This document shows positions 1 through 64,000 of a stretch of DNA of 64,000 nucleotides, one piece after another. Every line of letters begins with the position of its first letter. Position 1 is the stretch's first letter. Source of the stretch: Armatimonadota bacterium. Lineage in GTDB: Bacteria; Armatimonadota; Fimbriimonadia; Fimbriimonadales; Fimbriimonadaceae. The position numbers and the translations under genes were made by a program. The notes under the pieces were generated by a model that worked only from the letters and a program-made list of their open reading frames with translations, was not told the origin of the DNA and made no database searches. The stretch covers positions 1,178,001 through 1,242,000 of the forward strand of contig WGMG01000006.1 of assembly GCA_016125185.1 (NCBI GenBank), given 5' to 3'.

Positions 1-369
1 GGCAGCAGCTTTGGATTCCGAAGCGTTCGATTCGTCGGCCGGTGCCGGCTTATTGGCCCCGCTGATGGCTTCGGCTTTCTTCAAAGCACCCGCAACCGCC
101 TGATTCTCCGTAGTCGACGAGGTCGCCGATGAGCTGGCGGGCGCGGGCGGTGGCGTCGAAAGCGCGAAGTAACCGGCGATCACAAACAGAAGGACCATCA
201 CCACAGCAAACAGAAGGACCATAGGATTCGGTCCACCCGACGAGGCGACGGACGAAACGGAGGAAACCGAAGACTTAACGGACTCCACGACGGGCTGTTT
301 CATCTCAGTGGCTTCTTCGACTTCTTTGACGTCGCCAACCGTGATGCGAACCGGCTTTTCGTTAGACAT
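1..369 (-). CDS. Membrane-anchored hypothetical protein, 3' end outside window
   Basis: Open frame from ATG at 369 running off the left edge, 123 codons visible. I do not recognise the family. Residues 1-45 are hydrophilic and Ser/Val-rich. A single membrane segment follows (PMVLLFAVVMVLLFVIAGYF, about 50-69), then a Pro/Ala/Ser-rich stretch and a charged Ala-rich stretch, so the C-terminal part probably lies outside the membrane. It is the first visible product after two zinc-ribbon membrane genes on the same strand (22-nt gap) and is probably co-transcribed with them. The start is the only ATG before the hydrophilic head. Confidence 0.6.
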   Translation of the reverse strand, partial: MSNEKPVRITVGDVKEVEEATEMKQPVVESVKSSVSSVSSVASSGGPNPMVLLFAVVMVLLFVIAGYFALSTPPPAPASSSATSSTTENQAVAGALKKAEAISGANKPAPADESNASESKAAA

Positions 370-391
370 TGAACCTAATATAGCAGAATTC

Positions 392-874
392 TTACGCCAA
401 ATGAACGTCGTCGATGGCCTTCATCATCATGAAGAGGCAGAGAATATCGTAACTCGAAATCGTGAGAGCAACGATCCCTGGCACGAGGTATAGCAGCAGG
501 AACGGGATGAGGTTTGGCACGACAAGGAAGTAGATGATCAGCCGAGCGATGCACACCATTTTGGTCACCGACTGCATCCACTCGTTTTTGACGATGAGCA
601 GTCCACCCTGGACCAGGGCGACCACGGCAGTGATCAGCATTCCGAGCATCGGCAAGTGGTACACGGCCCAACTGATGATGCCAACCGCCAAATAGATGAG
701 CCCGAGCACCAGAAACGACCAACTGGCGAATTGGTAAATCGCGAGCGCTTTGGCTTTCTGGCCAGACGAAAGAATGGACCTGGGGTCCGTGACCTGAGTG
801 CCACAGAACACGCACTTCCCTTGCTCGTTCGTAGCGCGTTCGCCACATCGGGGGCAGACGTCGGGAAGCGCCAC
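392..874 (-). CDS. Zinc-ribbon multi-pass membrane protein
   Basis: 160 residues, GTG start placed directly after the TAG stop of the gene upstream, so translational coupling is likely. The N-terminus carries two CxxC knuckles (CPRCG at about 7-11 and CVFCG at about 21-25), typical of a small zinc ribbon. About four hydrophobic segments follow from residue 45 to 155. No catalytic motif is visible. The architecture matches that of its upstream neighbour, so the two look like diverged duplicates. The function is unknown. Bacterial zinc-ribbon membrane proteins of this shape are usually annotated only as such. Confidence 0.7.
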   Translation of the reverse strand: MALPDVCPRCGERATNEQGKCVFCGTQVTDPRSILSSGQKAKALAIYQFASWSFLVLGLIYLAVGIISWAVYHLPMLGMLITAVVALVQGGLLIVKNEWMQSVTKMVCIARLIIYFLVVPNLIPFLLLYLVPGIVALTISSYDILCLFMMMKAIDDVHLA

Positions 875-1411
875 CTAATCCGTCTCGCCGATCAGGTAGA
901 TCATAAACGCATTCATACAAATGCTAATGACGTTCTGGATCAGGCCAAGCACGCCGAGCATCCCAAAGGCGAGAATGCCTCCGAACGAACCAAGCAAATC
1001 GATGATCCCGAAGACGAGACTGATGCCGCACACGAAGTTAACGATTCCGCGGATAATCTCGATCTTGGCGAGAAGACCAAGGCCCATGATCACGCTGATC
1101 GCATCGAACACAAAGCCGATGTAAGTGAACATTCCGGGGTCGCTCATCTCCTTCTTGTTCATGAAGGTCAAGAGGGCGGCGAGCGCGCCGGAGAGCACAA
1201 AGTAGCTCGCCACGATGTAGTAAGCGGGCACGACCCAGTTCGGCTTTCCGCCGGTGTGCACCGGATCGTAGGAATCTTGATCGATGAAGATCGATTTTTT
1301 GCCGGGTGCCGGTGCCAGACCCCTGAGGTCTTGGCCGCAGAATTGGCACGTTGGAACGCCAGCGATTACCTGCCGGTTGCAGGTCGGACAGGTCATGAAC
1401 CCCGAACTCAC
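875..1411 (-). CDS. Zinc-ribbon multi-pass membrane protein
   Basis: 178 residues with the same plan as the next gene: two CxxC knuckles near the start (CPTCN, CQFCG), a linker, then about four membrane segments (for example around VVPAYYIVASYFVLSGALAAL). The start is ambiguous: GTG at 1411 with AGGGG just upstream, or ATG at 1396, which still keeps the first Cys pair. It lies 70 bp beyond rpsJ, behind a strong terminator, so it probably has its own promoter in that gap. Function not known. The paired zinc-ribbon genes may form a hetero-oligomer (inference). Confidence 0.7.
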   Translation of the reverse strand: MSSGFMTCPTCNRQVIAGVPTCQFCGQDLRGLAPAPGKKSIFIDQDSYDPVHTGGKPNWVVPAYYIVASYFVLSGALAALLTFMNKKEMSDPGMFTYIGFVFDAISVIMGLGLLAKIEIIRGIVNFVCGISLVFGIIDLLGSFGGILAFGMLGVLGLIQNVISICMNAFMIYLIGETD

Positions 1412-1423
1412 GCCCCTATCATA

Positions 1424-1459
1424 ACAAAAAAGGGACCTGATTTTCCATCAGATCCCTTT
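1424..1459 (-). terminator. Intrinsic terminator after rpsJ
   Basis: Arms 1430-1440 and 1447-1459 form a stem (AAAGGGA and CTGA blocks, with one A/C mismatch) around a 6-nt loop. On the minus strand it is followed by a run of six T, TTTTTTGTT. It ends the rpsJ transcript about 20 nt past the stop. Confidence 0.85.
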
Positions 1460-1480
1460 CGAACTTTTATTCTGTTCGGA

Positions 1481-1789
1481 CTACATTTTGATTTCGATAT
1501 CGACACCGCTCGGAAGGTCAAGGCGCATCAACGCGTCGATCGTCTTGTTGGTCGGCTCGTGGATATCGATGAGTCGGTTGTGGGTTCGCAGCTCGAAGTG
1601 CTCCATCGATTCCTTATCGATGTGCGGGCCACGGATGACGCAGAAGCGTCGGAGGTGAGTGGGAAGCGGCACCGGACCCTTCACTCGGGCGCCCGTTCGC
1701 TTTGCGGTGTCGACGATCTTTTCTGCGCTCTGATCGATCGACCGGTGGTCGTAAGAGCGCAATCGGATTCGAACTCGAATTCCTGCCAT
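1481..1789 (-). CDS. rpsJ: 30S ribosomal protein S10
   Basis: 102 residues, the usual length of S10. The sequence is diagnostic throughout: [13 protein letters not shown] at the start, then the GPVPLPT loop, and [13 protein letters not shown] in the second half. S10 sits in the 30S head and, in other bacteria, also acts as NusE in antitermination. I chose ATG 1789 (AAGGA 7 nt upstream) rather than an upstream in-frame start that adds 19 atypical residues. Normally S10 follows tuf and leads the rplC-rplD operon. Here it has its own promoter and terminator, lies about 6.5 kb from tuf, and is followed by unrelated genes. Confidence 0.97.
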
Positions 1790-1823
1790 TTGATATTCCT
1801 TAGGTAACTTGCCGCGAATAACA

Positions 1824-1842
1824 TGCTGGCGGCAGGCCAGCA
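1824..1842 (-). promoter_or_regulatory. Leader hairpin of rpsJ
   Basis: Perfect 7-bp stem TGCTGGC/GCCAGCA with a 5-nt loop, in the roughly 67-nt untranslated leader between the rpsJ promoter and its SD. There is no T-run, so it is not a terminator. It could stabilise the mRNA or bind a ribosomal protein (inference). Confidence 0.5.
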
Positions 1843-1863
1843 CCAACCTCTCGGCAACACAAG

Positions 1864-1869
1864 ATTATA
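1864..1869 (-). promoter_or_regulatory. rpsJ promoter, -10 TATAAT
   Basis: A consensus TATAAT reads on the minus strand, with a weak CTGACC-like -35 about 15-16 nt upstream. The predicted start of transcription is near 1857. It shows that rpsJ is transcribed separately. Confidence 0.6.
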
Positions 1870-1894
1870 CCATCAGTGCAGAAGGGTCAGGGCC

Positions 1895-1926
1895 GAAGAG
1901 CCTCTCGGTACACCGAGAGGCTCTTC
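1895..1926 (-). terminator. Terminator-like hairpin after the PEP-CTERM gene
   Basis: Perfect 14-bp inverted repeat GAAGAGCCTCTCGG with a TACA loop, 15 nt past the stop of the PEP-CTERM gene. There is no clear T-run after it. The tight stem suggests transcript end or mRNA protection. The rpsJ promoter begins just beyond. Confidence 0.7.
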
Positions 1927-1941
1927 CTGATGATCGGCAGA

Positions 1942-2853
1942 TTACTTTCGTCGACGTCGAGCGAAGACGGCCAGACCGCCCAGTAAGGCAAGGATCGAGG
2001 CAGGTTCGGGCACCGGGGACACTACGTTTACCGTCGAGCCCTGCGCCGGCAAGAAGTAGAAGTCTCCGTCGTACAATCCCCCGACGACACCCATGCCATT
2101 AGCGCTGGAATAGGCGCCCAAGGTTTGCGTTGGCGATGCTGACCAAGTCGAGCCGTCGTCGCTTTGCATTTCGCCCGGAGCAAGCGAGCGGCCAAACCAG
2201 TTTCCGGCAAAACCGTCGAAGTTCAGCGAATCGGTGCCATTGTTGACGCCGTTGCCGCCCACGTACCAAGTGGTCGTCACGAGGTTGCGAGAAGCCATGT
2301 TGTTCGTCAGGTTCATCGAGAAGGTTGTCGATTCACCCTGGGCGATCGTCGCCGGGTTCGGCATCGACGTCAAGGTGAAGTCGTACTTCTCGAAGACTTC
2401 CAATTGAAGCTGAATCGAGTCCAGCATGTCGCTCGCCCCGCTGTCCGCCCCACCGTAGAAGTCCACGCTGAAGTCGTAGACTCCAACGGGCACGGCCGAG
2501 TTAACCGCGTTGTACCGGACAGCCAAATTATCGAAGTACACGAAGCTGTTCTCGCCGATAGCTGTACCCAGTGTGTAGCTCGTTCCACTGAAATCCAGGT
2601 TCAGATCGAGGTTGGGGTCCCAGTTCATGCCCGGAGTGATCTGGATGTTGTTCACGTACAGGTCTGAGTCCCCGGCATCGGTGGTGATATTGAAGTCGTA
2701 GCCGGTGACTCCACCCGCCAAATTCGAGTCGTCTCGAACCGAGCTAAGGATGCTCTGGCTGGCCCAGAAGGAGGGTGAAGCGGTAGCAAACGCCGATGCG
2801 AGCGCCAGGGTCGCAAGGAGCCCCGATTTGAATGCAATAGAGTGTTTCGTCAT
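1942..2853 (-). CDS. PEP-CTERM sorting domain protein
   Basis: 303 residues, secreted. A signal peptide covers about 1-26 (KSGLLATLALASAFATA). The C-terminus is a classic PEP-CTERM tail: VPEPAS, a hydrophobic helix (ILALLGGLAVF), then ARRRRK. In known systems exosortase recognises this tail at the inner membrane and the protein ends up outside, often in EPS. The middle is Asn/Asp/Ser/Thr-rich, beta-type sequence with no enzyme motif. Start ATG 2853 has GAGG 7 nt upstream. An ATG pair at 2872-2874 is an alternative. The upstream region is unusually elaborate (paired direct repeats and a long hairpin), so expression is probably conditional. Confidence 0.88.
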   Translation of the reverse strand: MTKHSIAFKSGLLATLALASAFATASPSFWASQSILSSVRDDSNLAGGVTGYDFNITTDAGDSDLYVNNIQITPGMNWDPNLDLNLDFSGTSYTLGTAIGENSFVYFDNLAVRYNAVNSAVPVGVYDFSVDFYGGADSGASDMLDSIQLQLEVFEKYDFTLTSMPNPATIAQGESTTFSMNLTNNMASRNLVTTTWYVGGNGVNNGTDSLNFDGFAGNWFGRSLAPGEMQSDDGSTWSASPTQTLGAYSSANGMGVVGGLYDGDFYFLPAQGSTVNVVSPVPEPASILALLGGLAVFARRRRK

Positions 2854-2903
2854 GAGTTGCCTCGGAAGCATCATAACGACCTATTCGAGACCAAACGCGT
2901 TTT

Positions 2904-2920
2904 GTCACGCACCTGTCACG
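2904..2920. promoter_or_regulatory. Pho-box-like direct repeat, copy 1
   Basis: GTCACGCACCTGTCACG. Read with one more base it is TTGTCAC-GCAC-CTGTCAC, two 7-mers separated by 4 nt (11-nt period), the layout of PhoB-type sites. It lies about 50 bp upstream of the PEP-CTERM start. A near-identical copy sits at 3115-3131. Regulator identity is inferred only from spacing and half-site. Confidence 0.5.
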
Positions 2921-3049
2921 ATGGACACAAAAAAGTTAACAGAAAGTACTCGCCCCCAGATTTTGTCAAGGCCGGGACATCCCACAACATTGATGGAAAA
3001 CGGCACCTTGCATGCCGCGAAGAGTGCCGTCCAATAAACCCCACCCGAC

Positions 3050-3114
3050 AAAAAAATGAAAGGCTGGTTTCCCAATCAACACTATAGAGTGCTTTTTGGG
3101 CAAACCCGCCTTTC
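3050..3114 (-). ncRNA. Long hairpin with U-run: possible small RNA or leader element
   Basis: On the minus strand GAAAGGC/GCCTTTC (7 bp), GGTTT/AAACC, CCCAA/TTGGG and CACT/AGTG stack into one imperfect hairpin of about 21 pairs. Seven T follow at once (3050-3056). It lies about 200 nt upstream of the PEP-CTERM start and beyond the ahcY terminator. It could be a short terminated transcript, a second ahcY terminator, or a 5' element of the PEP-CTERM mRNA. The sequence does not say which. Confidence 0.4.
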
Positions 3115-3131
3115 GTCACGCACTTGTCACG
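3115..3131. promoter_or_regulatory. Pho-box-like direct repeat, copy 2
   Basis: GTCACGCACTTGTCACG, one mismatch from the copy at 2904-2920. The similarity extends to CAAAC-CG on the left flank. It abuts the foot of the hairpin at 3050-3114, which is where a promoter for that RNA would lie. Confidence 0.5.
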
Positions 3132-3181
3132 CTGTTTTTCAGGGCTCAATGCACAGAGAAGAGAAATCAGTTAGCAATTAC

Positions 3182-3214
3182 AAAAAGAACCGGGCAGACG
3201 AATGTCTTCCCGGT
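3182..3214 (-). terminator. Intrinsic terminator of ahcY
   Basis: Arms 3189-3199 and 3204-3214 pair (ACCGGG and AGAC blocks with one A/G mismatch) around loop ATTC. TCTTTTTG follows on the minus strand. A second stem, GAGCAC/GTGCTC, precedes it. Confidence 0.85.
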
Positions 3215-3249
3215 CCCTGAGCACTGATTACTGTGCTCTGCTCGCTGAC

Positions 3250-4665
3250 TTAGTACCGATACGTGTCCGGCTTGTATGGGCCTTCCGGCTTCACGCCAAT
3301 GTAGGCCGCTTGCTTCGGCGACAGTTCGGTCAACATCGCGCCCAGTTTCTTCAACTGCAGGCGAGCAACCTTCTCGTCGAGGTGCTTCGGCAGGACGTAC
3401 ACGCCCGGAGCATAGTCGCCTTGCTTCGAGTAAAGCTCGATCTGAGCCAGCACCTGGTTAGCAAAGCTGGAACTCATCACATAGGACGGGTGGCCAGTCG
3501 CGCAACCAAGGTTGATCAGACGTCCCTGGGCGAGCAGGATGATCCGCTTGCCGTCGGGAAACTCGATGTGGTCGACCTGCGGCTTGATGTTCTCCCACTT
3601 GTACTGCTTCAGCGAGGCAACGTCGATTTCGTTGTCGAAGTGCCCGATGTTGCACACGATGGCGTTGTTCTTCATCGCCTTCATGTGGTCGTGGGTAATG
3701 ACGTCACGATTACCGGTCGCCGACACGAAGATGTCGGCCTTATCGGCCGCGTACTCCATCGTGACGACCTTGTAGCCTTCCATCGAAGCCTGCAGGGCGC
3801 AGATCGGATCACATTCGGTGATCCACACCTGGGCGCTGAGCGCGCGCAGAGCCTGAGCGCTTCCCTTGCCGACGTCGCCGTAGCCACACACGCAGGCGAT
3901 CTTGCCCGCGACCATTACGTCGGTAGCCCGCTTGATGCCGTCTACCAGGGACTCGCGGCAACCGTAAAGGTTATCGAACTTCGATTTGGTCACCGAGTCG
4001 TTGACGTTAAACGCCGGGAACGGCAATTTGCCCTCGGAATGGAGCTTGTACAGTCGCTTGACGCCCGTCGTCGTCTCTTCGCTGACGCCCTTGATGTTCG
4101 TCTTGATTCGGCTGTAGAACGTCGGATCTTTGGCCAGTTTGGCTCGGATCGAGGCGAAAAGGATGGTCTCTTCTTCGCTGCCCGGATTGTTGAGGACACT
4201 CGCGTCCTTTTCGGCGTCCGAACCGATGAGGACCAGCAGGGTGGCGTCGCCGCCATCATCCAGAATCATGTTCGGCGTGCCACCGTCGTGCCACTCCAAA
4301 ATCTTGTGGGTGAAGTCCCAGTACTCTTCCAGCGTCTCGCCCTTGTAGGCAAAAACGGGAACGTTCGACGCGGCGATCGCAGCAGCGGCGTGGTCTTGGG
4401 TCGAGTAGATGTTGCAACTGGCCCAGCGGACCTCGGCGCCCAGATCGACCAAAGTCTCGATCAGGACGGCGGTCTGGATCGTCATATGGAGCGAGCCCGC
4501 GATTTTGGCTCCCGCCAGCGGCTTCTGGCCTGCATATTCGCGGCGAATTTCCATTAGGCCGGGCATTTCGGTTTCGGCGATTTCGATCTCTTTACGGCCC
4601 CAATCGGCGAGGCTGAGATCGGCGACATGAAAGTCGGTTTTCAGTTCATTAATGACCGTGTTCAT
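3250..4665 (-). CDS. ahcY: Adenosylhomocysteinase (S-adenosylhomocysteine hydrolase)
   Basis: 471 residues, full length. It splits S-adenosylhomocysteine to adenosine and homocysteine in the cytosol, clearing the product of methyltransferases. Visible marks: [16 protein letters not shown] (57-72) in the substrate domain, [13 protein letters not shown] (about 220-232), the NAD-binding loop GYGDVGKG at 261-268, and the typical C-terminal end [10 protein letters not shown], which reaches into the neighbouring subunit's NAD site. GGAG lies 5 nt before ATG 4665. The leader holds an SAH riboswitch, so the enzyme is made when its substrate accumulates. It is a single-gene transcript with its own terminator. 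Confidence 0.98.
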
Positions 4666-4685
4666 AGTTCTCCGTTTCGCGACCG

Positions 4686-4729
4686 GTCAAAAAGAAAAAA
4701 CACCCATGACCAATCGCGATCATGAGCGC
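4686..4729 (-). terminator. Riboswitch-controlled terminator before ahcY
   Basis: On the minus strand GCGCTCATGA (4720-4729) can pair over 10 positions, three of them G-U, with TCATGGGTGT (4700-4709). TTTTTCTTTTT follows. The 5' arm contains the 3' strand of the riboswitch pseudoknot, so folding of the ligand-bound aptamer and of the terminator exclude each other. This predicts an ON switch. Confidence 0.75.
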
Positions 4730-4786
4730 CGTTTTAGGTTAGCCGAGCCTGGATCTGGACGATTCGCAACGCTCCTCGGCTAGCTC
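4720..4786 (-). promoter_or_regulatory. SAH riboswitch
   Basis: The sequence matches the SAH-element consensus: an 8-bp P1 TAGCCGAG (4775-4782) with CTCGGCTA (4740-4747), the conserved GAGCGTTGC after P1, CAGG just before the second P1 strand, and AACGGCGCTC at the 3' end. GAGCG (4770-4774) pairs with CGCTC (4724-4728) as the pseudoknot. P2 looks short here. The element sits directly upstream of ahcY, its usual target. Confidence 0.92.
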
Positions 4787-4827
4787 TTATTATGGCATAT
4801 CCTAGTCTTGTCAGAAGGGCATTTCGA

Positions 4828-5301
4828 CTATCGTAGGGCTACGAAAAGGTCTGTGACGATCTCGCCAGTTCGGCTGGCATAAACCTCGAACGCCGGAACT
4901 GACACATCGACTTTGACACCCTGGTGTGGAAGCCACACGCCATAGAGAAACTTCCACGCCTCGGGAATGTCTTGATATGGCCCGACGCATCGCATCTTGG
5001 CATACTTTCCGGCGCGGATCACGCCTTCTTCGATGCCGGTTTGCAGGGTTGCGTCGTCGCGCACAAAGACTCCACTTCGACTGCGCAACTGGCCAACTGA
5101 GATCACATCAGGGTCGTCTAGCCAAACCGACAGCGTCAGAAAGGGCGGCTCGACAAACCCCTCTTCGCCGGAAAAGGCTGAAGACAGCCGCATCTCTTCG
5201 TAGGGGCCAAGGCGCTCGACAAACGCGTACCGCCGGGCTTCACAGAGTTCGACGATTTCGATGCTTCCTGCCATGCCAATTCCCGGTAACCATTGTGTCA
5301 T
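4828..5301 (-). CDS. GyrI-like / AraC effector-binding domain protein
   Basis: 157 residues from ATG 5301 (AGG 8 nt upstream). Starts at 5316 and 5274 are possible, and the family similarity begins only at MAGSIEIVEL. The two-repeat SHS2 pattern is visible: EARRYAFVERLGPYEEM near the start, then AKMRCVGPYQDIPEAWKFLYG. The GPY turns are typical of GyrI-like small-molecule-binding domains. No DNA-binding domain is attached, so it is a stand-alone version that may bind or hydrolyse a hydrophobic or cationic compound. It is divergently placed to the PhyH gene with 80 bp between the starts. Confidence 0.75.
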   Translation of the reverse strand: MTQWLPGIGMAGSIEIVELCEARRYAFVERLGPYEEMRLSSAFSGEEGFVEPPFLTLSVWLDDPDVISVGQLRSRSGVFVRDDATLQTGIEEGVIRAGKYAKMRCVGPYQDIPEAWKFLYGVWLPHQGVKVDVSVPAFEVYASRTGEIVTDLFVALR

Positions 5302-5364
5302 AGAAGAACCTGGCATATTTTTGATTTTTCGTTAAATCATTTCCTGTTCGTAAGGTCCCGTCTG

Positions 5365-5370
5365 TATAAT
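5365..5370 (+). promoter_or_regulatory. -10 box of the PhyH-type oxygenase gene
   Basis: A perfect TATAAT overlaps an in-frame ATG at 5369 and lies 10 nt before ATG 5381. Transcription would begin about 3 nt before 5381, which rules out the earlier ATG and suggests a nearly leaderless mRNA. Confidence 0.55.
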
Positions 5371-5380
5371 GGCAAAAGGC

Positions 5381-6232
5381 ATGGCTCAAACAATCGATTC
5401 GATCGCTTCGGTTCCATACGACTCCGCTCTCTATGCGCCGGAAGCCCTGATCACACCGATCCCCACGTTGGACGATTTCAACGAGTCGATGCTCGATCAA
5501 TACCGGGAGCTTGGCTTCGTCTCGGTGGGCCAGGCCTTCTCGCCGGAGAAGATCGACGCGGCCCGAACCGCCATCGTCGATCTGGTCAATGCGCCCGTCG
5601 CCGAAGGCATGGAGCTCCAGTTCGAGTCCGAAGCTAAGGACATCATCGATACGCTCAAGCCGGAGGAAAAGCAGGACTACGTGCGAAAGTTCATGTGGTT
5701 TAGTCACCTCAACCAGGCAACGATGGACCTGATGTACGACCCCGAGCTGATCCGGGTAGTGGAGATGCTTTTGGGTGGAGAGTGCGAAATGTTCCAAGAT
5801 ATGGCTTTGCTGAAGCCGCCTGGAATTGGCCGAGAGAAGCCCTGGCACCAAGACCACGCCTACTTCAATATTCCCGAGGGCACCAAGGTCGTTGGTGTGT
5901 GGATTGCGCTCGACGACACCTACCCCGAAAACGGGTGCATGCACTTCATGCCTGGCGGACATAAAGCCGGTCCGGTTCGGCACTGGAATCGGCGCGATTG
6001 GCAGATTTGCGATAGCGACGTTCTCGGCCAGACCGGCCAGGTAGCGACCCCTTTGCCGACGGGCGGATGCCTGATCTTCGACGGCCTCACTCCGCACGGA
6101 ACCCCGACCAACAAGTCGCAAGCCCGACGCCGCGCCCTACAGTATCACTATGTGTTGAAAGGGACTCCACGAATCAGTACCGAAGAACGGATTAACCTCT
6201 TTGGCACCGGTGGCGAAAACGCCACCTGCTAG
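5381..6232 (+). CDS. Phytanoyl-CoA dioxygenase (PhyH) family oxygenase
   Basis: 283 residues from ATG 5381 (287 from ATG 5369). This is a cytosolic Fe(II)/2-oxoglutarate oxygenase fold. The iron-binding HxD is in KPWHQDHAYF, the distal His in the LTPHGTPTN stretch, and the 2-oxoglutarate-binding Arg in QARRRALQYHY. The GVWIALDDTYPENGCMHFMPGGH block is typical of the PhyH family, where it forms the core strands. Its substrate cannot be read from sequence; relatives hydroxylate small molecules or fatty acyl groups. A VOC-GNAT fusion gene starts 3 nt after its stop, so the two are very probably one operon. Confidence 0.9.
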   Translation: MAQTIDSIASVPYDSALYAPEALITPIPTLDDFNESMLDQYRELGFVSVGQAFSPEKIDAARTAIVDLVNAPVAEGMELQFESEAKDIIDTLKPEEKQDYVRKFMWFSHLNQATMDLMYDPELIRVVEMLLGGECEMFQDMALLKPPGIGREKPWHQDHAYFNIPEGTKVVGVWIALDDTYPENGCMHFMPGGHKAGPVRHWNRRDWQICDSDVLGQTGQVATPLPTGGCLIFDGLTPHGTPTNKSQARRRALQYHYVLKGTPRISTEERINLFGTGGENATC

Positions 6233-6235
6233 CTC

Positions 6236-7042
6236 ATGGAACCCGTCGCCAACAGTGTCACACCTATCTTCGCGGTGGCGGACATTGACGCGACAATCGC
6301 CTACTATGAGTCCGTCATTGGCGCGAGCGACGCTTGGAAATGGGGCGATCCCCCCACCTATGCGGGTTGCCGCTTGGGATCGGTTTGGATCCACTTCTCG
6401 CTCGATCCCGAGCTCTGCGCGAGAGCCAAGGGCACTTCCCTCTTCATCAACGTCCTCCACATCGAGTCGCTCCACGAAATGCACCAAAACCTCGGCGCGA
6501 AGATCGTCGACTCCTTTGGGCCAAGGCCATGGGGATGCCGGGAATATACAGTCGAAGACTGCAACGGTATCCGCCTCCGGTTTAGCCAGTCTGGATTCCT
6601 CGACGAACGACGCCCAACGCTCGATGGCGTAAAGATCGTCACCCGGCAGTTGCAACCCAAGGAATTGCTCGATCTCATGATCGCCGTCAACTGGAGCCAT
6701 GACGACCGAGAAGAATCTCTGCGGATCGAAGTCGAAGAGCCGTTGTTTACCGCCGTAGCCGAGTATGAGGATCGTTGCATCGGAACGGCTTCGGTGCTTG
6801 GTCACAAGAACGGAAACTACCTCGTGTTCAACGTGATCGTCCACCCAGACTTCCAGTCACAGGGCGTTGGCAAGCGACTGATGTCCGCCGTTGACGAATG
6901 GTTAACGAAGAACGGCATTCCCGGAGCGATGGTCAAGTTATTTACTGGTCTAGACCGCCAACCGTTCTATCAACAATTCGGCTTCCGTGGGCCAGAGCAT
7001 GGTCTGGTGGGAATGTCGAAAAGCATCCCCAAGAAAGACTAA
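6236..7042 (+). CDS. Fused VOC (glyoxalase-like) and GNAT acetyltransferase protein
   Basis: 268 residues. Residues 1-125 are a VOC/glyoxalase-bleomycin-resistance domain (TPIFAVADIDATIAYYESVIG start, DCNGIRLRFSQ end). Residues 130-268 are a GNAT N-acetyltransferase, with the acetyl-CoA motif HPDFQSQGVGKRLMSAV (Q/RxxGxG type) and the FYQQFGFRGPE end. The VOC half may bind a small molecule that the GNAT half acetylates (inference). It follows the PhyH oxygenase by 3 nt. Its last 4 nt overlap the stop of a convergent RraB-family gene. There is no frame break, so it is a true fusion. Confidence 0.88.
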   Translation: MEPVANSVTPIFAVADIDATIAYYESVIGASDAWKWGDPPTYAGCRLGSVWIHFSLDPELCARAKGTSLFINVLHIESLHEMHQNLGAKIVDSFGPRPWGCREYTVEDCNGIRLRFSQSGFLDERRPTLDGVKIVTRQLQPKELLDLMIAVNWSHDDREESLRIEVEEPLFTAVAEYEDRCIGTASVLGHKNGNYLVFNVIVHPDFQSQGVGKRLMSAVDEWLTKNGIPGAMVKLFTGLDRQPFYQQFGFRGPEHGLVGMSKSIPKKD

Positions 7043-7389
7043 GGCGCGACCGGACAGCCCCAGCCATCGTAGTCGCCATTGAGCTCCATCGCTTTCAGTT
7101 CCAGCGCCGCGATCTCGCGGTCAAACTCTTCGCCAACGACCGCCGACTCCTTTGTAAAGGCGACGGAAAAATCATCGTCGCAGTCGCCCAACGTGAACCC
7201 GTTCTCTTGAACGAAGGTCATGTAGGCCGCTTGGTCATGCTGACTGCCGAAGTAGGCAAGGTGATCGACCGTCCTCAGCTTGGTTCCATCGTCGCCATGC
7301 TGAAGCAGCGTCTGGCGGATAACGTCATCCGGCCGCTGAGATTTGACCTCAGGCTTCAGCATCGACTTCAGCTTGTCGAAGATGGACAT
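7039..7389 (-). CDS. RraB family protein (ribonuclease E inhibitor B-like), copy 3 of the array
   Basis: 116 residues. It shows the RraB layout: an N-terminal HGDDGTKLRTVDHLAYF segment, a central acidic strand with FSVAFTKESAVVGEEFD, and the C-terminal YDGWGCPV, matching the YDGWG signature of E. coli RraB. In gammaproteobacteria RraB binds RNase E and alters degradosome composition; whether that holds here is unknown. It is the last of three tandem paralogues reading toward the convergent VOC-GNAT gene. The upstream paralogue ends 9 nt before its start codon. Confidence 0.8.
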   Translation of the reverse strand: MSIFDKLKSMLKPEVKSQRPDDVIRQTLLQHGDDGTKLRTVDHLAYFGSQHDQAAYMTFVQENGFTLGDCDDDFSVAFTKESAVVGEEFDREIAALELKAMELNGDYDGWGCPVAP

Positions 7390-7398
7390 GTCCTGAGT

Positions 7399-7749
7399 TT
7401 AGCCAGATTGCGGAACCACGGTGCAGCCCCAGCCGTCGTATTGCCCGCCCAGTTCATAGGCTTTCGACCTCAAGGCACTTAGCTCAGACTCAAATTCGTC
7501 GCCAACGACCGACGACTCCCGCGTAAACGAAACGCTAAATTCGTCGTCCGGCTCCTCGGATTCATAGCCATGCTCACGTAGAAATGCTACAAACGTTTCT
7601 GCTTCTTCTTGGCTATTGAAGTAGGCGATGTGATCGACCATCCGACTTCGGGTGCCGTCGTCGCCCTGCTCGCGAAGCGTATCGCGCATTCTTTCGTCTG
7701 CCTCCGCTCCATCATGATGAATACCCCACGTTGCGTCATGTTCAGACAC
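7399..7749 (-). CDS. RraB family protein, copy 2 of the array
   Basis: 116 residues if started at GTG 7749, the same length as copy 3. The frame is open upstream to 7848 but would then overlap copy 1 and add atypical sequence. Shared marks: EQGDDGTRSRMVDHIAYFNS, EFSVSFTRESSVVGDEFE and YDGWGCTVVP. Acidic residues are frequent. The 55-bp gap from copy 1 has no terminator, so co-transcription is likely. No clear Shine-Dalgarno precedes the GTG. Function by family is modulation of an RNase, unproven here. Confidence 0.75.
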   Translation of the reverse strand: MSEHDATWGIHHDGAEADERMRDTLREQGDDGTRSRMVDHIAYFNSQEEAETFVAFLREHGYESEEPDDEFSVSFTRESSVVGDEFESELSALRSKAYELGGQYDGWGCTVVPQSG

Positions 7750-7804
7750 GGCAACTATTTTGACATAAATGGGTACTTTCGGCCCAAAGACAGGGACTAT
7801 TGGG

Positions 7805-8146
7805 TTAGTCCAACACCACAGAGCAACCCCATCCGTCATACTGCCCATCGAACTCTTCGGCCTTTTCTTTCAGATGCTGAACCGATTCATCGAACGCTTC
7901 GCCAACGACCGATGATTCGTTGCTGAAGGCCACCGCGTCCTTTTCAGGGGACTCTTCTAATGTGTATCCTGCTTCCTGAACGTACTTGGAAAAGCCATCG
8001 ATACCCTCAGGCGTATTGAAGTAGGCGACGTGCTTGACGGAACGGGACTTGGTTCCGTCGTCTCCATGTTCTTGGAGGATGCCGCGCATCGTTTGGTCGG
8101 GACACGGACGCTGTAGTTTCGCCCGTAAGTCGTCTAAGGAGGACAC
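7805..8146 (-). CDS. RraB family protein, copy 1 of the array
   Basis: 113 residues from GTG 8146, chosen because MSSLDDLRAKL then aligns with the MSIFDKLKSML start of copy 3. A TTG at 8170 would add eight residues. The RraB marks are EHGDDGTKSRSVKHVAYF, AVAFSNESSVVGEAFD and YDGWGCSVVLD. It is the most upstream of three direct paralogues and lies downstream of the tuf terminator, so it needs its own promoter in 8147-8250, where I see no strong -35/-10 pair. Confidence 0.75.
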   Translation of the reverse strand: MSSLDDLRAKLQRPCPDQTMRGILQEHGDDGTKSRSVKHVAYFNTPEGIDGFSKYVQEAGYTLEESPEKDAVAFSNESSVVGEAFDESVQHLKEKAEEFDGQYDGWGCSVVLD

Positions 8147-8245
8147 GAATGCAGTTTGACACAGGCCCAACCAACGAAAACAATGATTGACAAGAATTCT
8201 TATGGCGCTCGGTTACTTATTCGCTACGAGCTCGTTCTCACAATA

Positions 8246-8276
8246 AAAGAAAAGCCCCTCACATCGGAGGGGCTTT
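8246..8276 (-). terminator. Intrinsic terminator of tuf
   Basis: Perfect 10-bp stem AAAGCCCCTC/GAGGGGCTTT with a 6-nt loop; the minus strand continues into TTCTTTTATT. It ends the tuf transcript about 20 nt after its stop. Confidence 0.92.
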
Positions 8277-8297
8277 TTCTTCAAATAAGCGCGAGGC

Positions 8298-9524
8298 TTA
8301 CTTGACGATCTCGGTGATGGCACCGGCGCCAACCGTTCGGCCACCCTCTCGGATAGCGAACTTGGAACCGATTTCCATAGCGATCGGAGCGATCAGCGTG
8401 ATGGTCATGCTGACGTTGTCGCCAGGCATACACATTTCAGCAACCGCGCCACCTTGGCCTCGGATCTCGTCGATCGTACCGGTAACGTCCGTGGTTCGGA
8501 AGAAGAACTGCGGTCGGTAGCCCGGAACAAACGGCGTGTGTCGTCCACCCTCTTCTTTCGAGAGGACGTAGACTTCGGCCTTGAACTGCGTGTGAGGCTT
8601 GATGGAACCTGGCTTACAGATAACCATTCCGCGCTCGATGCCGTCTCGGTCGATACCTCGGAGAAGCAGACCAACGTTGTCGCCGGCTTCGCAGTAGTCG
8701 AGAGTCTTTCGGAACATTTCAATTCCGGTACAGATCGTCTTTCGTGCTGCGTCGCGGAGACCAACGATCTCCACTTCTTCCATCGACTTGAGCTGGCCTC
8801 GCTCGACACGACCGGTCGAAACCGTACCACGACCAGTGATCGTGAAGACGTCTTCGACAGCCATGAGGAACGGCTTGTCCTTGTCTCGGTCCGGGGTCGG
8901 GATCCACTTGTCGACAGCATCCATCAGGTCGGTGATCGACTTGACATACTTGTCGTCGTAGTCCACCTTGCCGGCTTCGACTTGGTCCAGAGCCTTTCGA
9001 GCCGAACCGATGATGATCGGCGTGTTGTCGCCGTCGAAACCGTACTTGCTCAGAAGCTCTCGGATTTCCATTTCGACGAGCTCGAGAAGCTCAGGATCGT
9101 CGACCTGGTCGGCCTTGTTGATGTAGACAACGATGTAAGGAACACCGACCTGGCGAGCCAGGAGGATGTGCTCTCGCGTCTGCTGCATGGGACCATCGGT
9201 ACCAGCAACGACGAGGATCGCGCCATCCATCTGCGCAGCGCCGGTGATCATGTTCTTGATGAAGTCGGCGTGGCCAGGACAGTCGACGTGCGCGTAGTGT
9301 CGCGTATCCGTCTCGTATTCCTGGTGCGAGATGTTGATGGTTATTCCTCGAGCCTTCTCTTCAGGAGCCGAGTCGATTTCGTCGTATCGGCGAGCCTGAG
9401 CGAGGCCCTTGGTCTGGAGAACGCCGGTAATTGCGGCGGTCAGAGTGGTTTTGCCGTGGTCAACGTGGCCGATAGTGCCAATATTGACGTGCGGCTTTGT
9501 TCGTTCGAATTTAGCTCTTGCCAT
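8298..9524 (-). CDS. tuf: Translation elongation factor Tu
   Basis: 408 residues. It delivers aminoacyl-tRNA to the ribosome using GTP. The G domain shows GHVDHGKT (19-26), the switch I region [14 protein letters not shown] (81-85) and NKAD (136-139; more often NKCD). Domains 2 and 3 follow, with [17 protein letters not shown] and the C-terminal [16 protein letters not shown] single copy is visible. It has its own promoter and terminator and is separated from fusA by 478 bp, unlike the common fusA-tuf arrangement where the two genes are close. Confidence 0.99.
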
Positions 9525-9555
9525 AGTCTTCTATTTGCCTTTTAAAATCTTAAAG

Positions 9556-9656
9556 GAGAGGGCGACCCGTCGCCCGACTTCGGTCCGACTCCCACACCGC
9601 ACGGCTAGGGCTGCAGACAGCCAAAAAGTATACCTGTGGCACTTATCCACACGCAA
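9556..9656 (-). promoter_or_regulatory. tuf promoter and structured leader
   Basis: On the minus strand TTGCGT (9651-9656) and TATACT (9627-9632) are separated by 18 nt, a good sigma-70-type promoter with transcription starting near 9620. The leader of about 95 nt contains a GGGCGA-CGGG-TCGCCC hairpin close to the start codon, which may affect translation. Confidence 0.7.
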
Positions 9657-9748
9657 TGTGAATTTTGACTTCGAAAAATATTCCGCAGGGTGTTTGGTGA
9701 GGTGGCACTATTGGCTTCGATTAGGTTCCTGCCTAATCTCCCTCGCTC

Positions 9749-9879
9749 GCCGAGGGAGTCCGTGAGCGGCAGGCGCTATGGTCGCCCCGAACGGGTGGGA
9801 GCCCGATGCCTTTTGTCGGCACATATTGCCTCTCCTGCTCCCTCCGGTTCGCCAACGGCAAGCTCACCGCTCCCTCAGC
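9749..9879. repeat. Intergenic element with inverted ends
   Basis: The left end GCCGAGGGAGTCCGTGAGC (9749-9767) is an imperfect inverted copy of the right end (9862-9879). The right half, read on the minus strand, resembles 33997-34030: GAGGG, then CGGTGAGC, a short spacer, then GCGAACCGG. No coding potential. It looks like a small MITE-like or palindromic intergenic repeat in the fusA-tuf gap. Confidence 0.45.
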
Positions 9880-9932
9880 AATGCAAATACAGACTCTCAA
9901 AGTACACAGAGGGTTAGCTAGAGTGCTGGCAA

Positions 9933-9966
9933 GCAAAAATCCCCAACTCAAAATGAGTTGGGGATT
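9933..9966 (-). terminator. Intrinsic terminator of the rpsL-rpsG-fusA operon
   Basis: Perfect 13-bp stem AATCCCCAACTCA/TGAGTTGGGGATT with an AAA loop, then TTTTTG on the minus strand, 36 nt past fusA. It separates fusA from tuf. Confidence 0.92.
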
Positions 9967-10002
9967 CGCATTTAGCTTGTGGCTAGAAGCTTGAGGCTTC
10001 CC

Positions 10003-12132
10003 TTATCGCCCGCCCTGGGACTTGGCGATGATCTCGGCCTCGACCGACTTCGGCACTTCTTCGTAGTGCGAAGGGGTCACGTTCGGCTGAGCTCGGCCCT
10101 GAGTGAGCGAGCGCAGCGTCGTCACGTAGCCGAACATTTCCGAAAGCGGAACCATCGAGTTCACGACGGTGACGCCACCCGGAGCTGGCTCCATGCCCTC
10201 GATTCGACCACGTCGGCCGTTGATGTCGCCGACCACGTCGCCGACGTTCCCGTCCGGCGTCGTGACTTCGACGTGCATGATCGGTTCCTTGATGACCGGA
10301 TTCGCCTTCTTCATGGCTTCCTTGAAAGCCAGAACGCCAGCCTGCTTAAACGCGTTTTCGTTCGAGTCGACGTCGTGGTAGCTACCATCGACGACCGTGA
10401 CCTTCACGTCGACGACCGGGTAACCAGCCTGAACGCCGCTCAGCATCGCTTCGCGAACGCCCTTTTCAATCGCCGGGATGTATTCCTTCGGAATCGCACC
10501 ACCCACGACCTTGTTCTCGAAGACGAAGCCTTGACCAACCTCAAGCGGCTCGAGGGTGACGGTACAGACACCGTACTGACCCGAACCGCCCGACTGTCGA
10601 ACGAATCGACCTTCGGCCTTGCTCTGTCCCTTGACCGTTTCGCGGTAGGCAACCTGCGGCTTACCTTGGTTAGCCTGAACGCCGAACTCTCGGTTCAACC
10701 GGTCGACGATGATTTCCAGGTGAAGCTCACCCATGCCCGAAATGATCGTCTGGCCGGACTCCGCGTCGGTGAAGACTCGGAACGTCGGATCTTCTTGAGC
10801 GAGTCGCTGAAGCGACTGGCCAAGCTTCTCCTGGTCGGCCTTGGACTTCGGTTCGATGGCAATCTGGATAACCGGCTCGGGGAACTTGATCGCTTCAAGC
10901 GCCACCATCTTGTCCGGGTCACAAATCGTGTAGCCCGTGATGATGTCGTTCAGACCGATGACGCCCACGATTTCACCCGCATACACCTCTTCGAGGTCGT
11001 TTCGGTTGTTCGCGTGCATCTCAAGGATTCGTCCGACGCGCTCGGTTCGAGTTCGAAGCTCGTTCGTCGACGGGTCTCGGTAAGCAACCGCGACCTGACT
11101 TCCCTTCTTGAGGAAGCCCGAGTAAACGCGGAGGAACGTGAGACGACCGACGAACTTGTCCGACATAATCTTGAACGCCAGGGCCGAGAACGGCTCCTTG
11201 TCGTCCGGCTTGCGGACCGTGTCTTCTTCGCTTCGCGGCTCGACGCCAGCGACCTCGCCACGATCGAGCGGGCTCGGAAGGAATTCGCAAACCGCGTCGC
11301 ACATGGCCTGGACGCCCTTGTTCTTGAACGACGATCCGGAGATCATCGGGAAGATCTTGAGCGAAATGGTGCCAGCGCGAAGAGCGGCTCGGATTTCGTC
11401 TTCCGAAACGTCTTCGCCTTCCAGGAACTTCATGGCGATGTCGTCATCGAAGTCGGCAATCGACTCGATCATCTTGGTTCGCCACTCGTCGGCCTGAGCT
11501 TGCAGGTCGGCGGGAATCGCACCCTCTTCGTATACCTTTCCGTCGTCCGACTTATAAATCGTCGCCGTCATGGTGATGAGGTCGATATAGCCTTGGTACT
11601 GCGACTCAGCGCCGATTGGAATCTGGATCGGAGCCACGTTCGCGCCGAGGCGCTCCTTGATTCGGTTGTATACCGAGAAGAAGTCTGCGCCGAGGCGGTC
11701 CATCTTGTTCACGTAGATAACGCGCGGGACCTTGTACTTGGTGGCCTGTCGCCAAACCGTTTCGGATTGAGGCTGAACGCCACCGACCGCACAGAACACC
11801 GCGACGCATCCATCGAGGACGCGAAGCGACCGCTCCACTTCGACCGTAAAGTCGACGTGGCCGGGCGTGTCGATGATGTTGATCTTGTGCTCGGGGAACT
11901 GCTTGCGCGATCCGCTCCAGAATGCCGTAGTCGCCGCAGAGGTAATGGTGATTCCTCGCTCCTGCTCCTGCTCCATCCAGTCCATGGTTGCCGCACCGTC
12001 GTGGACCTCACCAATTTTGTGGGTCTTTCCGGTGTAGTACAAGATTCGCTCGGTCGTAGTCGTCTTGCCGGCGTCGATGTGGGCCGCAATACCAATGTTT
12101 CGAACGAGTTCGAGAGGGTGGCTTCTGGGCAT
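10003..12132 (-). CDS. fusA: Translation elongation factor G
   Basis: 709 residues, full length. This is the GTPase that drives tRNA-mRNA translocation and, with RRF, ribosome recycling. [19 protein letters not shown] (17-35) is the P-loop region, DTPGHVDFT follows, then [10 protein letters not shown]. Domains III-V are present, with [12 protein letters not shown] and the C-terminal [21 protein letters not shown]. Start ATG 12132 gives the common [15 protein letters not shown] beginning. It is the last gene of the str operon here and is followed by a strong terminator rather than by tuf. Confidence 0.99.
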
Positions 12133-12174
12133 GGCTATTTTGTTCTTCCTTTACTTGGGAGTTTCATGGGGGTT

Positions 12175-12197
12175 GGGCTATGCCTCTTGCATAGCCC
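12175..12197 (-). promoter_or_regulatory. Intercistronic hairpin between rpsG and fusA
   Basis: Perfect 9-bp stem GGGCTATGC/GCATAGCCC with a 5-nt loop in the 73-nt gap between rpsG and fusA. No T-run follows, so it is unlikely to end transcription. Roles in mRNA processing, protein binding or translation control are possible. Confidence 0.55.
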
Positions 12198-12205
12198 AGG
12201 TCAAA

Positions 12206-12676
12206 TTAGAATCGATAGTGGGCGAACGCCTTGTTGGATTCGGCCATCTTGTGCGTGTCTTCTCGCTTCTTGATGGCAGAGCCGCTGTTATTGAAGGCGT
12301 CGAGCACTTCATTGCTCAACTTGTCGACCATCGACTTGCCGCTTCGCTTTCGCGCCGCACCGATGAGCCATCGGAAGGCGAGCGTTCGGCGTCGTTCGGG
12401 GCGGACTTCCATCGGGACCTGGTAGGTCTGACCGCCAACACGGCGAGGTCGAACTTCGACCGCCGGAGTGACGTTCTGGATGGCCTTCTCGAATGCTTCG
12501 ATGGCAGGCACGCCAGTCTTTTCTTCGACGATCTTCATCGACTGATAGAAAATGTATTCGGCTTTGCCGCGCTTGCCGCTGAGCATCAGACGGTTGATGA
12601 ATCGAGCCGCCAGCTCCGATCCGTAGATCGGGTCGGGCAGGATCACGCGCTTCGGAGCAGGACCTTTTCGTGGCAT
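12206..12676 (-). CDS. rpsG: 30S ribosomal protein S7
   Basis: 156 residues, standard length. It nucleates assembly of the 30S head and contacts tRNA at the E site. The conserved N-terminus [10 protein letters not shown], the loop [22 protein letters not shown], and the C-terminal [19 protein letters not shown] are all present. Its ATG overlaps the rpsL stop (TAATG), so the two are translationally coupled. In enterobacteria S7 represses this operon by binding between rpsL and rpsG. That gap is absent here, so such control would need another site. Confidence 0.99.
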
Positions 12677-13056
12677 TACTTGGCCGCCTTAGGCTTCTTA
12701 ACGCCGTACTTAGATCGTCCCTGGTTCCGCTTGCCAACGCCTGCGGTCTGCTGGGTTCCTCGAATGATGTGATATCGCACACCGGGAAGGTCCTTCACAC
12801 GGCCGCCGCGAACGAGGACGACGGAGTGCTCTTGAAGGTTGTGGCCTTCGCCCGGAATGTAAGCGGTAACTTCGATGCCGTTGGTCAATCGGACACGAGC
12901 GGTCTTTCGAAGCGCCGAGTTCGGCTTCTTGGGGGTCATGGTTCGCACGACGGTGCACACGCCCCGCTTAAAAGGGTTTCGTTTCAGGGCCGGCGATTTC
13001 GACTTCGATTTCGGAGCCGATCGTCCCTTTCTGACTAATTGGTTTACTGTAGGCAT
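12676..13056 (-). CDS. rpsL: 30S ribosomal protein S12
   Basis: 126 residues. It is part of the decoding centre of the 30S subunit. [12 protein letters not shown] at the start and [17 protein letters not shown] carry the Lys residues where streptomycin-resistance changes occur; the wild-type Lys is present. [27 protein letters not shown] is the second conserved block. First gene of the rpsL-rpsG-fusA operon. A small terminator-like stem lies about 40 nt upstream of its start and may act as an attenuator. Confidence 0.99.
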
Positions 13057-13098
13057 ATTGCTTTTTCTCTCACGCCAGTCAATCCACTTTTGGGCAAC

Positions 13099-13119
13099 AA
13101 AAAACCCCTTTTACAGGGG
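13099..13119 (-). terminator. Possible attenuator in the rpsL leader
   Basis: A 5-bp stem CCCCT/AGGGG with a 5-nt loop is followed by six T on the minus strand, 43 nt before the rpsL start. No minus-strand gene lies immediately upstream whose end it would mark, so partial termination of str-operon transcripts is the simplest reading. The stem is short. Confidence 0.45.
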
Positions 13120-13292
13120 CCTGCGCGTTTCGGTTTGTCGGTTGGTTACGTCACTAGTTCGAAACTTCGCTTGCCCTCCTGGTTGATGGCGGTCTCCCAC
13201 GTGCATGATCGGCTTCTTTCGTCACCAAGTCGCGCACAAGTTCGACAACTGGAAAGTATCCCCTAAGAAATGGCACAATGTCAAGGGTAGCG

Positions 13293-13829
13293 ATGCCCGA
13301 TTTCTTCCCTTCTTTGAATCTGCGTCCTTCGAGCCGCCGAAGGCTTGGCATCTTAGGCTTGATAACCGCGCTCGCCATCGCCGTTCCCGCCCGCCTCGAA
13401 GACAAGGATGTGATGGACAAATTGATCCTCAATCCGTCCCTCAAGACCTTTGTGAACCTTGTTGCTAAAGCTGGACTCATCGAGACGCTGAAAGAGGATG
13501 GTCCCTACACCGTCTTCGCCCCAAACGACGACGCCTTTGCCAAGGTACCTGCTCATGTCCTCAACGGCCTGAAGAAGGACCCCGAACTTCTTAAGAAAGT
13601 CTTAACTTATTACATGCTGGAAAGCCGCATCGAAAGCAAAGACCTCAAAGCGGGAACCCTCGACAGCATCCTAGGCGAAAAAGCAAAGGTGACCGGCGCG
13701 AAGGACGGACTCAGGATCAATGGGGCGAAATTGATCTCGGTCGATGACAAAGCCGACAACGGCATCATTCATATAGTCGATACGGTGTTCTTCCCGCCGA
13801 GCCTGGCAAAAAAGATTGCAAAACTCTAA
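13293..13829 (+). CDS. Secreted fasciclin (FAS1) domain protein
   Basis: 178 residues from ATG 13293 (AAGGG 5 nt upstream); ATG 13278 is in frame and would add five residues. A signal sequence follows an Arg-rich head (RRRLGILGLITALAIAVPA). A single FAS1 domain covers about 40-175, with the H1-like block GPYTVFAPNDDAFAKVP and the H2-like block NGIIHIVDTVFFPP. The usual YH motif between them reads YYMLE here. FAS1 domains mediate adhesion or matrix binding outside the cytoplasm. Monocistronic by appearance. Confidence 0.9.
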   Translation: MPDFFPSLNLRPSSRRRLGILGLITALAIAVPARLEDKDVMDKLILNPSLKTFVNLVAKAGLIETLKEDGPYTVFAPNDDAFAKVPAHVLNGLKKDPELLKKVLTYYMLESRIESKDLKAGTLDSILGEKAKVTGAKDGLRINGAKLISVDDKADNGIIHIVDTVFFPPSLAKKIAKL

Positions 13830-13907
13830 CTAGCAATAGTACGGGAAGGGACATCTGTCAGCGCGTTTCGCTGGCATCTTTATCGGCAGTTTGAGATAAT
13901 GGGTCGT

Positions 13908-13925
13908 CGCTTCTATTGAGAAGCG
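13908..13925 (+). promoter_or_regulatory. Hairpin next to the SD of the second PEP-CTERM gene
   Basis: Perfect stem CGCTTCT/AGAAGCG with an ATTG loop ends directly at the AAGGA Shine-Dalgarno, 13 nt before ATG 13939. It could shield or present the ribosome site, or protect the 5' end. A GATAAT -10-like box lies at 13895-13900. Confidence 0.45.
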
Positions 13926-13938
13926 AAGGATTTTTAAC

Positions 13939-14598
13939 ATGAAGGTAGCAAGTATTGGAGCCTTGGCGCTCCTCAGCAGCGCGGCGTTTGCAACGCCAGT
14001 TTGGTACAACGGCGACGACGATGAGCAGGGCGGCTATTATGCCGTGCAAGGGGTGAATGGCACGAACGAAGAATTCATTCAGTACGAAAACTTCACCTGG
14101 AACTCTTCGGAGAACGCCGGCTCGATCATGGGTACGATGATCGCCTCTAACCTATTCTCGCAAGTCAATTGGGAGATCCGCGAAGGAATGAATGCAAGCA
14201 CCGGCGACATGGGAACCCTTGTCGCTTCCGGTACGGCAAACGCGAACCTAATCGATCTGGGCGATTGGATGAATACGGGAGTCGTCGACCTTTATACGAT
14301 GACGGCCGACATCTCGCCCGTAGCCCTCACGAACGGTGGCGACTACTTCCTCGGAATGGCCGTAGTCTCGACTAGCCCAGCGTTTGTTGCGGCACTTACA
14401 ACCACCTCTGGCGCGAACGGCGTTGGGTCTCCAGTCTGCGACCATGTAAGCAGCTACGTTGAGGTCGGCTTGGGCCTGTCTGCGGCTACTCACGACGTCA
14501 GCATGGGAATCGGCACGGCTAGCCCCGTTCCGGAACCAGCATCCTTCGCCGTTCTCGGACTTGGCGCTTTGGTCATGCTTCGACGCCGAAAGAATTAG
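13939..14598 (+). CDS. PEP-CTERM sorting domain protein
   Basis: 219 residues. The signal peptide is about 1-18 (VASIGALALLSSAAFA). The tail reads VPEPAS, a hydrophobic helix (FAVLGLGALVML), then RRRKN, the exosortase-recognition arrangement. The body is Gly/Asn/Ser/Thr-rich with predicted beta structure and a single Cys near residue 170. It is unrelated to the first PEP-CTERM protein outside the tail. It is a single-gene unit between a leader hairpin and a strong terminator. The role is unknown; such proteins are usually surface or EPS components. Confidence 0.9.
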   Translation: MKVASIGALALLSSAAFATPVWYNGDDDEQGGYYAVQGVNGTNEEFIQYENFTWNSSENAGSIMGTMIASNLFSQVNWEIREGMNASTGDMGTLVASGTANANLIDLGDWMNTGVVDLYTMTADISPVALTNGGDYFLGMAVVSTSPAFVAALTTTSGANGVGSPVCDHVSSYVEVGLGLSAATHDVSMGIGTASPVPEPASFAVLGLGALVMLRRRKN

Positions 14599-14609
14599 AC
14601 GCAACTATG

Positions 14610-14648
14610 GAACAAGCGGCCCGGTCTCGATCCGGCCGCTTGTTCTTT
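14610..14648 (+). terminator. Intrinsic terminator after the PEP-CTERM gene
   Basis: 12-bp perfect stem GAACAAGCGGCC/GGCCGCTTGTTC with a 12-nt loop that can extend by GG/CC, then TTT. It begins 12 nt after the stop. Confidence 0.85.
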
Positions 14649-14731
14649 GGACCACGGCCCTAAGCCCCCATGAAGGGCAACAGGGAGCGTTAGGGTTCCT
14701 TACCGTGGTCGTGGGCAGGGTCGGTCGTCTT

Positions 14732-15832
14732 TTATGGACCGGGTGGTGCAGGCGCGACGACCTCAAAAGCGTCCAAATCTCCCGCGTCCAACCGCTTCTG
14801 CCTTCTGTCGGCCTCCAGCCGCAGGTTCAAGTTTTCCAACTGAAGCTTTTCGAGTTCGAGCCTGGTCTTCGCCTCGCGTTCGCACTCGCACGAACAGCAG
14901 TGTGCTTGCTCAGCCTCGTACAGCAGTCCGTCGGTCGGGAGCGCAATTTCAACTTTCGGGTCGTGGTTGAGTCCGATTTTGACCTTGTCCAAAAACCTCT
15001 TCACGACGTCCTGAATCTCGGCCGGTGCCGCGGAGAGATCGATCCATTGGTTGCCAATCTGCGCCTCGATCCCCACGATCTCAGTGGTGAGCTGATACAC
15101 CTCGAAGACCCGGCGGACGTAATAAGTCACTGCCCTGCAGTCGTTGTCGTTGCGAAGAGTCCGCGCTGTCGAACTCACGCTCTCGCGGTCCTCGAACGTG
15201 CTCACCACGATCGAGCGCTCGGTCTCCACCGCGAGCGAACTGGTATGCGCCACATGACTGAACGACTGACTGACGTGCGAGATGTCGAAGAAGGCGCTAG
15301 AACTCACGCTTGTCGATGTCGAGGCTCCGCCACCGATGTTGATGATGCCAAGATTGAGCCCACCGCCAGCCTCCGCAGAGACAGTGCTCTTCGCGCTCAC
15401 GGATGCTCCCGCGTCGGTTTTGGTGCTGTTGTACGAATCCTGAACGTTCTGCGTCAGCGAGTAGAAAGAAGACCGCGTGCTGAACCGCGCCGATTCCGAC
15501 GTTGCCCTTCGGTATCGGTCGTATTCGTAGATGCGAATCTCTTCTTTCGGCAACAGCGTCAGGCTATGGATGATCGGCCCTTGTTTCCTGCCGAGCAGGC
15601 AGAACGCATGCTCGTAACGGATCCTCACCACCAACCGCTCCAGGTGGAGCTTGGCGGCCAGTTCTCGGTCGATTGGGATCGCTCCCATTCGAAACTCATA
15701 GAATTTGAAGCAGTGCTTCCAGGACAGCCACGGAACCGGGTCCGGTCCCAAGCATTCCTTATCCCCACAACCGCAATCCGGAACCGAATACGGCTCCTGC
15801 GCGACCAAAGTGTCGTCGATTTTTTGTGCCAT
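14732..15832 (-). CDS. Conserved-looking protein of unknown function, Ser/Thr/Gly-rich centre
   Basis: 366 residues from ATG 15832 (GGAG 8 nt upstream). I do not recognise the family. The N-terminus has a Cys-rich patch (DCGCGDKECLG), then a basic/aromatic segment with LTLLPKEEIRIYEYDRYRR. Residues about 125-185 are Ser/Thr/Ala/Gly-rich (AGGGLNLGIINIGGGAS). A mixed region with CRAVTYYVRRVFEVYQL follows, then CCSCECERE and a Leu/Glu/Arg heptad-like helix near 330-350. There is no signal peptide or membrane segment. The flanks are a terminated PEP-CTERM gene (convergent) and an RCC1 gene upstream on the same strand. Confidence 0.75.
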   Translation of the reverse strand: MAQKIDDTLVAQEPYSVPDCGCGDKECLGPDPVPWLSWKHCFKFYEFRMGAIPIDRELAAKLHLERLVVRIRYEHAFCLLGRKQGPIIHSLTLLPKEEIRIYEYDRYRRATSESARFSTRSSFYSLTQNVQDSYNSTKTDAGASVSAKSTVSAEAGGGLNLGIINIGGGASTSTSVSSSAFFDISHVSQSFSHVAHTSSLAVETERSIVVSTFEDRESVSSTARTLRNDNDCRAVTYYVRRVFEVYQLTTEIVGIEAQIGNQWIDLSAAPAEIQDVVKRFLDKVKIGLNHDPKVEIALPTDGLLYEAEQAHCCSCECEREAKTRLELEKLQLENLNLRLEADRRQKRLDAGDLDAFEVVAPAPPGP

Positions 15833-15990
15833 TTGAATCTCCAATCCAACCCACCCAGCAAATTTGCTGGGGACATTGACAACCTCACTCTATCAAAGGT
15901 CAATAGTGCCTTCGATTAAGGGTTGGAAATTCGTGACTTTCGGCACTGCGAAGCCGTGACCAAGGCCCTACGGGGGCTAGAGCGAAGGGC

Positions 15991-17118
15991 CTATTTGAGG
16001 CTAATCCGTGTCGGTATGGTCGTGACCTTGGCGAGCGGGAATCCGCCCTGAAAGTTGTCACCCCAAACCCAAAAACTGCCATCGCTCTTGAGGGCGTAGC
16101 CGTTCATTCCCAAGCCCCAGACGTCCTTTACGTTCGCCAGATTGATCGTAGTCGGCGACTCGAAATAACCACTGTTCGAGCGGCTGGTCATCTGACCCAA
16201 CTGGCCGTTACCCCAACCCTTCACCGTGCCATTGCTCAGGAGGGCGTAGCCGAACCCGCCGCTGGAACTGCTCACTGCGACGGCATTCTTGATGCCAGGA
16301 ACCTGCTTGGGCTGGACTCGAATGTCGTTACTCATCCCACCGCGCACCGCCTGCTCCGTTCGCTTACCAGTGCCAAGCTGAGCCTGAAAGTTGGAACCCC
16401 AAGTCCAGACCGTCCCGTCCTTCTTCGCCGCCATGCACATGCTGTTGCCCGCCGCGATGGACTTCACATTGTCGAGTCCCTTCACCATGCCCACTCCGTC
16501 CGAGTTATCCAACCGGCCAAGCATTCCTGTCCAGTCCATGCCACCCCAAGTAAAGACATGTCCCGACTTGTCCAGCGCCATACAACCGGACTTAACCGAC
16601 ACATCGACAATGTTCTCTAACCCGGGAATCTTGGTCGGCACACGTCCATCGCCGAAAGGAGATTGCGATCCCCACCGGTACACATCTCCGTTATCCTTGA
16701 CCGCCAGGAAGGTACTCCCAAACGCGGCAACCTTTACGACGTGATCCAAGCCGGGAACCGGAAGCGGAACCTCGCTCCCCGCGTTGCCTTTGGGCAGGGT
16801 CGCCCCTCCCATGAAGTTGGCCGTATCCACGCCCCAAGTCATCACGGTTCCGTCTTCCAGAACGGCAACCGACGTCTCGTATCCTGCCGCGATATCCTTT
16901 GCCTTCTTGGGAAGTTTGATGTGAACGATGCCCTTTGATCCGTAGTAGCCAATCGGGATTGCCGCGATCGGGCCAAGTTGCCCCATATCCGGTCGTCCCC
17001 AACCGATCAATTCCCCATTCGAAAGAAGGACCAAGGTGTGTCGATAGCCATCGACTTTGACCGGAACGGGCTGAGGTCCCATGACAAGAAGTGCGGTAAG
17101 AGAAAGGATCGCAGACAT
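15991..17118 (-). CDS. Secreted RCC1-repeat (beta-propeller) protein
   Basis: 375 residues. The first 16 or so residues are hydrophobic (AILSLTALLVMG) and look like a signal peptide. About seven RCC1-type repeats follow, each with a GG.M/LDKSGHVFTWG-like unit: ELIGWG, TVMTWG, DVYRWG, HVFTWG, TVWTWG, TVKGWG, SFWVWG. These normally close into a seven-bladed propeller used for protein binding. No lipobox or sorting tail is visible. A 158-bp gap separates it from the next gene on the strand, with a GC-rich inverted repeat near 15962-15992. Confidence 0.9.
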   Translation of the reverse strand: MSAILSLTALLVMGPQPVPVKVDGYRHTLVLLSNGELIGWGRPDMGQLGPIAAIPIGYYGSKGIVHIKLPKKAKDIAAGYETSVAVLEDGTVMTWGVDTANFMGGATLPKGNAGSEVPLPVPGLDHVVKVAAFGSTFLAVKDNGDVYRWGSQSPFGDGRVPTKIPGLENIVDVSVKSGCMALDKSGHVFTWGGMDWTGMLGRLDNSDGVGMVKGLDNVKSIAAGNSMCMAAKKDGTVWTWGSNFQAQLGTGKRTEQAVRGGMSNDIRVQPKQVPGIKNAVAVSSSSGGFGYALLSNGTVKGWGNGQLGQMTSRSNSGYFESPTTINLANVKDVWGLGMNGYALKSDGSFWVWGDNFQGGFPLAKVTTIPTRISLK

Positions 17119-17193
17119 GAAGTCCTATTTTCTCTCATAGGTCCCCCGGCATTGCAACGCGGCTGGGACCTTGGTTGACGATACAATGAGGAG

Positions 17194-17799
17194 GTGAGGC
17201 TCTACCTCGTCCGCCACGCCCAAACCGCCCACAATGTCGAGTCGCGATGCCAAGGGTGGACCGATGTCGAACTTGACGAGATCGGCCTCCAACAAGCCGA
17301 GGCCTTAGCGGGCTATTTCGCCTCCCGGAATCTGGATGCCATCTTTTCCAGCGATCTCCGCCGGGCCGTCTCGACTGCATTGCCCACTTCCCTACTCAAG
17401 AGCGTCGAGATTCAGCGGACCGAACTCCTGCGCGAGCGATCCCTCGGCAAACTCGAAGATGCTCCGATCTCGGCCCTCCGACAGGCTTTCGACGATGAAA
17501 TCCACCGCACCGGCGAGAGCCGCTATCGTGCCCGCCCGATGGGTGTCGAGAGCGCTTACGATGTGATGGCTCGGGTCATCGAATTCACTCGCCTTCTACC
17601 CGACGACCAAGACGTGGCCGTCTTCACCCACGGGATGACCGACGAAGTTCTGCTCTGCCACTTGGTCGGTGCGCCGGTCGAATCCAGTCGCAGTTTCAGC
17701 TTCGCTAACGCCTCCGTCACCACCCTGCGTTGGGATCAGGATGTCTGGGTCCTGGAGACCTACGACGACACCCGTCACCTGTCTGCCAACGAACAGTAA
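17194..17799 (+). CDS. Histidine phosphatase family protein (phosphoglycerate mutase-like)
   Basis: 201 residues. The phosphate-accepting His lies in LVRHAQT (RHA in place of the more frequent RHG), the first Arg pair in SSDLRRAVSTA, and the second catalytic His in VAVFTHGMTDEV. The overall length fits cofactor-independent phosphatases of the GpmB/CobC type, which act on small phosphoesters. GTG 17194 directly follows GAGGAG, and a TACAAT box lies 6 nt before the start, so the transcript may be leaderless. Substrate not deducible. Not in an operon with the secretion genes that follow after 214 bp. Confidence 0.88.
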   Translation: MRLYLVRHAQTAHNVESRCQGWTDVELDEIGLQQAEALAGYFASRNLDAIFSSDLRRAVSTALPTSLLKSVEIQRTELLRERSLGKLEDAPISALRQAFDDEIHRTGESRYRARPMGVESAYDVMARVIEFTRLLPDDQDVAVFTHGMTDEVLLCHLVGAPVESSRSFSFANASVTTLRWDQDVWVLETYDDTRHLSANEQ

Positions 17800-18013
17800 G
17801 ATAGAGGGAGAGACCCGGCAATCCAGCCGGATTTCCAACGGTTTACGACCCCACTTCATAGGAATTTCATTCCCATGCAGGAAAGTAGAGCCAACATCAT
17901 TCAAAATTCACATCAATCGCCTCCACCATGGCGAACAATGCGAACTTTGTTGCGTTATTCAAAACTGTCTAACGCTTTGAATCCGGTAGGACGACGAGGA
18001 AAAAGAACCTTTT

Positions 18014-19570
18014 ATGAACTTAACTGAGAACGGCCACGTTTCGCCTTTCGAGACGATTAACCTCGAAGGAAGACGAATTGACGACGCAATCGTTGACCTC
18101 GTTCCCGGTGAATTCGCCCGAAAGAATCAGGTCCTCCCGCTGGAAAACACCAACCGAAAAGTCGTCGTCGCCATCGGCAGCATCGAGTCGTTGGCGGCCC
18201 TGCAAGACCTCGAAGTCCTGCTTCAGAAACCGATCGAACCGGTGATGGCCGATGCCAATCAGCTCAAGGAGAAGATCGACGAGGTCTACCTGGAAAAGAT
18301 TCTCAGCCAGCTTTCCGGCGGTCAGGAAACCGAGACCGCGTTGGCCGACGGCGAAGACGTTACCGACCTTGCCGACCTCACCAAGATGGCGGGCGAAACC
18401 GCCGTCGTCCAGATGATCAACCTCATCTTTGCGCAGGCAGTCAAGGACGGCGCATCGGACATCCACATCGAGGCCTACGAGCGCGAAGTCAAGGTTCGAT
18501 ACCGCGTGGACGGCATGCTCCAAGAGATCATGCGCCCGCCGAAGCGGATGCATGCCGCCCTCATCTCCCGTATCAAGATTCTGGGCGAGATGAACATCGC
18601 CGAGCGCCGACTCCCGCAGGATGGCCGCATTAAGCTCACCATCGCCAGCCGCCAGATCGACGTTCGTGTTTCGATCCTGCCCACCGTCTTCGGCGAGCGC
18701 GCGGTCATGCGTATTCTCGATAAAGGTACGGCCATGCTGGGCCTGGAAGAACTCGGTGTCGCCCCGGACGTACTCGCTCGATTCCGTAAGGTCATCTCCC
18801 AACCGTACGGCATCATCCTCGCCACCGGCCCGACCGGTGCCGGTAAGTCGACTACGCTGTACGCCTCGCTCCAGGAGATCTGGTCGCCAACCACCAATAT
18901 CATCACTGTCGAAGACCCGGTCGAGTACCAGGTGCCCGGCATCAGCCAGATGCAGGTTCGAGCCAATATCGGCCTGACCTTTGCCTCCGGCCTTCGCTCC
19001 ATCGTCCGACAAGACCCCGACGTCATCATGGTGGGTGAAATCCGCGACCATGAAACCGCCGACATCGCGATTCACGCATCGCTGACTGGCCACTTGGTCT
19101 TCAGCACCCTGCACACCAACGATGCACCTGGCGCGGTCACCCGACTTCTTGATATGGGCGTCGAGCCGTTCTTGGTCTCGTCCTCCCTGATCGGCGTCAT
19201 CGCCCAGCGACTGGTCCGCCGTAACTGTCCGTTCTGCTCCGAACCGACTGAGCCGCCTCCCTATGAACTGGTCGAAGCCCTCGGCATCACCCCCGACGAG
19301 CTCAAGACCGGCACCTTCAAGGAAGGCAAAGGCTGTCCGAAGTGTAACAACACCGGCTTCAAGGGCCGACAAGGTCTGTACGAACTCTTCGTCATCGACG
19401 AACCTCTGAAGAAGATGATCGTCGATCGACGCTCCTCGAATGAACTGAAGAGCTATGCGATTCAGCACCAAGGTCTCCGCACCCTCCTTACCGACGGCAA
19501 ACTGAACGTTTTGGCTGGCAAAACGACCGCCAAAGAAATCCTCCGCGTGGTTCAGAGGGAGGAGCTTTAA
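18014..19570 (+). CDS. gspE: Type II secretion ATPase GspE (PilB/GspE family)
   Basis: 518 residues, full length. This is the cytoplasmic hexameric ATPase that powers pseudopilus assembly. Visible marks: a GspE N-domain (1-110), Walker A GPTGAGKST (272-280), the Asp box around ITVEDPVEYQ (297-306), Walker B DPDVIMVGEIRD (335-346), the His box LTGHLVFSTLHT (357-368), and the zinc tetracysteine C405/C408 and C441/C444. First gene of a twelve-gene block. The following gspF begins at the base after its stop. PilB of type IV pili is similar, but the downstream GspG/H/I/J/K set argues for T2SS. Confidence 0.95.
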   Translation: MNLTENGHVSPFETINLEGRRIDDAIVDLVPGEFARKNQVLPLENTNRKVVVAIGSIESLAALQDLEVLLQKPIEPVMADANQLKEKIDEVYLEKILSQLSGGQETETALADGEDVTDLADLTKMAGETAVVQMINLIFAQAVKDGASDIHIEAYEREVKVRYRVDGMLQEIMRPPKRMHAALISRIKILGEMNIAERRLPQDGRIKLTIASRQIDVRVSILPTVFGERAVMRILDKGTAMLGLEELGVAPDVLARFRKVISQPYGIILATGPTGAGKSTTLYASLQEIWSPTTNIITVEDPVEYQVPGISQMQVRANIGLTFASGLRSIVRQDPDVIMVGEIRDHETADIAIHASLTGHLVFSTLHTNDAPGAVTRLLDMGVEPFLVSSSLIGVIAQRLVRRNCPFCSEPTEPPPYELVEALGITPDELKTGTFKEGKGCPKCNNTGFKGRQGLYELFVIDEPLKKMIVDRRSSNELKSYAIQHQGLRTLLTDGKLNVLAGKTTAKEILRVVQREEL

Positions 19571-20791
19571 TTGGCAACTTTCGCTTACACGATCCTCGAA
19601 CCATCGGGGCAGCGAAAGACTGGGTTCGTGGAGGCCAAAACCCGCGATGGCGCGGTGGCACAGGTCACCGCCAATGGCGCGTATCTCATCGAGATCGGCG
19701 AGCGAGCCGCCCGCGAAGGATTTAGCCGAGAGCAGGCCGAAAAGAAGGCGACCGGCAAGCCGAGCCGAAGCGACGTTGCCCTCTTCACCCGCCGAATGGC
19801 CGACCTCGCCGACGCTGGTCTCCCGCTCGACCGCGTGTTACAGGTTGTCGCCGAGCAGTCCGAGAACCAACAGCTAACCGACCTCGCTGAGGAAGTCCTG
19901 CACGACGTCCGCGGCGGTTCCAGTGTCAGCTCCGCGCTTGCCAAGCACCCGAAGACGTTCCCTGACATTTTCACTTCGACTCTCGAAGCCGGTGAGCAGT
20001 CCGGGCAGTTCGCCGAAGTCGCCGGACGACTTGCCGAATTCCAAGAGAACGAAGTCGCCCGACGGTCGCAAGTCGTTTCGTCGTTGATCTACCCCAGCAT
20101 CCTCGCGTTCGTCGCCGTCTTCGTCGTCGTCTTCATTCTCGTCTTTGTTATTCCGAAGCTGTCCGACCAGTTCGCCGCCCAAGGCACGAACCTGCCGGGA
20201 TCGACGAAGCTGCTGCTGGAGATATCCGACTTCGTTTCCAACCGCTGGATGGTCATCGTTGGCGGCATTGCTGGCGTGGTGGTTCTGTACCGACTCTGGG
20301 TCGCCACCGAGGCGGGAGCCTACACCCGAGACGGTCTGGCCATGCGCCTTCCGGTTCTCGGCAAGATCATTCTCAAAGGCACCGTCTCCCGCTTCGCCCG
20401 CGTGCTTGGAACCCTCGTCTTTGGCGGCGTCGCCATCCTCGATGCCATCGAACTCGCCGGAACCGCATCTGGCAATCGCGTCTTCAAGAAGAGCGCCGAG
20501 CAAGTCAAGTCCGACGTTCGCGAAGGTAAAGCCATCGCCGAAGCCATGCGCGATGCCGGAGCCTTCCCACCCGTCCTCACCCACATGGTGGCCATCGGTG
20601 AGGAAACCGGCAACCTGCCATATATGTTGAACCGGGTATCCGACGCCCTCGACTTCGAAGTCGACAACGGACTGCGACGGGCAACCGCACTCGTCGAGCC
20701 CATTATCGTTTTAACCATGGGAAGCTTCGTGGCGTTCGTCGTCATCAGCGTCCTGCTCCCCATCATGACCGCATCTCAGTACATCAAATAA
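19571..20791 (+). CDS. gspF: Type II secretion inner-membrane platform protein GspF
   Basis: 406 residues, TTG start directly after the gspE TAA. It is the polytopic platform that couples the ATPase to pseudopilin addition. Two repeated GspF cytoplasmic domains are visible: residues 65-185 begin DVALFTRRMADLADAGLPLDRVL, and 265-385 begin LKGTVSRFARVLGTLVFGGVAIL. Membrane segments are at about 165-195, 215-240 and near the C-terminus (VLTMGSFVAFVVISVLLPIM). An N-terminal GspF_N-like segment (FAYTILEPSGQRKTGFVEA) is present. Confidence 0.95.
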   Translation: MATFAYTILEPSGQRKTGFVEAKTRDGAVAQVTANGAYLIEIGERAAREGFSREQAEKKATGKPSRSDVALFTRRMADLADAGLPLDRVLQVVAEQSENQQLTDLAEEVLHDVRGGSSVSSALAKHPKTFPDIFTSTLEAGEQSGQFAEVAGRLAEFQENEVARRSQVVSSLIYPSILAFVAVFVVVFILVFVIPKLSDQFAAQGTNLPGSTKLLLEISDFVSNRWMVIVGGIAGVVVLYRLWVATEAGAYTRDGLAMRLPVLGKIILKGTVSRFARVLGTLVFGGVAILDAIELAGTASGNRVFKKSAEQVKSDVREGKAIAEAMRDAGAFPPVLTHMVAIGEETGNLPYMLNRVSDALDFEVDNGLRRATALVEPIIVLTMGSFVAFVVISVLLPIMTASQYIK

Positions 20792-20804
20792 AACCGTACA
20801 CACA

Positions 20805-21236
20805 GTGAAAAACATGAAAGCCCATACCAGAGCCAATCGTCGACGAGGTTTCACCCTTATCGAATTGATGGTCGTCGTTCTGATCATTGCCGTTCTTGCC
20901 GCACTGGTCGTTCCGAAGGTCCAGCAGAACGCAGAAACGGCCAAGATTGGCGCGGCGAAGTCTCAGATCGCCCGCCTCTCATCGCTTCTGCAGCAGTTCC
21001 GCCTGGATTGCGATCGCTTCCCCACTACGGAAGAAGGTCTGAACGCGCTCGTTTCCCAGCCGTCCGACGCCACCGGATGGAAAGGTCCATACCTGGACAA
21101 AGTCCCGGTCGATCCTTGGCAGATGGACTATCAGTACCTCTTCCCCGGCACCACGGCCGACAGCTTCCTGCTTTCCACCGACGGACCGGACAAGCAGAAC
21201 GGTACCGACGACGACATCACCAACCTCGACCTCTAA
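20805..21236 (+). CDS. gspG: Major pseudopilin GspG
   Basis: 143 residues from GTG 20805; ATG 20814 would shorten it by three. The class III signal peptide RRRG|FTLIELMVVVLIIAVLAALVVP is cut after Gly by prepilin peptidase, with the key Glu at +5. The mature part carries the GspG marks DCDRFPTTEEGLNALV and GPYLDKVPVDPWQMDYQYLFPG, and the C-terminal DGPDKQNGTDDDI loop that binds calcium in known GspG. It forms the pseudopilus shaft. The gene for prepilin peptidase is not in this window. Confidence 0.95.
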   Translation: MKNMKAHTRANRRRGFTLIELMVVVLIIAVLAALVVPKVQQNAETAKIGAAKSQIARLSSLLQQFRLDCDRFPTTEEGLNALVSQPSDATGWKGPYLDKVPVDPWQMDYQYLFPGTTADSFLLSTDGPDKQNGTDDDITNLDL

Positions 21237-21263
21237 AAGATAGAAACCGCTTTGCCGATTGCC

Positions 21264-21824
21264 ATGACTTATAAGGGATACACCCTCATAGAGATGCTCA
21301 TTATCACGGTCGTTCTGGTCGTGATTGCCAGCATCGTCATTGGTCGTCAGCAAAACAACAACGCGGGCTTTCAATTCCAACGGGCCATCCAATCGATCGA
21401 AACCGCCGCGAACAAGGCAAAGAACGAGGCGATCACGACCGGCAACACCTACGAACTCACGTTCGACAGCGTGAACCAGAGCCTCGTTGTGCAGGAAAGC
21501 ATGGACGACCAGACCGGGGACTCCAACAATTCGGCGACTTCCAGTTCCGACTCAGGTGGGCAAGGCTCGAACACCAGCCTTGGATCTGGATGGTCGGTTA
21601 CCGAAGTCCGGAATGCCGACGGCACGACGACCAGCGACATGGACATCAAGTTCTTCGCCGATGGCACCGCCGAAAGCAAGTCGGTTCAGTTCACTGCCGA
21701 CGACGCCCCCGTCTATCTCAAGGTCACGCAGAACGGAACGATCGAGGTCAAGCGCGGCTCGCTCGACCAAAACGACACGCCAGTAGAATGGGAGGCAGGC
21801 AATCTTGAACAACGAACGCAATAA
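21264..21824 (+). CDS. gspH: Minor pseudopilin, GspH-like
   Basis: 186 residues from ATG 21264 (MTYKGYTLIEML); a TTG at 21252 is in frame. The prepilin peptidase site is KG|YTLIE with Tyr at +1, less common than Phe. After the hydrophobic helix comes an Asn/Ser/Thr-rich beta domain with a Ser-rich loop around residues 85-110. Position between gspG and gspI and the length suit GspH. Sequence alone would only say minor pseudopilin. It overlaps gspI by 20 nt. Confidence 0.8.
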   Translation: MTYKGYTLIEMLIITVVLVVIASIVIGRQQNNNAGFQFQRAIQSIETAANKAKNEAITTGNTYELTFDSVNQSLVVQESMDDQTGDSNNSATSSSDSGGQGSNTSLGSGWSVTEVRNADGTTTSDMDIKFFADGTAESKSVQFTADDAPVYLKVTQNGTIEVKRGSLDQNDTPVEWEAGNLEQRTQ

Positions 21825-22239
21825 GCGGCGAAGCCGTCGCGGCTTCACGTTGCTCGAGGTCGCGGTTGCCACGGCGATCCTCGCCGTCGGCATCAGTATG
21901 GGTATGGGTGCCCTTTCTTCCATGAGCAACACCGAGGTGCGAGCCCGGCAGAGCGAGAAGATGAACCTTCTAGCCGTCGAAAAGTTGCACGAGATTCTCG
22001 GTCTCGGCGACGTCGTCAACCAGCAGACTGAAGGCACGCTGGAGGATTACGGTGAGCCAGATCTCAAGTGGACCCTCGAAGTGGCCGCGAGCGGTACGGA
22101 GAATATCTACACCGTCCGCCTCACGATTGAGAAAGACAATGGCACGGTCAGCGACCCGAGCGCTGAAGTCTCGACCCTGCTCTTCGTCCCGCCGGACTCC
22201 ACAACCAGCGGCACTGGCGCAACGGGAGGTACCGGATGA
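21805..22239 (+). CDS. gspI: Minor pseudopilin, GspI-like
   Basis: 144 residues, TTG start preceded by GGGAGG. The cleavage site is RRG|FTLLEVAVATAILAVG. The TLLEV pattern with a long Ala/Val helix and the LLAVEKLHEI segment after it match GspI, which forms the tip complex with J and K. The C-terminus is a short Gly/Thr tail. It overlaps gspH upstream and shares ATGA with gspJ downstream. Confidence 0.85.
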   Translation: MNNERNKRRSRRGFTLLEVAVATAILAVGISMGMGALSSMSNTEVRARQSEKMNLLAVEKLHEILGLGDVVNQQTEGTLEDYGEPDLKWTLEVAASGTENIYTVRLTIEKDNGTVSDPSAEVSTLLFVPPDSTTSGTGATGGTG

Positions 22240-22967
22240 TGCGACGCGGTATCACCCTCCTTGAACTCATGGTCGTCCTGCTTTGCATGGCGATTATTTT
22301 AGGTGCCTCGACGACGATGGTCGCCACCGCCATCCAGCACACCAACCACGCCAAGGAAAGCCGCGTTGCCTACACTCGGGAAGCCCTTTTCGAAGATCGT
22401 CTGCGTTCGATTCTCGAAAATGCTTACTTGTCTTCCGAGGCGACCGACACCGCTTCCTATTTCCGGGGCGGCACCGACCTCAGCCAGTCGACGGCCGGTC
22501 AGGCTCAAGACCCCAGCGATCTCGTCTTCACCGCTCTCAGCCCTCGGGTTCCGTCCGAGGTCATAGCCTCCAACGACGATTTCGAAACGCTGAACGATAC
22601 TTACGGTCCCGAAGGCGGTCTCACCGAATACGAACTGGGCCTCACGCCGATCGGCGATAGCCCTGGCGACTCGGCCACCGGCCTCTACCTTCGCCACCAA
22701 ACGCCTGCCGATGGCGACTACACGCAAGGCGGCTACCAAACGGTCCTCGATCCCGACATCGAGTCGATCAGTTACGAATTCTACAACGGCACGGAGTGGG
22801 AAACCACGTGGGACACCCAAGCCGACAACACGCCACGTCTGCCGTCTGCCATCCGAATCACTTACCGACGCAAGAACGATAATGCGGACCACACCTTCGT
22901 CGTCCGGCTCATCCATAGCGATGTGACCCCCGAAAACCCCGTGACCACTGGAGACACAAACCAATGA
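22236..22967 (+). CDS. gspJ: Minor pseudopilin, GspJ-like
   Basis: 243 residues. The start overlaps the gspI stop (ATGA). The cleavage site RRG|ITLLELMVVLLCMAIIL has Ile at +1 and keeps Glu +5. The mature domain is Asp/Thr-rich beta structure, ending in SAIRITYRRKNDNADHTFVVRLI, a frequent ending for GspJ-type pseudopilins. It belongs to the I-J-K tip complex. Assigned by order and length. Confidence 0.85.
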   Translation: MMRRGITLLELMVVLLCMAIILGASTTMVATAIQHTNHAKESRVAYTREALFEDRLRSILENAYLSSEATDTASYFRGGTDLSQSTAGQAQDPSDLVFTALSPRVPSEVIASNDDFETLNDTYGPEGGLTEYELGLTPIGDSPGDSATGLYLRHQTPADGDYTQGGYQTVLDPDIESISYEFYNGTEWETTWDTQADNTPRLPSAIRITYRRKNDNADHTFVVRLIHSDVTPENPVTTGDTNQ

Positions 22968-24238
22968 GAACGAGGCAGCGAGGCGTGGTCATGATCGTAG
23001 TGCTCGGCATCTTAGTCGGCGTCCTTACCGGCGTGGCGATTTACGCCGCCAACCAGAGCGATGCCGTCCGTACCACCGCCAACCGGAGTGAGCAGCGACG
23101 CGCCAGAATGGCCGCCGAAGCCGGCATCCAGTACGCGCTGTCGTACCTGCAGACCATCGCCGACTCTCCCCAGGACCCCGTCACCCTTGACGGCGACTGG
23201 GCTACGCTCGGCAACGATGGAGCCGACTACTTCGTTATCGGCAATGAGTCGTTCCGGCTCCAGATTCTCGACAACGCCAGCTTCCTCGACATCAACACCA
23301 TCGACGAGGCGACTCTGAACAACCTTCCGCTGACCCAGGAGCAGATCGACAGCTTCCTCGATTGGCGAGAGGCTGGCAACACCACTGCCCGAGCCGAAGG
23401 CGCAAAGGACGACTACTATAACAACCTCAGCAAGCCCTACAATGCTCGCGAAGGTCTGTTCCAAACCGTCAACGAACTCCTGATGGTGCGCGGCTGGACC
23501 CCGGACACGCTCTACCAGATCCAGAGCAACACGGTTAACACGGGCCGAACGACCAACAACAACCAGCCCGAGAGCCCGCTCAGCGACATTCTCGGCCTCA
23601 GTTGCTACAGCGCTACCACCGATCCCGACGGAAACGGTAAGGTCAACATCAACCAGCAGGGCCTGACCGACCAACAGCTTGCCCAACGCGCCCAGATTCC
23701 GCTGCAAACGGCCACCGCGATCATCAACGCCAAGAACGCCCGCGCCAATCAGCAGTTCGACCGCCTCAGCCAGGTGATCGCAGTGCCCGGCGTCCAGGGC
23801 AACCAGCAGGCCATCCGCGGCATTTTGGACCGCATGACAACGACGGCCGCACCGCGAATCGAGGGACACGTCAACATCAACACCGCCAAGGCGGAGACGC
23901 TCAGCTACATCCCGGGCGTCACCCAAGACATCGCCAATCAGATCGTGGACAACCGCCCCACTGACGGCTATCAACAGCTCAGCGATCTGCTCAGCGTCTC
24001 GGGCGACACCACCTTCCTTGGGGCCGTCGCCGACAGCATGACCGTCAACACCCAATCCTTCCTCGTTCGCGTCGAAGGCAAGGCGGGACGAATGACCGTC
24101 GCCCTCGAAGCCGTCATCGCGATCTCGAACGGAGCGCCGACGGTCGTTCGAGTGGAGCAACCAAGTTTTGCCAATATGCCGGACCGCTGGTCTTGGCAAG
24201 ATGAAGCCAATGAAACAACCCTACTGGAGAAACAATGA
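22964..24238 (+). CDS. gspK: Type II secretion minor pseudopilin GspK
   Basis: 424 residues, ATGA overlap with gspJ and with the next gene. The N-terminal leader is RQRG|VVMIVVLGILVGVLTGVAIYAA, lacking Glu at +5, which is the hallmark of GspK. EAGIQYALSYLQ follows the helix. The saposin-like alpha domain is marked by FLDINTIDEATLNNLPLTQEQIDSFLDWR, and a second helix-hairpin-helix unit by VNINTAKAETLSYIPGVT. GspK caps the pseudopilus tip. Length exceeds that of many GspK because of the repeated HhH-type segments. Confidence 0.92.
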   Translation: MRTRQRGVVMIVVLGILVGVLTGVAIYAANQSDAVRTTANRSEQRRARMAAEAGIQYALSYLQTIADSPQDPVTLDGDWATLGNDGADYFVIGNESFRLQILDNASFLDINTIDEATLNNLPLTQEQIDSFLDWREAGNTTARAEGAKDDYYNNLSKPYNAREGLFQTVNELLMVRGWTPDTLYQIQSNTVNTGRTTNNNQPESPLSDILGLSCYSATTDPDGNGKVNINQQGLTDQQLAQRAQIPLQTATAIINAKNARANQQFDRLSQVIAVPGVQGNQQAIRGILDRMTTTAAPRIEGHVNINTAKAETLSYIPGVTQDIANQIVDNRPTDGYQQLSDLLSVSGDTTFLGAVADSMTVNTQSFLVRVEGKAGRMTVALEAVIAISNGAPTVVRVEQPSFANMPDRWSWQDEANETTLLEKQ

Positions 24239-25491
24239 GCCAAAAGACGCATAGTGCGCAATTGCTGATAGAGTGGGACCGCGAATGGGTCCGAGTGCAC
24301 TTCGTCGAAACGGCTCAAACCAGAGAAGCCCAAAGCCTCGATGGACTCGACGGACTCAGTGGAAAGACCGCCATCGTGCTTCTTTCCCGCCGCCTCGTCC
24401 TTCAGCGGTCGATCCCTCTGCCCGATGCCCAGCGGAGTGACGTTCTAATCGCCCTCAAGATGCGATTGGCCGACGTCTTCCCTATTCCGGCATCCGAGTT
24501 GGCGTTCGACTATATTCCGACCACGGAAAAGAATGAGAATGGCCGGGTCTGCATTGTTTTTGCCGCCCGAACGGCGGACATCGCCGAAATCATTGGCATC
24601 ACCCAGCGGCTTGGCATTCAGATTCAGCAGATCGTCCCCAGCCAGGCGCTCACCATCAAGGCCGCCGAGCAGAATGCGGTTAGCTCCGGCGTGTTCGTCG
24701 AGCGCTTCGGCGACTTTGTCAACCTTGACGCCTATCGCTACGGCGATCTGATGGCATCCAAGCTGGTCACGCTCCACTCGCTCGACACCGAACTGTCGCG
24801 CATGAAGGCGATGACCGGCGACGGGTCGAAGGTCCTCTCCTACAAGGTCAGCCTCGACGGTTCCGAGCAAAACCTTGGAGCCCCGTTTATCGAGTCGTTC
24901 GCGCAATCGAACCTTTCGATCGACCTGGAGCCCGAGGATTATCGCACTGCCCGCGTCGAGCAGTCTCGAAAGCTTCGCCAACGTCAGTCTTCGATCGTTT
25001 TCATCGGAGGTCTAGTTTTGACGATCTTCACCGTGAATGAATACTGGACGGCAAATCAAAACTTCACTCAAGCGGACGCGAAAGCCGCCAAGCGCGTGAA
25101 GAACCTGGCCAAGCCAGTGGAAGCGCTGGAATCCGACGCCAAGAAACTGCAGCCGGCGGCCGACCAATTAAAGACGGCGTTTAAGCCTCCCCAGTCGGTT
25201 AGCGATATACTAAAGGTAGTTTCTGCTCTCACACCGAAGGACACTTGGCTCACCAACGTCACCTTTGAGCGAGGAAAAGAACTACAAATTCGCGGTGTTT
25301 CGAAGAAAGCAGAGCTCGTTTCTGCGTATGCATTGGCGTTGACCCAACAAAAAGAACAGCGTTTCCGCGACGTTAAGCTGGTCTTCGCAAATGGAGGCGA
25401 CATCGAGGGAACCCCAACGGTTCAATTCAGCATGACCGCATTCCCTGTTGGCAACCTCCCCATGATTGAGATAGGAAAGAAGAAGAAGTGA
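24235..25491 (+). CDS. gspL: GspL-type protein: PilM-like cytoplasmic part fused to PilN-like part
   Basis: 418 residues. Residues 1-240 form an actin-like PilM/GspL cytoplasmic domain that would bind GspE (VVLLSRRLVLQRSIPLPDAQRSDVLIALKMRLADVFP is the conserved helix region). One membrane helix is at about 255-272 (SSIVFIGGLVLTIFTVNEYW), then a coiled coil rich in Ala/Lys. A PilN-type ferredoxin-like domain with VVSALTPKDTWLTNVTFE closes the protein. This is the standard GspL arrangement. ATGA overlap upstream, GTGA overlap downstream. Confidence 0.88.
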   Translation: MSQKTHSAQLLIEWDREWVRVHFVETAQTREAQSLDGLDGLSGKTAIVLLSRRLVLQRSIPLPDAQRSDVLIALKMRLADVFPIPASELAFDYIPTTEKNENGRVCIVFAARTADIAEIIGITQRLGIQIQQIVPSQALTIKAAEQNAVSSGVFVERFGDFVNLDAYRYGDLMASKLVTLHSLDTELSRMKAMTGDGSKVLSYKVSLDGSEQNLGAPFIESFAQSNLSIDLEPEDYRTARVEQSRKLRQRQSSIVFIGGLVLTIFTVNEYWTANQNFTQADAKAAKRVKNLAKPVEALESDAKKLQPAADQLKTAFKPPQSVSDILKVVSALTPKDTWLTNVTFERGKELQIRGVSKKAELVSAYALALTQQKEQRFRDVKLVFANGGDIEGTPTVQFSMTAFPVGNLPMIEIGKKKK

Positions 25492-26096
25492 TCAATTTTA
25501 GGGATCCGAAGGACCAAACCACGAGCGCGCTCTTCGTCGCGGGGATCGTCATGATCGTTGGTTCGGTGGTCGCACTTTTCATCCATAAGTACCCAAATAT
25601 TAAGGATGCAGGACAGAAGTCTAAGGATGAATTGAACAAGCTGAACGCCAGAAGCACCGAAGCGAAGAAAAACAAGGCCGATTACAAAACAATGATCGAT
25701 AAGTTTCGTTGGAACGATAAGGAAGACGTGGTATCACCAACAGCGCTTACATTGGTTAGTCAGGGGGCCGAGGCTAATCACCTTAAACTCGTGAGCTTCC
25801 GACCCCAAAAGAGCATCGAAAGCGATGCGCTGGTTCAGTTGCCTGTCCAGTTCACCGTCGACGGTTCCTTTGCGAACGTTGCCCAGATGCTGTCCACGTT
25901 CCAAAACAGCAAAGCCAAACTAGCGGTACAACAGGTCCAGATGGCCGCCCAGGAAGGCGAATCCGATCTCGTAACCGCTACCGTCAGTCTCTACGCATTT
26001 ATGGACAAACCCAAGAAGGAGGCCCCTGCAACCACCAGCCAGACCCCTGGCGCCAAGACTGCACAAGCCCCTGCAGGAGCAAAGACCAATGGCTAA
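25488..26096 (+). CDS. gspM: GspM/PilO-like inner-membrane protein
   Basis: 202 residues, GTG start overlapping the gspL stop. A short cytoplasmic head and one membrane helix (SALFVAGIVMIVGSVVALFI, about 12-31) precede a Lys/Asn-rich coiled coil. A ferredoxin-like periplasmic domain of PilO type follows (LVSQGAEANHLKLVSFRPQK, then VDGSFANVAQMLSTFQNSKAKLAVQQVQM). The C-terminal tail is Ala/Pro/Thr-rich and probably disordered. It should pair with the GspL product in the inner-membrane platform. Confidence 0.85.
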   Translation: MINFRDPKDQTTSALFVAGIVMIVGSVVALFIHKYPNIKDAGQKSKDELNKLNARSTEAKKNKADYKTMIDKFRWNDKEDVVSPTALTLVSQGAEANHLKLVSFRPQKSIESDALVQLPVQFTVDGSFANVAQMLSTFQNSKAKLAVQQVQMAAQEGESDLVTATVSLYAFMDKPKKEAPATTSQTPGAKTAQAPAGAKTNG

Positions 26097-26583
26097 AGTG
26101 AATCCCCTCGTCCTCAAGGTTCTCTTCATCGGCGTTCCGTTCCTGATCGGGATCGCGATGCTCCCGACCGACCAGCCGGCTGGCGGATCGCAGCACCCTT
26201 ACCGGGTCTCCATGCCGAATTCCAGCAATGGCGTCTACTCTTCCGATAGCGACATTGCGTCCTTCGGTTCCATCGACGGCAAAGCCGTCAGCAGCTTCCG
26301 ACCCGGTTATCTTCCTAGTTCCCTCACCTCCGGTGAAGAGGATTGGACCTATCGGGGCAACGTTCGGCAGGGCGGCAAGCGCAAGGCTCTCCTCCAAAAC
26401 ACCGTCACCGGCGAATCCGTCTACCTTGAGCCTGGCGATCGGTGGAAGGACCTCCGGCTTCTCTCCCTCAAAGACAATTCCATCCTGATCTCCGACATGT
26501 CCGCCATGCTGAAGAGCTTTGGGCTCTCCAGCGGCAGCGCCGGCAATTCGGGCTCTGACAGCAACATGGCAACACCGCAATAA
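26089..26583 (+). CDS. GspC/PilP-like inner-membrane adaptor, copy 1
   Basis: 164 residues. One membrane helix at the N-terminus (VLKVLFIGVPFLIGIAML), a Ser-rich linker, then a small beta domain: DWTYRGNVRQGGKRKALLQNTVTGESVYLEPGD and WKDLRLLSLKDNSILI. That pattern (ALL-N-TG-x-x-x-L-x-x-G, then RL and SI) resembles the homology region of GspC and PilP, which link the inner-membrane platform to the secretin N0 domain. Overlaps gspM by 8 nt. The next gene encodes a relative. The assignment rests on position, topology and the motif. Confidence 0.7.
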   Translation: MAKVNPLVLKVLFIGVPFLIGIAMLPTDQPAGGSQHPYRVSMPNSSNGVYSSDSDIASFGSIDGKAVSSFRPGYLPSSLTSGEEDWTYRGNVRQGGKRKALLQNTVTGESVYLEPGDRWKDLRLLSLKDNSILISDMSAMLKSFGLSSGSAGNSGSDSNMATPQ

Positions 26584-26587
26584 GACA

Positions 26588-27373
26588 ATGGCCGCAAAGA
26601 AATCACAGCAATCATCTCTCACAAAGCTCCTCGTCATCGGAGGCGTTCTCGTGGGCGTCGTCATGCTGTTCCCCTCTGGCGAGGCCCCCAAGACGGGCAA
26701 GAAAGCCATTACGCTCTTCAGCGGATCGAAAAAGACAGACGATCTCTACACTGCACGTGACCAAAGCGCACAATTCCAGCCAATCGACGCGTCGCTGAAG
26801 AACAGCTTCGTGCCGCTGGTCACCAAGAAGGACCCGAACGGGCCTGCTGCAGCCAACGCCATTCCGGCGTTGCTAGCCAATGGCGAGACCACCTGGGTTT
26901 ACACCGGCAACATGACAGTGAATGGCGTGCCCAACGCTCTTCTGGAAAACACAGCCAACGGCGACGGCGTTTTCCTGCGGCCAAACCAGACCTGGAAGGC
27001 GATGCGACTGGTCGCCGTGCATGAAGGCTCGATCGAGATCGAGGGCCCGCGCGGCATGATGCATACGGTGTCGTTCAACGAACTGACGGCCTCGGCGCCC
27101 GAAGAACCCCTAACGCCACTCCCGCCCGCTACGATCGATAACAACAACAGCGCGAACCCGGCAAACGGCGGAACCAACAACGGTAACGGTAACGGCAATG
27201 GCAACAATCGACGCAACCGACGGCAGTTCGCCGACAATGGTAGCGGTTTGAGCGGACCGATCGGTCAAGACGGCTCCTTCGCCGCCCCCGAAGCTGCCCC
27301 GGCTGCTCCTCAGAATTTCAGCAACGGAAACTATCGACGAAATAGGAATAACAATGAAAATAATCTCAATTAG
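26588..27373 (+). CDS. GspC/PilP-like inner-membrane adaptor, copy 2, with Asn/Gly-rich tail
   Basis: 261 residues from ATG 26588. An N-terminal helix (LTKLLVIGGVLVGVVMLF) is followed by a domain alignable with copy 1: FQPID, TTWVYTGNMTVNGVPNALLENT, VFLRPNQTWKAMRLVAVHEGSIEI. It then adds about 100 residues rich in Asn, Gly, Pro and Ala (NNNSANPANGGTNNGNGNGN and similar), probably disordered. Only 4 nt separate it from copy 1, and it overlaps gspD by 20 nt. Tandem duplication followed by tail growth is the simplest history. Confidence 0.7.
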   Translation: MAAKKSQQSSLTKLLVIGGVLVGVVMLFPSGEAPKTGKKAITLFSGSKKTDDLYTARDQSAQFQPIDASLKNSFVPLVTKKDPNGPAAANAIPALLANGETTWVYTGNMTVNGVPNALLENTANGDGVFLRPNQTWKAMRLVAVHEGSIEIEGPRGMMHTVSFNELTASAPEEPLTPLPPATIDNNNSANPANGGTNNGNGNGNGNNRRNRRQFADNGSGLSGPIGQDGSFAAPEAAPAAPQNFSNGNYRRNRNNNENNLN

Positions 27374-29780
27374 TGCTTTGGCCCTTGCGTTCGGCTTAAT
27401 GGTGCCGAGTCTTGCGCTTGCGCAGGATAATCCGTTCTTCGGGGGCGGGAGTACTTCGTCTTCCGGCAGCGATAACTGGAAAGATATCAAGCTGAATCCG
27501 AAGACGAAGATTAAGCTCGATTTCCATTCCGCCAACGTCGATTACGTCATTTCTATTTTTCAAAAGACGAGCGGTATTAATATCGTCAAGGACCCTTCCC
27601 TGACCGGTGGCATCACGCTCACCAGCGCCAGCGAAGTTCCGCTCAAGACCGGTTTCCAAATTCTCGAAAAGACCCTGAACCTGAAGGGCTATGACCTGAA
27701 GAAGGACGGCGATCTGCTCGTTATCCAAAAGCAGCAGACCCGAGACCGAGGCGACCGAGGTAATAGTGGCTTCCAGTTCGACCCCTCCATGTTCCAGAAC
27801 ATGAATCAGAACAACTCGGTCCTGAAGATTTATCCGATTCAGTACGCCAACGCAACCCAGGTGGCCCGCGTCGTCAACGACGTATTCCAGGCCAGTGGCC
27901 AGCAACAGAATCCGTTCCAAGCCATGTTCCAACGGGGCGGAGGAGGAGGGCGAGGCGGCAACCGCTTTGGCGGCGGCGGCTTCAACTTCGGTGGTTTCAA
28001 CCCCTTCGGCAACAACAACCAGGGTTCCAACATCCGCGCGTCGGCCGACGACTTCTCGAACTCGGTCATCGTCAACGCTCCGGACAAAGAACAGAAGGAA
28101 GTCGAGCGAGTCATTCGCACCATCGACAAGCAAACCGACGACCCGCAGCACACCAAGGTCTATAAGCTCGAATACGCAACCGCAACCGATGTGGCCTCGA
28201 CGATCCAAAACGTTTTGACCAACAATGCTCCACGCGGCAAGGGAGGCGTCACCTCGTCCGGTAGCAACTTCCAGGATCGATTCCAGCAGGCAATTCGATT
28301 TGGCTCGACTCAGGCATCCTTTGGCACCGTCGCCGCCGACTCGCGCACCAACTCGCTGGTCGTCACCGCAACCGACGAAAACCAGTTGGTCGTCCAGTCC
28401 GTCATCAAGGACCTGGACAAACCGGTCGACTTCGAGAGCACGACGTTCGTCTTCCCGCTGAACAATGCGAAGGCCGACGACGTCGCCCAGCTCATCAATA
28501 ACGCGTTCGGCCAACGCCAGGGCGTCAACGGACGCACCAACCGTACGGCTAACACCGGCAACAACCGGCAGACGACGAACAATAACAACCGAAACAACAA
28601 CAACCGAAATCTCGGTGGTTCGATCGACAATCCGAACGATCCGAAGAACATGTACCTCCAAATGGAGGACCAGAACGCAACGGACGGCGAACTCCTGACC
28701 AGCGTTTCGGCGACCCAGGGCTTCCAGTTCCGCGGTGGATTTGGAGGCGGCAACAGTGCCCAGAACCAGTCGACTCAGACCGGTCGAACGCCAGACGGAC
28801 GCTTGGTTCCGGTTCAGGACCTCACCGGCCAAGTCACAACCATTGCCGACCCGAACACGAACTCGATCATCGTCGTCGCTAACCCGGACTACGCCGCGTT
28901 GATCAAGCAGATCCTTGAACAGCTCGACAAGATTCCCGAGCAGGTCATGATCGAAACGACGATCGTGGAAGCCAACCTCGACGCCTCCGACAAGCTCGGC
29001 ATCGAGTGGAACTACCTCGATAACGCACACCTCGGCGTCCCGGGCCAGCAAGGCAACATCGGAACGACGTTCGGTCTCGGCACGAGCACAACCAATCCTG
29101 CTCAAGGATTCAAGTACACCATCGGTGGCAAGAACCTGACTTCGTTCATGAACGCGATTCAGAGCGACACCAAGTTCAACATCCTTTCGACTCCGCGAAT
29201 CTTTACGTCGAACAACACTCAGGCTGAAATCAACATCAGCCAGAGCATCCCGTACGTGACCAGCAGCCGAACGGACAACAATGGCAACATCCTGTACAAC
29301 TACGCGTTCCAGGATGTCGGTATCGTTCTGACCGTCACCCCGCGAATCACCGCCAATGGCTACGTCACCATGGACGTCACCCAAACGGCAAACGATCTGC
29401 AGGGTTACACGGACTTCAACGCGCCAATCGTCAATCAGCGCGAAGCCAGCACGGTTGTCAGCGTTAAGAATGGCGAAACCATCGTCCTCGGCGGCATCAT
29501 CCGCAGCACGGTCACGGCGACGACGAACAAGGTTCCGATCCTTGGCGACATCCCAATCCTCGGCAATCTCTTCAAGAGCACGTCGAAGGATAAAGCCAAG
29601 ACCGAACTCCTCGTTCTCCTCACCCCGCGCATCGTCCATGACGAAGATGAAGCTCGACAACTGAGACAGGATACGACCAAACAGCTTTCGCCTGAGAGCC
29701 AAAAGCAGTTGGACAAGGTCATCCCGCCGGAGAACACCAAGAAGGAAATCAAGGACGATAAGAAGGGCGGCGGAAACTAA
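27354..29780 (+). CDS. gspD: Type II secretion outer-membrane secretin GspD
   Basis: 808 residues. The signal peptide is about 1-23 (LALAFGLMVPSLALAQ). An N0/STN-like domain follows (IKLDFHSANVDYVISIFQKTSG). Next come repeated N1-N3 KH-like domains, with VLKIYPIQYANATQVARVV and KVYKLEYATATDVASTI. The secretin pore domain is at about 535-765, with VMIETTIVEANLDASDKLGIEW, ILSTPRIFTSNN and NKVPILGDIPILGNLF. Two low-complexity inserts interrupt the N domains: Gly/Arg/Phe/Asn-rich near 198-228, and Asn/Thr/Arg-rich near 388-425. The insert composition is unlike the core. Last gene of the gsp block. Confidence 0.95.
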   Translation: MKIISISALALAFGLMVPSLALAQDNPFFGGGSTSSSGSDNWKDIKLNPKTKIKLDFHSANVDYVISIFQKTSGINIVKDPSLTGGITLTSASEVPLKTGFQILEKTLNLKGYDLKKDGDLLVIQKQQTRDRGDRGNSGFQFDPSMFQNMNQNNSVLKIYPIQYANATQVARVVNDVFQASGQQQNPFQAMFQRGGGGGRGGNRFGGGGFNFGGFNPFGNNNQGSNIRASADDFSNSVIVNAPDKEQKEVERVIRTIDKQTDDPQHTKVYKLEYATATDVASTIQNVLTNNAPRGKGGVTSSGSNFQDRFQQAIRFGSTQASFGTVAADSRTNSLVVTATDENQLVVQSVIKDLDKPVDFESTTFVFPLNNAKADDVAQLINNAFGQRQGVNGRTNRTANTGNNRQTTNNNNRNNNNRNLGGSIDNPNDPKNMYLQMEDQNATDGELLTSVSATQGFQFRGGFGGGNSAQNQSTQTGRTPDGRLVPVQDLTGQVTTIADPNTNSIIVVANPDYAALIKQILEQLDKIPEQVMIETTIVEANLDASDKLGIEWNYLDNAHLGVPGQQGNIGTTFGLGTSTTNPAQGFKYTIGGKNLTSFMNAIQSDTKFNILSTPRIFTSNNTQAEINISQSIPYVTSSRTDNNGNILYNYAFQDVGIVLTVTPRITANGYVTMDVTQTANDLQGYTDFNAPIVNQREASTVVSVKNGETIVLGGIIRSTVTATTNKVPILGDIPILGNLFKSTSKDKAKTELLVLLTPRIVHDEDEARQLRQDTTKQLSPESQKQLDKVIPPENTKKEIKDDKKGGGN

Positions 29781-29859
29781 GGATTAATCCTTCGCCGTAT
29801 TTCTTCAAAACCACGAGAAATTGGCTCGAAATTAAGTAAAACCAACAGCAGAGGTAACT

Positions 29860-30534
29860 ATGAAAAAGTTGTTATTCGGAATCGCGATTCTGGCAATCGC
29901 AGTAATGTCTCAAGCCCAGCGCGGCGGCTTTATGATGGGCGGTGCTGGCGGTGGCGCGAACCCGGCCATGCTCCTCGGACGAGAGGATGTCCAGAAAGAC
30001 CTAGCTCTGACCGACGCCCAAAAGGACAAGGTCGCGACGCTCACGGATCAGAACGCCATGCGTGATCGATTCATGAAGGCGATGCAGGATGCCGGTGTCA
30101 GCTTCGAAGACATGCGCACCGACGAGGGCCGCAAGAAGATGCAGCCGATCATGGAGAAGATGCAGGCCGACATGAAGAAGGAAATCGACGCGATCCTCAC
30201 GCCGGAGCAGTCGAAGCGACTCGGCCAGATCGGAGTCCAAATGGCCGGAAACCGCGCCATTCTTCAGAAGGACGTCGCTAAGGCTCTCGGCATCACCGAC
30301 GACCAGAACGAGAAGATTCAGAACCTTGTCAAGATGCAGGGCGACGCCCAGCGCGGCCTCTTCCAGAAAATGCAGGACGGCGAACTGACCCGGGAAGACC
30401 TTCAGGACAAGATGAAGAAAAACGGCGAGATTTTCGACACTGAACTCGGCAAGCTTCTCACCGACAACCAGAAGGCGAAGCTCAAGGAAATGGGCGGCAA
30501 GCCGTTCGAAAAGAAAGACGACGGCGGACTCTAA
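29860..30534 (+). CDS. Periplasmic LTXXQ-type (Spy/CpxP-like) helical protein
   Basis: 224 residues. The signal peptide is about 1-19 (LLFGIAILAIAVMSQAQ), then a Gly/Met-rich stretch. The helical body carries repeated LTxxQ motifs: LTDAQ, LTPEQ and, in variant form, LTDNQ. These define the Spy/CpxP-like family of periplasmic chaperones and stress sensors. Met and Lys are frequent. The gene follows gspD by 79 bp and ends at a strong terminator, so read-through from the secretion operon is possible. A helper role for secreted proteins is an inference. Confidence 0.8.
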   Translation: MKKLLFGIAILAIAVMSQAQRGGFMMGGAGGGANPAMLLGREDVQKDLALTDAQKDKVATLTDQNAMRDRFMKAMQDAGVSFEDMRTDEGRKKMQPIMEKMQADMKKEIDAILTPEQSKRLGQIGVQMAGNRAILQKDVAKALGITDDQNEKIQNLVKMQGDAQRGLFQKMQDGELTREDLQDKMKKNGEIFDTELGKLLTDNQKAKLKEMGGKPFEKKDDGGL

Positions 30535-30546
30535 GCCCCGTACAAC

Positions 30547-30584
30547 AAAAAGCCCTCTAGCCTGGAGCTAGAGGGCTTTTTGAT
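30547..30584 (+). terminator. Strong intrinsic terminator at the end of the secretion block
   Basis: 15-bp perfect stem AAAAAGCCCTCTAGC/GCTAGAGGGCTTTTT with a 5-nt loop. The symmetric A/T flanks let it work in both directions. Confidence 0.95.
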
Positions 30585-30620
30585 TTGTGGGCGCAATAGT
30601 TGTAAGGGATCAGAAAATCG

Positions 30621-30839
30621 TTACCGAGACACGCTCTGATCGATGGATATTCGACTTGTCGCTCGGGACGCCATCAGTCGGGCGCCATCGCTAAAATCAA
30701 ATCCGGGCATGTCGGTCGGTCCTCCTTCACAGCAAGCCTCGATGATTCCGCAGAACTCGCACCTCATGTGCGACCTCTCCGGTCGAGTTGGCATCCCACA
30801 CTTGGGACATCGATAATCGCAACTTTTTGCGCTATCCAT
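30621..30839 (-). CDS. Small zinc-ribbon protein
   Basis: 72 residues. CPKCG (about 11-15) and CEFCG (about 27-31) form a treble-clef or zinc-ribbon pair, and a further CC follows. The rest is polar with a basic Ser/Arg end. AAGGAG lies only 1-2 nt before ATG 30839, closer than usual, so the start is not certain. Function unknown. Isolated between two terminator or intergenic regions. Confidence 0.6.
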   Translation of the reverse strand: MDSAKSCDYRCPKCGMPTRPERSHMRCEFCGIIEACCEGGPTDMPGFDFSDGARLMASRATSRISIDQSVSR

Positions 30840-31030
30840 ACTCCTTTTGACGACTCAGAGCAGGAATTGTTGCCTTAAGGTTTGGTTAATATGGGACCTT
30901 TGCGGCCAAGCTTTAGGCTTCCGCATTGTCCAATTTGACCTTCATTCGCCCAATAGAGCCCTGATATAGCACCTTCGTCGCAGGGCGAGCCAACGCGGCC
31001 CTCTACGAAATGACCTCTAGTCGGTTCGCC

Positions 31031-31219
31031 TTACGCGACCGAGTCGTTGGAATGAAGCTTAAGATTGATCCGACGCAAACGTTCCTCAGCGTTCGAAATC
31101 CAAGTCTGAGCCGAATCGGGATGACCCAATGCGGTCTTATTCTTATTAGTCACGAACTTATAGGCGACGGCGGCGACTCCGGCGGCGACCGCTGCGAACC
31201 ATAGGGCGTTTGTCTTCAT
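31031..31219 (-). CDS. Small single-pass membrane protein
   Basis: 62 residues from ATG 31219 (GGAGAG about 10 nt upstream). An Ala/Val-rich membrane helix (ALWFAAVAAGVAAVAYKFV) is followed by a basic/polar tail with SAQTWISNAEERLRRIN, probably an amphipathic helix. No family recognised. The 191 bp between it and the zinc-ribbon gene at 30839 hold no other gene that I can support. Confidence 0.6.
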   Translation of the reverse strand: MKTNALWFAAVAAGVAAVAYKFVTNKNKTALGHPDSAQTWISNAEERLRRINLKLHSNDSVA

Positions 31220-31314
31220 TGATGTTTGCTCTCCAGCCTTATTAATAATCATTGCTACTTTGGAACGATTACTTAGTAAATTCGTTCCACATTTTTCAGA
31301 CGTTTCACCACCGG

Positions 31315-31320
31315 TACACT
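31315..31320 (+). promoter_or_regulatory. -10 box of ffh
   Basis: TACACT ends 9 nt before ATG 31330, so transcription should begin 2-3 nt upstream of the start codon. An AAAGG follows the box but would lie at or before the transcription start. The -35 is weak. Confidence 0.5.
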
Positions 31321-31329
31321 AAAGGTTAA

Positions 31330-32664
31330 ATGTTCGACAACTTAACCAGGCGACTTTCCGGCGTTTTCGCCAAGATGCGAGGCAAAGGTCGCCTCAGTGA
31401 GGACGACGTCAACGAGATGCTCCGCGAGGTCCGCGTAGCCCTTCTCGAAGCCGACGTCAACTTCGCGGTTGCCAAAGAATTCATTGCCCGGATCAAAGCC
31501 ATCGCCATTGGCGAGGAACTGTTCTCCTCGCTCAACGCCGACCAAACTATCGTCAAAATCGTCAAGGACGAGTTGGTCGAAATGCTCGGCGGCGAAGGCG
31601 TCAAGATGAATTGGGGCTCCACCCCGCCGACCGTCATCCTCATGTGCGGCCTCCAGGGCTCCGGCAAGACCACGACGACGGCCAAACTCGCCAAGTGGTT
31701 CCTGGAACAAGGCAAGAAGCCGATGCTCGCCGCCTGCGACATCCAGCGCCCTGCCGCCGTCAAACAGCTCGAAGTCCTCGGCGAGCAGGTCGGCGTCCCC
31801 GTCTTCACCAAAATGGACGGCACGCCCCCGCCCAAGATCGCCAAGGAAGCCCTCGAACGCTGCAAGTACCTCATGAACGACGTGCTCATCGTCGACACCG
31901 CTGGTCGAACCACCATCGACGATGCGCTCATGGGCGAGTTAGAAGAGATCTACAAAGCTGTCAACCCCAACGAGTCGTTCCTGGTTCTTGACGCCACCAC
32001 CGGCCAAGAGGCCGTCAATGTGGCCGAAGCCTTCCATGCCCGTGTCAACGTCACCGGTGCAATCTTCACTAAGCTTGACGGCGACACTCGCGGTGGCGCA
32101 GTTCTCAGTGTCCGCCAGGCCACCAGCGTTCCCGTCCGCTTCACCGGTATTGGCGAGCAAGTCGACGCCCTCGACGTCTTCCACCCCGACCGGATGGCCC
32201 AGCGCATCCTCGGCATGGGCGACGTTCTCGGCCTCATCGAAAAAGTCGAGAAAGCCTTCGATGCCGAAGACGCTGCCGCGATGGAGAAGAGCTTCGGCAC
32301 CGGCTCGATGGACTTCAACATGATGCTCCAAAGCTTCAAGATGATGAAGAAAATGGGCAACATGAAGAACGTCATGAAGCTCATTCCTGGCCTCTCTGCC
32401 CAGCTTCCCGAAGAGGCTCTGGACCAGATCGACGACAAGCAAATTAACCGTACTGAGGCAATCATTCTCTCAATGACTTTCAAAGAGCGTGGAAATCCAG
32501 ATATAATAAACGGTTCGCGCCGAAAGCGGATCGCGGCTGGCAGTGGTACATCGGTTGAAGAAGTCAATCACCTGATCAAGCAGATGTACGAAATGAGACG
32601 AGGCATGAAGCAGATGTCGAAAATGCAGCAGCGGTTCGGAAAGCTTAATAAGCGCAAACGATAA
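31330..32664 (+). CDS. ffh: Signal recognition particle protein Ffh (SRP54)
   Basis: 444 residues, full length. It binds signal sequences and SRP RNA and docks with FtsY for co-translational membrane insertion. The N domain is residues 1-90. The G domain has GLQGSGKTT (108-116), then the DTAGRT and TKLDGDTRGGA motifs. The M domain from about 300 is Met-rich (MEKSFGTGSMDFNMMLQSFKMMKKM) and contains the RNA-binding block SRRKRIAAGSGTSVEEVN. First gene of ffh-rpsP-khpA-rimM; rpsP starts 12 nt after its stop. Confidence 0.98.
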   Translation: MFDNLTRRLSGVFAKMRGKGRLSEDDVNEMLREVRVALLEADVNFAVAKEFIARIKAIAIGEELFSSLNADQTIVKIVKDELVEMLGGEGVKMNWGSTPPTVILMCGLQGSGKTTTTAKLAKWFLEQGKKPMLAACDIQRPAAVKQLEVLGEQVGVPVFTKMDGTPPPKIAKEALERCKYLMNDVLIVDTAGRTTIDDALMGELEEIYKAVNPNESFLVLDATTGQEAVNVAEAFHARVNVTGAIFTKLDGDTRGGAVLSVRQATSVPVRFTGIGEQVDALDVFHPDRMAQRILGMGDVLGLIEKVEKAFDAEDAAAMEKSFGTGSMDFNMMLQSFKMMKKMGNMKNVMKLIPGLSAQLPEEALDQIDDKQINRTEAIILSMTFKERGNPDIINGSRRKRIAAGSGTSVEEVNHLIKQMYEMRRGMKQMSKMQQRFGKLNKRKR

Positions 32665-32675
32665 CGCAAAAAACC

Positions 32676-33125
32676 ATGGTTAAAATCCGACTGCAAAGAC
32701 TTGGTAACAAAGGACGCCCGTTCTATCGCGTCGTTGTTATGAAGAGTGAAGCCGGCCGCAACAGCGCGGCAGTTGAGAACATTGGCATCTACAACCCCAT
32801 TTCTCAGCCTAAAGAAATCCGAATTAACGAAGAGCGCGCTCTTTACTGGCTCCGAAACGGAGCCGAGCCGACGGAGACCGCCGCTTACCTCATGAACAAG
32901 CTGGGCATCCTGCCCAAGTTCCTGGATGAGCGACCAGCCCAGAAGCGAAAGTACAAGTTCCTCGATAAGACGACTGCCGCAATCAGCAAGCTGAGCGCCG
33001 TCGACGCACCCAAGAAGGAAGAGCCGGTCGCTGTGGCCGCCGCCGTCGAGGAAGCCCCTGCCGCTGAGGAAGCTCCCGCAGCCGAAGAAACCGTAGCCGC
33101 CGAAGAAACTCCGGCCACCGAATAA
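32676..33125 (+). CDS. rpsP: 30S ribosomal protein S16 with acidic C-terminal extension
   Basis: 149 residues. The S16 core (about 1-85) is clear: MVKIRLQRLGNKGRPFYRVVV, IGIYNP, and RALYWLRNGAEPTETAAYL. S16 supports 30S assembly. Beyond the core there is a linker and then about 35 residues of Ala/Glu/Pro repeats (EEAPAAEEAPAAEETVAAEE) that look disordered. Many bacterial S16 end near 80-90 residues, so this one is much longer. Followed 2 nt later by khpA. Confidence 0.97.
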   Translation: MVKIRLQRLGNKGRPFYRVVVMKSEAGRNSAAVENIGIYNPISQPKEIRINEERALYWLRNGAEPTETAAYLMNKLGILPKFLDERPAQKRKYKFLDKTTAAISKLSAVDAPKKEEPVAVAAAVEEAPAAEEAPAAEETVAAEETPATE

Positions 33126-33127
33126 GC

Positions 33128-33367
33128 ATGAGCTACGCCCCATTTGTAGAAGAACTGGTCAAGAGCATCGTCGCCTCCCCCAGCAGCGTGGAGATCGACG
33201 AAGTGCTCGAAGGCAACACGCGAACCTTCAATGTTCGCGTCGCTCAAGACGACGTAGGCAAGGTAATCGGCAAGAACGGACGCGTCATTTCCGCCATCCG
33301 TTTGGTGGTCAGCGCGATCGCGTCGAAGTCCAAAGAAAAAGCGTACGTCAAGATCGTCACCGAGTAA
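33128..33367 (+). CDS. khpA: KH-domain RNA-binding protein KhpA
   Basis: 79 residues, a single KH domain. VRVAQDDVGKVIGKNGRVISAIR holds the GKNG loop that contacts RNA (GxxG). The short length and the location between rpsP and rimM are typical for KhpA/YlqC, which works with KhpB/Jag in RNA binding in other phyla. A hairpin with a 12-bp stem stands between it and rimM. Confidence 0.93.
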   Translation: MSYAPFVEELVKSIVASPSSVEIDEVLEGNTRTFNVRVAQDDVGKVIGKNGRVISAIRLVVSAIASKSKEKAYVKIVTE

Positions 33368-33385
33368 GGTTGCAATCATGGTTCG

Positions 33386-33422
33386 AAGCTGGACAGGTAA
33401 AGGATGCCTGTCCAGCTTTCGT
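33386..33422 (+). terminator. Hairpin between khpA and rimM
   Basis: 12-bp perfect stem AAGCTGGACAGG/CCTGTCCAGCTT with a 9-nt loop, followed only by TCGTTATG. It may reduce rimM expression relative to rpsP rather than end transcription fully. Confidence 0.55.
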
Positions 33423-33431
33423 TATGTATGA

Positions 33432-33923
33432 ATGAGTGAATCGAAGCGAACCCCAGTAGGCCGAATCGTCGGTGCCTTCGGCATCCGAGGGCAAGTCAAG
33501 GTCGAAATGATCACCAGCTTCGAATCTCGGTTCGATAAGGGCAATATCCTGTTCCTGGACGGCAAGCCCCTCAAGATCGAAGCCTCCCAATTTCACAAGG
33601 GCCGCCCCCTCATCAAGCTCGCCGGCATCAACACCATGTCCGAAGCCGAAACCCTGCAGTGGAAGATTCTTGAAGCCGAAGGCGAACCCGAGATGGACGA
33701 CGACGAGTACCTCATCGAAGACCTCATCGGCCTGAAGGTCGTCACCGTCGAGGGCGAAGAACTCGGCGAAGTGGACGATATCGAGGACTACCCCGCTCAT
33801 GAAGTCGTCCTCGTCGGCGAAATCCGCATCCCCTTGGTCGACGAGTTCATCAAAGACATCAACCTCGATAAGGAAGTGATGACGGTCAAGCTGATCTACG
33901 GAATGAGGCCGGGAGAAGAGTAG
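33432..33923 (+). CDS. rimM: Ribosome maturation factor RimM
   Basis: 163 residues. It assists maturation of the 30S head through S19. The N-terminal domain shows VGRIVGAFGIRGQVKVEM and the PRC-barrel C-terminal domain LIGLKVVTVEGEELGEVDDIEDYPAHEVVLVG, then IPLVDEFIKDINLDKEVMTV. ATG 33432 follows the hairpin by about 10 nt. In most genomes trmD and rplS follow. Here a glycosyltransferase comes next after 163 bp of intergenic sequence. Confidence 0.95.
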   Translation: MSESKRTPVGRIVGAFGIRGQVKVEMITSFESRFDKGNILFLDGKPLKIEASQFHKGRPLIKLAGINTMSEAETLQWKILEAEGEPEMDDDEYLIEDLIGLKVVTVEGEELGEVDDIEDYPAHEVVLVGEIRIPLVDEFIKDINLDKEVMTVKLIYGMRPGEE

Positions 33924-33996
33924 CTTTTAGCCTTCAGCCTTTAGCCCCTGGTCAAGCACCAACCTATTTCCCCAACCCAAGATACCCCTTCGGATG

Positions 33997-34030
33997 GAGG
34001 GGTCGGTGAGCAAAGCGAACCGGGGGAGTG
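33997..34030 (+). repeat. Dispersed intergenic repeat unit
   Basis: GAGGGG, then CGGTGAGC, AAA, GCGAACCGG and GGGAG. It matches in order, with small gaps, the right half (read on the minus strand) of the element at 9749-9879. Non-coding, in the rimM to glycosyltransferase gap. Confidence 0.4.
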
Positions 34031-34086
34031 CGAATTCAGAAAACCGGAATGCGTAAATGAAGCACTCGCACTGGTAGCATAAATTC

Positions 34087-35457
34087 ATGCGCGTCATGAT
34101 GCTCTCTTGGGAATACCCGCCTCGAATCGTCGGAGGCATCAGTCCGCACGTCTACGAGCTCAGCCAAGAGCTCGTCAAGAAAGGCGTCGAAGTCCACGTC
34201 ATCACGAAATCAACCCCTCTCGCCCCCGATGAGGAGGTCGAACCCAGCGGCGTCAACGTCCACCGAGTCCACCTCGACGACGTCCCCAACGACTTCATCC
34301 ACGAGATCCAGCTCCTCAACTTCTCCACCGAAAGGCGTGTGAGAAAGCTCCTCGAAGACTGGCGACCGGGCGGACAGCCCACCGTCTTCCACGCCCACGA
34401 CTGGCTCTCACTCGACGCCGCGAGAACGCTCAAATACGAGTACAAGCTCCCCATCGTCGCCACCCTTCACGCCACCGAATGGGGCCGCCACGGCGGCATC
34501 TTCAGCGATACCAGCCGCTACATCGCCGAACAAGAGTACTGGCTCACCTACGAAGCCTGGCGACTCATCGTCTGCTCCGAATTCATGCGCGGTGAGGCCG
34601 TCCGTCTCTTCAACTGCCCTTACGACAAAGTCGATGTGGTTTACAATGGCGTCAACCCCGAGAAATTCCAGTTCGATTGGGACGAAGCCGACCGCCAAAC
34701 TCTGCGAAGACAATACGCCGAACCCGACGAGCAGATCGTCATCTACGTCGGCCGCTTTGTCCGCGAGAAAGGCATCCAGGTCCTCCTCAACGCCGCCCAC
34801 GTCGTCCTTGCCGACCGCCCCAAGACCAAGTTCCTCATCGTCGGCGGTGGCCACCGTGACCGCTTCGAAAAGTTCGTGGACTGGGCCGGACTCGGCGATC
34901 GCGTCGTCTTCGCCGGATTCCGCGCCAATCGCGCGCTCCACGAGCTCTATCGCTGCGCCGACGTCGCCGTCTTCCCCAGCCTCTACGAGCCGTTCGGCAT
35001 CGTCGCCCTCGAAGGCATGGCCGCTGGCATCCCCGTCGTCTCGAGCGACGCCGGAGGGCTCAAGGAGATTGTGGTCCACGAAAAGACCGGTCTCACCAGC
35101 TTTGCCAACGATCCATCGTCGCTTGCCTGGGCCATCCGCGAAGCTCTTAATAATCCGAAGAAGTCGCACGACATGGCCGAAAACGCCAAACAACGCTTAA
35201 CCCGTGACTTCCAATGGGCCAGTCTGGCCGATCAGACCGTTCGAATCTACGACCGCGTCTGGAGCGAATTCCTCGAAAGCTACTGGGCCGAGAACACGGT
35301 TTGGCCCGTTTCGCCCGGTGCCGAAGAGCGGTACCTCAAGCTCCAATTGGCCGAAAAAGCCACGGCTGCGAATGCAATCGAACGACCGATTCCTCGCCAC
35401 GCACGTATCGAAGAAGAAGACGAGACAGATTCGATTGCCGAGCACATCGAACCCTAA
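34087..35457 (+). CDS. Glycosyltransferase family 4 protein
   Basis: 456 residues, GT-B fold, cytosolic. The N-terminal half begins MLSWEYPPRIVGGISPHVYEL, with the Gly-rich loop that opens GT4/GT5 enzymes; HAHDW and HATEWGRHGG follow. The C-terminal nucleotide-sugar half has VVYNGVNPEKF, YVGRFVREKGIQVLL, and the E-x7-E motif in SLYEPFGIVALEGMAAGIPVV. This resembles GT4 enzymes annotated as glycogen synthase-like, but the acceptor cannot be told. An acidic tail follows the domain. Its stop overlaps the convergent feoB stop by 4 nt. Confidence 0.92.
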   Translation: MRVMMLSWEYPPRIVGGISPHVYELSQELVKKGVEVHVITKSTPLAPDEEVEPSGVNVHRVHLDDVPNDFIHEIQLLNFSTERRVRKLLEDWRPGGQPTVFHAHDWLSLDAARTLKYEYKLPIVATLHATEWGRHGGIFSDTSRYIAEQEYWLTYEAWRLIVCSEFMRGEAVRLFNCPYDKVDVVYNGVNPEKFQFDWDEADRQTLRRQYAEPDEQIVIYVGRFVREKGIQVLLNAAHVVLADRPKTKFLIVGGGHRDRFEKFVDWAGLGDRVVFAGFRANRALHELYRCADVAVFPSLYEPFGIVALEGMAAGIPVVSSDAGGLKEIVVHEKTGLTSFANDPSSLAWAIREALNNPKKSHDMAENAKQRLTRDFQWASLADQTVRIYDRVWSEFLESYWAENTVWPVSPGAEERYLKLQLAEKATAANAIERPIPRHARIEEEDETDSIAEHIEP

Positions 35458-37538
35458 GCGCCGCCAAACAGCTTCGCTAAAAGGTGCACGATCAGCGCGC
35501 CGATATACGCAAACGCCGTCATGTACGCAAACATGAACCAGGCCCACTTGCTCGAGTTCGTCTCCCGCTTCACCGTCGCGAGCGTCGAAAGGCACTGAGC
35601 ACACAGCGCAAAGAACACCATCAGTCCCACCGCCGTCCAAGGCGTAAACAGCGGCTTGCCGTCCGGCCACTTCGCCTCCGTCATCTTCCCACTGAGGCTC
35701 TGGTCAAAGTGCGAATCGCCGTTATCCTTGCCCAAAGAGAACAGAATGCCAAGCGACGGCACAACCGTCTCCCGCGCCGGAAAAGCGCTCAAGATCGCCG
35801 TCGAAATCCGCCAGTCGAAGCCGACCGGCTTGAACACCGGCTCGATTCCCTTTCCAAACCGGCCCAAAACCGAATGCTCTAGCTGAATTTCGGCCGCTTG
35901 AGCTTCCGGCGTGCCCGCCGGAACGTTGTAGCGCGGGAAGTAGCCGGCCGCCCAAATGATCACCGACATGACCAAAATCGTGGTTCCCGCCGTTGAGACG
36001 AACACCTTGCCGCGCGTCACCATCGCGATGAAAACATCCTTCCACTTCGGCATCTGGTACGGCGGAAGCTCCAGCAAGAACGCCAGCCGCTTCCCTTTCA
36101 GCATCTTCCGGTTCAGGAAGTACACCACCGGAATAGCCAGCAGGAAGCCGAGCATGTGCATTGCAAACAGCGTGAAACCCGCCCAAAACGGCCCGAACTT
36201 CGGCTCGATGAACGCGCCGATCATCAGCATGTACACCGGCAGCCGCGCCGAACAACTCATCAGCGGTGCAACCAAAATCGTCGCCAATCGGCTCTTGGCG
36301 TCCGGCATCACCCTGGCCGCCATGATCCCCGGAATCGCGCAGGCAAAGCTCGACAAAAGCGGAATAAACGCCCGCCCGTTCAGACCGCACCAACCCAAAA
36401 GGCGGTCCATGAGGAACGCGGCGCGAGCGAGATACCCCGTCCCCTCCAGCATCGCAATGAAGAAGAACAGGATCAAAATCTGCGGCAGGAAGACCATCAC
36501 ACTGCCGATACCCGCCACGATACCATCGACCACCAGCGACTTCAGAATCGGAACGCCTTCCAGCGACGCACCAAGCTTGTCCCCCAGCGCAGCGAAGCCG
36601 TTCGTGATCAAGTCCATCAGCGGCGTCGCAAAGGTATAGATCGACTGGAAAACAAGGTACATGATCCCCACAAAGATCATCAGCCCAAAGACGCGGTGAG
36701 TCAGGATCAAGTCGATCTTGTCCGTCAGCGTTACCGCCTTTTTCGGCTTCTTGATCGTCGAAACGACGTCCTTCTGCACTTTGGCCGTCCATGCGTAGCG
36801 CGCCGACGGGTCCAGAATTCGCTCCAATCCCTCTTTCGCCAACAGGAAGTCGGGGCGAAGCTCGGGAAACTCGTCGAAGTAGTGCTCAAACGCCGGCTCT
36901 CCCGCCAGAATCTTCTCTTTCAGTTCCTCGGTCGAGATGTCGTACCCCATTCGGGTCAGACGGTCCTTCAATGGCAGAATAGAGTCGGTTCGATCGACGA
37001 CCGGTCCGGCTACCGTCGGGTTCTTCAGTTGTTCGGCCACCGCCGCCTTCAGCGTCGCTAGGCCCTTTTCCTTATGCCCAACGATCGGCACCACCGGCAC
37101 GCCAAGGTATTTCGATAGCTTGGCTACATCAACCTTCTGACCCTTATCCTCGACTCGGTCTGCCATCGTCAAGGCGACCATCATCGGCTTGCCGAGGGCG
37201 CAGATTTGCGTGTAAATGAAAAGGTTTCGCTCGAGGTTCGATCCGTCGATGACGCAAACAATCAGGTCGATCGTTTTGTCATGGATGACGCTGACCGCCA
37301 CCGCCTCGTCTTCGGACACGGCGTCGAGGGAGTAAAGACCAGGAACATCGACAAATTCGGTGTCTGCGCCGTCAATCTCAATAACGGCCGATACCTGCTC
37401 AACCGTGACGCCGGGATAGTTGGCGATCTTTTGCCGTGAACCGGTCAGAGAATTAAAAAGAGTTGTCTTTCCCGCATTGGGATTCCCGACTAAGGCAACT
37501 CTCTTCGGAGCCGCCTTAGTCCAGGAGTTCGACTTCAA
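35454..37538 (-). CDS. feoB: Ferrous iron transporter FeoB
   Basis: 694 residues. This inner-membrane Fe(II) importer has an N-terminal G domain: GNPNAGKTT (18-26), the switch region NYPGVTVEQ, and DVPGLYSL (64-71). A helical GDI domain lies between (about 165-265). The membrane part has two Gate motifs with conserved Cys (LLSSFACAIPGIMAARVM and APLMSCSARLPVYMLMIGAF). The C-terminus is hydrophobic (MFAYMTAFAYIGALIVHLLAKLF); no Cys-rich FeoC-like tail is seen. The start overlaps feoA by 23 nt. Confidence 0.97.
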   Translation of the reverse strand: MKSNSWTKAAPKRVALVGNPNAGKTTLFNSLTGSRQKIANYPGVTVEQVSAVIEIDGADTEFVDVPGLYSLDAVSEDEAVAVSVIHDKTIDLIVCVIDGSNLERNLFIYTQICALGKPMMVALTMADRVEDKGQKVDVAKLSKYLGVPVVPIVGHKEKGLATLKAAVAEQLKNPTVAGPVVDRTDSILPLKDRLTRMGYDISTEELKEKILAGEPAFEHYFDEFPELRPDFLLAKEGLERILDPSARYAWTAKVQKDVVSTIKKPKKAVTLTDKIDLILTHRVFGLMIFVGIMYLVFQSIYTFATPLMDLITNGFAALGDKLGASLEGVPILKSLVVDGIVAGIGSVMVFLPQILILFFFIAMLEGTGYLARAAFLMDRLLGWCGLNGRAFIPLLSSFACAIPGIMAARVMPDAKSRLATILVAPLMSCSARLPVYMLMIGAFIEPKFGPFWAGFTLFAMHMLGFLLAIPVVYFLNRKMLKGKRLAFLLELPPYQMPKWKDVFIAMVTRGKVFVSTAGTTILVMSVIIWAAGYFPRYNVPAGTPEAQAAEIQLEHSVLGRFGKGIEPVFKPVGFDWRISTAILSAFPARETVVPSLGILFSLGKDNGDSHFDQSLSGKMTEAKWPDGKPLFTPWTAVGLMVFFALCAQCLSTLATVKRETNSSKWAWFMFAYMTAFAYIGALIVHLLAKLFGGA

Positions 37539-37752
37539 ATCCAGCCATTTCTAGCTTGCGCAGACACAAGCGGTAGCCTCGCAGATCAATCTCAATGGGA
37601 TCGCCGAGCGGAGCGATCTTGACCACTTTGAACTCTGTTCCAGGTGTCAGTCCCATCTCGTGGAAGCGGAGGACGTGATCCTTGGGCTCTGGGGTCGAGG
37701 CGATTCGCGCTCGCATCCCCTTCTTCAGTTCGCCAAAATCAACCGTAGTCAT
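37516..37752 (-). CDS. feoA: Ferrous iron transport accessory protein FeoA
   Basis: 78 residues, an SH3-like domain. LRFHEMGLTPGTEFKVVKIAPLGDPIEIDLRGYRLCLRKLEM is the standard FeoA pattern. It is needed for FeoB function, probably through contact with the G domain. Direct feoA-feoB order with overlapping frames. I see no clear Fur box in the short gap upstream. Confidence 0.95.
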   Translation of the reverse strand: MTTVDFGELKKGMRARIASTPEPKDHVLRFHEMGLTPGTEFKVVKIAPLGDPIEIDLRGYRLCLRKLEMAGFEVELLD

Positions 37753-37810
37753 TTTTTGTGCTCTACTCTTAATCTACCCAAAAAAGTATTGATTCCGAAA
37801 GGTCTCCGAA

Positions 37811-38629
37811 TTATTTGACTGTAAATATTGTGTCGGCAGGAGTTTCGTTCAGCTTGACCTTTCCACTCCAAGAAGTAATAACGATGATTTGCTCCGGAAG
37901 GTTCGTTGCCGCGTTATTAACCTGTACAGTTTCCGTGGTTCGCATTCCGGCAATTTCGAAATCCTTCGTGATGTAGAGGTTGAAACGGCCCGCTCCATCA
38001 AACATCGGTAGACCAGAAGCCTTATCGATCATCTGCTTACCATCGGGATCTAAGACCGGGTCGCCAAAGCCCATTGTGCCGCTCACATCGTAGACCGAAG
38101 CTCCATCCAAGTCTTTTTCGGTCGGGTTTTGGTTGATTCGGATCATCCGAGTCATAAAGCCTTGCAGGCTCTGATTATCGCCAGCGGCCTGAGTCGCGAA
38201 CTCGATGTAAGGGTTCAGCGTATCGCCAAGGCTTCGCTTGGCCGCCATGTAAATCGAATGATCCTTCAGAAGCCTCTTCGAGCCCGTGGCCAGTTCTGCC
38301 ACCGCTACCGGTTCAAATAGTCGCTTGCGGGGAGCGTCACCAGTTCTCGGAGCGTCGTATCCGAAGTTTGTGCCGTCACTGACGACCAGCCAATCGTTTG
38401 GCGGCACATTGGTTGATGACTGGTGGATGAAAAGCTTGCTGGGTCGCACGTACTGCAGGTCCGTCTTGATTGAAATCTTCTTGGTTCCTGCAATCTGGGT
38501 CATCGTGATCTCGCCCACGCCCGAATTGGCGTCCGCATACTTCTGCAGAACCTTGGCGAGAATATCCGTCGATTTCATACCCTGGGCTGGCTGGGTGCCC
38601 AGAACGAGTGCGGCAATGAGTGCTGTCAT
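37811..38629 (-). CDS. Secreted LolA-like / DUF2092-type lipoprotein-carrier-fold protein
   Basis: 272 residues. A short signal peptide (MTALIAALVLGTQPAQG) precedes a LolA-like beta-sheet fold: ILAKVLQKYADANSGVGEITMTQ, VRPSKLFIHQ, WLVVSDGTNFGYDAP, then the C-terminal block TKDFEIAGMRTTETVQVNN. LolA-like proteins carry lipids or lipoproteins through the periplasm; the exact partner here is unknown. The ATG overlaps the stop of the cobalamin adenosyltransferase (ATGA), an unusual pairing. Could equally be an unassigned secreted protein with the same fold. Confidence 0.75.
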   Translation of the reverse strand: MTALIAALVLGTQPAQGMKSTDILAKVLQKYADANSGVGEITMTQIAGTKKISIKTDLQYVRPSKLFIHQSSTNVPPNDWLVVSDGTNFGYDAPRTGDAPRKRLFEPVAVAELATGSKRLLKDHSIYMAAKRSLGDTLNPYIEFATQAAGDNQSLQGFMTRMIRINQNPTEKDLDGASVYDVSGTMGFGDPVLDPDGKQMIDKASGLPMFDGAGRFNLYITKDFEIAGMRTTETVQVNNAATNLPEQIIVITSWSGKVKLNETPADTIFTVK

Positions 38630-39177
38630 GACTTAACTCCTTGTGTCCATTTTTGCTCCTCCACTCCACTTCGATGGTTCAGGAGGCGCGAAAAACTGAA
38701 TATCCAATCGGATAGACGATTCATATACATTATGATTTCTTTCCGAACCGGATTGACACGATGATGCGCCAAAAGTACGCGTTCTGCGCGTCGGCACACG
38801 GTTCTTACGAAATGCATATGCGATGCCGCCGGCGTCCCACTCGGCAAAATAAATGACTTCAAGGGCGGCAACTCGCCCTCCATCGCATCGATTTCTGACT
38901 CTAGTAGAGCAATATCGCTCTCATTGACCGAGCGAAGATCGAACTTCCCACCCGCTGGGCACGCCAGCTCTGATCCAAGGTCGAAAAGCTGATTTTGAAC
39001 CCGAACCAACCGGGATCGAAGTGTTTCTTCCTCGACCAACCCCACGCCAATCCCAAACACCGCGTTAAGCTCGTCGATGGTGCCGATTGCATCCATCCGC
39101 GCAGAGTCCTTGGAAATCCGGTCCCCGCCGAGCAGACCGGTCTGCCCCTCATCGCCCGTCTTCGTGTAAATCTTCAT
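38626..39177 (-). CDS. Cob(I)alamin adenosyltransferase, PduO type
   Basis: 183 residues from ATG 39177. It makes adenosylcobalamin from cob(I)alamin and ATP in the cytosol. The N-terminal ATP-binding motif is KIYTKTGDEGQTGLLGG. The C-terminal helices show FVRTVCRRAERVLLAH and YMNRLSDWIFSFSRL, as in the family. I chose 39177 because it produces the canonical start and an ATGA overlap with the WecG-like gene. An open frame extends upstream but lies inside that gene. Confidence 0.95.
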   Translation of the reverse strand: MKIYTKTGDEGQTGLLGGDRISKDSARMDAIGTIDELNAVFGIGVGLVEEETLRSRLVRVQNQLFDLGSELACPAGGKFDLRSVNESDIALLESEIDAMEGELPPLKSFILPSGTPAASHMHFVRTVCRRAERVLLAHHRVNPVRKEIIMYMNRLSDWIFSFSRLLNHRSGVEEQKWTQGVKS

Positions 39178-39935
39178 AGCGGCTTGGACCGCCGTACGCG
39201 CCAGTAAAAGACCGGCAGATTCCGCACCTTGGCGATCTTCTTTGGGTTCAAAAGCAACCGCCAAAGCCACTCCATCTTAATCTTCTGAATCACCTTCGGC
39301 GCCCGCTTGACCGTGCCGCTATGCACGTCCAGCGAACCTCCGACCCCAATCCCGATCTTCGCGCCGATCGCTTCCGACGTATCGAGAATAAAAAGCTCTT
39401 GCCGGGGCATGCCCATCGCCACCACCAAAACATCAGGCTTAGCCTCTGCAATCTCCTGGGCGATCCTCGTGTCATCGTCTTTCGAGAAATAGCCATCCCT
39501 CGCCCCGGCCACCACCATTCCCGGAAAGCGCTCAGCCAGATTCTTAGCCGCCAACTCGGCGATCCCTGGCGCCGAACCTAAAAAGTACATCCGCGCCCCA
39601 GTCTCGGCCGAAAGCTGACAAAGGCACTCGACCAAGTCCACACCGCTGACGCGCCCCGGTACCGGACGACCAAGTCGAGACAGGGCCCAGACCGGCCCCG
39701 CTGAATCAGGTGTGATCAGGGCCGCTTCGCGAAACATGCGCCGATAGCCGTCATCGGTCGCCGCGTTGATATAAGCGTTAGAGTCGGCCGTGAGAATCAG
39801 TTTCGTTCCGTCCGAAGCCAAGTAATCCCGCATGAGACGACGCGTCTCATCGAGGGTGACTCGGTCGATAGGAAATCCAAGAATCTCGACGCGTTCGGGT
39901 AGCTGAATGCCAGGCGTGACGGCAACCTCCGCCAT
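39174..39935 (-). CDS. WecB/TagA/CpsF family glycosyltransferase
   Basis: 253 residues from ATG 39935. GT26 enzyme, membrane-associated, which transfers an N-acetyl-mannosamine-type sugar to a polyprenyl-linked acceptor in known cases. Marks: ILGFPIDRVTLDETRRLM, the catalytic-loop Asp/Asn region LILTADSNAYINAATDD, GARMYFLGSAPGIAELAA, VVAMGMPRQELFI, and the basic end PEWLWRLLxxPKK-like EWLWRLLLNPKKIAKV. A TACAAT box 9 nt before the ATG indicates a leaderless mRNA. First gene of an ATGA-coupled trio with PduO and the LolA-like gene. Confidence 0.92.
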   Translation of the reverse strand: MAEVAVTPGIQLPERVEILGFPIDRVTLDETRRLMRDYLASDGTKLILTADSNAYINAATDDGYRRMFREAALITPDSAGPVWALSRLGRPVPGRVSGVDLVECLCQLSAETGARMYFLGSAPGIAELAAKNLAERFPGMVVAGARDGYFSKDDDTRIAQEIAEAKPDVLVVAMGMPRQELFILDTSEAIGAKIGIGVGGSLDVHSGTVKRAPKVIQKIKMEWLWRLLLNPKKIAKVRNLPVFYWRVRRSKPL

Positions 39936-39944
39936 ATATACAAA

Positions 39945-39950
39945 ATTGTA
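39945..39950 (-). promoter_or_regulatory. -10 box of the WecG-like operon
   Basis: TACAAT on the minus strand ends 9 nt before ATG 39935. No Shine-Dalgarno lies between. A TTTGGG at 17-nt spacing is a weak -35. Confidence 0.5.
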
Positions 39951-40094
39951 CCAAGAGTCCGCCTCAACCCAAAGTTCTTTTTCAACAACCGATCTCTTAA
40001 CCTTGGCATAACACTTGCAGATGAGATACCATGACAAGCCACTCGTCGTTTTATCGGCGAGGGAAAATACGGTCCATTCGGAGTACCAAAAACA

Positions 40095-40961
40095 ATGAAG
40101 TTTAAACAGGGCTTTACTCTCATCGAATTACTGGTCGTGATCGCCATCATTGCGATTCTCGCCGCCATCCTTTTCCCGGTCTTCGCCCAGGCAAAAGCTG
40201 CCGCCAAGAAAGCGGCTACTCTTAGCAACCTCAAGCAGAATGCCACTGCGGTTGCCATTTACCAGGCCGATCACGACGACAACTTCGCCCAAAGCGCCTA
40301 CTGCGCCGTCAACTGTGCGGCCAACGGCCAACCGACCATCGGCTCCCAACTCTTTACCGTCTACGATGCGCTGATGCCGTACACCAAGAACCGAGACATC
40401 ATCCAGGACGTTGCCGAGCCGAAGGCGATCGACTTCCCCGATTTCCTCTCGACCGTCGGCATGCTGCCTTATCTGAACGGCGCGACCTCGCTAGCCACCG
40501 CCACCAACTACATCCGCTACGCCGGCCTCGTTCCCAACTTCGCCGTGTTCGAAGATCCGGGCATCGGCGGCACCGATGACGGCGTTATCAACGGCACCAG
40601 TCTTGACCTCCCCGCCGACACCATCATGTTCGCCTGCGGCAAGATGGTCAAGCCCGGCACCATGAACAAGGACGTCCCCACCGTCGCCACCGCTGGCCTC
40701 CAAGAGCGCATCCGCGTCAAATACCTCGTCAACGCGGTCGGACTCGGCGGCGAAGGCTTCCCCGGCGTCGCCCGTCACAGCGGTCAAATCCTGCTCAACT
40801 TTGCCGATACTCACGCAAAGACGTTCAAGAGCAACGCGGTTCTCAACACCACCGCACCGGACATTCCTCGCTACGGCGGCGCAAACACCACCGAGCGCGT
40901 CTACAACCTGCCGTTCGACATCAACGGCATCCCGAACATCCTCGCCGAGCCGGGCCTCTAA
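40095..40961 (+). CDS. DUF1559-type prepilin-like protein
   Basis: 288 residues. Short leader [33 protein letters not shown], cut by prepilin peptidase after Gly, with Glu +5. The body is a globular beta-rich domain. Near the C-terminus [16 protein letters not shown] is a variant of the H-X9-DG motif, with DT in place of DG. Such proteins are numerous in Armatimonadota and Planctomycetes and serve as pseudopilins of unclear use. Upstream, TTGGCA and TACCAT at 17-nt spacing may be its promoter. It ends at a good terminator and stands alone. Confidence 0.88.
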
Positions 40962-40986
40962 GCCCTCTGCGGTCGGATTTCACCTC

Positions 40987-41020
40987 AAAAAGCCCTCCCC
41001 GACCTGGGGTGGGCTTTTCT
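40987..41020 (+). terminator. Intrinsic terminator after the prepilin-like gene
   Basis: AAAAGCCC-T-CCCC pairs with GGGG-T-GGGCTTTT (one T/T mismatch) around a 5-nt loop, ending in TTTTC. Confidence 0.9.
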
Positions 41021-41055
41021 TTGTCCCGATTGCGTAGAATAAGGAGTTAGAAGCA

Positions 41056-41838
41056 ATGAGTGCTACCGCGACTGCCACCAAGATTCGACTGACGGTTCTT
41101 CGACAAGACGGCGCTGGAAAGGAACAACGCTGGGACACCTTTGAAGTCCCCTATGTCGATAAGATCAACGTCATATCCGCGCTGATCGAAGTCCAGAAGA
41201 ATCCCGTCACGGTGGAGGGCAAAACGGTCAAGCCGCCCGTCTGGGAGGCCGCCTGTCTCGAAGAGGTCTGCGGCAGTTGCACCATGAACATCAATGACCA
41301 CATTCGCCAGGCATGCACAGCGCTGGTCGAAGAAGTCGGAATCCTCAACGGAAGCACCTACGAGGTCAAGCTGGAGCCGATGAAGAAGTTCCCGCTCGTC
41401 CGCGACCTCATCGTTGACCGAAGCCAGATGTTCGAGAATCTCAAAAAGGTTCGTGCTTGGGTGCCCATCGACGGCTCCTTCGACCTTGGCATGGCCCCAC
41501 CCCAAGACGACCATGTCCGCCAGCTTCGCTACGCTCTCTCGCGCTGTATGACCTGCGGTTGCTGTATGGAAGCCTGCCCTCAGATTAACGAGAGATCACC
41601 GTTCGTCGGCCCCGCCGCCCTTGGCCAAGCCCTGCTCTTCAGCCTCCACCCAGTCGGCAAAACGCTGGACGACGAGCGCCTTGAGTTCCTGGTCGGCGAA
41701 GACGGCATCTCCGGTTGTGGCAACGCGCAGAACTGCGTCAAGGTCTGCCCGAAAGGTGTCCCGCTCACCCGCGCCATCGCTCAGTTGAATCGAGATACGG
41801 CGGTTTACAAGCTGAAGAAGTGGGTCGGCATCGCCTAA
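41056..41838 (+). CDS. sdhB: Succinate dehydrogenase / fumarate reductase iron-sulfur subunit
   Basis: 260 residues. It carries electrons between the flavoprotein and the quinone site at the inner membrane. The [2Fe-2S] ligands are in CLEEVCGSC plus the Cys of IRQAC. The [4Fe-4S] and [3Fe-4S] clusters are held by CMTCGCCMEACP and by CGNAQNCVKVCPKGVP. Neither sdhA nor sdhC is adjacent: a terminated pseudopilin gene lies upstream and the convergent rel downstream. The flavoprotein must be encoded elsewhere. A longer insert than usual separates the Cys pair in the last cluster motif. Confidence 0.95.
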   Translation: MSATATATKIRLTVLRQDGAGKEQRWDTFEVPYVDKINVISALIEVQKNPVTVEGKTVKPPVWEAACLEEVCGSCTMNINDHIRQACTALVEEVGILNGSTYEVKLEPMKKFPLVRDLIVDRSQMFENLKKVRAWVPIDGSFDLGMAPPQDDHVRQLRYALSRCMTCGCCMEACPQINERSPFVGPAALGQALLFSLHPVGKTLDDERLEFLVGEDGISGCGNAQNCVKVCPKGVPLTRAIAQLNRDTAVYKLKKWVGIA

Positions 41839-41879
41839 GGCAAACCCCTAAGCCCTAGCGAAGCGAGCCCTTGCCCTGT

Positions 41880-44102
41880 TTAGTGCCCCCGCCCATCCAG
41901 GCGAAGGATCGTCAGCACGTCGCTGAAGTTCGAAATCTTCGTCATGATCGCCGCCAAGTGTTGCGTATCGTGCACGTCCAGCGTCGCGATAATCTCGGCC
42001 GTGTTGTTTCCGCTCGTCTTCACGCTCGCCGCCGACACATTCGTCTTCGACTCGCCAAAGATCGTTGAAACCTCCATCAACAGTCCCTGCCGGTTGACGC
42101 AAACCATCTTGATCGTCACCGAGTAAACGCTCTTCTCATCGGCGGGCCAGTTAAACGAGATCAGCCGCTCAGGTTCATTCTGCGCAAAATCCAGCGCGTG
42201 TGGGCAGATGCGGCGGTGAATCATGATTCCCCGCCCGCGCGTCACGTACCCTACGATCTCGTCGCCCGGGATCGGCGCGCAACACTTCGCCCGGTTCAGC
42301 AGAATGCCCTTAAAGCCCTCGGAAGTCAGTTGCAGCTTGCCTTCTCGTGTCTTCGTGACTTCGATCTTCTGCCCACTCTGCTGCTCCGGCTGACTGCCCC
42401 GCAGCTTGCTGATGACCCGCTGGACCGAGACCAAACCCGACCCGACTTTCGCCAAAAGGTCCTGGCCGTTCTCCACGCCGTCGAACTCGTGAGACAGCTT
42501 ATCAACCCGATCCTCACCCAAATAATGCTTCGGATCGAGCCCCAGCGTGCGTAGCTCCTTCTCCAGCGCGTCCTTGCCCTTGATCGCGTCCTGCTCGCGT
42601 GAAAGCTTTCGGAAATGTGCTTTGATCTTGCTTCGCGCATGCGCCGACTTCACATGCTCCAGCCAGTCCCAACTCGGGGACGCGTTCGACCGCGTGACGA
42701 CCTCGATCACGTCGCCATTCTGAAGCTTCGTGCTTAGCGGGCTGATCACGCCGTTGATCTTCGCGCCCACCATCTTCATGCCCAGTTGCGTATGCACGCG
42801 GAACGCAAAGTCGATGGGCGTCGATCCCAACGGCAGGTCCAGCACGTCGCCGTTCGGCGTAAAGACAAAAACCTGCTCGGCAAAAAGATCGGTCGACAGC
42901 GATCGCAGAAAGTCCGACGACGTCCGTGCGTCCGACGACCAATCAAAAAGCTGTTGCCGCAGGTTCGAGAAGTTCCCAATCTCCTTCTCCGAGCCCTTCC
43001 CTTCCTTGTACGTCCAGTGCGCCGCCACACCAAACTCGGCGACCTCGTGCATCTGCCGCGTGCGAATCTGAATCTCAAGCGGCTGTCCACCCGGCCCAAG
43101 CACCTTCGTATGCAGGCTTTGGTACCCGTTCGACTTTGGCTTGGCGATGTAGTCGTAAAACAACGCCATCAGCGGCACAAACATCTCGTGGACCAAGCCG
43201 AGCACCACGTAGCACTCGGAAACGTCTTCGACGATGATACGCAGGGCCAGCAGATCGTAAATTTCCTCGAAAGGGATTCCCTGCTTCACCATCTTGTTGT
43301 AAATCGAATACAGATGCTTCGGACGCCCCCGGATATCGACGATCTTCACACCCCGCGCCTGAACCCGCTCCTTGATCGCCAAAATGACCTCGGAGATTTC
43401 CGTTTCTCGCGCGTCCCGCGTGCTCGCCACCCGCTCTTGCACCGACTGGTACTCCCGCGGATGCAGATACTTGAAGCTCAAATCCTCCAGTTGCCACTTG
43501 ATCTGCCAAATACCTAATCGAGCCGCCAGCGGCGCATACACATCCAGCGTCTCCGAAGCGATCCGCAACTGCTTCTCGGTCGGCATATGGTGGAGGGTCT
43601 GCATGTTGTGCAGGCGATCAGCTAGCTTGATGACCATGACCCGATAGTCGTTGGCCATCGCCAACAGCATCTTTCGCAAGGTCTCCGCTGTCCGGTTCGT
43701 CTCTGCCGCCTTCTTCTGCCGCGACGTTAGGTTCTCTTGCTGTTGAAGCTTCAGCTTTGTGACGCCATCGATTAGCTCGGCCACATCCTTGCCGAAGTAC
43801 CCCTCGATCTCCTCCAGCCCAATGTCGCCGTCCTCGACCACGTCGTGCAGAAGGGCGGCGATGATCGTCTCATCGTCCATCTGCAGGTCGGACAGAATGC
43901 GCGACACCGCCAGCGGGTGCATGATGTAAGGCTCGCCCGACTGCCGGACCTGACCGGCATGCTCCTTCTCGGCGATGTAATACGCGAAGCGAATCCGCTT
44001 CACGTCCGCCTTGGGCCGAATCTCGCGCAGGTGAACTACAAACTGGTGAAAGTCTTCTGGATCTTCCCAGTCGCCGGGTAGTTCGTAATGTTTGGCGGGC
44101 AT
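41880..44102 (-). CDS. rel: Bifunctional (p)ppGpp synthetase/hydrolase RelA/SpoT
   Basis: 740 residues, full length. It makes and degrades the stringent alarmone in the cytosol. The HD hydrolase domain shows AALLHDVVED (83-92). The synthetase domain shows RGRPKHLYSIYNKM and YHSLH-like GYQSLHTKV. A TGS domain (VFTPNGDVLDLPLGSTPIDFAF) follows, then a zinc-finger/CC region (AKCCAPIPGDEIVGYVTRGRGIMIHRRICP) and an ACT domain at the end. The intact HD site indicates an active hydrolase. A TATAAT box lies 13 nt upstream of the ATG. Confidence 0.97.
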   Translation of the reverse strand: MPAKHYELPGDWEDPEDFHQFVVHLREIRPKADVKRIRFAYYIAEKEHAGQVRQSGEPYIMHPLAVSRILSDLQMDDETIIAALLHDVVEDGDIGLEEIEGYFGKDVAELIDGVTKLKLQQQENLTSRQKKAAETNRTAETLRKMLLAMANDYRVMVIKLADRLHNMQTLHHMPTEKQLRIASETLDVYAPLAARLGIWQIKWQLEDLSFKYLHPREYQSVQERVASTRDARETEISEVILAIKERVQARGVKIVDIRGRPKHLYSIYNKMVKQGIPFEEIYDLLALRIIVEDVSECYVVLGLVHEMFVPLMALFYDYIAKPKSNGYQSLHTKVLGPGGQPLEIQIRTRQMHEVAEFGVAAHWTYKEGKGSEKEIGNFSNLRQQLFDWSSDARTSSDFLRSLSTDLFAEQVFVFTPNGDVLDLPLGSTPIDFAFRVHTQLGMKMVGAKINGVISPLSTKLQNGDVIEVVTRSNASPSWDWLEHVKSAHARSKIKAHFRKLSREQDAIKGKDALEKELRTLGLDPKHYLGEDRVDKLSHEFDGVENGQDLLAKVGSGLVSVQRVISKLRGSQPEQQSGQKIEVTKTREGKLQLTSEGFKGILLNRAKCCAPIPGDEIVGYVTRGRGIMIHRRICPHALDFAQNEPERLISFNWPADEKSVYSVTIKMVCVNRQGLLMEVSTIFGESKTNVSAASVKTSGNNTAEIIATLDVHDTQHLAAIMTKISNFSDVLTILRLDGRGH

Positions 44103-44115
44103 TGGCGGAACCCTT

Positions 44116-44121
44116 ATTATA
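44116..44121 (-). promoter_or_regulatory. -10 box of rel
   Basis: A perfect TATAAT reads on the minus strand, 13 nt before ATG 44102, inside the 29-bp gap after kdsB. It implies a leader of about 6 nt, and rel transcription independent of kdsB. Confidence 0.5.
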
Positions 44122-44131
44122 GTTCCTACTC

Positions 44132-44863
44132 TTAAACCGGGTGGGCGGTCGCGAGGTATTTCCTCACTTCGTCAGCCTGCTCGGGCGTATCCACCGACAC
44201 CACCGAACCGCGCCCCTCGACCATCCGAATCCCGACCCCATTCTCAAGGAACCGAAGCTGTTCCAGACTTTCGCTGATCTCCAGCGGCGTCTGGGTCCAA
44301 GACGGATACTCCATCAGCACCGACCGCCGATAGGCATAGATGCCGATGTGCTTCTTCAAAGGGCCAACTCGTGCGTTGCGCGGAAAAGGAATCGCGTGCC
44401 GACTGAAGTACAGCGCGTTGCCGCGCAGGTCGGTCACGACCTTCACCACCGCCGGATTTTCTTCCTCGCTGGGCGGGCATTCCGCGTACACGCTCGCCAT
44501 CATCACTGAGGCATCAGAAAACGGCTCGGCGATGGCCCGCACCGTCGACATGTCGATCAGCGGCTCGTCGCCCTGCACGTTGATGTAAACGTCCGCCACC
44601 ACCGACTCGGCCACTTCCGCAATGCGGTCGGTCCCTGTCGGATGGCTCATCTTGGTCAGAATCGCCGGAGCGCCAAAGCCCTTGCAAGCCTCCACGATCT
44701 CTGCGTCGGGCGTCGCCACCAGCACCTGGTCCGTCACGCCCGCCGCCACCGATCGCTCATACACCCACTGGATCATCGGCTTACCGCACAGGTCCACCAG
44801 CGGCTTACCTGGAAAGCGAGTGCTGCCCATCCGGGCGGGAATCACGATGGCGAGCGAGTTCAT
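44132..44863 (-). CDS. kdsB: 3-deoxy-manno-octulosonate cytidylyltransferase
   Basis: 243 residues. It activates Kdo to CMP-Kdo for lipopolysaccharide inner core. AIVIPARMGSTRFPGKPL at the start, then YINVQGDEPLID, YFSRHAIPFPR, HIGIYAYRR and LEQLRFLENG are all characteristic. It is good evidence for an LPS-bearing outer membrane. ATGA overlap with the lipoprotein gene upstream, which itself closely follows greA. The three probably share a transcript starting at the greA promoter. Confidence 0.96.
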   Translation of the reverse strand: MNSLAIVIPARMGSTRFPGKPLVDLCGKPMIQWVYERSVAAGVTDQVLVATPDAEIVEACKGFGAPAILTKMSHPTGTDRIAEVAESVVADVYINVQGDEPLIDMSTVRAIAEPFSDASVMMASVYAECPPSEEENPAVVKVVTDLRGNALYFSRHAIPFPRNARVGPLKKHIGIYAYRRSVLMEYPSWTQTPLEISESLEQLRFLENGVGIRMVEGRGSVVSVDTPEQADEVRKYLATAHPV

Positions 44864-45465
44864 ATCGAGCTAGTCTTCGTCGCGGTAGTGACGTCCTTCA
44901 AAATGCCAAGCGCCTGCACAACCTTGTCGTACCCAATAGTAATCGTGACCTGATACCGCTTCTTCGGACCCGGAATCCGCGAAATCACGAGTTCGTCATG
45001 GCCAAAGAACGTGTACCAATAATCCACGCCGTTCAGCGACGTACCCGTAAAGTGGTCGATGCCGTTCGCATCCTTCACTAACTCCAGCACCTGAGCAAAT
45101 TCATCCGCCTCGATCGATTCATACTGGTGCATCGCCAAAACGATCTGGTCTTCATGCAGGATGATTCCAAACCCCTCTGTCGTCGTCTCCCAACCTTTCG
45201 ACACAAAATCCGTCGACAAGCCAGGAATGGTTTCCTCTAAAGGAAAGCCTCGGCTGGGACGCGGGAAGATTGAAAACGCCCGATCTTCGTTCTCTCCCAA
45301 AGCGATCCATCGCCGCCCATTCGGCAGTTTGGCTGGACTCGGGTTCACGTACTCAGGAATCTGCGAACTCAAAGCCTTATTGACGACCGGCGTGCTTTCG
45401 GGCGCGTCCATCGCCGAGCATCCCCCCAAAAGGAGCCCACAGACGATCCAAAGCCGCCGATCCAT
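44860..45465 (-). CDS. Putative lipoprotein
   Basis: 201 residues. A signal peptide with lipobox LLLGGC (cleavage before Cys 16) is followed by a Ser/Pro-rich linker. The body has no motif that I recognise, apart from FTGTSLNGVDYWYTFFGHDELVISRIPG, which looks like a beta domain. It lies 2 nt after greA and overlaps kdsB by ATGA, so it belongs to that operon. A role in envelope biogenesis is possible from context only. Confidence 0.75.
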   Translation of the reverse strand: MDRRLWIVCGLLLGGCSAMDAPESTPVVNKALSSQIPEYVNPSPAKLPNGRRWIALGENEDRAFSIFPRPSRGFPLEETIPGLSTDFVSKGWETTTEGFGIILHEDQIVLAMHQYESIEADEFAQVLELVKDANGIDHFTGTSLNGVDYWYTFFGHDELVISRIPGPKKRYQVTITIGYDKVVQALGILKDVTTATKTSSI

Positions 45466-45467
45466 AG

Positions 45468-45944
45468 TTACGAAGCCTCGATACTCTTAATCTGGTACCG
45501 AGCGACGCCGCCCGGCGTGGTCACTTCGATGGAGTCGCCTATCGCACGCCCGACGATGCTCTCGCCCATCGGTGAGCTAATCGAAACCATTCCGTTTGCC
45601 GGGTCGGCCTCAAAAGCGCCGACCAAAATCACGTCCATATCTTCGTCGAACTCCTCGTCGTATAGAACCACTTTCGAGCCCAAGTGCGCCACATCGCCCT
45701 GCTCTTCTGGTCGCTCGACGATTCGCGCACTGCGAAGCGCCTTTTCCAACTCGCTGATACGGTGTTCGAGTCGGGTCTGGTTCAGCTTGGCCTCATGGTA
45801 GGCCGCATTTTCTCGAAGGTCGCCATGAGACTTGGCCTCGCGGATCGCTTCAGCGACCGCCATACGAACCGGTCCCTGAAGCTCGTCGAGCTCTTTCTTG
45901 AGTTTCTCATAGCCTTCCTTGGTAAGTTGGATTCCGTTTGCCAT
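45468..45944 (-). CDS. greA: Transcription elongation factor GreA
   Basis: 158 residues, standard length. It rescues backtracked RNA polymerase by stimulating transcript cleavage. The N-terminal coiled coil has LTKEGYEKLKKELDEL and GDLRENAAYHEAK, whose acidic tip (D and E of GDLREN) reaches the active site. The C-terminal FKBP-like domain has ISSPMGESIVGRAIGDSIEVTTPGG. The start lies 9 nt after a TACAAT box, so the mRNA appears leaderless. Confidence 0.97.
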   Translation of the reverse strand: MANGIQLTKEGYEKLKKELDELQGPVRMAVAEAIREAKSHGDLRENAAYHEAKLNQTRLEHRISELEKALRSARIVERPEEQGDVAHLGSKVVLYDEEFDEDMDVILVGAFEADPANGMVSISSPMGESIVGRAIGDSIEVTTPGGVARYQIKSIEAS

Positions 45945-45952
45945 GAATCTGC

Positions 45953-45959
45953 TATTGTA
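45953..45959. promoter_or_regulatory. Symmetric -10 element serving greA and the GT2 gene
   Basis: Within GCTATTGTAGC the minus strand reads TACAAT (45959 to 45954, 9 nt before the greA ATG) and the plus strand reads TATTGT (45953-45958, 16 nt before ATG 45975). Only 30 bp separate the two start codons, so one near-palindromic -10 region probably drives both. Confidence 0.5.
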
Positions 45960-45974
45960 GCATCGTTAACCTAA

Positions 45975-46886
45975 ATGCCGCCAATAATCACCGTCGTCGT
46001 TGTTAGCTTCAATACGAAGGACCAGCTCCGAAAGTGCCTTGCCGCCCTCGATTCGGCTCGGCACCAGGTGATCGTCGTCGACAACGCGTCCCACGACGGC
46101 TCCCCCGACATGGTCGAGCAAGAGTTCCCTACCGTCGAACTGATCCGTTCTCCAGAGAATCTTGGCTTCGGCCGCGCCAACAATCTCGGCGTCGATCACG
46201 CAAAGGGCGACCTTGTTCTCTTCCTCAATTCCGATGCTTACGCCCAGGGCGATGCCATCGACATCCTTGCCCTAGCCTTCGACGACAAAAAGGTCGTCGC
46301 CGCCGGAGGACGCCTTCTCAATCCCGACGGCTCCCTCCAAGAGTCTATCGCCGGTCCCCTCACGCTCTGGAACGTCTTTCTCGAACAAACCTTCCTCGAC
46401 GCACTTGCTCGACGCGCTGGGCGCGGCTATTGGAGAACTCGCCAGCTTCCCGCCGACCGCATTTCGACCGTCGATCAAGTCATGGGCGCCTGCCTCATGA
46501 TCCGCAAAAGCTGTCAGGAAAGGTTCGACGAGCGTTTTTTCCTCTACTGCGAAGACACCGAACTCTGTGAGCGCCTCAAGCGTCATGGACAGATCGTCTA
46601 CATCCCCACCGCCGAATTCATCCACGAGCTCGGCTCGTCGAGCGCCAAGAACCGATGGCTGTCCGTCGCCCGCTACAACGCGGGAAAAGAGCTGTTCTTC
46701 GAAATCCATCGCGGCAAAGCCACGTCGATCATCTGCTGGCTCCTCAATCGCAAAGGCGCGTTCCTCCGCCTCATCGCCGGAACCCTAACCGCATTCACAG
46801 CAGGAGGAAGACAGAAAGCTGCCATCTTCTGGCGGGTCCTCTTCGCCCGCCGCGATCAGGTCAATCCTGTTCGTAAGCCGCAATAA
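45975..46886 (+). CDS. Glycosyltransferase family 2 protein (rhamnosyltransferase-like)
   Basis: 303 residues, GT-A fold. VVVVSFNTKDQLRKCLAAL, VIVVDNASHDGSPDMV and LGFGRANNLGVDHAKGDLVLFLNSDA contain the nucleotide and metal (DxD-like NSD) sites. FDERFFLYCEDTELCERLKRHG is the acceptor-side ED motif region typical of WbbL-type enzymes. It probably adds a sugar to an O-antigen or other polysaccharide precursor, and lies beside an O-antigen-type ABC exporter. Its 3' end overlaps that ATPase gene by 26 bp, convergently. Confidence 0.92.
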   Translation: MPPIITVVVVSFNTKDQLRKCLAALDSARHQVIVVDNASHDGSPDMVEQEFPTVELIRSPENLGFGRANNLGVDHAKGDLVLFLNSDAYAQGDAIDILALAFDDKKVVAAGGRLLNPDGSLQESIAGPLTLWNVFLEQTFLDALARRAGRGYWRTRQLPADRISTVDQVMGACLMIRKSCQERFDERFFLYCEDTELCERLKRHGQIVYIPTAEFIHELGSSSAKNRWLSVARYNAGKELFFEIHRGKATSIICWLLNRKGAFLRLIAGTLTAFTAGGRQKAAIFWRVLFARRDQVNPVRKPQ

Positions 46887-47589
46887 CGTCGCTCGGCGTC
46901 CCGATCATCCGCACCACGCCGCCGTCCAACCAAACGCACCGGTCCGCAAACTGTCGCACCGTTTCTAACTGGTGCGACACCAACAGAATCGTTCCGCCCT
47001 GGTCGCGAAACTCGCTCACCCGCTTCAAACACTTCTGCTCGAACTGACGGTCACCTACCGCCAAAACCTCGTCCACAATCAAAATGTCCGCGTCCACATG
47101 GGTCACGATAGAAAAGCCCAACCGCGCCATCATGCCGCTCGAATACGTCCGCGCCGGAGCCTCGACCGCGTCGCCCAGTTCGCTGAACTCGATGATGCTC
47201 GGCAACCTCTTCCGAATTTCGTCCCGACTCAGGCCAAGAATGACTCCGTTAAAGTAGACGTTCTCGATGCCCGTCAAATCCGGGTGGAACCCCGCGCCAA
47301 GCTCCAAGAGCGGAGCCACGCGTCCATGAACCTCCATCGTCCCCGAGGTCGCTTTGTAAATCTTCGCGAGCAAAGAAAGGAGCGTGCTCTTCCCAGCTCC
47401 GTTCTTGCCGATGATCGCCAGACATTCCCCTTTCCGAACGTCGATCGAGACCCCCTTCAGCACGTTCAGCTTCACGATGTTTCGCTTCTTCCAAAACACC
47501 AGCAGGCTCTTCAGCGACGCGATCCCGGCATGGCTCACCGTGAACTCCTTGTGCAGGTCCGATATTCGAATCGCGATCTCTTGCGTCAT
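46861..47589 (-). CDS. Polysaccharide ABC exporter, ATP-binding subunit (Wzt/TagH-like)
   Basis: 242 residues from ATG 47589, which gives an ATGA overlap with the permease. Walker A GKNGAGKST, the Q-loop region PLLELGAGFHPDLTGIENV (the family-specific E-loop), signature TYSSGMMARLGFS (in place of LSGGQ), Walker B ADILIVDEVLAVGD and the switch His in LLVSHQ. The set is typical of O-antigen and teichoic-acid exporters. No C-terminal carbohydrate-binding domain like that of E. coli O9a Wzt is present. Works with the permease at 47586-48449. Confidence 0.93.
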   Translation of the reverse strand: MTQEIAIRISDLHKEFTVSHAGIASLKSLLVFWKKRNIVKLNVLKGVSIDVRKGECLAIIGKNGAGKSTLLSLLAKIYKATSGTMEVHGRVAPLLELGAGFHPDLTGIENVYFNGVILGLSRDEIRKRLPSIIEFSELGDAVEAPARTYSSGMMARLGFSIVTHVDADILIVDEVLAVGDRQFEQKCLKRVSEFRDQGGTILLVSHQLETVRQFADRCVWLDGGVVRMIGTPSDVIAAYEQD

Positions 47590-48449
47590 GGTCGCTCCAC
47601 AAACTTCCACTTTAGCCGGTTGAACAGCCAATAGCCGAACACCAGAACCACAAAGGACACAACCCCGCTCACCAGCAGGTACTTCCAAACCAGTTCCATC
47701 GGCAACGGCTTGGCCGTATCGCCATGCACCGTCACGTCCGTTTTCGCCAGCAAAATCCGCCGGTAGCCGTGCGAAAGCGCCGCCAAAGGATTCAGGTTAT
47801 AAAGCTTATATAGAAGCCAGTTGGACTGCAAATTCAGGTGGTTATTCGCCACCATCTCTTCAAAGTAGATGATCGGACACAGGTAGAACATCACCTGCAT
47901 CACCACGTTCACGATGTATTTCACGTCCTCAAAGAACGTGTTCAATGCGCTGATGATCAGCGATGCCCCCGTCGCCAGCATGAGCGAGAACAGCAACAAG
48001 ACAGGCAAGTAAAGGATGGTCAGATGGAACGGCCAAACCCGCGGATCGCGGATGTAGACGATCAGCATGTACCCAAAGAAGATCAAAAGCCCGATCAGCA
48101 GGTGGATGAAGTTCGAAATGACCGTCGCCAGCGGCAGAATCTCGCGGGGGAAGTAAATCTTCTTAATCAGCGGCACCTGCACCAAGATCGACTGCGCCGC
48201 ATCCAGCACGCTGTACTGAAAGAACATGAAAGGCAAGTAAGCCGACAGCATGTACGCCGTGTAGTTCGGAATCTTGATTTCCATAAAGGTGCCGAACACC
48301 AGGCTCATGATCAAGACCTGAAAAATCGGATTGAGGAACGACCAAACGACGCCGAGAGCCGAGTTCTTATAGCGGATGCGCAGTTCGCGCTGGACCATGA
48401 CGTACAGGAGCTCGCGGTACGACCAAAGTTCTTTCAGCTCCTTCAGCAT
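47586..48449 (-). CDS. Polysaccharide ABC exporter, permease subunit (Wzm/TagG-like)
   Basis: 287 residues from ATG 48449; a TTG directly before it is possible. ABC-2 type permease with a typical amphipathic entry QRELRIRYKNSALGVVWSFLNPI and six membrane segments (for example VLIMSLVFGTFM, FIHLLIGLLIFFGYMLIVYI, LPVLLLFSLMLATGASLI, VVSFVVLVFGYWLF). FFEDVKYIVNVVMQVMFYLCPIIY is the second conserved block. It exports lipid-linked polysaccharide across the inner membrane. The stop of the small secreted protein upstream lies 3 nt before the TTG. Confidence 0.92.
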   Translation of the reverse strand: MLKELKELWSYRELLYVMVQRELRIRYKNSALGVVWSFLNPIFQVLIMSLVFGTFMEIKIPNYTAYMLSAYLPFMFFQYSVLDAAQSILVQVPLIKKIYFPREILPLATVISNFIHLLIGLLIFFGYMLIVYIRDPRVWPFHLTILYLPVLLLFSLMLATGASLIISALNTFFEDVKYIVNVVMQVMFYLCPIIYFEEMVANNHLNLQSNWLLYKLYNLNPLAALSHGYRRILLAKTDVTVHGDTAKPLPMELVWKYLLVSGVVSFVVLVFGYWLFNRLKWKFVERP

Positions 48450-48452
48450 CAA

Positions 48453-48773
48453 TCAGACTCGCTTGATTTCCAACACTTTCACGAACGCCACGGTTCCGCT
48501 CTCCGGCTCCGCCACAATCCGCTCGCCCTTGCGCCCCAATCCCTTGATGGCGAACTCCAACAGGTTCGTCGGCTTGTCCGTTTCCTCCAGCATGTAAGGC
48601 AGGGCTCGTGCTTTCGTGTCTAGTATAACTTTGGCTTTTCGGCCGATGATCTTGACATCGACCGTGTACACGAGCGTTCCGTCCGATGCCGTGGGAGCCG
48701 CTTCGCCCGGCGTCTCGTCCAGCAAAAAGAACGCTGGAGTTTGGAGGACAGCCCCGAGGAGAACGCAGAACAT
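48453..48773 (-). CDS. Small secreted protein of unknown function
   Basis: 106 residues. A short hydrophobic start (MFCVLLGAVLQTPAFFLL) may be a signal peptide or a membrane anchor. The rest is a compact alpha/beta sequence with TLVYTVDVKIIGRKAKVIL and FAIKGLGRKGERIVAEPESGTVAFVKVLEI, vaguely FKBP-like but without a firm match. Directly upstream of the polysaccharide exporter genes, so expressed with them. The divergent ribokinase start is 17 bp away. Confidence 0.65.
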   Translation of the reverse strand: MFCVLLGAVLQTPAFFLLDETPGEAAPTASDGTLVYTVDVKIIGRKAKVILDTKARALPYMLEETDKPTNLLEFAIKGLGRKGERIVAEPESGTVAFVKVLEIKRV

Positions 48774-48776
48774 GTG

Positions 48777-48782
48777 TATTCT
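48777..48782 (+). promoter_or_regulatory. -10 box of the ribokinase gene
   Basis: TGTGTATTCT is an extended -10 (TGn TATTCT) ending 8 nt before ATG 48791. Transcription would begin at or 1-2 nt before the start codon, and no Shine-Dalgarno is present. Confidence 0.5.
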
Positions 48783-48790
48783 TTACAACA

Positions 48791-49723
48791 ATGGATGAAG
48801 TCTCGATTCTTGTTGTTGGGAGCAGTGTACTCGACCAAGTTTCGAGAGTTGAACGTTTCCCTCATCCCGGCGAAAGCGTGCGCGGTTCCGACGTCCAGCA
48901 CTTCGCTGGCGGCAAGGGGGCCAACCAGGCCGTCGCCGTGGCTCGCCTTGGCGCAAAAACCACTTTCTGCAGTTGCGTCGGCAACGACGCCAACGGCCAC
49001 GAGATGATCCAGTCGATGCGCGCCGAAGGTATCGATTGCCAGCACACCGAATTCCTGCAATCCACGCCCACTGGCACCGCGCTCATCGCCCTCAACGATG
49101 AAGGTCAGAACATGATCATTGCCTGTCTGGGTGCGAACATGAAGTTCAGCCCCGACTTCGCCTTCAAAGTCGCCCACGAGAACCTGCACCACGTTCTCCT
49201 CCTCCAGGCCGAGATTCCCCTCGAAACCGTCCGCGCCGCCGCCGAAGCCAGTCAAGGCATCGTCGTTTTCAACCCCGCTCCGTCAATCTCCGTCCCCGCC
49301 TCGATCTATCCGCTAGTGGACTATCTCACCCCCAACGAACACGAGGCCGCCCACCTAGTCGACCACCCCGTCAACACCATCGACGACGCTCGCCGCGCTG
49401 CCGAAGAGCTTCTCGCCCGCGGATGCCGCAACGTCGTCATCACCGTCGGCCCCCAGGGTGCCTACTACATGAACGAAAACGAGGCTGGGCACGTCAAGGC
49501 CCCCAAAGTGAATGTTGTGGATACCGTCGGCGCGGGTGACTGCTTCAATGGTGCGTTAGCCTTCGCCATCGCCCACAATACGCCGCTTCACGAAGCCGTC
49601 AACTTCGCCGTGGGTTGTGCGTCAATTTCTGTGACGTATCTTGGAGCCCAATCTGGGCTTCCCTATTGGGACGCGCTTCCGCTCGGCCTCAAGGCCCATC
49701 TTCAAAGCCCGCAATCTGTTTAA
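48791..49723 (+). CDS. rbsK: Ribokinase / PfkB family sugar kinase
   Basis: 310 residues from ATG 48791. ILVVGSSVLDQVSRVERFPHPGES and HFAGGKGANQAVAVARLG are the N-terminal ribokinase signatures. VVDTVGAGDCFNGALAFAIA contains the catalytic Asp of the GAGD anion hole. VVFNPAPS and LTPNEHEA are the mid-part ribokinase marks. It would phosphorylate ribose or a related sugar or nucleoside in the cytosol. No ribose transporter is next to it. Convergent 35-bp overlap with phoU. Confidence 0.9.
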   Translation: MDEVSILVVGSSVLDQVSRVERFPHPGESVRGSDVQHFAGGKGANQAVAVARLGAKTTFCSCVGNDANGHEMIQSMRAEGIDCQHTEFLQSTPTGTALIALNDEGQNMIIACLGANMKFSPDFAFKVAHENLHHVLLLQAEIPLETVRAAAEASQGIVVFNPAPSISVPASIYPLVDYLTPNEHEAAHLVDHPVNTIDDARRAAEELLARGCRNVVITVGPQGAYYMNENEAGHVKAPKVNVVDTVGAGDCFNGALAFAIAHNTPLHEAVNFAVGCASISVTYLGAQSGLPYWDALPLGLKAHLQSPQSV

Positions 49724-50375
49724 GTTCGCCCGTCACCATGTAATGAACCCGCTCCGCGATGTTCACGCTGTGGTCGGCGATGCGCTCCAAGTGGTGGATC
49801 GCCAAGAACAGCCAGCCGTGCGCCACCACGAAGTCGGGATCGCGCCGCATCAACAGGAATACCTGCGCCCGCAGTTCACGGTAAAGACCGTCTGCCTGGT
49901 TTTCCATATCGGCAACCTCCTGAACGCGGTCCAGGTCGCGGCGAACGTACGCCTCTAGCGCCTCATGGATCATCTTGCGACACAAAGTCGCAAACTTGCC
50001 TAAATCGATAATGTCGGACCGCCCTTGCTCGTTATCGATCTTCAGCGCCGCTTTGGCCAGGTCGACCGCCAAGTCCGCGCACCGCTCCAAGTCCGTGATG
50101 ATCTTTAAGCAGGCGCCGACCTGCCGCAGGTCGTTCCCCGCCGGGTTCTGGAGCCCGATGATCTTCATGCATTTGGCTTCGATCGCCAGTTCCATTTGGT
50201 CGATGGCGTCGTCTTGCAGGATCGCTTCGTGAGCCAACGCTGGATCGAGCTTGATGAGCGCATTCGAAGCGTCCGCCATCATCCGCTCGACGCCGCTCGC
50301 CATCGCCAGCAATTCATGCTCGAGTTCGGCCAACTCTCGGTCAAAGTTCTGTCGGGCGTAATTTACACTGTCCAT
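49689..50375 (-). CDS. phoU: Phosphate signalling regulator PhoU
   Basis: 228 residues with two three-helix PhoU repeats. The repeats show the metal-binding E/DxxxD pattern: ITDLERCADLAVDLAK (first) and IHHLERIADHSVNIAERVHYM (second). PhoU links the Pst transporter to the PhoR kinase to repress the Pho response. No pst or phoBR genes are adjacent. It follows an Opp/Dpp ATPase by 2 nt, an unusual neighbour. Its presence fits the Pho-box-like repeats near 2904 and 3115. Confidence 0.95.
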   Translation of the reverse strand: MDSVNYARQNFDRELAELEHELLAMASGVERMMADASNALIKLDPALAHEAILQDDAIDQMELAIEAKCMKIIGLQNPAGNDLRQVGACLKIITDLERCADLAVDLAKAALKIDNEQGRSDIIDLGKFATLCRKMIHEALEAYVRRDLDRVQEVADMENQADGLYRELRAQVFLLMRRDPDFVVAHGWLFLAIHHLERIADHSVNIAERVHYMVTGELKQIAGFEDGP

Positions 50376-50377
50376 GG

Positions 50378-51292
50378 CTAATTCGGGTTATGGCAGAAGT
50401 ACGACCGCTCCCCTTCCACGGTCTCCGGCGGATCGACATCGGCGCAAATATCCTGCCGTCGCACGCATCGCGACGCGAACCGACATCCGCGAATCCGCAA
50501 CTTCGGATCGGGAATCTCGCCCTCCAGCGGGTCGGGCAAGAACATCAGTTTGTCCAGTGTCGGTGCCGATTCCAACAGAGCCTTCGTGTAAGGGTGCTTG
50601 GGATTGGAGAAGATCTCATCCGTCGGCCCGGACTCCACAATCCGCCCCAGGTACATAACCATGATTCGGTCCGCCAAGAACCGCACCGTCGTTAGGTCAT
50701 GCGAGATGTACAGGAAGGCACACCCCTTTTGGCTTCGAATGTCCTTCAGCAAATTCAAAATCTGAGCGCGGATGCTCAAGTCCAGCGCCGATGTTGGCTC
50801 ATCGCAGATGACCAACGGCGGTTGTAGCGCCAACGCCCGCCCGATCGCCACCCTCTGCCGTTGACCACCGCTCAACTCGTGGGGATATCGGTCGGCAAAG
50901 CGAGTATCGAGCCCAACTTCGGTAATCAGCGCGGGAATGTCCACCGGCGTCTGGGTCAGAACTCCTGGCTCCGCCATCGACCGCTTCACCATCCAGCGCG
51001 GATTCAGCGAAGCATACGGGTCTTGCCAAACCATGCCGACTTTCCGCGCCATGTCGCGCGTCGTCCCTTCGACCACCGACCCCATCAGCTTGATCGTCCC
51101 GCCCGAAGTCGGTTGCAAACCCAAAATCGCTTTTGCCAGCGTCGTCTTGCCGCAGCCGCTCTCGCCGACTACCGCCACGATCTCTCCCGCTTCAATCTCC
51201 AACGAGACACCGTCAAGGGCATGAACTTCTCCCCCATGCACCGGGTACGTGACGCTGAGGTCTTTGACGGATAAGATCGATTTACTGCTCAA
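50378..51292 (-). CDS. Oligopeptide/dipeptide ABC transporter ATP-binding protein (OppF/DppF-like)
   Basis: 304 residues, TTG start inside the end of nadK (11-nt overlap). Walker A GESGCGKTT, Q-loop MVWQDPYASLNPR (the DPYASLNPR stretch is diagnostic of the Opp/Dpp group), signature HELSGGQRQRVAIGRAL, Walker B LVICDEPTSALD and switch His LYISHDLTTVRFL. The C-terminal oligo_HPY extension (HPYTKALLESAP) is followed by the Cys cluster CRFASRC-x(4)-DIC, typical of an iron-sulfur-bearing end. The partner ATPase, permeases and binding protein are not here. Confidence 0.93.
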   Translation of the reverse strand: MSSKSILSVKDLSVTYPVHGGEVHALDGVSLEIEAGEIVAVVGESGCGKTTLAKAILGLQPTSGGTIKLMGSVVEGTTRDMARKVGMVWQDPYASLNPRWMVKRSMAEPGVLTQTPVDIPALITEVGLDTRFADRYPHELSGGQRQRVAIGRALALQPPLVICDEPTSALDLSIRAQILNLLKDIRSQKGCAFLYISHDLTTVRFLADRIMVMYLGRIVESGPTDEIFSNPKHPYTKALLESAPTLDKLMFLPDPLEGEIPDPKLRIRGCRFASRCVRRQDICADVDPPETVEGERSYFCHNPN

Positions 51293-52151
51293 GGTCCTTC
51301 CCTATGATGCTTTGGCTCCAAAACAGTCGGTCGCGGAGCTTATGCAAGAAGTCTTCATTTTGAATGGTAACGAGGTTCGTTGTGCGCGTCGAACGCCGAA
51401 TTTCCACATAGTCGCCCGGAAGCAGGTGCAGCCTCGTCTGTCCGTCGCCGCTCAAAACCGCGTCTCCGCCCGTATCCAGCCGCAATCGAACCACGCTGTC
51501 GGCCCGAAGCAGAAGCGGTCGCGCCGACAAAGTATGCGGGGCCAGAGCCACCAAAATCAGAGCCTCCACCGTTGGATCCACCACCGGACCACCGGCCGAC
51601 AAATTGTAGCCCGTCGAACCCGTCGGCGTCGAAACCATCACGCCGTCCGCCGGATACGAAGTCAAATGGTGTCCATTGACCTCCACCCCAAAGGTCAGCA
51701 TCCGATCCGTAATGATTCTCTGCAGGATCGACTCGTTCAGCGTGTGGATCGTCGCCACCGTATGGTCGCCGCGAATCAGGTCGGTCTGAAGCATCATCCG
51801 CCGCTCAACCACGTGCTCCCCGTCCACAAACGCGCTCAGCGCCGCACCGATCTCATCTGGAGTGCACTGGGTTACAAACCCAAAGCGCCCAAAGTGGACA
51901 CCCAAAATCGGCGTTCCTTGTTCGGAGCAGATGTGCGCCGCCCGGATGATCGTGCCGTCGCCCCCGAATGCGATCACCAGATCGCACAAAGCAAGTTCTT
52001 CCTTGGGAGCGGATTGAATCTCCAGCTTGCCCGCAACGTGGTCCTCCGCCACGACCTCAACTTGGGCATGCTCAAACAGCCAACGGGCCGCCTCTCGGGC
52101 GGCCTCGATGGCATCCTCACGATGCAGATTGACTACAAGAGCTACGCGCAA
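51282..52151 (-). CDS. nadK: NAD kinase
   Basis: 289 residues, TTG start directly after the TAA of the TPR gene. It makes NADP from NAD and ATP. The GGDGT motif is in LVIAFGGDGTIIRAAH. The NE/D motif region is TLNESILQR, followed by ADGVMVSTPTGSTGYNLSAGGP, the second signature. LSGDGQ and the end helix are also present. Part of a tight minus-strand run TPR - nadK - oppF-like - phoU with start-stop contacts throughout. Confidence 0.95.
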   Translation of the reverse strand: MRVALVVNLHREDAIEAAREAARWLFEHAQVEVVAEDHVAGKLEIQSAPKEELALCDLVIAFGGDGTIIRAAHICSEQGTPILGVHFGRFGFVTQCTPDEIGAALSAFVDGEHVVERRMMLQTDLIRGDHTVATIHTLNESILQRIITDRMLTFGVEVNGHHLTSYPADGVMVSTPTGSTGYNLSAGGPVVDPTVEALILVALAPHTLSARPLLLRADSVVRLRLDTGGDAVLSGDGQTRLHLLPGDYVEIRRSTRTTNLVTIQNEDFLHKLRDRLFWSQSIIGKDLEQ

Positions 52152-53606
52152 TTAACCGGCAGCACGCATCCGCTTCAGGTTCTTCTGAACGTCGGCGTTG
52201 TTCGCATCCATACTCGCGGCCGTCTCAAGAAGCTTGATCGCTTCCGCTCGTTTATTCATCTTCTCGAGGACCACGGCAAGGTTATTGTACGCTGGTACGT
52301 AACTCTTGTCAGCCTTGATCGCGCTTTTTAATGCGACTTCCGCAGCGGCGTAGTTCGCGTCACGCAGGTGGCATCGACCGATTCCGTCGAGCGCAGCGGC
52401 GCTGTTCGGCATCGTATAGGTGATCTGCTTGTACATGCCCATCGCCGCTTTCGTGTCGTCGGTGTCGTACAGCGCATCGGCCAAAAGCAGGCGAACTTCG
52501 TTATCGTTCGAATCGGCTTTCAGCAGGTCCGACCAAATCGGCATGGCCGCTCGGTAGTCACCGTCACGCGAAGCCGCTGCCGCCAGATTCTTCTTGTTGC
52601 GGTAGCTCGGGTCGATCGAAACAAGCTTGTCGAACATCGCTCGCGACTCGGTGTACTCGCCCTTGTTGAAGAGGAGGACGCCGAGGTTGCTTAGAGCTTC
52701 CTTATTTTCGGAATCCAGGGAAAGAGCCTTTCGAAACGCTTCCTCTGCGCCGTCGGAATCCTTGCCGTCCTTCTTCAGAAGGCCAAGATTCACATAGTAG
52801 TTGACGTCACCGGCAAAAGCGTCCTGGTTCGCGTCGTAAAGTCGGGTGAGATCGGCTTTCCGGCCAGTCTTCTCGTAGGAGTCGCCCAGCGCCAGAATGA
52901 TCGTCTTATCGTTGTTGCCGTTCTTCATCGATCGCTCGATGTACTTGATCGCGTTCGCATAATCGTGCGACTTGTACGCGACGGCGCCGGCATTGCGAGC
53001 ATAAGTCATGTCCTTGGCATCCAGGTCCGACGCCTTCATGAACGAGGATTCGGCCTTGTCCAACTTGTTCTGACCCTCTTGAGCCACGCCGAGGTTGTTG
53101 TAAACCTGCGCCGAGTTCTTTCGCAGGTTAAGAGCGCGAGAGAAGCTCGTTTCGGCTTGGCTGTATCGGTGGTCGTCCAACTGGATGTTGCCAATGTTGT
53201 AAAAAGCCTGGAATCGCGTGTCGTCCATCGCGATCAGTTCTTGGTACGTGCTGAGGGCCTTCTGCTTCTGACCCGCCATCAAATACGAGTTGCCAAGGTT
53301 GTTCAGCACCTCGAGGTCTTTCGGGCTCAGCGATTTGGCCGTCTCCAGGAACGGGATCGCCTCATCGGCCTCCTTATTGCGCAGGTGCAGGAAGCCAATC
53401 CACGAGTTCACATCGGCGTTCTTCGGGTTCTCGCCGTAGAGTTTCATGAAGTCGGTCATCGCCTCGCTGGCTTTTCCGTCCTTGTACTTCGCGGCAGCAT
53501 CGGCAACTCGTTGCTTAAACGCAACTTCGCTTGCGGTCTGGGCAAATGCCGAGCCTACTGCGATCGTCAACAAAGAAGTTACAAATAATCGCATCGCTGT
53601 TTTCAT
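52152..53606 (-). CDS. Secreted TPR-repeat protein
   Basis: 484 residues from ATG 53606 (AGGGA 7 nt upstream). Signal peptide about 1-23 (RLFVTSLLTIAVGSAFAQ). About twelve tetratricopeptide repeats cover nearly all of the mature protein (for example ALSTYQELIAMDDTRFQAFYNIGNIQL and AEEAFRKALSLDSENKEALSNLGVLLF). No enzyme domain. Periplasmic TPR proteins act as scaffolds for envelope complexes. It is the first gene of the run that includes nadK, an oppF-like gene and phoU. Confidence 0.9.
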   Translation of the reverse strand: MKTAMRLFVTSLLTIAVGSAFAQTASEVAFKQRVADAAAKYKDGKASEAMTDFMKLYGENPKNADVNSWIGFLHLRNKEADEAIPFLETAKSLSPKDLEVLNNLGNSYLMAGQKQKALSTYQELIAMDDTRFQAFYNIGNIQLDDHRYSQAETSFSRALNLRKNSAQVYNNLGVAQEGQNKLDKAESSFMKASDLDAKDMTYARNAGAVAYKSHDYANAIKYIERSMKNGNNDKTIILALGDSYEKTGRKADLTRLYDANQDAFAGDVNYYVNLGLLKKDGKDSDGAEEAFRKALSLDSENKEALSNLGVLLFNKGEYTESRAMFDKLVSIDPSYRNKKNLAAAASRDGDYRAAMPIWSDLLKADSNDNEVRLLLADALYDTDDTKAAMGMYKQITYTMPNSAAALDGIGRCHLRDANYAAAEVALKSAIKADKSYVPAYNNLAVVLEKMNKRAEAIKLLETAASMDANNADVQKNLKRMRAAG

Positions 53607-53654
53607 TTCAAGTCCCTTTAACATCACTTTTTATGCCAATCGGCAAAGGTCAAG

Positions 53655-55880
53655 CTAATTGAGTAAGACATCGAATGTCCCCTCAAAAGCGGCAGTCAAT
53701 TCAGAAAGGCTCCATTTTTGGGTCTTTCCGGCTATGTCTAGGTTCAATTCGGGCTGTTCAGTAACCGACCCCAGCGCCCGTGCCGAGATCAGAAAACGAT
53801 CAGCAATTGCTTTAACTTTATCAGGTTCGCTGGTACCAACGACCACCATTCCCGGAATTTCTGCAAACGTTTCGAAAACTGAGCCTATCGAAGCGTGGAT
53901 TCCATTCCTCGAAGCCATGGCCATCTCGGCTAAAGCAACCCCCAGTCCTCCGTCGCTAATGTCGTGCGCTGACGAAACCAGCTTTTGCTTAGCGAGTTCG
54001 TAAAGTAAGGTGCAAAGATCCTTTTCACCGTTCAGGTTTGGTGCCTCCGGCTGGCCGTCTTCGATACCATGAACGACCTGAAGATATGAACTCGCTCCGA
54101 TTCCCTGCTGAACGGATAAATCGTTCTTCGTTGTGAGCAGGACGAGCGACTCCCCGCACTTCGGCCCCATACCGATGGCATCGTCAGCCGAGTCCAAAAT
54201 GCCCAGCATTCCGATCATCGGCGTCGGTGGAATCTCGCCCAATTCGCTCTCATTGTAGAAACTCACGTTACCGCTGATGACCGGCGTCTCCAGCGCCTCG
54301 CTCGCCTCTGCAATCCCTTCGACCGCCTCTGCAAACTGCCAGTACACATGCGGCTGTTGTGGACTACCGAAGTTCAAACCGTCCGTCACCGCCACCGGCT
54401 TCGCGCCCGTACATGCCACGTTCCGCGCCGCCTCGACCACCGCCAACTGGCCACCGCGTCGCGGGTGAAGTCGTGTCCACCGCGCATTGCCGTCGATCTT
54501 TACCGAAAAGGCCTTCTGCGAACCGCTCGGCGCGATCGTTGCCGCATCCGCGACGCCCGCCTTATTCACGGTTTGCGTCTGCACCTGCTGGTCGTATTGT
54601 CGAAAAACGTATCGCTTGCTTGCGATGTCCGGGCTCGCCAGCAATTTCAGCAAGTCCTCGTGGGTGTCCGTCGCCGGCAGTTCCGTCGGATCGAACTTCT
54701 CCGCTTGTCGGAAGTACTCCGGCACCGACTGCTCGCTGTGATACACCGGACAGTGGTCCGTCAGCAACGTCGGATCGAGGTTCGCAATCACTTCGCCCTG
54801 CCGCGTCACCGTCACCAAACCGTTATCGGTTACGTGCCCAACCACCACCGCGTGGATGCCCCACTTGTGGAATACATCGATGACCTCCTGCTCGCGGCCC
54901 AGATGCGTGACGGCCAGCATCCGCTCTTGGCTCTCGCTCAGCATCAGCTCGTATCCGCTCATGTCCGACTCTCGCATCGGAACCAAGTCCAAATCGACCG
55001 TCATTCCAACGCCGCCTTGCGACGACATCTCGACCGTCGAGCAGGTTAAGCCTGCGGCCCCCATATCCTGGATCGCCACGACCGCGCCCGTCTGCAAAGC
55101 CTCCAATGTTGCTTCGATCAACTGCTTTTCCGCAAACGGATCGCCGATCTGCACGTTCGGCCGCTTCGCATCGCTATCCTCACCAAACGTCTCCGAAGCA
55201 AACGTTGCACCGTGAATGCCGTCCCGGCCCGTCGACGAACCCAAATACAGAACCGGATTCCCGATTCCGCTTGCCGCCGCCGTCGTGACTTCGTCCATCT
55301 TGAGCACGCCGACGCACATCGCGTTGACCAGCGGATTCCCGCTGTAGTTGGGGTGAAAATTGACTTCACCCGCCACCGTCGGAACCCCGACGCAGTTGCC
55401 GTACCCGGCGATTCCTTCCACCACGTGGGCAAAAAGGTAGCGGTTCTTCTTCACCACCTCCACCGGGGCCGAGCCATGTTCCAAAGGTCCAAATCGAAGC
55501 GAGTTCAGCATAGCCACCGGCCGCGCTCCCATCGTCAAAATGTCGCGAATAATGCCGCCAACGCCGGTCGCGGCACCCTGATACGGCTCCACATACGAAG
55601 GGTGATTGTGCGACTCCACCTTCATCGTCACGCCCAGTCCGTCGCCGATCGGAACCACGCCCGCGTTCTCAAGTCCGCTCCCTTCGATCGCCTCCTTATA
55701 CTTCTTAAACCGAGACAAAATCGGGCGGCTGTATTTGTACCCACAGTGCTCCGACCACATGACGGCGAACATGCCCAATTCGGTGTAAGTCGGATCCCGT
55801 TGCAGAAGTTCGGTGATGAGCTTGTATTCGCTGTCGTTCAAACCCATCGAGGTGTAGACTTCAGGAGTGAAGGCGGGCAT
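53655..55880 (-). CDS. purL: Phosphoribosylformylglycinamidine synthase subunit PurL
   Basis: 741 residues from ATG 55880, the length of the small PurL that works with PurS and PurQ. It makes FGAM in purine synthesis. MWSEHCGYKYSRPIL (substrate loop), VESHNHPSYVEPYQGAATGVGGIIRDIL (catalytic His and ATP site) and the second AIRS-like half (GGLGVALAEMAMASRNGIHA) are present. A TATACT box 7 nt before this ATG supports it over an earlier in-frame start at 55913. Neither purQ nor purS is adjacent. Confidence 0.97.
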   Translation of the reverse strand: MPAFTPEVYTSMGLNDSEYKLITELLQRDPTYTELGMFAVMWSEHCGYKYSRPILSRFKKYKEAIEGSGLENAGVVPIGDGLGVTMKVESHNHPSYVEPYQGAATGVGGIIRDILTMGARPVAMLNSLRFGPLEHGSAPVEVVKKNRYLFAHVVEGIAGYGNCVGVPTVAGEVNFHPNYSGNPLVNAMCVGVLKMDEVTTAAASGIGNPVLYLGSSTGRDGIHGATFASETFGEDSDAKRPNVQIGDPFAEKQLIEATLEALQTGAVVAIQDMGAAGLTCSTVEMSSQGGVGMTVDLDLVPMRESDMSGYELMLSESQERMLAVTHLGREQEVIDVFHKWGIHAVVVGHVTDNGLVTVTRQGEVIANLDPTLLTDHCPVYHSEQSVPEYFRQAEKFDPTELPATDTHEDLLKLLASPDIASKRYVFRQYDQQVQTQTVNKAGVADAATIAPSGSQKAFSVKIDGNARWTRLHPRRGGQLAVVEAARNVACTGAKPVAVTDGLNFGSPQQPHVYWQFAEAVEGIAEASEALETPVISGNVSFYNESELGEIPPTPMIGMLGILDSADDAIGMGPKCGESLVLLTTKNDLSVQQGIGASSYLQVVHGIEDGQPEAPNLNGEKDLCTLLYELAKQKLVSSAHDISDGGLGVALAEMAMASRNGIHASIGSVFETFAEIPGMVVVGTSEPDKVKAIADRFLISARALGSVTEQPELNLDIAGKTQKWSLSELTAAFEGTFDVLLN

Positions 55881-55887
55881 TGTCCTA

Positions 55888-55893
55888 AGTATA
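55888..55893 (-). promoter_or_regulatory. -10 box of purL
   Basis: TATACT on the minus strand ends 7 nt before ATG 55880, putting the transcription start on or next to the A of ATG. It overlaps the region an upstream start would need to translate. Confidence 0.55.
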
Positions 55894-56027
55894 TCTTTCG
55901 ACCACCTCCCCACGACCGCTCACGGATAAGAAAAGCGGCTAACCGAGGGGCCCCAACATCTTATCAACTGTTCTCGGCTCTCGGTTTTCGGCTCCTGGTC
56001 AAAGTTCCCTTCGCCCTCGCCCCGAAC

Positions 56028-56456
56028 ATGCCGTATCCTAAGAACGTGGCCCCAACCAAAGCCGCCTTTTTCATAGCCCTGCCTCTCGCCCTCTGCGCTT
56101 GCGGACGAGACCAAAACCTCTATGGCCACTGGGAAGGCGATCGTGACTGGCGTACGCTTGGCCAACCAAGCGAAGAAGTCGCTCGCGCTCTCGCCGCCAT
56201 TAACCTCGACCTCAAATCCGACGACAGCTTCGTGCTCACCGACGGCGGAGTCCCTTTCACCGGCACCTGGTACCAAACCGGCGACGGCATCGCCCTTCAG
56301 GTCCAAACCATCCTCAATCGCCCGCTGGAAATCCAGTCCGAAAACACCAAAAAGGCTACCGATTTCACCGTCCGCTATGCCAATGGCAACCTCTACTTCC
56401 GTTCAACCGCCGACAAAGTCGAAATCGAACTCAAAAAGAAAACGAAACGCGGCTGA
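56028..56456 (+). CDS. Small lipoprotein of unknown function
   Basis: 142 residues from ATG 56028. A GTG at 56046, 6 nt after a TATCCT box, is an alternative leaderless start that still keeps the signal peptide. Lipobox LCAC in FFIALPLALCACG. The mature part begins YGHWEGDRDWR and carries GGVPFTGTWYQTGDGIALQV, a pattern seen in small lipocalin-like or DUF-type proteins that repeat GxW units. No specific family recognised. The gene following is lemA, 33 bp on. Confidence 0.7.
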   Translation: MPYPKNVAPTKAAFFIALPLALCACGRDQNLYGHWEGDRDWRTLGQPSEEVARALAAINLDLKSDDSFVLTDGGVPFTGTWYQTGDGIALQVQTILNRPLEIQSENTKKATDFTVRYANGNLYFRSTADKVEIELKKKTKRG

Positions 56457-56489
56457 AAGGTGTATCGTATTCTCAACTGGAACTAACCC

Positions 56490-57044
56490 ATGGTTGCGCT
56501 GATCCTCATCATTGTCATTCTTCTCGTCATCCTCTTCGGATGTATCGGAATCTATAACAGCCTCGTCGCCCTGCGGCGCGACTGCGACAATGCCCTCAGT
56601 CAGATCGACGTTCAGCTAAAGCGTCGCTACGACCTCATTCCGAACCTCGTCGAGACCGTCAAAGGCTACATGAAGTTCGAGTCCGAGACGCTCGAAAAGG
56701 TCATCCAGGCCCGCAACCTCGCCCTCGGCGCAAAGTCAGTGGGCGAAAAGTCCGCCGCCGACGCCCAGGTCACCACTGCTCTCAACGGCTTCTTTGCCGT
56801 CGCTGAGTCCTACCCCGACCTCAAGTCCAGCGCCAATATGCTCTCGCTCCAAGAAGAGCTGAAGACCACGGAGAACAAGGTGTCCTTCGCCCGCCAATAT
56901 TACAATGACGTGGTCACCCGTCTTAACACAAAAATCGAGCAGTTCCCGTCCTCGATCTTTGCTGGAATGGGAGGCTTCAAAGCCAAGGAACTCTTCGAAC
57001 TCGATGAGCCTGAAGCTAGGCAGGCCGTCAAGGTCCAATTCTAA
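56490..57044 (+). CDS. lemA: LemA family protein
   Basis: 184 residues. An N-terminal membrane helix (ALILIIVILLVILFGCIGIYN) anchors a long helical domain: LRRDCDNALSQIDVQLKRRYDLIPNLVETVKGYM is the family signature; NKVSFARQYYNDVVTRLNTKIEQFPSSIFA is the second. LemA proteins have an outward or periplasmic helical bundle; their molecular role is poorly defined. The usual partner htpX or a TPM-domain gene is not next to it. Confidence 0.95.
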   Translation: MVALILIIVILLVILFGCIGIYNSLVALRRDCDNALSQIDVQLKRRYDLIPNLVETVKGYMKFESETLEKVIQARNLALGAKSVGEKSAADAQVTTALNGFFAVAESYPDLKSSANMLSLQEELKTTENKVSFARQYYNDVVTRLNTKIEQFPSSIFAGMGGFKAKELFELDEPEARQAVKVQF

Positions 57045-57091
57045 GCCGATATTAGGCCCGAATTCGAACCCAAAACCAGGCAAAAATACGC

Positions 57092-57126
57092 TGTTAAGAA
57101 GATGTTAAGTTAACTTTGCCTTAACA
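57092..57126 (+). promoter_or_regulatory. 35-bp palindromic array of four TTAAC half-sites
   Basis: Two 17-bp boxes in opposite orientation meet at 57109: TTAACA-N5-TTAACA on the minus strand (57092-57108) and TTAACT-N5-TTAACA on the plus strand (57110-57126). Each has an 11-nt period, the layout of OmpR/PhoP-type sites. The array ends 22 nt before the start of the pseudopilin gene at 57149, overlapping its expected core promoter. Confidence 0.6.
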
Positions 57127-57148
57127 TGGGAAAAAGCATCATTTGCCC

Positions 57149-58012
57149 ATGCGAAAAGCATTCACGTTGATTGAACTTCTCGTGGTTATTGCCATCATTG
57201 CCATTCTCGCCGCCATCCTGTTCCCGGTCTTTGCGCAAGCGAAGGAAGCCGCGAAGAAGACAGCGTGTCTTAGCAACGATAAGCAGATGGCGACGGCCCT
57301 CTTTATTTATGCCAGCGACAATGACGATATGCTCTGCCAGACCAGTTGGGAGAGTGACGCTACCCATCCCTATCAAGTCCACTGGTCCTATTTGATGCAG
57401 CCGTACATCAAGAACTTTGATATGTTCCGATGTCCGTCCGATTCGACCCCGGTCAAGCCCAAGACGCCCTGCGCCAGCGACGGCGATCTCGGCAAGATGC
57501 CGATGGTCTGCGACTGGATTCCGGTCAAGGGTTACTCGTACATCCCGAACTACAACACGATTCCGGCTCACGACTGGCTCCCGGTTAGCCTCACCGCTTT
57601 CAACCAGCCCGCCAACACGATCCTCGTGACCGAAAAGCGAGATACTGGCAGCAGCAAGGATGCCCATAAGGGTCTCAGCGGCTTCCTCCCGTCCCAGCCG
57701 TGCCCGAACTGGACGCTGGCAACCTACTCGGGTCGCATCCCACCGGCAAACACGTACACCTACACCGATGCTCAGTTGGTCAAGGCCGCTAACCTCAGCG
57801 GAACCACCGCCGACTACAAGGAAGTCGACGTCACCCGCGTCGCATGGGATCGCCACTCGGGCAAGAAGTGGGAAGGTGGAGCCAACTACTCCTTCGCCGA
57901 CGGCCACGCCAAGTTCCAGAAGCTCGAACAGACCCTCAATCCGTCCAACTACGAGTACGGCGAGCGATGGCTCCCGAACTCGGCTCCGTGGAACACTTCG
58001 CCCTGCAACTAA
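57149..58012 (+). CDS. DUF1559-type prepilin-like protein, paralogue A
   Basis: 287 residues from ATG 57149 (a TTG two codons upstream is in frame). [32 protein letters not shown] is the leader and helix; the residue before the cut is Ala rather than Gly. The body carries [27 protein letters not shown], and near the end [22 protein letters not shown], an H-X9-DG motif with five extra residues. About four-fifths identical by eye to paralogue B at 58227, and of the same length. A 35-bp TTAAC palindrome precedes it and a terminator follows. Confidence 0.9.
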
Positions 58013-58037
58013 GCTTGTAGCCGAAGAAAAGAACATC

Positions 58038-58069
58038 GAAAACGTCCCTCAAATTCGAGGGGCGTTTTC
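58038..58069 (+). terminator. Intrinsic terminator after pseudopilin A
   Basis: 13-bp stem GAAAACGTCCCTC/GAGGGGCGTTTTC (one G-U pair) with a 6-nt loop, ending in TTTTC. It isolates paralogue A from paralogue B. Confidence 0.88.
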
Positions 58070-58147
58070 ATAGATCGACACCCAATGTCGAGAATAAGCG
58101 ATCCGCCGTCGGCGCGGGGGATTATCTGTTTCTCAACCTGTTTTTTT

Positions 58148-58204
58148 CTTAACAATCGGGGTTCAGCGAAGTTAAGAGGGGCCGTTAATAACCCTCCCTT
58201 AACA
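58148..58204 (+). promoter_or_regulatory. TTAAC half-sites upstream of pseudopilin B
   Basis: CTTAACA at 58148-58154 and 58198-58204, with inverted GTTAAG at 58171-58176 and GTTAAT at 58184-58189. The same half-site as upstream of paralogue A, but with looser spacing (13 nt between the inverted pair). It ends 22 nt before ATG 58227, as in A. Confidence 0.45.
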
Positions 58205-58226
58205 CACTTGCCTTCAGCATGAACCC

Positions 58227-59090
58227 ATGCGAAGAGCGTTTACCCTAATCGAACTTCTAGTGGTTATTGCCATTATCGCGATTCTCGCTGCCATCCTCTT
58301 CCCGGTGTTCGCCCAGGCGAAAGAAGCCGCGAAGAAGACTGCTTGCCTTAGCAACGACAAGCAGATGGCCACCGCCCTGTACATGTACGCCAGCGACAAT
58401 GACGACACCCTTTGTCAAACCAGTTGGGAGAAGGACGCAGACCATCCGTTCCAGGCCCACTGGTCCTTTCTCATGCAGCCGTACATCAAAAGCTTCGACA
58501 TGTTCAGGTGCCCGTCCGACCCCAATCCGGTCAAGCCTCGCTACCCATGCGCCTCCAACGCCGATCTCGGCAAGATGCCGATGACCTGCGATTGGATCCC
58601 CGTCGGTGGCTACTCTTACATCCCGAATTACAACGCCATGCCCGCCCACGACTGGCTCCCGGTCAACATGACCGCCTTCGCCTACCCGGCTACCACAATC
58701 CTTGTGACCGAAAAGCGAGACACCGGTAGCGCCAAAGACGCTCACAAGGGCCTCAGCGGCTTCCTCCCGTCGCAGCCGTGCCCAAACTGGACCTTCGCGC
58801 CGTATTCCGGCCGCATCCCACCGGCGAACACCTACACCTACACCGATGCCCAATTGGTCAAGGATGCAAACCTCAGCGGAACCGCCGCCGACTACAAACA
58901 GGTCGACGTCACCCGCGTAGCTTGGGACCGCCACTCCGGCAAGAAATGGGAAGGCGGAGCGAACTACTCTTTCGCCGATGGCCATGCAAAGTTCCAAAAG
59001 CTGGAGCAGACATTGAATCCGTCCAACTACGAGTACGGCGAGCAATGGTATCCCAACTCTGCCCCCTGGAACTCCGACCCCTGTAACTAA
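58227..59090 (+). CDS. DUF1559-type prepilin-like protein, paralogue B
   Basis: 287 residues. Leader [32 protein letters not shown], with Ala before the predicted cut. It is collinear with paralogue A over its full length, including [42 protein letters not shown] and the C-terminal [22 protein letters not shown]. Differences are scattered point changes, several conservative. The two genes are direct tandem duplicates 214 bp apart, each with its own upstream TTAAC sites. A role as surface or minor pilins is inferred from the leader. Confidence 0.9.
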
Positions 59091-59625
59091 ACTCTCATAA
59101 GAGCATAATCGTATGCTGCAAATTCCCTCTCCCGTTTCTTGAAATGTGAGAGGGTGAGAGCGATCCACCTAGTCTACGTTGAGGAAAACCCAAAGGCTTT
59201 CTCCGAATTCTCCAAAGGTAACTCGAGGGTCCGCGTTCGAACCTGAACCCGGAGACTCTAAGGGTTCAAATGGCACTAATATGAACGCAAACGCCTTGCT
59301 CCCCGAAAAATGAGGAAAGCCAACTGGGAAGGTGGGCATCTTGCCCACCAAGACCGGCCAAAGGAGGATAGCCCCTTTGGGACTACGCGACTTTTTTCGC
59401 GCTTTCGGAGGCGAGACTTGTCTCGCCGTCTCCTCACATTCTAAGTTTCCGCTAAGCGAACCAGATCAGGATCGCCCGCCAATAGATGTAACAAAGTTCA
59501 GCCGCTTGGGGGCTGTGAGCGTCTCGCTCACATAAGGCGTCACTCTTGGCACCGGTAAAGAAGTCTGCTTGCCAGCCGAAGTCCGAGGGAGGGTGAAGTC
59601 ATATCAGCCCCTGACCCAACAACAG
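59091..59625. other. 535-bp intergenic region with short palindromes
   Basis: I see no gene here; the short open frames lack start signals and protein-like composition. It holds three small perfect palindromes: GTGGGC-5 nt-GCCCAC (59332-59348), GGCGAGAC-TT-GTCTCGCC (59410-59427) and GTGAGC-5 nt-GCTCAC (59515-59531). An 18-nt string, TTGGGGGCTGTGAGCGTC (59506-59523), recurs exactly at 60674-60691. A weak GAGAGGG stem near 59130-59155 may end the pseudopilin B transcript. Confidence 0.5.
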
Positions 59626-60537
59626 CTAAAACGCGCCAGGCGGAACCACTACAATCCCCGGCCCCGGCTCCACGTACGTGGTCAACAAAAACCCGCCTGC
59701 CTTCACGCTCGTCGCCACAAAACTCTCGCGGTACGTTCCATCTTCCGACACCTTAGGAATAATCGTCCTCGCCTCCTTCCCGCCCATATCCAGCGTCCCC
59801 GGCGTCAGATTTTCGACCCGCAAAAACGGCAGCGTCGCCTCCGTCAATCCCTTCAACCCGGAAACTTTCACCGTCACCGTTGTCTTTTCGCCTTCCTTCA
59901 GGTTCGCCTTATCCGACGACAAGTCGACCGAAATCGCCCGTGGCTCCGCCTTCATCGTCGCCTCTCCCTGTCGCAGCGACATCGCGACCGAACCCGGCTT
60001 CGTATCATAAGGGACGTAGAACACGGCCGAGCGCATCGATTCGGCCAGGATCGAGAACGACGTGTCACCGTTCCGAAGCTGCGTCTTCGTGGGATCGCCG
60101 CCAAACGGCCCCCAAACAACCGCCGGACGCCCGATCTGCATAAAACTGGGAAACGTATAGGCATCCAAACCGCCTGGATCAGGCGAAATCGGAATTCGCA
60201 TCGCCCCGATCTGGCGGCCATCCTTCGTCCGTACCACCAGCGGATATCCGTTCTTGGCGGTGGTCGGCACAATCCACTTCCGCCAAACCCCGGCCCGGTT
60301 TAGCCGCACGCCCGGCACGTCGTTCAAGTACGCCTCGACGCCCTCCATCTGCTTGCTGTCGCTGTCCACAAACACCGACCCTGTGATCGCATCGCCTGGC
60401 GAAATGTCGTTCGGGAGGTACACATTCACGCTCCCATAGGCGTTGGAGAACTTCGCGACCACGTATCCCCGATCCTTCGTCGAGTCATCTAGATACGCCG
60501 GTGCAGCAATGGCGATAGAAACAAGCGACGCAATCAT
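59626..60537 (-). CDS. Secreted protein of unknown function
   Basis: 303 residues from ATG 60537, chosen because it starts a signal peptide (MIASLVSIAIAAPA). The frame is open further upstream to 60792 but that part is compositionally unlike protein and contains a repeat. The mature protein is beta-rich, with DAITGSVFVDSDSKQMEGVEAYLND, WRKWIVPTTAKNGYPLVVRT and GEKTTVTVKVSGLKGL, resembling Ig-like or bacterial surface domains. The C-terminus ends in a hydrophobic Val/Pro stretch. No sorting tail is recognised. Confidence 0.75.
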   Translation of the reverse strand: MIASLVSIAIAAPAYLDDSTKDRGYVVAKFSNAYGSVNVYLPNDISPGDAITGSVFVDSDSKQMEGVEAYLNDVPGVRLNRAGVWRKWIVPTTAKNGYPLVVRTKDGRQIGAMRIPISPDPGGLDAYTFPSFMQIGRPAVVWGPFGGDPTKTQLRNGDTSFSILAESMRSAVFYVPYDTKPGSVAMSLRQGEATMKAEPRAISVDLSSDKANLKEGEKTTVTVKVSGLKGLTEATLPFLRVENLTPGTLDMGGKEARTIIPKVSEDGTYRESFVATSVKAGGFLLTTYVEPGPGIVVVPPGAF

Positions 60538-60596
60538 AACCCATCTCTCAGACGCACAATCCCCATAAAAAGTACGGTTTGCAAAGTGGACAACTT

Positions 60597-60620
60597 CCCT
60601 TCCTCCCTGGGGAGGAAGGG
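60597..60620. repeat. GC-rich hairpin in an intergenic repeat
   Basis: Perfect 10-bp stem CCCTTCCTCC/GGAGGAAGGG with loop CTGG, upstream of the secreted protein. Followed by GATGGAGGGG and, at 60674-60691, the string shared with 59506-59523. The 294-bp gap 60538-60831 contains no supported gene. Confidence 0.45.
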
Positions 60621-60831
60621 TGCAGGGATGGAGGGGACCAAAGGACTCCGACAAACGGTTCGCCAAAAGCCTATTGGGGGCTGTGAGCGTCGCGAAGTTC
60701 CCGCCGAGCAACGCGAGGAAAATGAACGAAGTGAATCGGGACCGCTCACAAAAAAAAGCTTGGACGGCTTCCCGCTTGGCTAATGAGATCAAAGACCCCC
60801 AATTCTATGCGATAACCAAATACACCAGGAC

Positions 60832-61905
60832 CTAAGCTCCTACCCCAAGGCCGCGCCCCATCAGCGCCGTCCGAGCCCGCTCAAAAGCCTCTTCCTCAAC
60901 CGCTCGCTCAAACGACCGGAAGCCCGCAAGTTCAAAACCATGCTTGTCCGCCAGTCGAATCGTCTCCTCGACCTGCTCGACCGACACGTCCTTGCCCAGC
61001 GTAAAGTTCTCGATCTTCCCTTCCAGCGCCAGCATCATCGTCTCGCTCATGCACGCATAAGCCGTCTTCGGCGGAAAACCGAAGCTCATTCCAAAATCTA
61101 CGTTGCCGGGCACCGCCACCACGCCGCCTTCGATCACCAGCACATCCGGCCGTTCCTTCGCCACCTTCACCGATACGTCTCTGGGCCGGGCCACGTCGCA
61201 AATGATCGCTCCCGGCTTCAAATGCTCAGGAAAGATCAAATCGGCTCCCGCTGATGTTACGGTGATCACCAAATCCGCCGCTTTGATCGAAGCCACGTCG
61301 ACCGACGCCTCTGCCCTCGCGCACTCGTCAGCCACCGCCTGAGTTCGCTCAGGATCGCGCCCGACCACTATCGACCGCGAAAAATGCGGCGAAAGCATCC
61401 GCGCGCACGTCCGACCAATCGAACCTGTCGCACCAACGACCGCCAGAACCGACGACTCTGGTCGAACCCCGATGATGTCGCAGGCCTTCAAAGCCCCCTG
61501 GATCGCCGTCGCGATCGTATAGCTGTTCCCCGTCGTAATCGCAATCGGCGAATTCTTCGCCACGGTGACGCCGCCGTCTCCCACCACGCTCGTGAACGCC
61601 CCGAGACCCATAATCTCGGCTCCCTCGGACTTCGCCAGTTCGGAACAATAGATCAGCTTCTCGTACACCGCATCCAGCGGCAACTTATGAAGCATCATGT
61701 CCGGTGTCAAAGGACAAATGATGAACAGCCCCTCCGTCTTCGCGCCCGTCTTGCTCTCGACGCCCTTCACGTACGAACCGATGAAAGGCTTCTTCCGACC
61801 GTAGAACTTCTCGATCAGCCAGTCGGGCATGTACTTGGCAATCGGGTACTTCCGCGCCGCGTCCTTGGGCTTGATAGGATGGATGACGAACGCAAATCGA
61901 TGCAC
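60832..61905 (-). CDS. Long-chain acyl-ACP reductase (AAR)-like NAD(P)H-dependent reductase
   Basis: 357 residues, GTG start with AGGA 8 nt upstream. The plan follows cyanobacterial aldehyde-forming acyl-ACP reductase: an N-terminal region with GAEIMGLGAFTSVVGDGG, TTGNSYTIATAIQGA, the Rossmann motif VVGATGSIGRTCARML, VVGRDPER, and the end block VIEGGVVAVPGNVDFGMSFGFPP, then ACMSETMMLALEG. A Cys-containing TxGN-TAY-type segment, where AAR forms its acyl-thioester, appears as TTGNSYT. The substrate is unproven. Third gene of the operon with RidA and a QDH-like gene; 19-nt gap upstream. Confidence 0.75.
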   Translation of the reverse strand: MHRFAFVIHPIKPKDAARKYPIAKYMPDWLIEKFYGRKKPFIGSYVKGVESKTGAKTEGLFIICPLTPDMMLHKLPLDAVYEKLIYCSELAKSEGAEIMGLGAFTSVVGDGGVTVAKNSPIAITTGNSYTIATAIQGALKACDIIGVRPESSVLAVVGATGSIGRTCARMLSPHFSRSIVVGRDPERTQAVADECARAEASVDVASIKAADLVITVTSAGADLIFPEHLKPGAIICDVARPRDVSVKVAKERPDVLVIEGGVVAVPGNVDFGMSFGFPPKTAYACMSETMMLALEGKIENFTLGKDVSVEQVEETIRLADKHGFELAGFRSFERAVEEEAFERARTALMGRGLGVGA

Positions 61906-61924
61906 AGGTGTTTCCTAAGTTACC

Positions 61925-62833
61925 TTACGCCTGACTCAGGTCGATCCGATTCGGCTTCCAGCCCAATTTCGCCAGAACTTCGAGGTATTCCTCCGGCTTG
62001 ATGTCCTCGGGCCGCCGCCCCAGGTGAGCGACAATCACGCCTTCCATCACGTTCGTCGCGAAAGTCTCGCCGTTGATCACCGGCGTCGTGGTGATCGCCG
62101 CCGCCACCTTCGCCTCCTGCAAAAACTTCAAATCCGCCTTGCGCAGGGTCTGCGTGATGATCGTCTTGCCTTCCAACTGGTCCGGCATAAACTTTCGGAT
62201 GTAGTGCCAGTCGCCGCAGATGATGTCGGCTTCCAAAAAGTACTTCGGATACTTTGGTGTGCGCGTCTCTTGCTTCTCGCCCGTCGGATAGAACCACTTA
62301 AACGGCAACTTTGTAATGATTGGCAGGAGCAATTTGCCGAGCGTCTTGACCCCACTGTACGTTCGAATTGGGATCGGCATCCCGATTCCGAACAAAAAGT
62401 CGCCGTAAACCACCGAAGCGCCGCTCTCGTGCAGAGCCTGCGCCATGCCAAATCGGTCCACCGCACTCACGAGCAGAACTTTCGACTTCGAAAAGTCGAT
62501 TTCCCCGCTCGCCTGAAGAGCCTTTATCGTCTCGCGCTCCAGCGTATGCTTCAAACCGCCACCATCTACCACCGGCGTCTTCTTCACGCCCTTCACCAGG
62601 TTCAAAATCTCACGAAAGGCGTACTTGCGGTCCTCGACCACCAGGTAGATATCTGCCCCTCCGACACCCAACGCATCCACCTTGCCGTCCAATTCCAGGA
62701 ACAACTCGCCAAAGCGCTTCATGTCGCCATCGGTTCCGCGGCGCTCCAACTGATACGTATCGCCGAGCAGTTCGACGGTCTCTTTCTTGTCCCGCTTGCT
62801 CGTTCCCAAACTGACGGATACGACGGTTTTCAT
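61925..62833 (-). CDS. Conserved protein of the type annotated quinate 5-dehydrogenase
   Basis: 302 residues. The sequence style (VVSVSLGTSKRDKKETVELLGD, RRGTDGDMKRFGELFLELDGKVDALGVGGADIYLV, VLLVSAVDRFGMAQAL, ITTTPVINGETFATNVMEGVIVA) is that of a family that I recall from Deinococcus-Thermus genomes under the name quinate 5-dehydrogenase. I see no convincing classical Rossmann GxGxxG, so the name may be wrong for these. ATG follows the RidA TAA at once. Paired with the AAR-like gene, it may belong to a lipid or quinate-type pathway not yet assigned (inference). Confidence 0.6.
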   Translation of the reverse strand: MKTVVSVSLGTSKRDKKETVELLGDTYQLERRGTDGDMKRFGELFLELDGKVDALGVGGADIYLVVEDRKYAFREILNLVKGVKKTPVVDGGGLKHTLERETIKALQASGEIDFSKSKVLLVSAVDRFGMAQALHESGASVVYGDFLFGIGMPIPIRTYSGVKTLGKLLLPIITKLPFKWFYPTGEKQETRTPKYPKYFLEADIICGDWHYIRKFMPDQLEGKTIITQTLRKADLKFLQEAKVAAAITTTPVINGETFATNVMEGVIVAHLGRRPEDIKPEEYLEVLAKLGWKPNRIDLSQA

Positions 62834-63214
62834 TTAGAAGACCGCGATCGCTTCAATTTCGACGTCGACGCCCCGAGGCAGACCCGCAACTGCAACTGTC
62901 GATCGGGCCGGAGGCACCGATCCCATCGCCGAGCCGTAAATTTCGTTCACCGTCGCAAAATGGTCCATCGATGAAAGGAAAATCGTCGTCTTCACAATGT
63001 TGGAGAAGTCGAGTCCCGCCGCCTTCAGAACCGCACCCATATTTTCGATGACCTGCGTTGCTTGGGCTCGCACGTCGCCGTCCACCAAGGTTCCGTCGGC
63101 TCGAAGCGGAATCTGCCCGCTCATAAAGTACAAGCTTCCCGAGGCCTTCATCGCCTGGCTGTATGGGCCGATCGCGGCCGGGGCATCGGAAGTTGAAACG
63201 ACTTCTCTGGTCAT
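62834..63214 (-). CDS. ridA: RidA family reactive-intermediate deaminase
   Basis: 126 residues from ATG 63214. RidA hydrolyses enamine/imine intermediates to keto acids, limiting damage to PLP enzymes. APAAIGPYSQAMKASGSLYFMSGQIPL at the start, the YGSAMGSVPPARSTVAVAGLPRGVDVEIEAIA end with the conserved Arg that binds the carboxylate, and the trimer-forming length are all standard. A TATCCT box 7 nt upstream suggests a leaderless transcript. First gene of the RidA / QDH-like / AAR-like operon. Confidence 0.93.
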   Translation of the reverse strand: MTREVVSTSDAPAAIGPYSQAMKASGSLYFMSGQIPLRADGTLVDGDVRAQATQVIENMGAVLKAAGLDFSNIVKTTIFLSSMDHFATVNEIYGSAMGSVPPARSTVAVAGLPRGVDVEIEAIAVF

Positions 63215-63255
63215 AGCCAAAAGGATACCTACGTACTCCCCAATCGCCGCAAAAG

Positions 63256-63280
63256 AAAAAGGGACGCCGTTTGGCGTCCC
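63256..63280 (-). terminator. Intrinsic terminator of the flgE transcript
   Basis: Perfect 8-bp stem GGGACGCC/GGCGTCCC with a 4-nt loop, then TTTTTC on the minus strand, 43 nt past the flgE stop. The ridA transcription start lies just beyond. Confidence 0.92.
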
Positions 63281-63322
63281 GGTTATCTCCCTCGTTAGAC
63301 AAAGACCAAAGGGATAGCGTGA

Positions 63323-64000
63323 TTATCGTTTCATGTTGATGAGGTCTTGCAGCAGTTCGTCGACCGTGGTAACAACCTTGGTGTTCGCCTGGAAGCCTCG
63401 CTGAGTGACGATAAGATCGGTGAATTCGCTCGAAATGTCGACGTTGGACTGCTCCAAGAACCCGGCGCTGATCGTGCCGCGACCATCGGTTCGAGGCGTT
63501 CCAACCAGCGGACGGCCACTGTTGTCAGACTCCAGAAGCAGGTTGTTGCCGCTTCGCTCCAAACCTTCTGGGTTGCTGAACGATGCCAATGCAACCTGAG
63601 CGATCGGTCGAGTAAAGCCGTTCGTAAAGATGCCCGTCACGACGCCGTCTTGCGAGATCGAAAACGACTCCAAAGCGCCCGGTGCAAAGCCGTCCTGGTC
63701 TGTAGCCGTCACCTGCGACGTTCCGTTCAACTGAGAAATCTTGCTGAAGTTCATGTCGACGCTGAACTGGGCAAATGACTGGCTTGCCGTGGGAGTGAGC
63801 GTGATCTGATTAAACGTTCCCGAAGCAAGATTAGAAACTTGGGCACCGCTGCTATCGAAGAACATCGGTTCATTTGTCCCGGTGCTACTGCTGCCGACCA
63901 AGGTACCCGTGCCTGGAGTGCCTTCCCAAGCCTCCCAGTCCCAACTGGAAGTCGCACTGGCCGGGCCGCCTGCAGCTGGAGGAACACTGTGGTTCTTCAT
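63323..64000 (-). CDS. flgE: Flagellar hook protein FlgE, C-terminal part
   Basis: 225 residues; the frame enters from beyond the right edge, and the ATG at the very edge is probably internal. The hook D1-side sequence VDMNFSKISQLNGTSQVTATDQDGFAPGALESFSISQDGVVTGIFTNG is diagnostic of the FlgE/FlgF/FlgG group. The Flg_bbr C-terminal helix LEQSNVDISSEFTDLIVTQRGFQANTKVVTTVDELLQDLINMKR closes it. The Ser/Gly/Thr-rich part before it belongs to a variable outer hook domain, which points to FlgE rather than FlgG. Indicates a flagellum. Downstream is a terminator, so this is the last gene of its operon. Confidence 0.9.
   Translation of the reverse strand: MKNHSVPPAAGGPASATSSWDWEAWEGTPGTGTLVGSSSTGTNEPMFFDSSGAQVSNLASGTFNQITLTPTASQSFAQFSVDMNFSKISQLNGTSQVTATDQDGFAPGALESFSISQDGVVTGIFTNGFTRPIAQVALASFSNPEGLERSGNNLLLESDNSGRPLVGTPRTDGRGTISAGFLEQSNVDISSEFTDLIVTQRGFQANTKVVTTVDELLQDLINMKR

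Follow-up and report, generated by a model that had tools for sequence, protein, structure and literature searches.

A 35-bp array of TTAAC half-sites upstream of a DUF1559 pseudopilin gene is probably a Pho box, an operator for an OmpR-family response regulator of the PhoB/RegX3 type, and we would put the probability of this reading at about 0.8. The assignment is based upon the sharing of the motif with pstS and other phosphate genes, upon a spacing to TANNNT that resembles the geometry of E. coli PhoB, and upon a half-site with 3-bp linkers like that of cyanobacterial SphR. The array lies in a 64,000-nt stretch of a Fimbriimonadaceae genome related to Fimbriimonas (hereafter, the window), and we regard it as a well-supported predicted Pho box in a new setting, in which pilins would form a major class of targets.

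Phased half-sites upstream of two paralogous pilin genes

The preliminary description of the window reported a palindrome of four half-sites ahead of a pseudopilin, and inspection of the sequence confirms it in every particular, including the distance to the start codon (Table 1). The left and right pairs are separated by a single base, 57109, and by a count made by eye 13 of 17 positions pair between the two 17-nt arms. The outer frame, GTTAAG-N21-CTTAAC, occurs exactly at just two places in the 4.52-Mb genome, namely before the pilin gene (pilin A) and before its neighbouring paralog (pilin B). Family models place both an N-terminal methylation motif and DUF1559 in pilin A, with TIGR02532 also matching; its predicted structural model has a mean pLDDT of 62.3, with the N-terminal helix alone confident, and matches from a sequence search of the PDB fall in the pilin N-terminal region. 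Given the likely terminator hairpin that follows pilin A, pilin B probably has its own promoter. Neither gene has TANNNT at an offset of 10 nt from the box, the only candidates being CATCAT and CAGCAT at an offset of 11, and use of CATCAT as the -10 element of pilin A would give a leaderless mRNA.

Table 1. Features of the window around the array, with positions in the 64,000-nt stretch
Feature	Position	Strand	Details
35-bp array, two TTAAC-N6-TTAAC pairs head to head	57092-57126		from sequence; 22 nt before ATG 57149 of DUF1559 pseudopilin
Left half-site pair, inverted relative to gene	57092..57108	-	TTAACA-TCTTC-TTAACA; CTTAAC-N5-CTTAAC exact at 57093-57109
Right half-site pair, toward pilin A; proposed Pho box	57110..57126	+	TTAACT-TTGCC-TTAACA; kept in nearest orthologs
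Weak candidate -10, CATCAT	57137..57142	+	11 nt past box, 6 nt before ATG; usual offset elsewhere 10
Pilin A, 287 aa	57149..58012	+	N_methyl + DUF1559 (PF07963, PF07596)
Stable hairpin 3' of pilin A, likely terminator	58038..58069	+	folding against shuffles, z -3.86
Second array, GTTAAG-N21-CTTAAC, before pilin B	58171..58203	.	identical 33-bp outer frame; 23 nt from TTAAC to ATG as at pilin A
Pilin B, 287 aa, paralog 88% identical to pilin A	58227..59090	+	translation, family search
LemA-family gene upstream of array	56490..57044	+	family search; visibly similar gene precedes pilin in two relatives
Imperfect pair TTAACCTTGGCATAAC, no more than a weak candidate, ahead of a further pilin-type gene with its ATG near 40095	39997..40012	+	one-mismatch scan

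Within the window, TTAAC-N6-TTAAC with at most one mismatch is found nine times against 0.84 expected, a number reached in none of 100 shuffles. A genome-wide scan for pairs, as the preliminary description had proposed, gave a modest excess of exact pairs over the reversed pattern (7 versus 3). Three pilin genes account for four of these pairs, none of them further than about 105 nt ahead of the start. Of the remaining three, one is found before pstS, one precedes a calcineurin-like phosphoesterase gene by 43 nt and is itself divergent to a glyoxalase-like gene, and one lies between a DUF1003 gene and a TIGR04222 gene. When the spacing was left free, exact TTAAC...TTAAC pairs in the genome peaked at periods of 11 (7), 21 (7) and 22 (5) among 54 rows. 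In two species a box lies beside a gene for a TIGR04222 membrane protein and points away from it (L003, at G000:C6:910839, and L219 in G009, where the gene was assigned by visible similarity).

The box marks a small part of a large pilin complement. This one 4.5-Mb genome (G000) gave 69 pilin-type N-terminal matches, and PMC4072686 reports 79 PulG-type genes in F. ginsengisoli. Most of the other pilins of the genome are without a box: among the 66 tested (for the remaining three no start was found), a TTAA pair at N7 precedes three, pilin A and two others, and one further gene has a pair at N18. Two of its pilins, L036 (C2:337694) and L055 (C8:36901), carry upstream TTGAC-type direct repeats with an 11-nt period, perhaps a related operator variant.

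Conservation in relatives and occurrence at phosphate genes

The preliminary description had made its reading depend on conservation in related genomes, and the phased repeats are indeed widely kept. In a search of this genome and 100 relatives, pilin A was found at E <= 1e-80 in 17 genomes, its own included. Upstream of the 16 orthologs outside the window's genome (the two rows from that genome being excluded), 11 have TTAA pairs at a period of 11 or 22, against a shuffle mean of 0.22, and five have no such pair; in the spectrum of spacings in pilin A upstream regions, N7 (17 pairs) and N18 (9 pairs) stand out as maxima. The family is a tight one, with at least 44% identity when the first 40 residues are left out, and the best other pilins of the genome match pilin A at 27% over 233 and 28% over 141 residues, with higher values over short stretches only. 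Direct repeats with an 11-nt period, as expected of a Pho box or other PhoB-type operator, are thus found both at the array and at its orthologs.

In three species, that of the window and the relatives G009 and G002, an exact TTAAC-N6-TTAAC pair ends 22-23 nt before the ATG, with differing spacers and flanks. The loci in G009 and G002 are apparently those of the closest named records carrying the pilin, one from a MAG of an uncultured Fimbriimonas, at 91% identity, and one from an Armatimonadetes MAG, at 85%, and in both a LemA-like gene, recognized by visible similarity, is kept upstream of the pilin. The likely lemA terminator in these two genomes (L114, L115) is made of CCTTAAC/TTAAGG half-sites, so that one stretch may act as both terminator and operator.

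The head-to-head palindrome stressed in the preliminary description is present, and its frame recurs in three species, but it is not essential, since many pilin A orthologs have direct repeats on the gene strand only. Among 18 pilin A-family loci, two of them from the window's genome, the outer frame is exact at four, which represent three species, and a fifth locus departs from it by a single mismatch. At 88 exact boxes from the survey described below, extra inverted half-sites reach a maximum of three at any single offset; there was no strong offset preference, and head-to-head spacing as a general rule was rejected. Because the frame is exact in the pilin A promoters of only three species and is not general among boxes, the emphasis placed on the palindrome is justified only in part. 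The strict head-to-head dyad is a peculiarity of certain members of the pilin A family.

A motif-first survey gave 172 exact CTTAAC-N5-CTTAAC sites in the 101 genomes, against 37 for a reversed control; in the window's genus alone the excess was modest (41 versus 22). We read the genes around 88 of these sites (30 loci and 58 further ones, four of the first 30 coming from outside the window's family); the unread sites are mostly in order-level relatives, together with three single sites, namely that of pilin A in the window, one at pstS in G095 and one that overlaps L156. The gene in the forward direction is a pilin at 17 of the 88, PstS at 16 and the operon of a PhoB-type regulator at eight, counts that are not independent, as genomes and sites are related and some sites are mutually orthologous. 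Smaller classes are metallophosphoesterase (3), PstB-like (2), solute-binding-like (2), PhoU (1) and GDPD (1), and at 38 sites the forward gene is unclassified. A motif rule identified the 17 pilins, each of which was then checked in its open reading frame; PstS and the other classes were assigned by similarity to classified proteins, with PstB-like and solute-binding-like as looser labels. At the rate found for random positions in the window (1.4%), about 1.3 pilins would be expected among 88, and a second control stretch gave none. A pilin lies in the reverse direction, alone or in addition, at six sites. At three loci (L161, L207, L209) the box is kept beside a DUF7948-type gene, which in L207 and L209 has a MurA-like gene, so identified by eye, on the other side of the box.

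The survey also revealed a fixed promoter spacing. TANNNT lies exactly 10 nt past the box at 22 of the 88 sites, and of the remaining offsets between 0 and 25 none accounts for more than five. An 11-nt-phased box with TANNNT at a fixed 10 nt is the layout of a PhoB-type activator, though a full TANNNT at this offset is found at just two of the 17 Pho-box pilins.

Phosphate genes carry the same motif. TTAA-N7-TTAA is found upstream of 9 of 15 pstS loci from 14 other genomes, against a shuffle mean of 0.115 and a maximum of 2 in 200 shuffles, with upstream regions taken before the aligned match rather than the start codon; the pstS of the window's genome, which is not among the 15, carries CTTAACattctCTTAAC upstream. 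The motif stands before pst, phoU and phoB genes in relatives, and before pstS in the window's genome as well, as would be expected of a Pho box. At PhoD the box was present in 3 of 9 genes, all from a different family within the order (a raw count without shuffle control, over the best 9 of 21 matches and with upstream regions taken from the open-frame start). It was found at none of 30 S1/P1 nuclease genes, a set comprising every one of the 33 matches for which a locus was available; one of the three thereby excluded is a G007 gene divergent from a Pho-box pilin. At one pst locus, the product of the gene that follows pstS (L189:10420-12438) has 673 aa, which would be long for PstC, and is possibly a PstC-PstA fusion.

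Pilin A orthologs are themselves often adjoined by phosphoesterase-like genes. In 6 of the 16 loci outside the window's genome, the pilin is followed after 4-77 nt by a metallophosphoesterase-like (PF00149) ORF; the match is clear in G003, G004, G031 and G060 and weak in G044, and in G006 the ORF is cut by the contig end and falls below the Pfam cut-off. In G007 it is the S1/P1 nuclease gene that is divergent from the pilin A ortholog. Taken with the proposed Pho box, these adjoining genes suggest a role in phosphate scavenging.

Candidate regulator, proposed mechanism and alternatives

Based upon the target genes, the TANNNT spacing, the arrays at orthologs and the adjoining phosphoesterase-like ORFs, pilin A is probably a phosphate-starvation gene that is activated rather than blocked. 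Upon phosphate shortage, a phosphorylated regulator would be expected to dimerize head to tail on the CTTAAC(A) repeats with their 11-nt phasing, to replace the -35 element, and to recruit polymerase to a weak -10 element about 10 nt further on. Pilin A would be switched on in this way, and pilin B separately, while the inverted second pair probably offers a further dimer site and so increases occupancy. The pilin family, in turn, probably serves phosphate scavenging, for example through the export, display or release of phosphoesterases.

The genome encodes ten OmpR-type response regulators, of which L178 (G000:C2:133770) is the likely candidate. Its best NCBIfam model is PhoB (TIGR02154, E 3.6e-74), at a score of 248.9 bits that is below the curated cut-off of 296.2, and its best match in the PDB is mycobacterial RegX3, which responds to phosphate. 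Its orthologs, which share 57-59% identity with it against no more than 41% for the next best, are encoded in box-headed operons of G024 and G034. Where the box heads an operon through an RnfC_N-like gene, a similar PhoB-type regulator follows at seven of eight sites, and at the eighth it was not found within the stretch examined. TTAA-N7-TTAA was not found at the PhoB-type operon of the window's genome, and no sensor kinase was evident beside the PhoB-type regulator in the stretches read. The regulator shares one operon with an RnfC_N/biotin-lipoyl-like protein (62% identity between this genome and G024) at L190:5765-7791 (G000:C2), L191:1649-3435 and L192:4709-6501.

Another OmpR-family protein, WalR/YycF-like or specific to pilins, could instead bind the pilin arrays, their likeness to a Pho box reflecting common family ancestry. 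Ten such regulators are available, pilins form a large class of their own (17 of 88), and the left pair also fits the WalR-type consensus, TGTWAH-N5-TGTWAH. Yet an identical, exact 12-base motif precedes pstS, phoU, PstB-like genes, the PhoB-type operon and pilins, and phosphoesterase-like genes often adjoin the pilin A orthologs, and we consider a separate regulator unlikely. The preliminary description had seen in the 11-nt period an operator of the OmpR/PhoP type; this was right, and it can now be specified as a probable Pho box, with the same motif found in relatives before pstS, phoU, PstB-like genes, the PhoB-type regulator operon and phosphoesterases.

Whether the bound protein would block or recruit polymerase had been left undecided there, and here recruitment appears the likelier outcome. 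An operator through which occupancy over the promoter shuts off the pilin would fit the closeness of the array to the start and the weak, off-spaced -10 elements of pilins A and B, but the fixed TANNNT spacing is an activator layout and a PhoB-type regulator would be expected to induce pstS genes rather than repress them, which makes repression improbable. An RNA element, with the palindrome acting as a lemA terminator or leader hairpin, is far less probable again: just upstream of the box, G009 and G002 do have a CTTAAC/GTTAAG inverted repeat with a T-run behind it (z -2.56 for the folded G009 sequence), but the window has no T-run, its array folds no better than shuffles (z -0.79), on which ground the hairpin reading was rejected for the window, and what the nearest orthologs retain is a direct repeat. 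The small raw excess in the genome (7 versus 3) might even be taken to indicate a chance AT-rich repeat, a reading that is barely credible in view of the identical frame at the paralog, the conservation at orthologs, the fixed 11-nt phase and the fixed promoter spacing of the motif class.

Relation to known systems and implications

The Bacillus subtilis PhoP box, TTAACA-N5-TTAACA, equals the window's motif in half-site and spacing and differs in phylum; pseudopilins are not known to be among its targets. In Pseudomonas, the Hxc type II secretion system (T2SS) serves secretion under phosphate starvation. In Caulobacter, PMC2996285 links ElpS and the T2SS to extracellular phosphatase activity under phosphate starvation. 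In both of these, a pilin-type secretion machine is tied to extracellular phosphatase through the whole T2SS or its product, whereas here it is pilin subunits that carry the box.

The cyanobacterial SphR Pho box is given in PMC1906773 as CTTAACCT, in at least three tandem repeats with 3-bp linkers. It resembles the present array in its half-site core, CTTAAC, in its 11-nt period and in having pst genes among its targets. The present motif differs in belonging to another phylum, in that two repeats were the unit searched, in having pilins as frequent targets, and in the head-to-head pairing at the window locus; the word 'pili' is absent from the main text of that paper. The same paper describes the E. 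coli PhoB box as two 8-bp direct repeats with a 3-bp linker, 10 bp upstream of TAN3T/A, so that the geometry of repeats and -10 element is shared and the half-site, CTGTACTA in E. coli, is different.

An earlier report of a Pho box at pilins was not found in the open-access literature, a scope that excludes most subscription journals, and within the same scope nothing was found pairing 'Pho regulon' or phosphate starvation with 'pseudopilin'. Judged by titles and the beginnings of abstracts, the papers found there on Armatimonads, phosphate and the Pho regulon do not deal with such a box. Such absence is weak evidence of novelty.

The survey provides a DNA-level definition of a predicted phosphate regulon in Armatimonadota, in which pilins rank with the genes most often targeted. 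Dozens of pilin-type genes without a known role are carried by genomes of this group, and a nutrient-specific switch on one pilin family would make the role of this multiplicity testable. More speculatively, Fimbriimonadaceae might possess a phosphate-scavenging pilin system, in which a distinct, PhoB-switched DUF1559 family, often encoded beside a phosphoesterase gene, forms a pilus or pseudopilus for exporting, displaying or feeding enzymes that release phosphate, or for capturing what these enzymes produce, with subunits from a pool of about 70 pilins swapped by nutrient status. If true, this swapping of pilin subunits would begin to explain the large number of pilins in Fimbriimonadaceae genomes.
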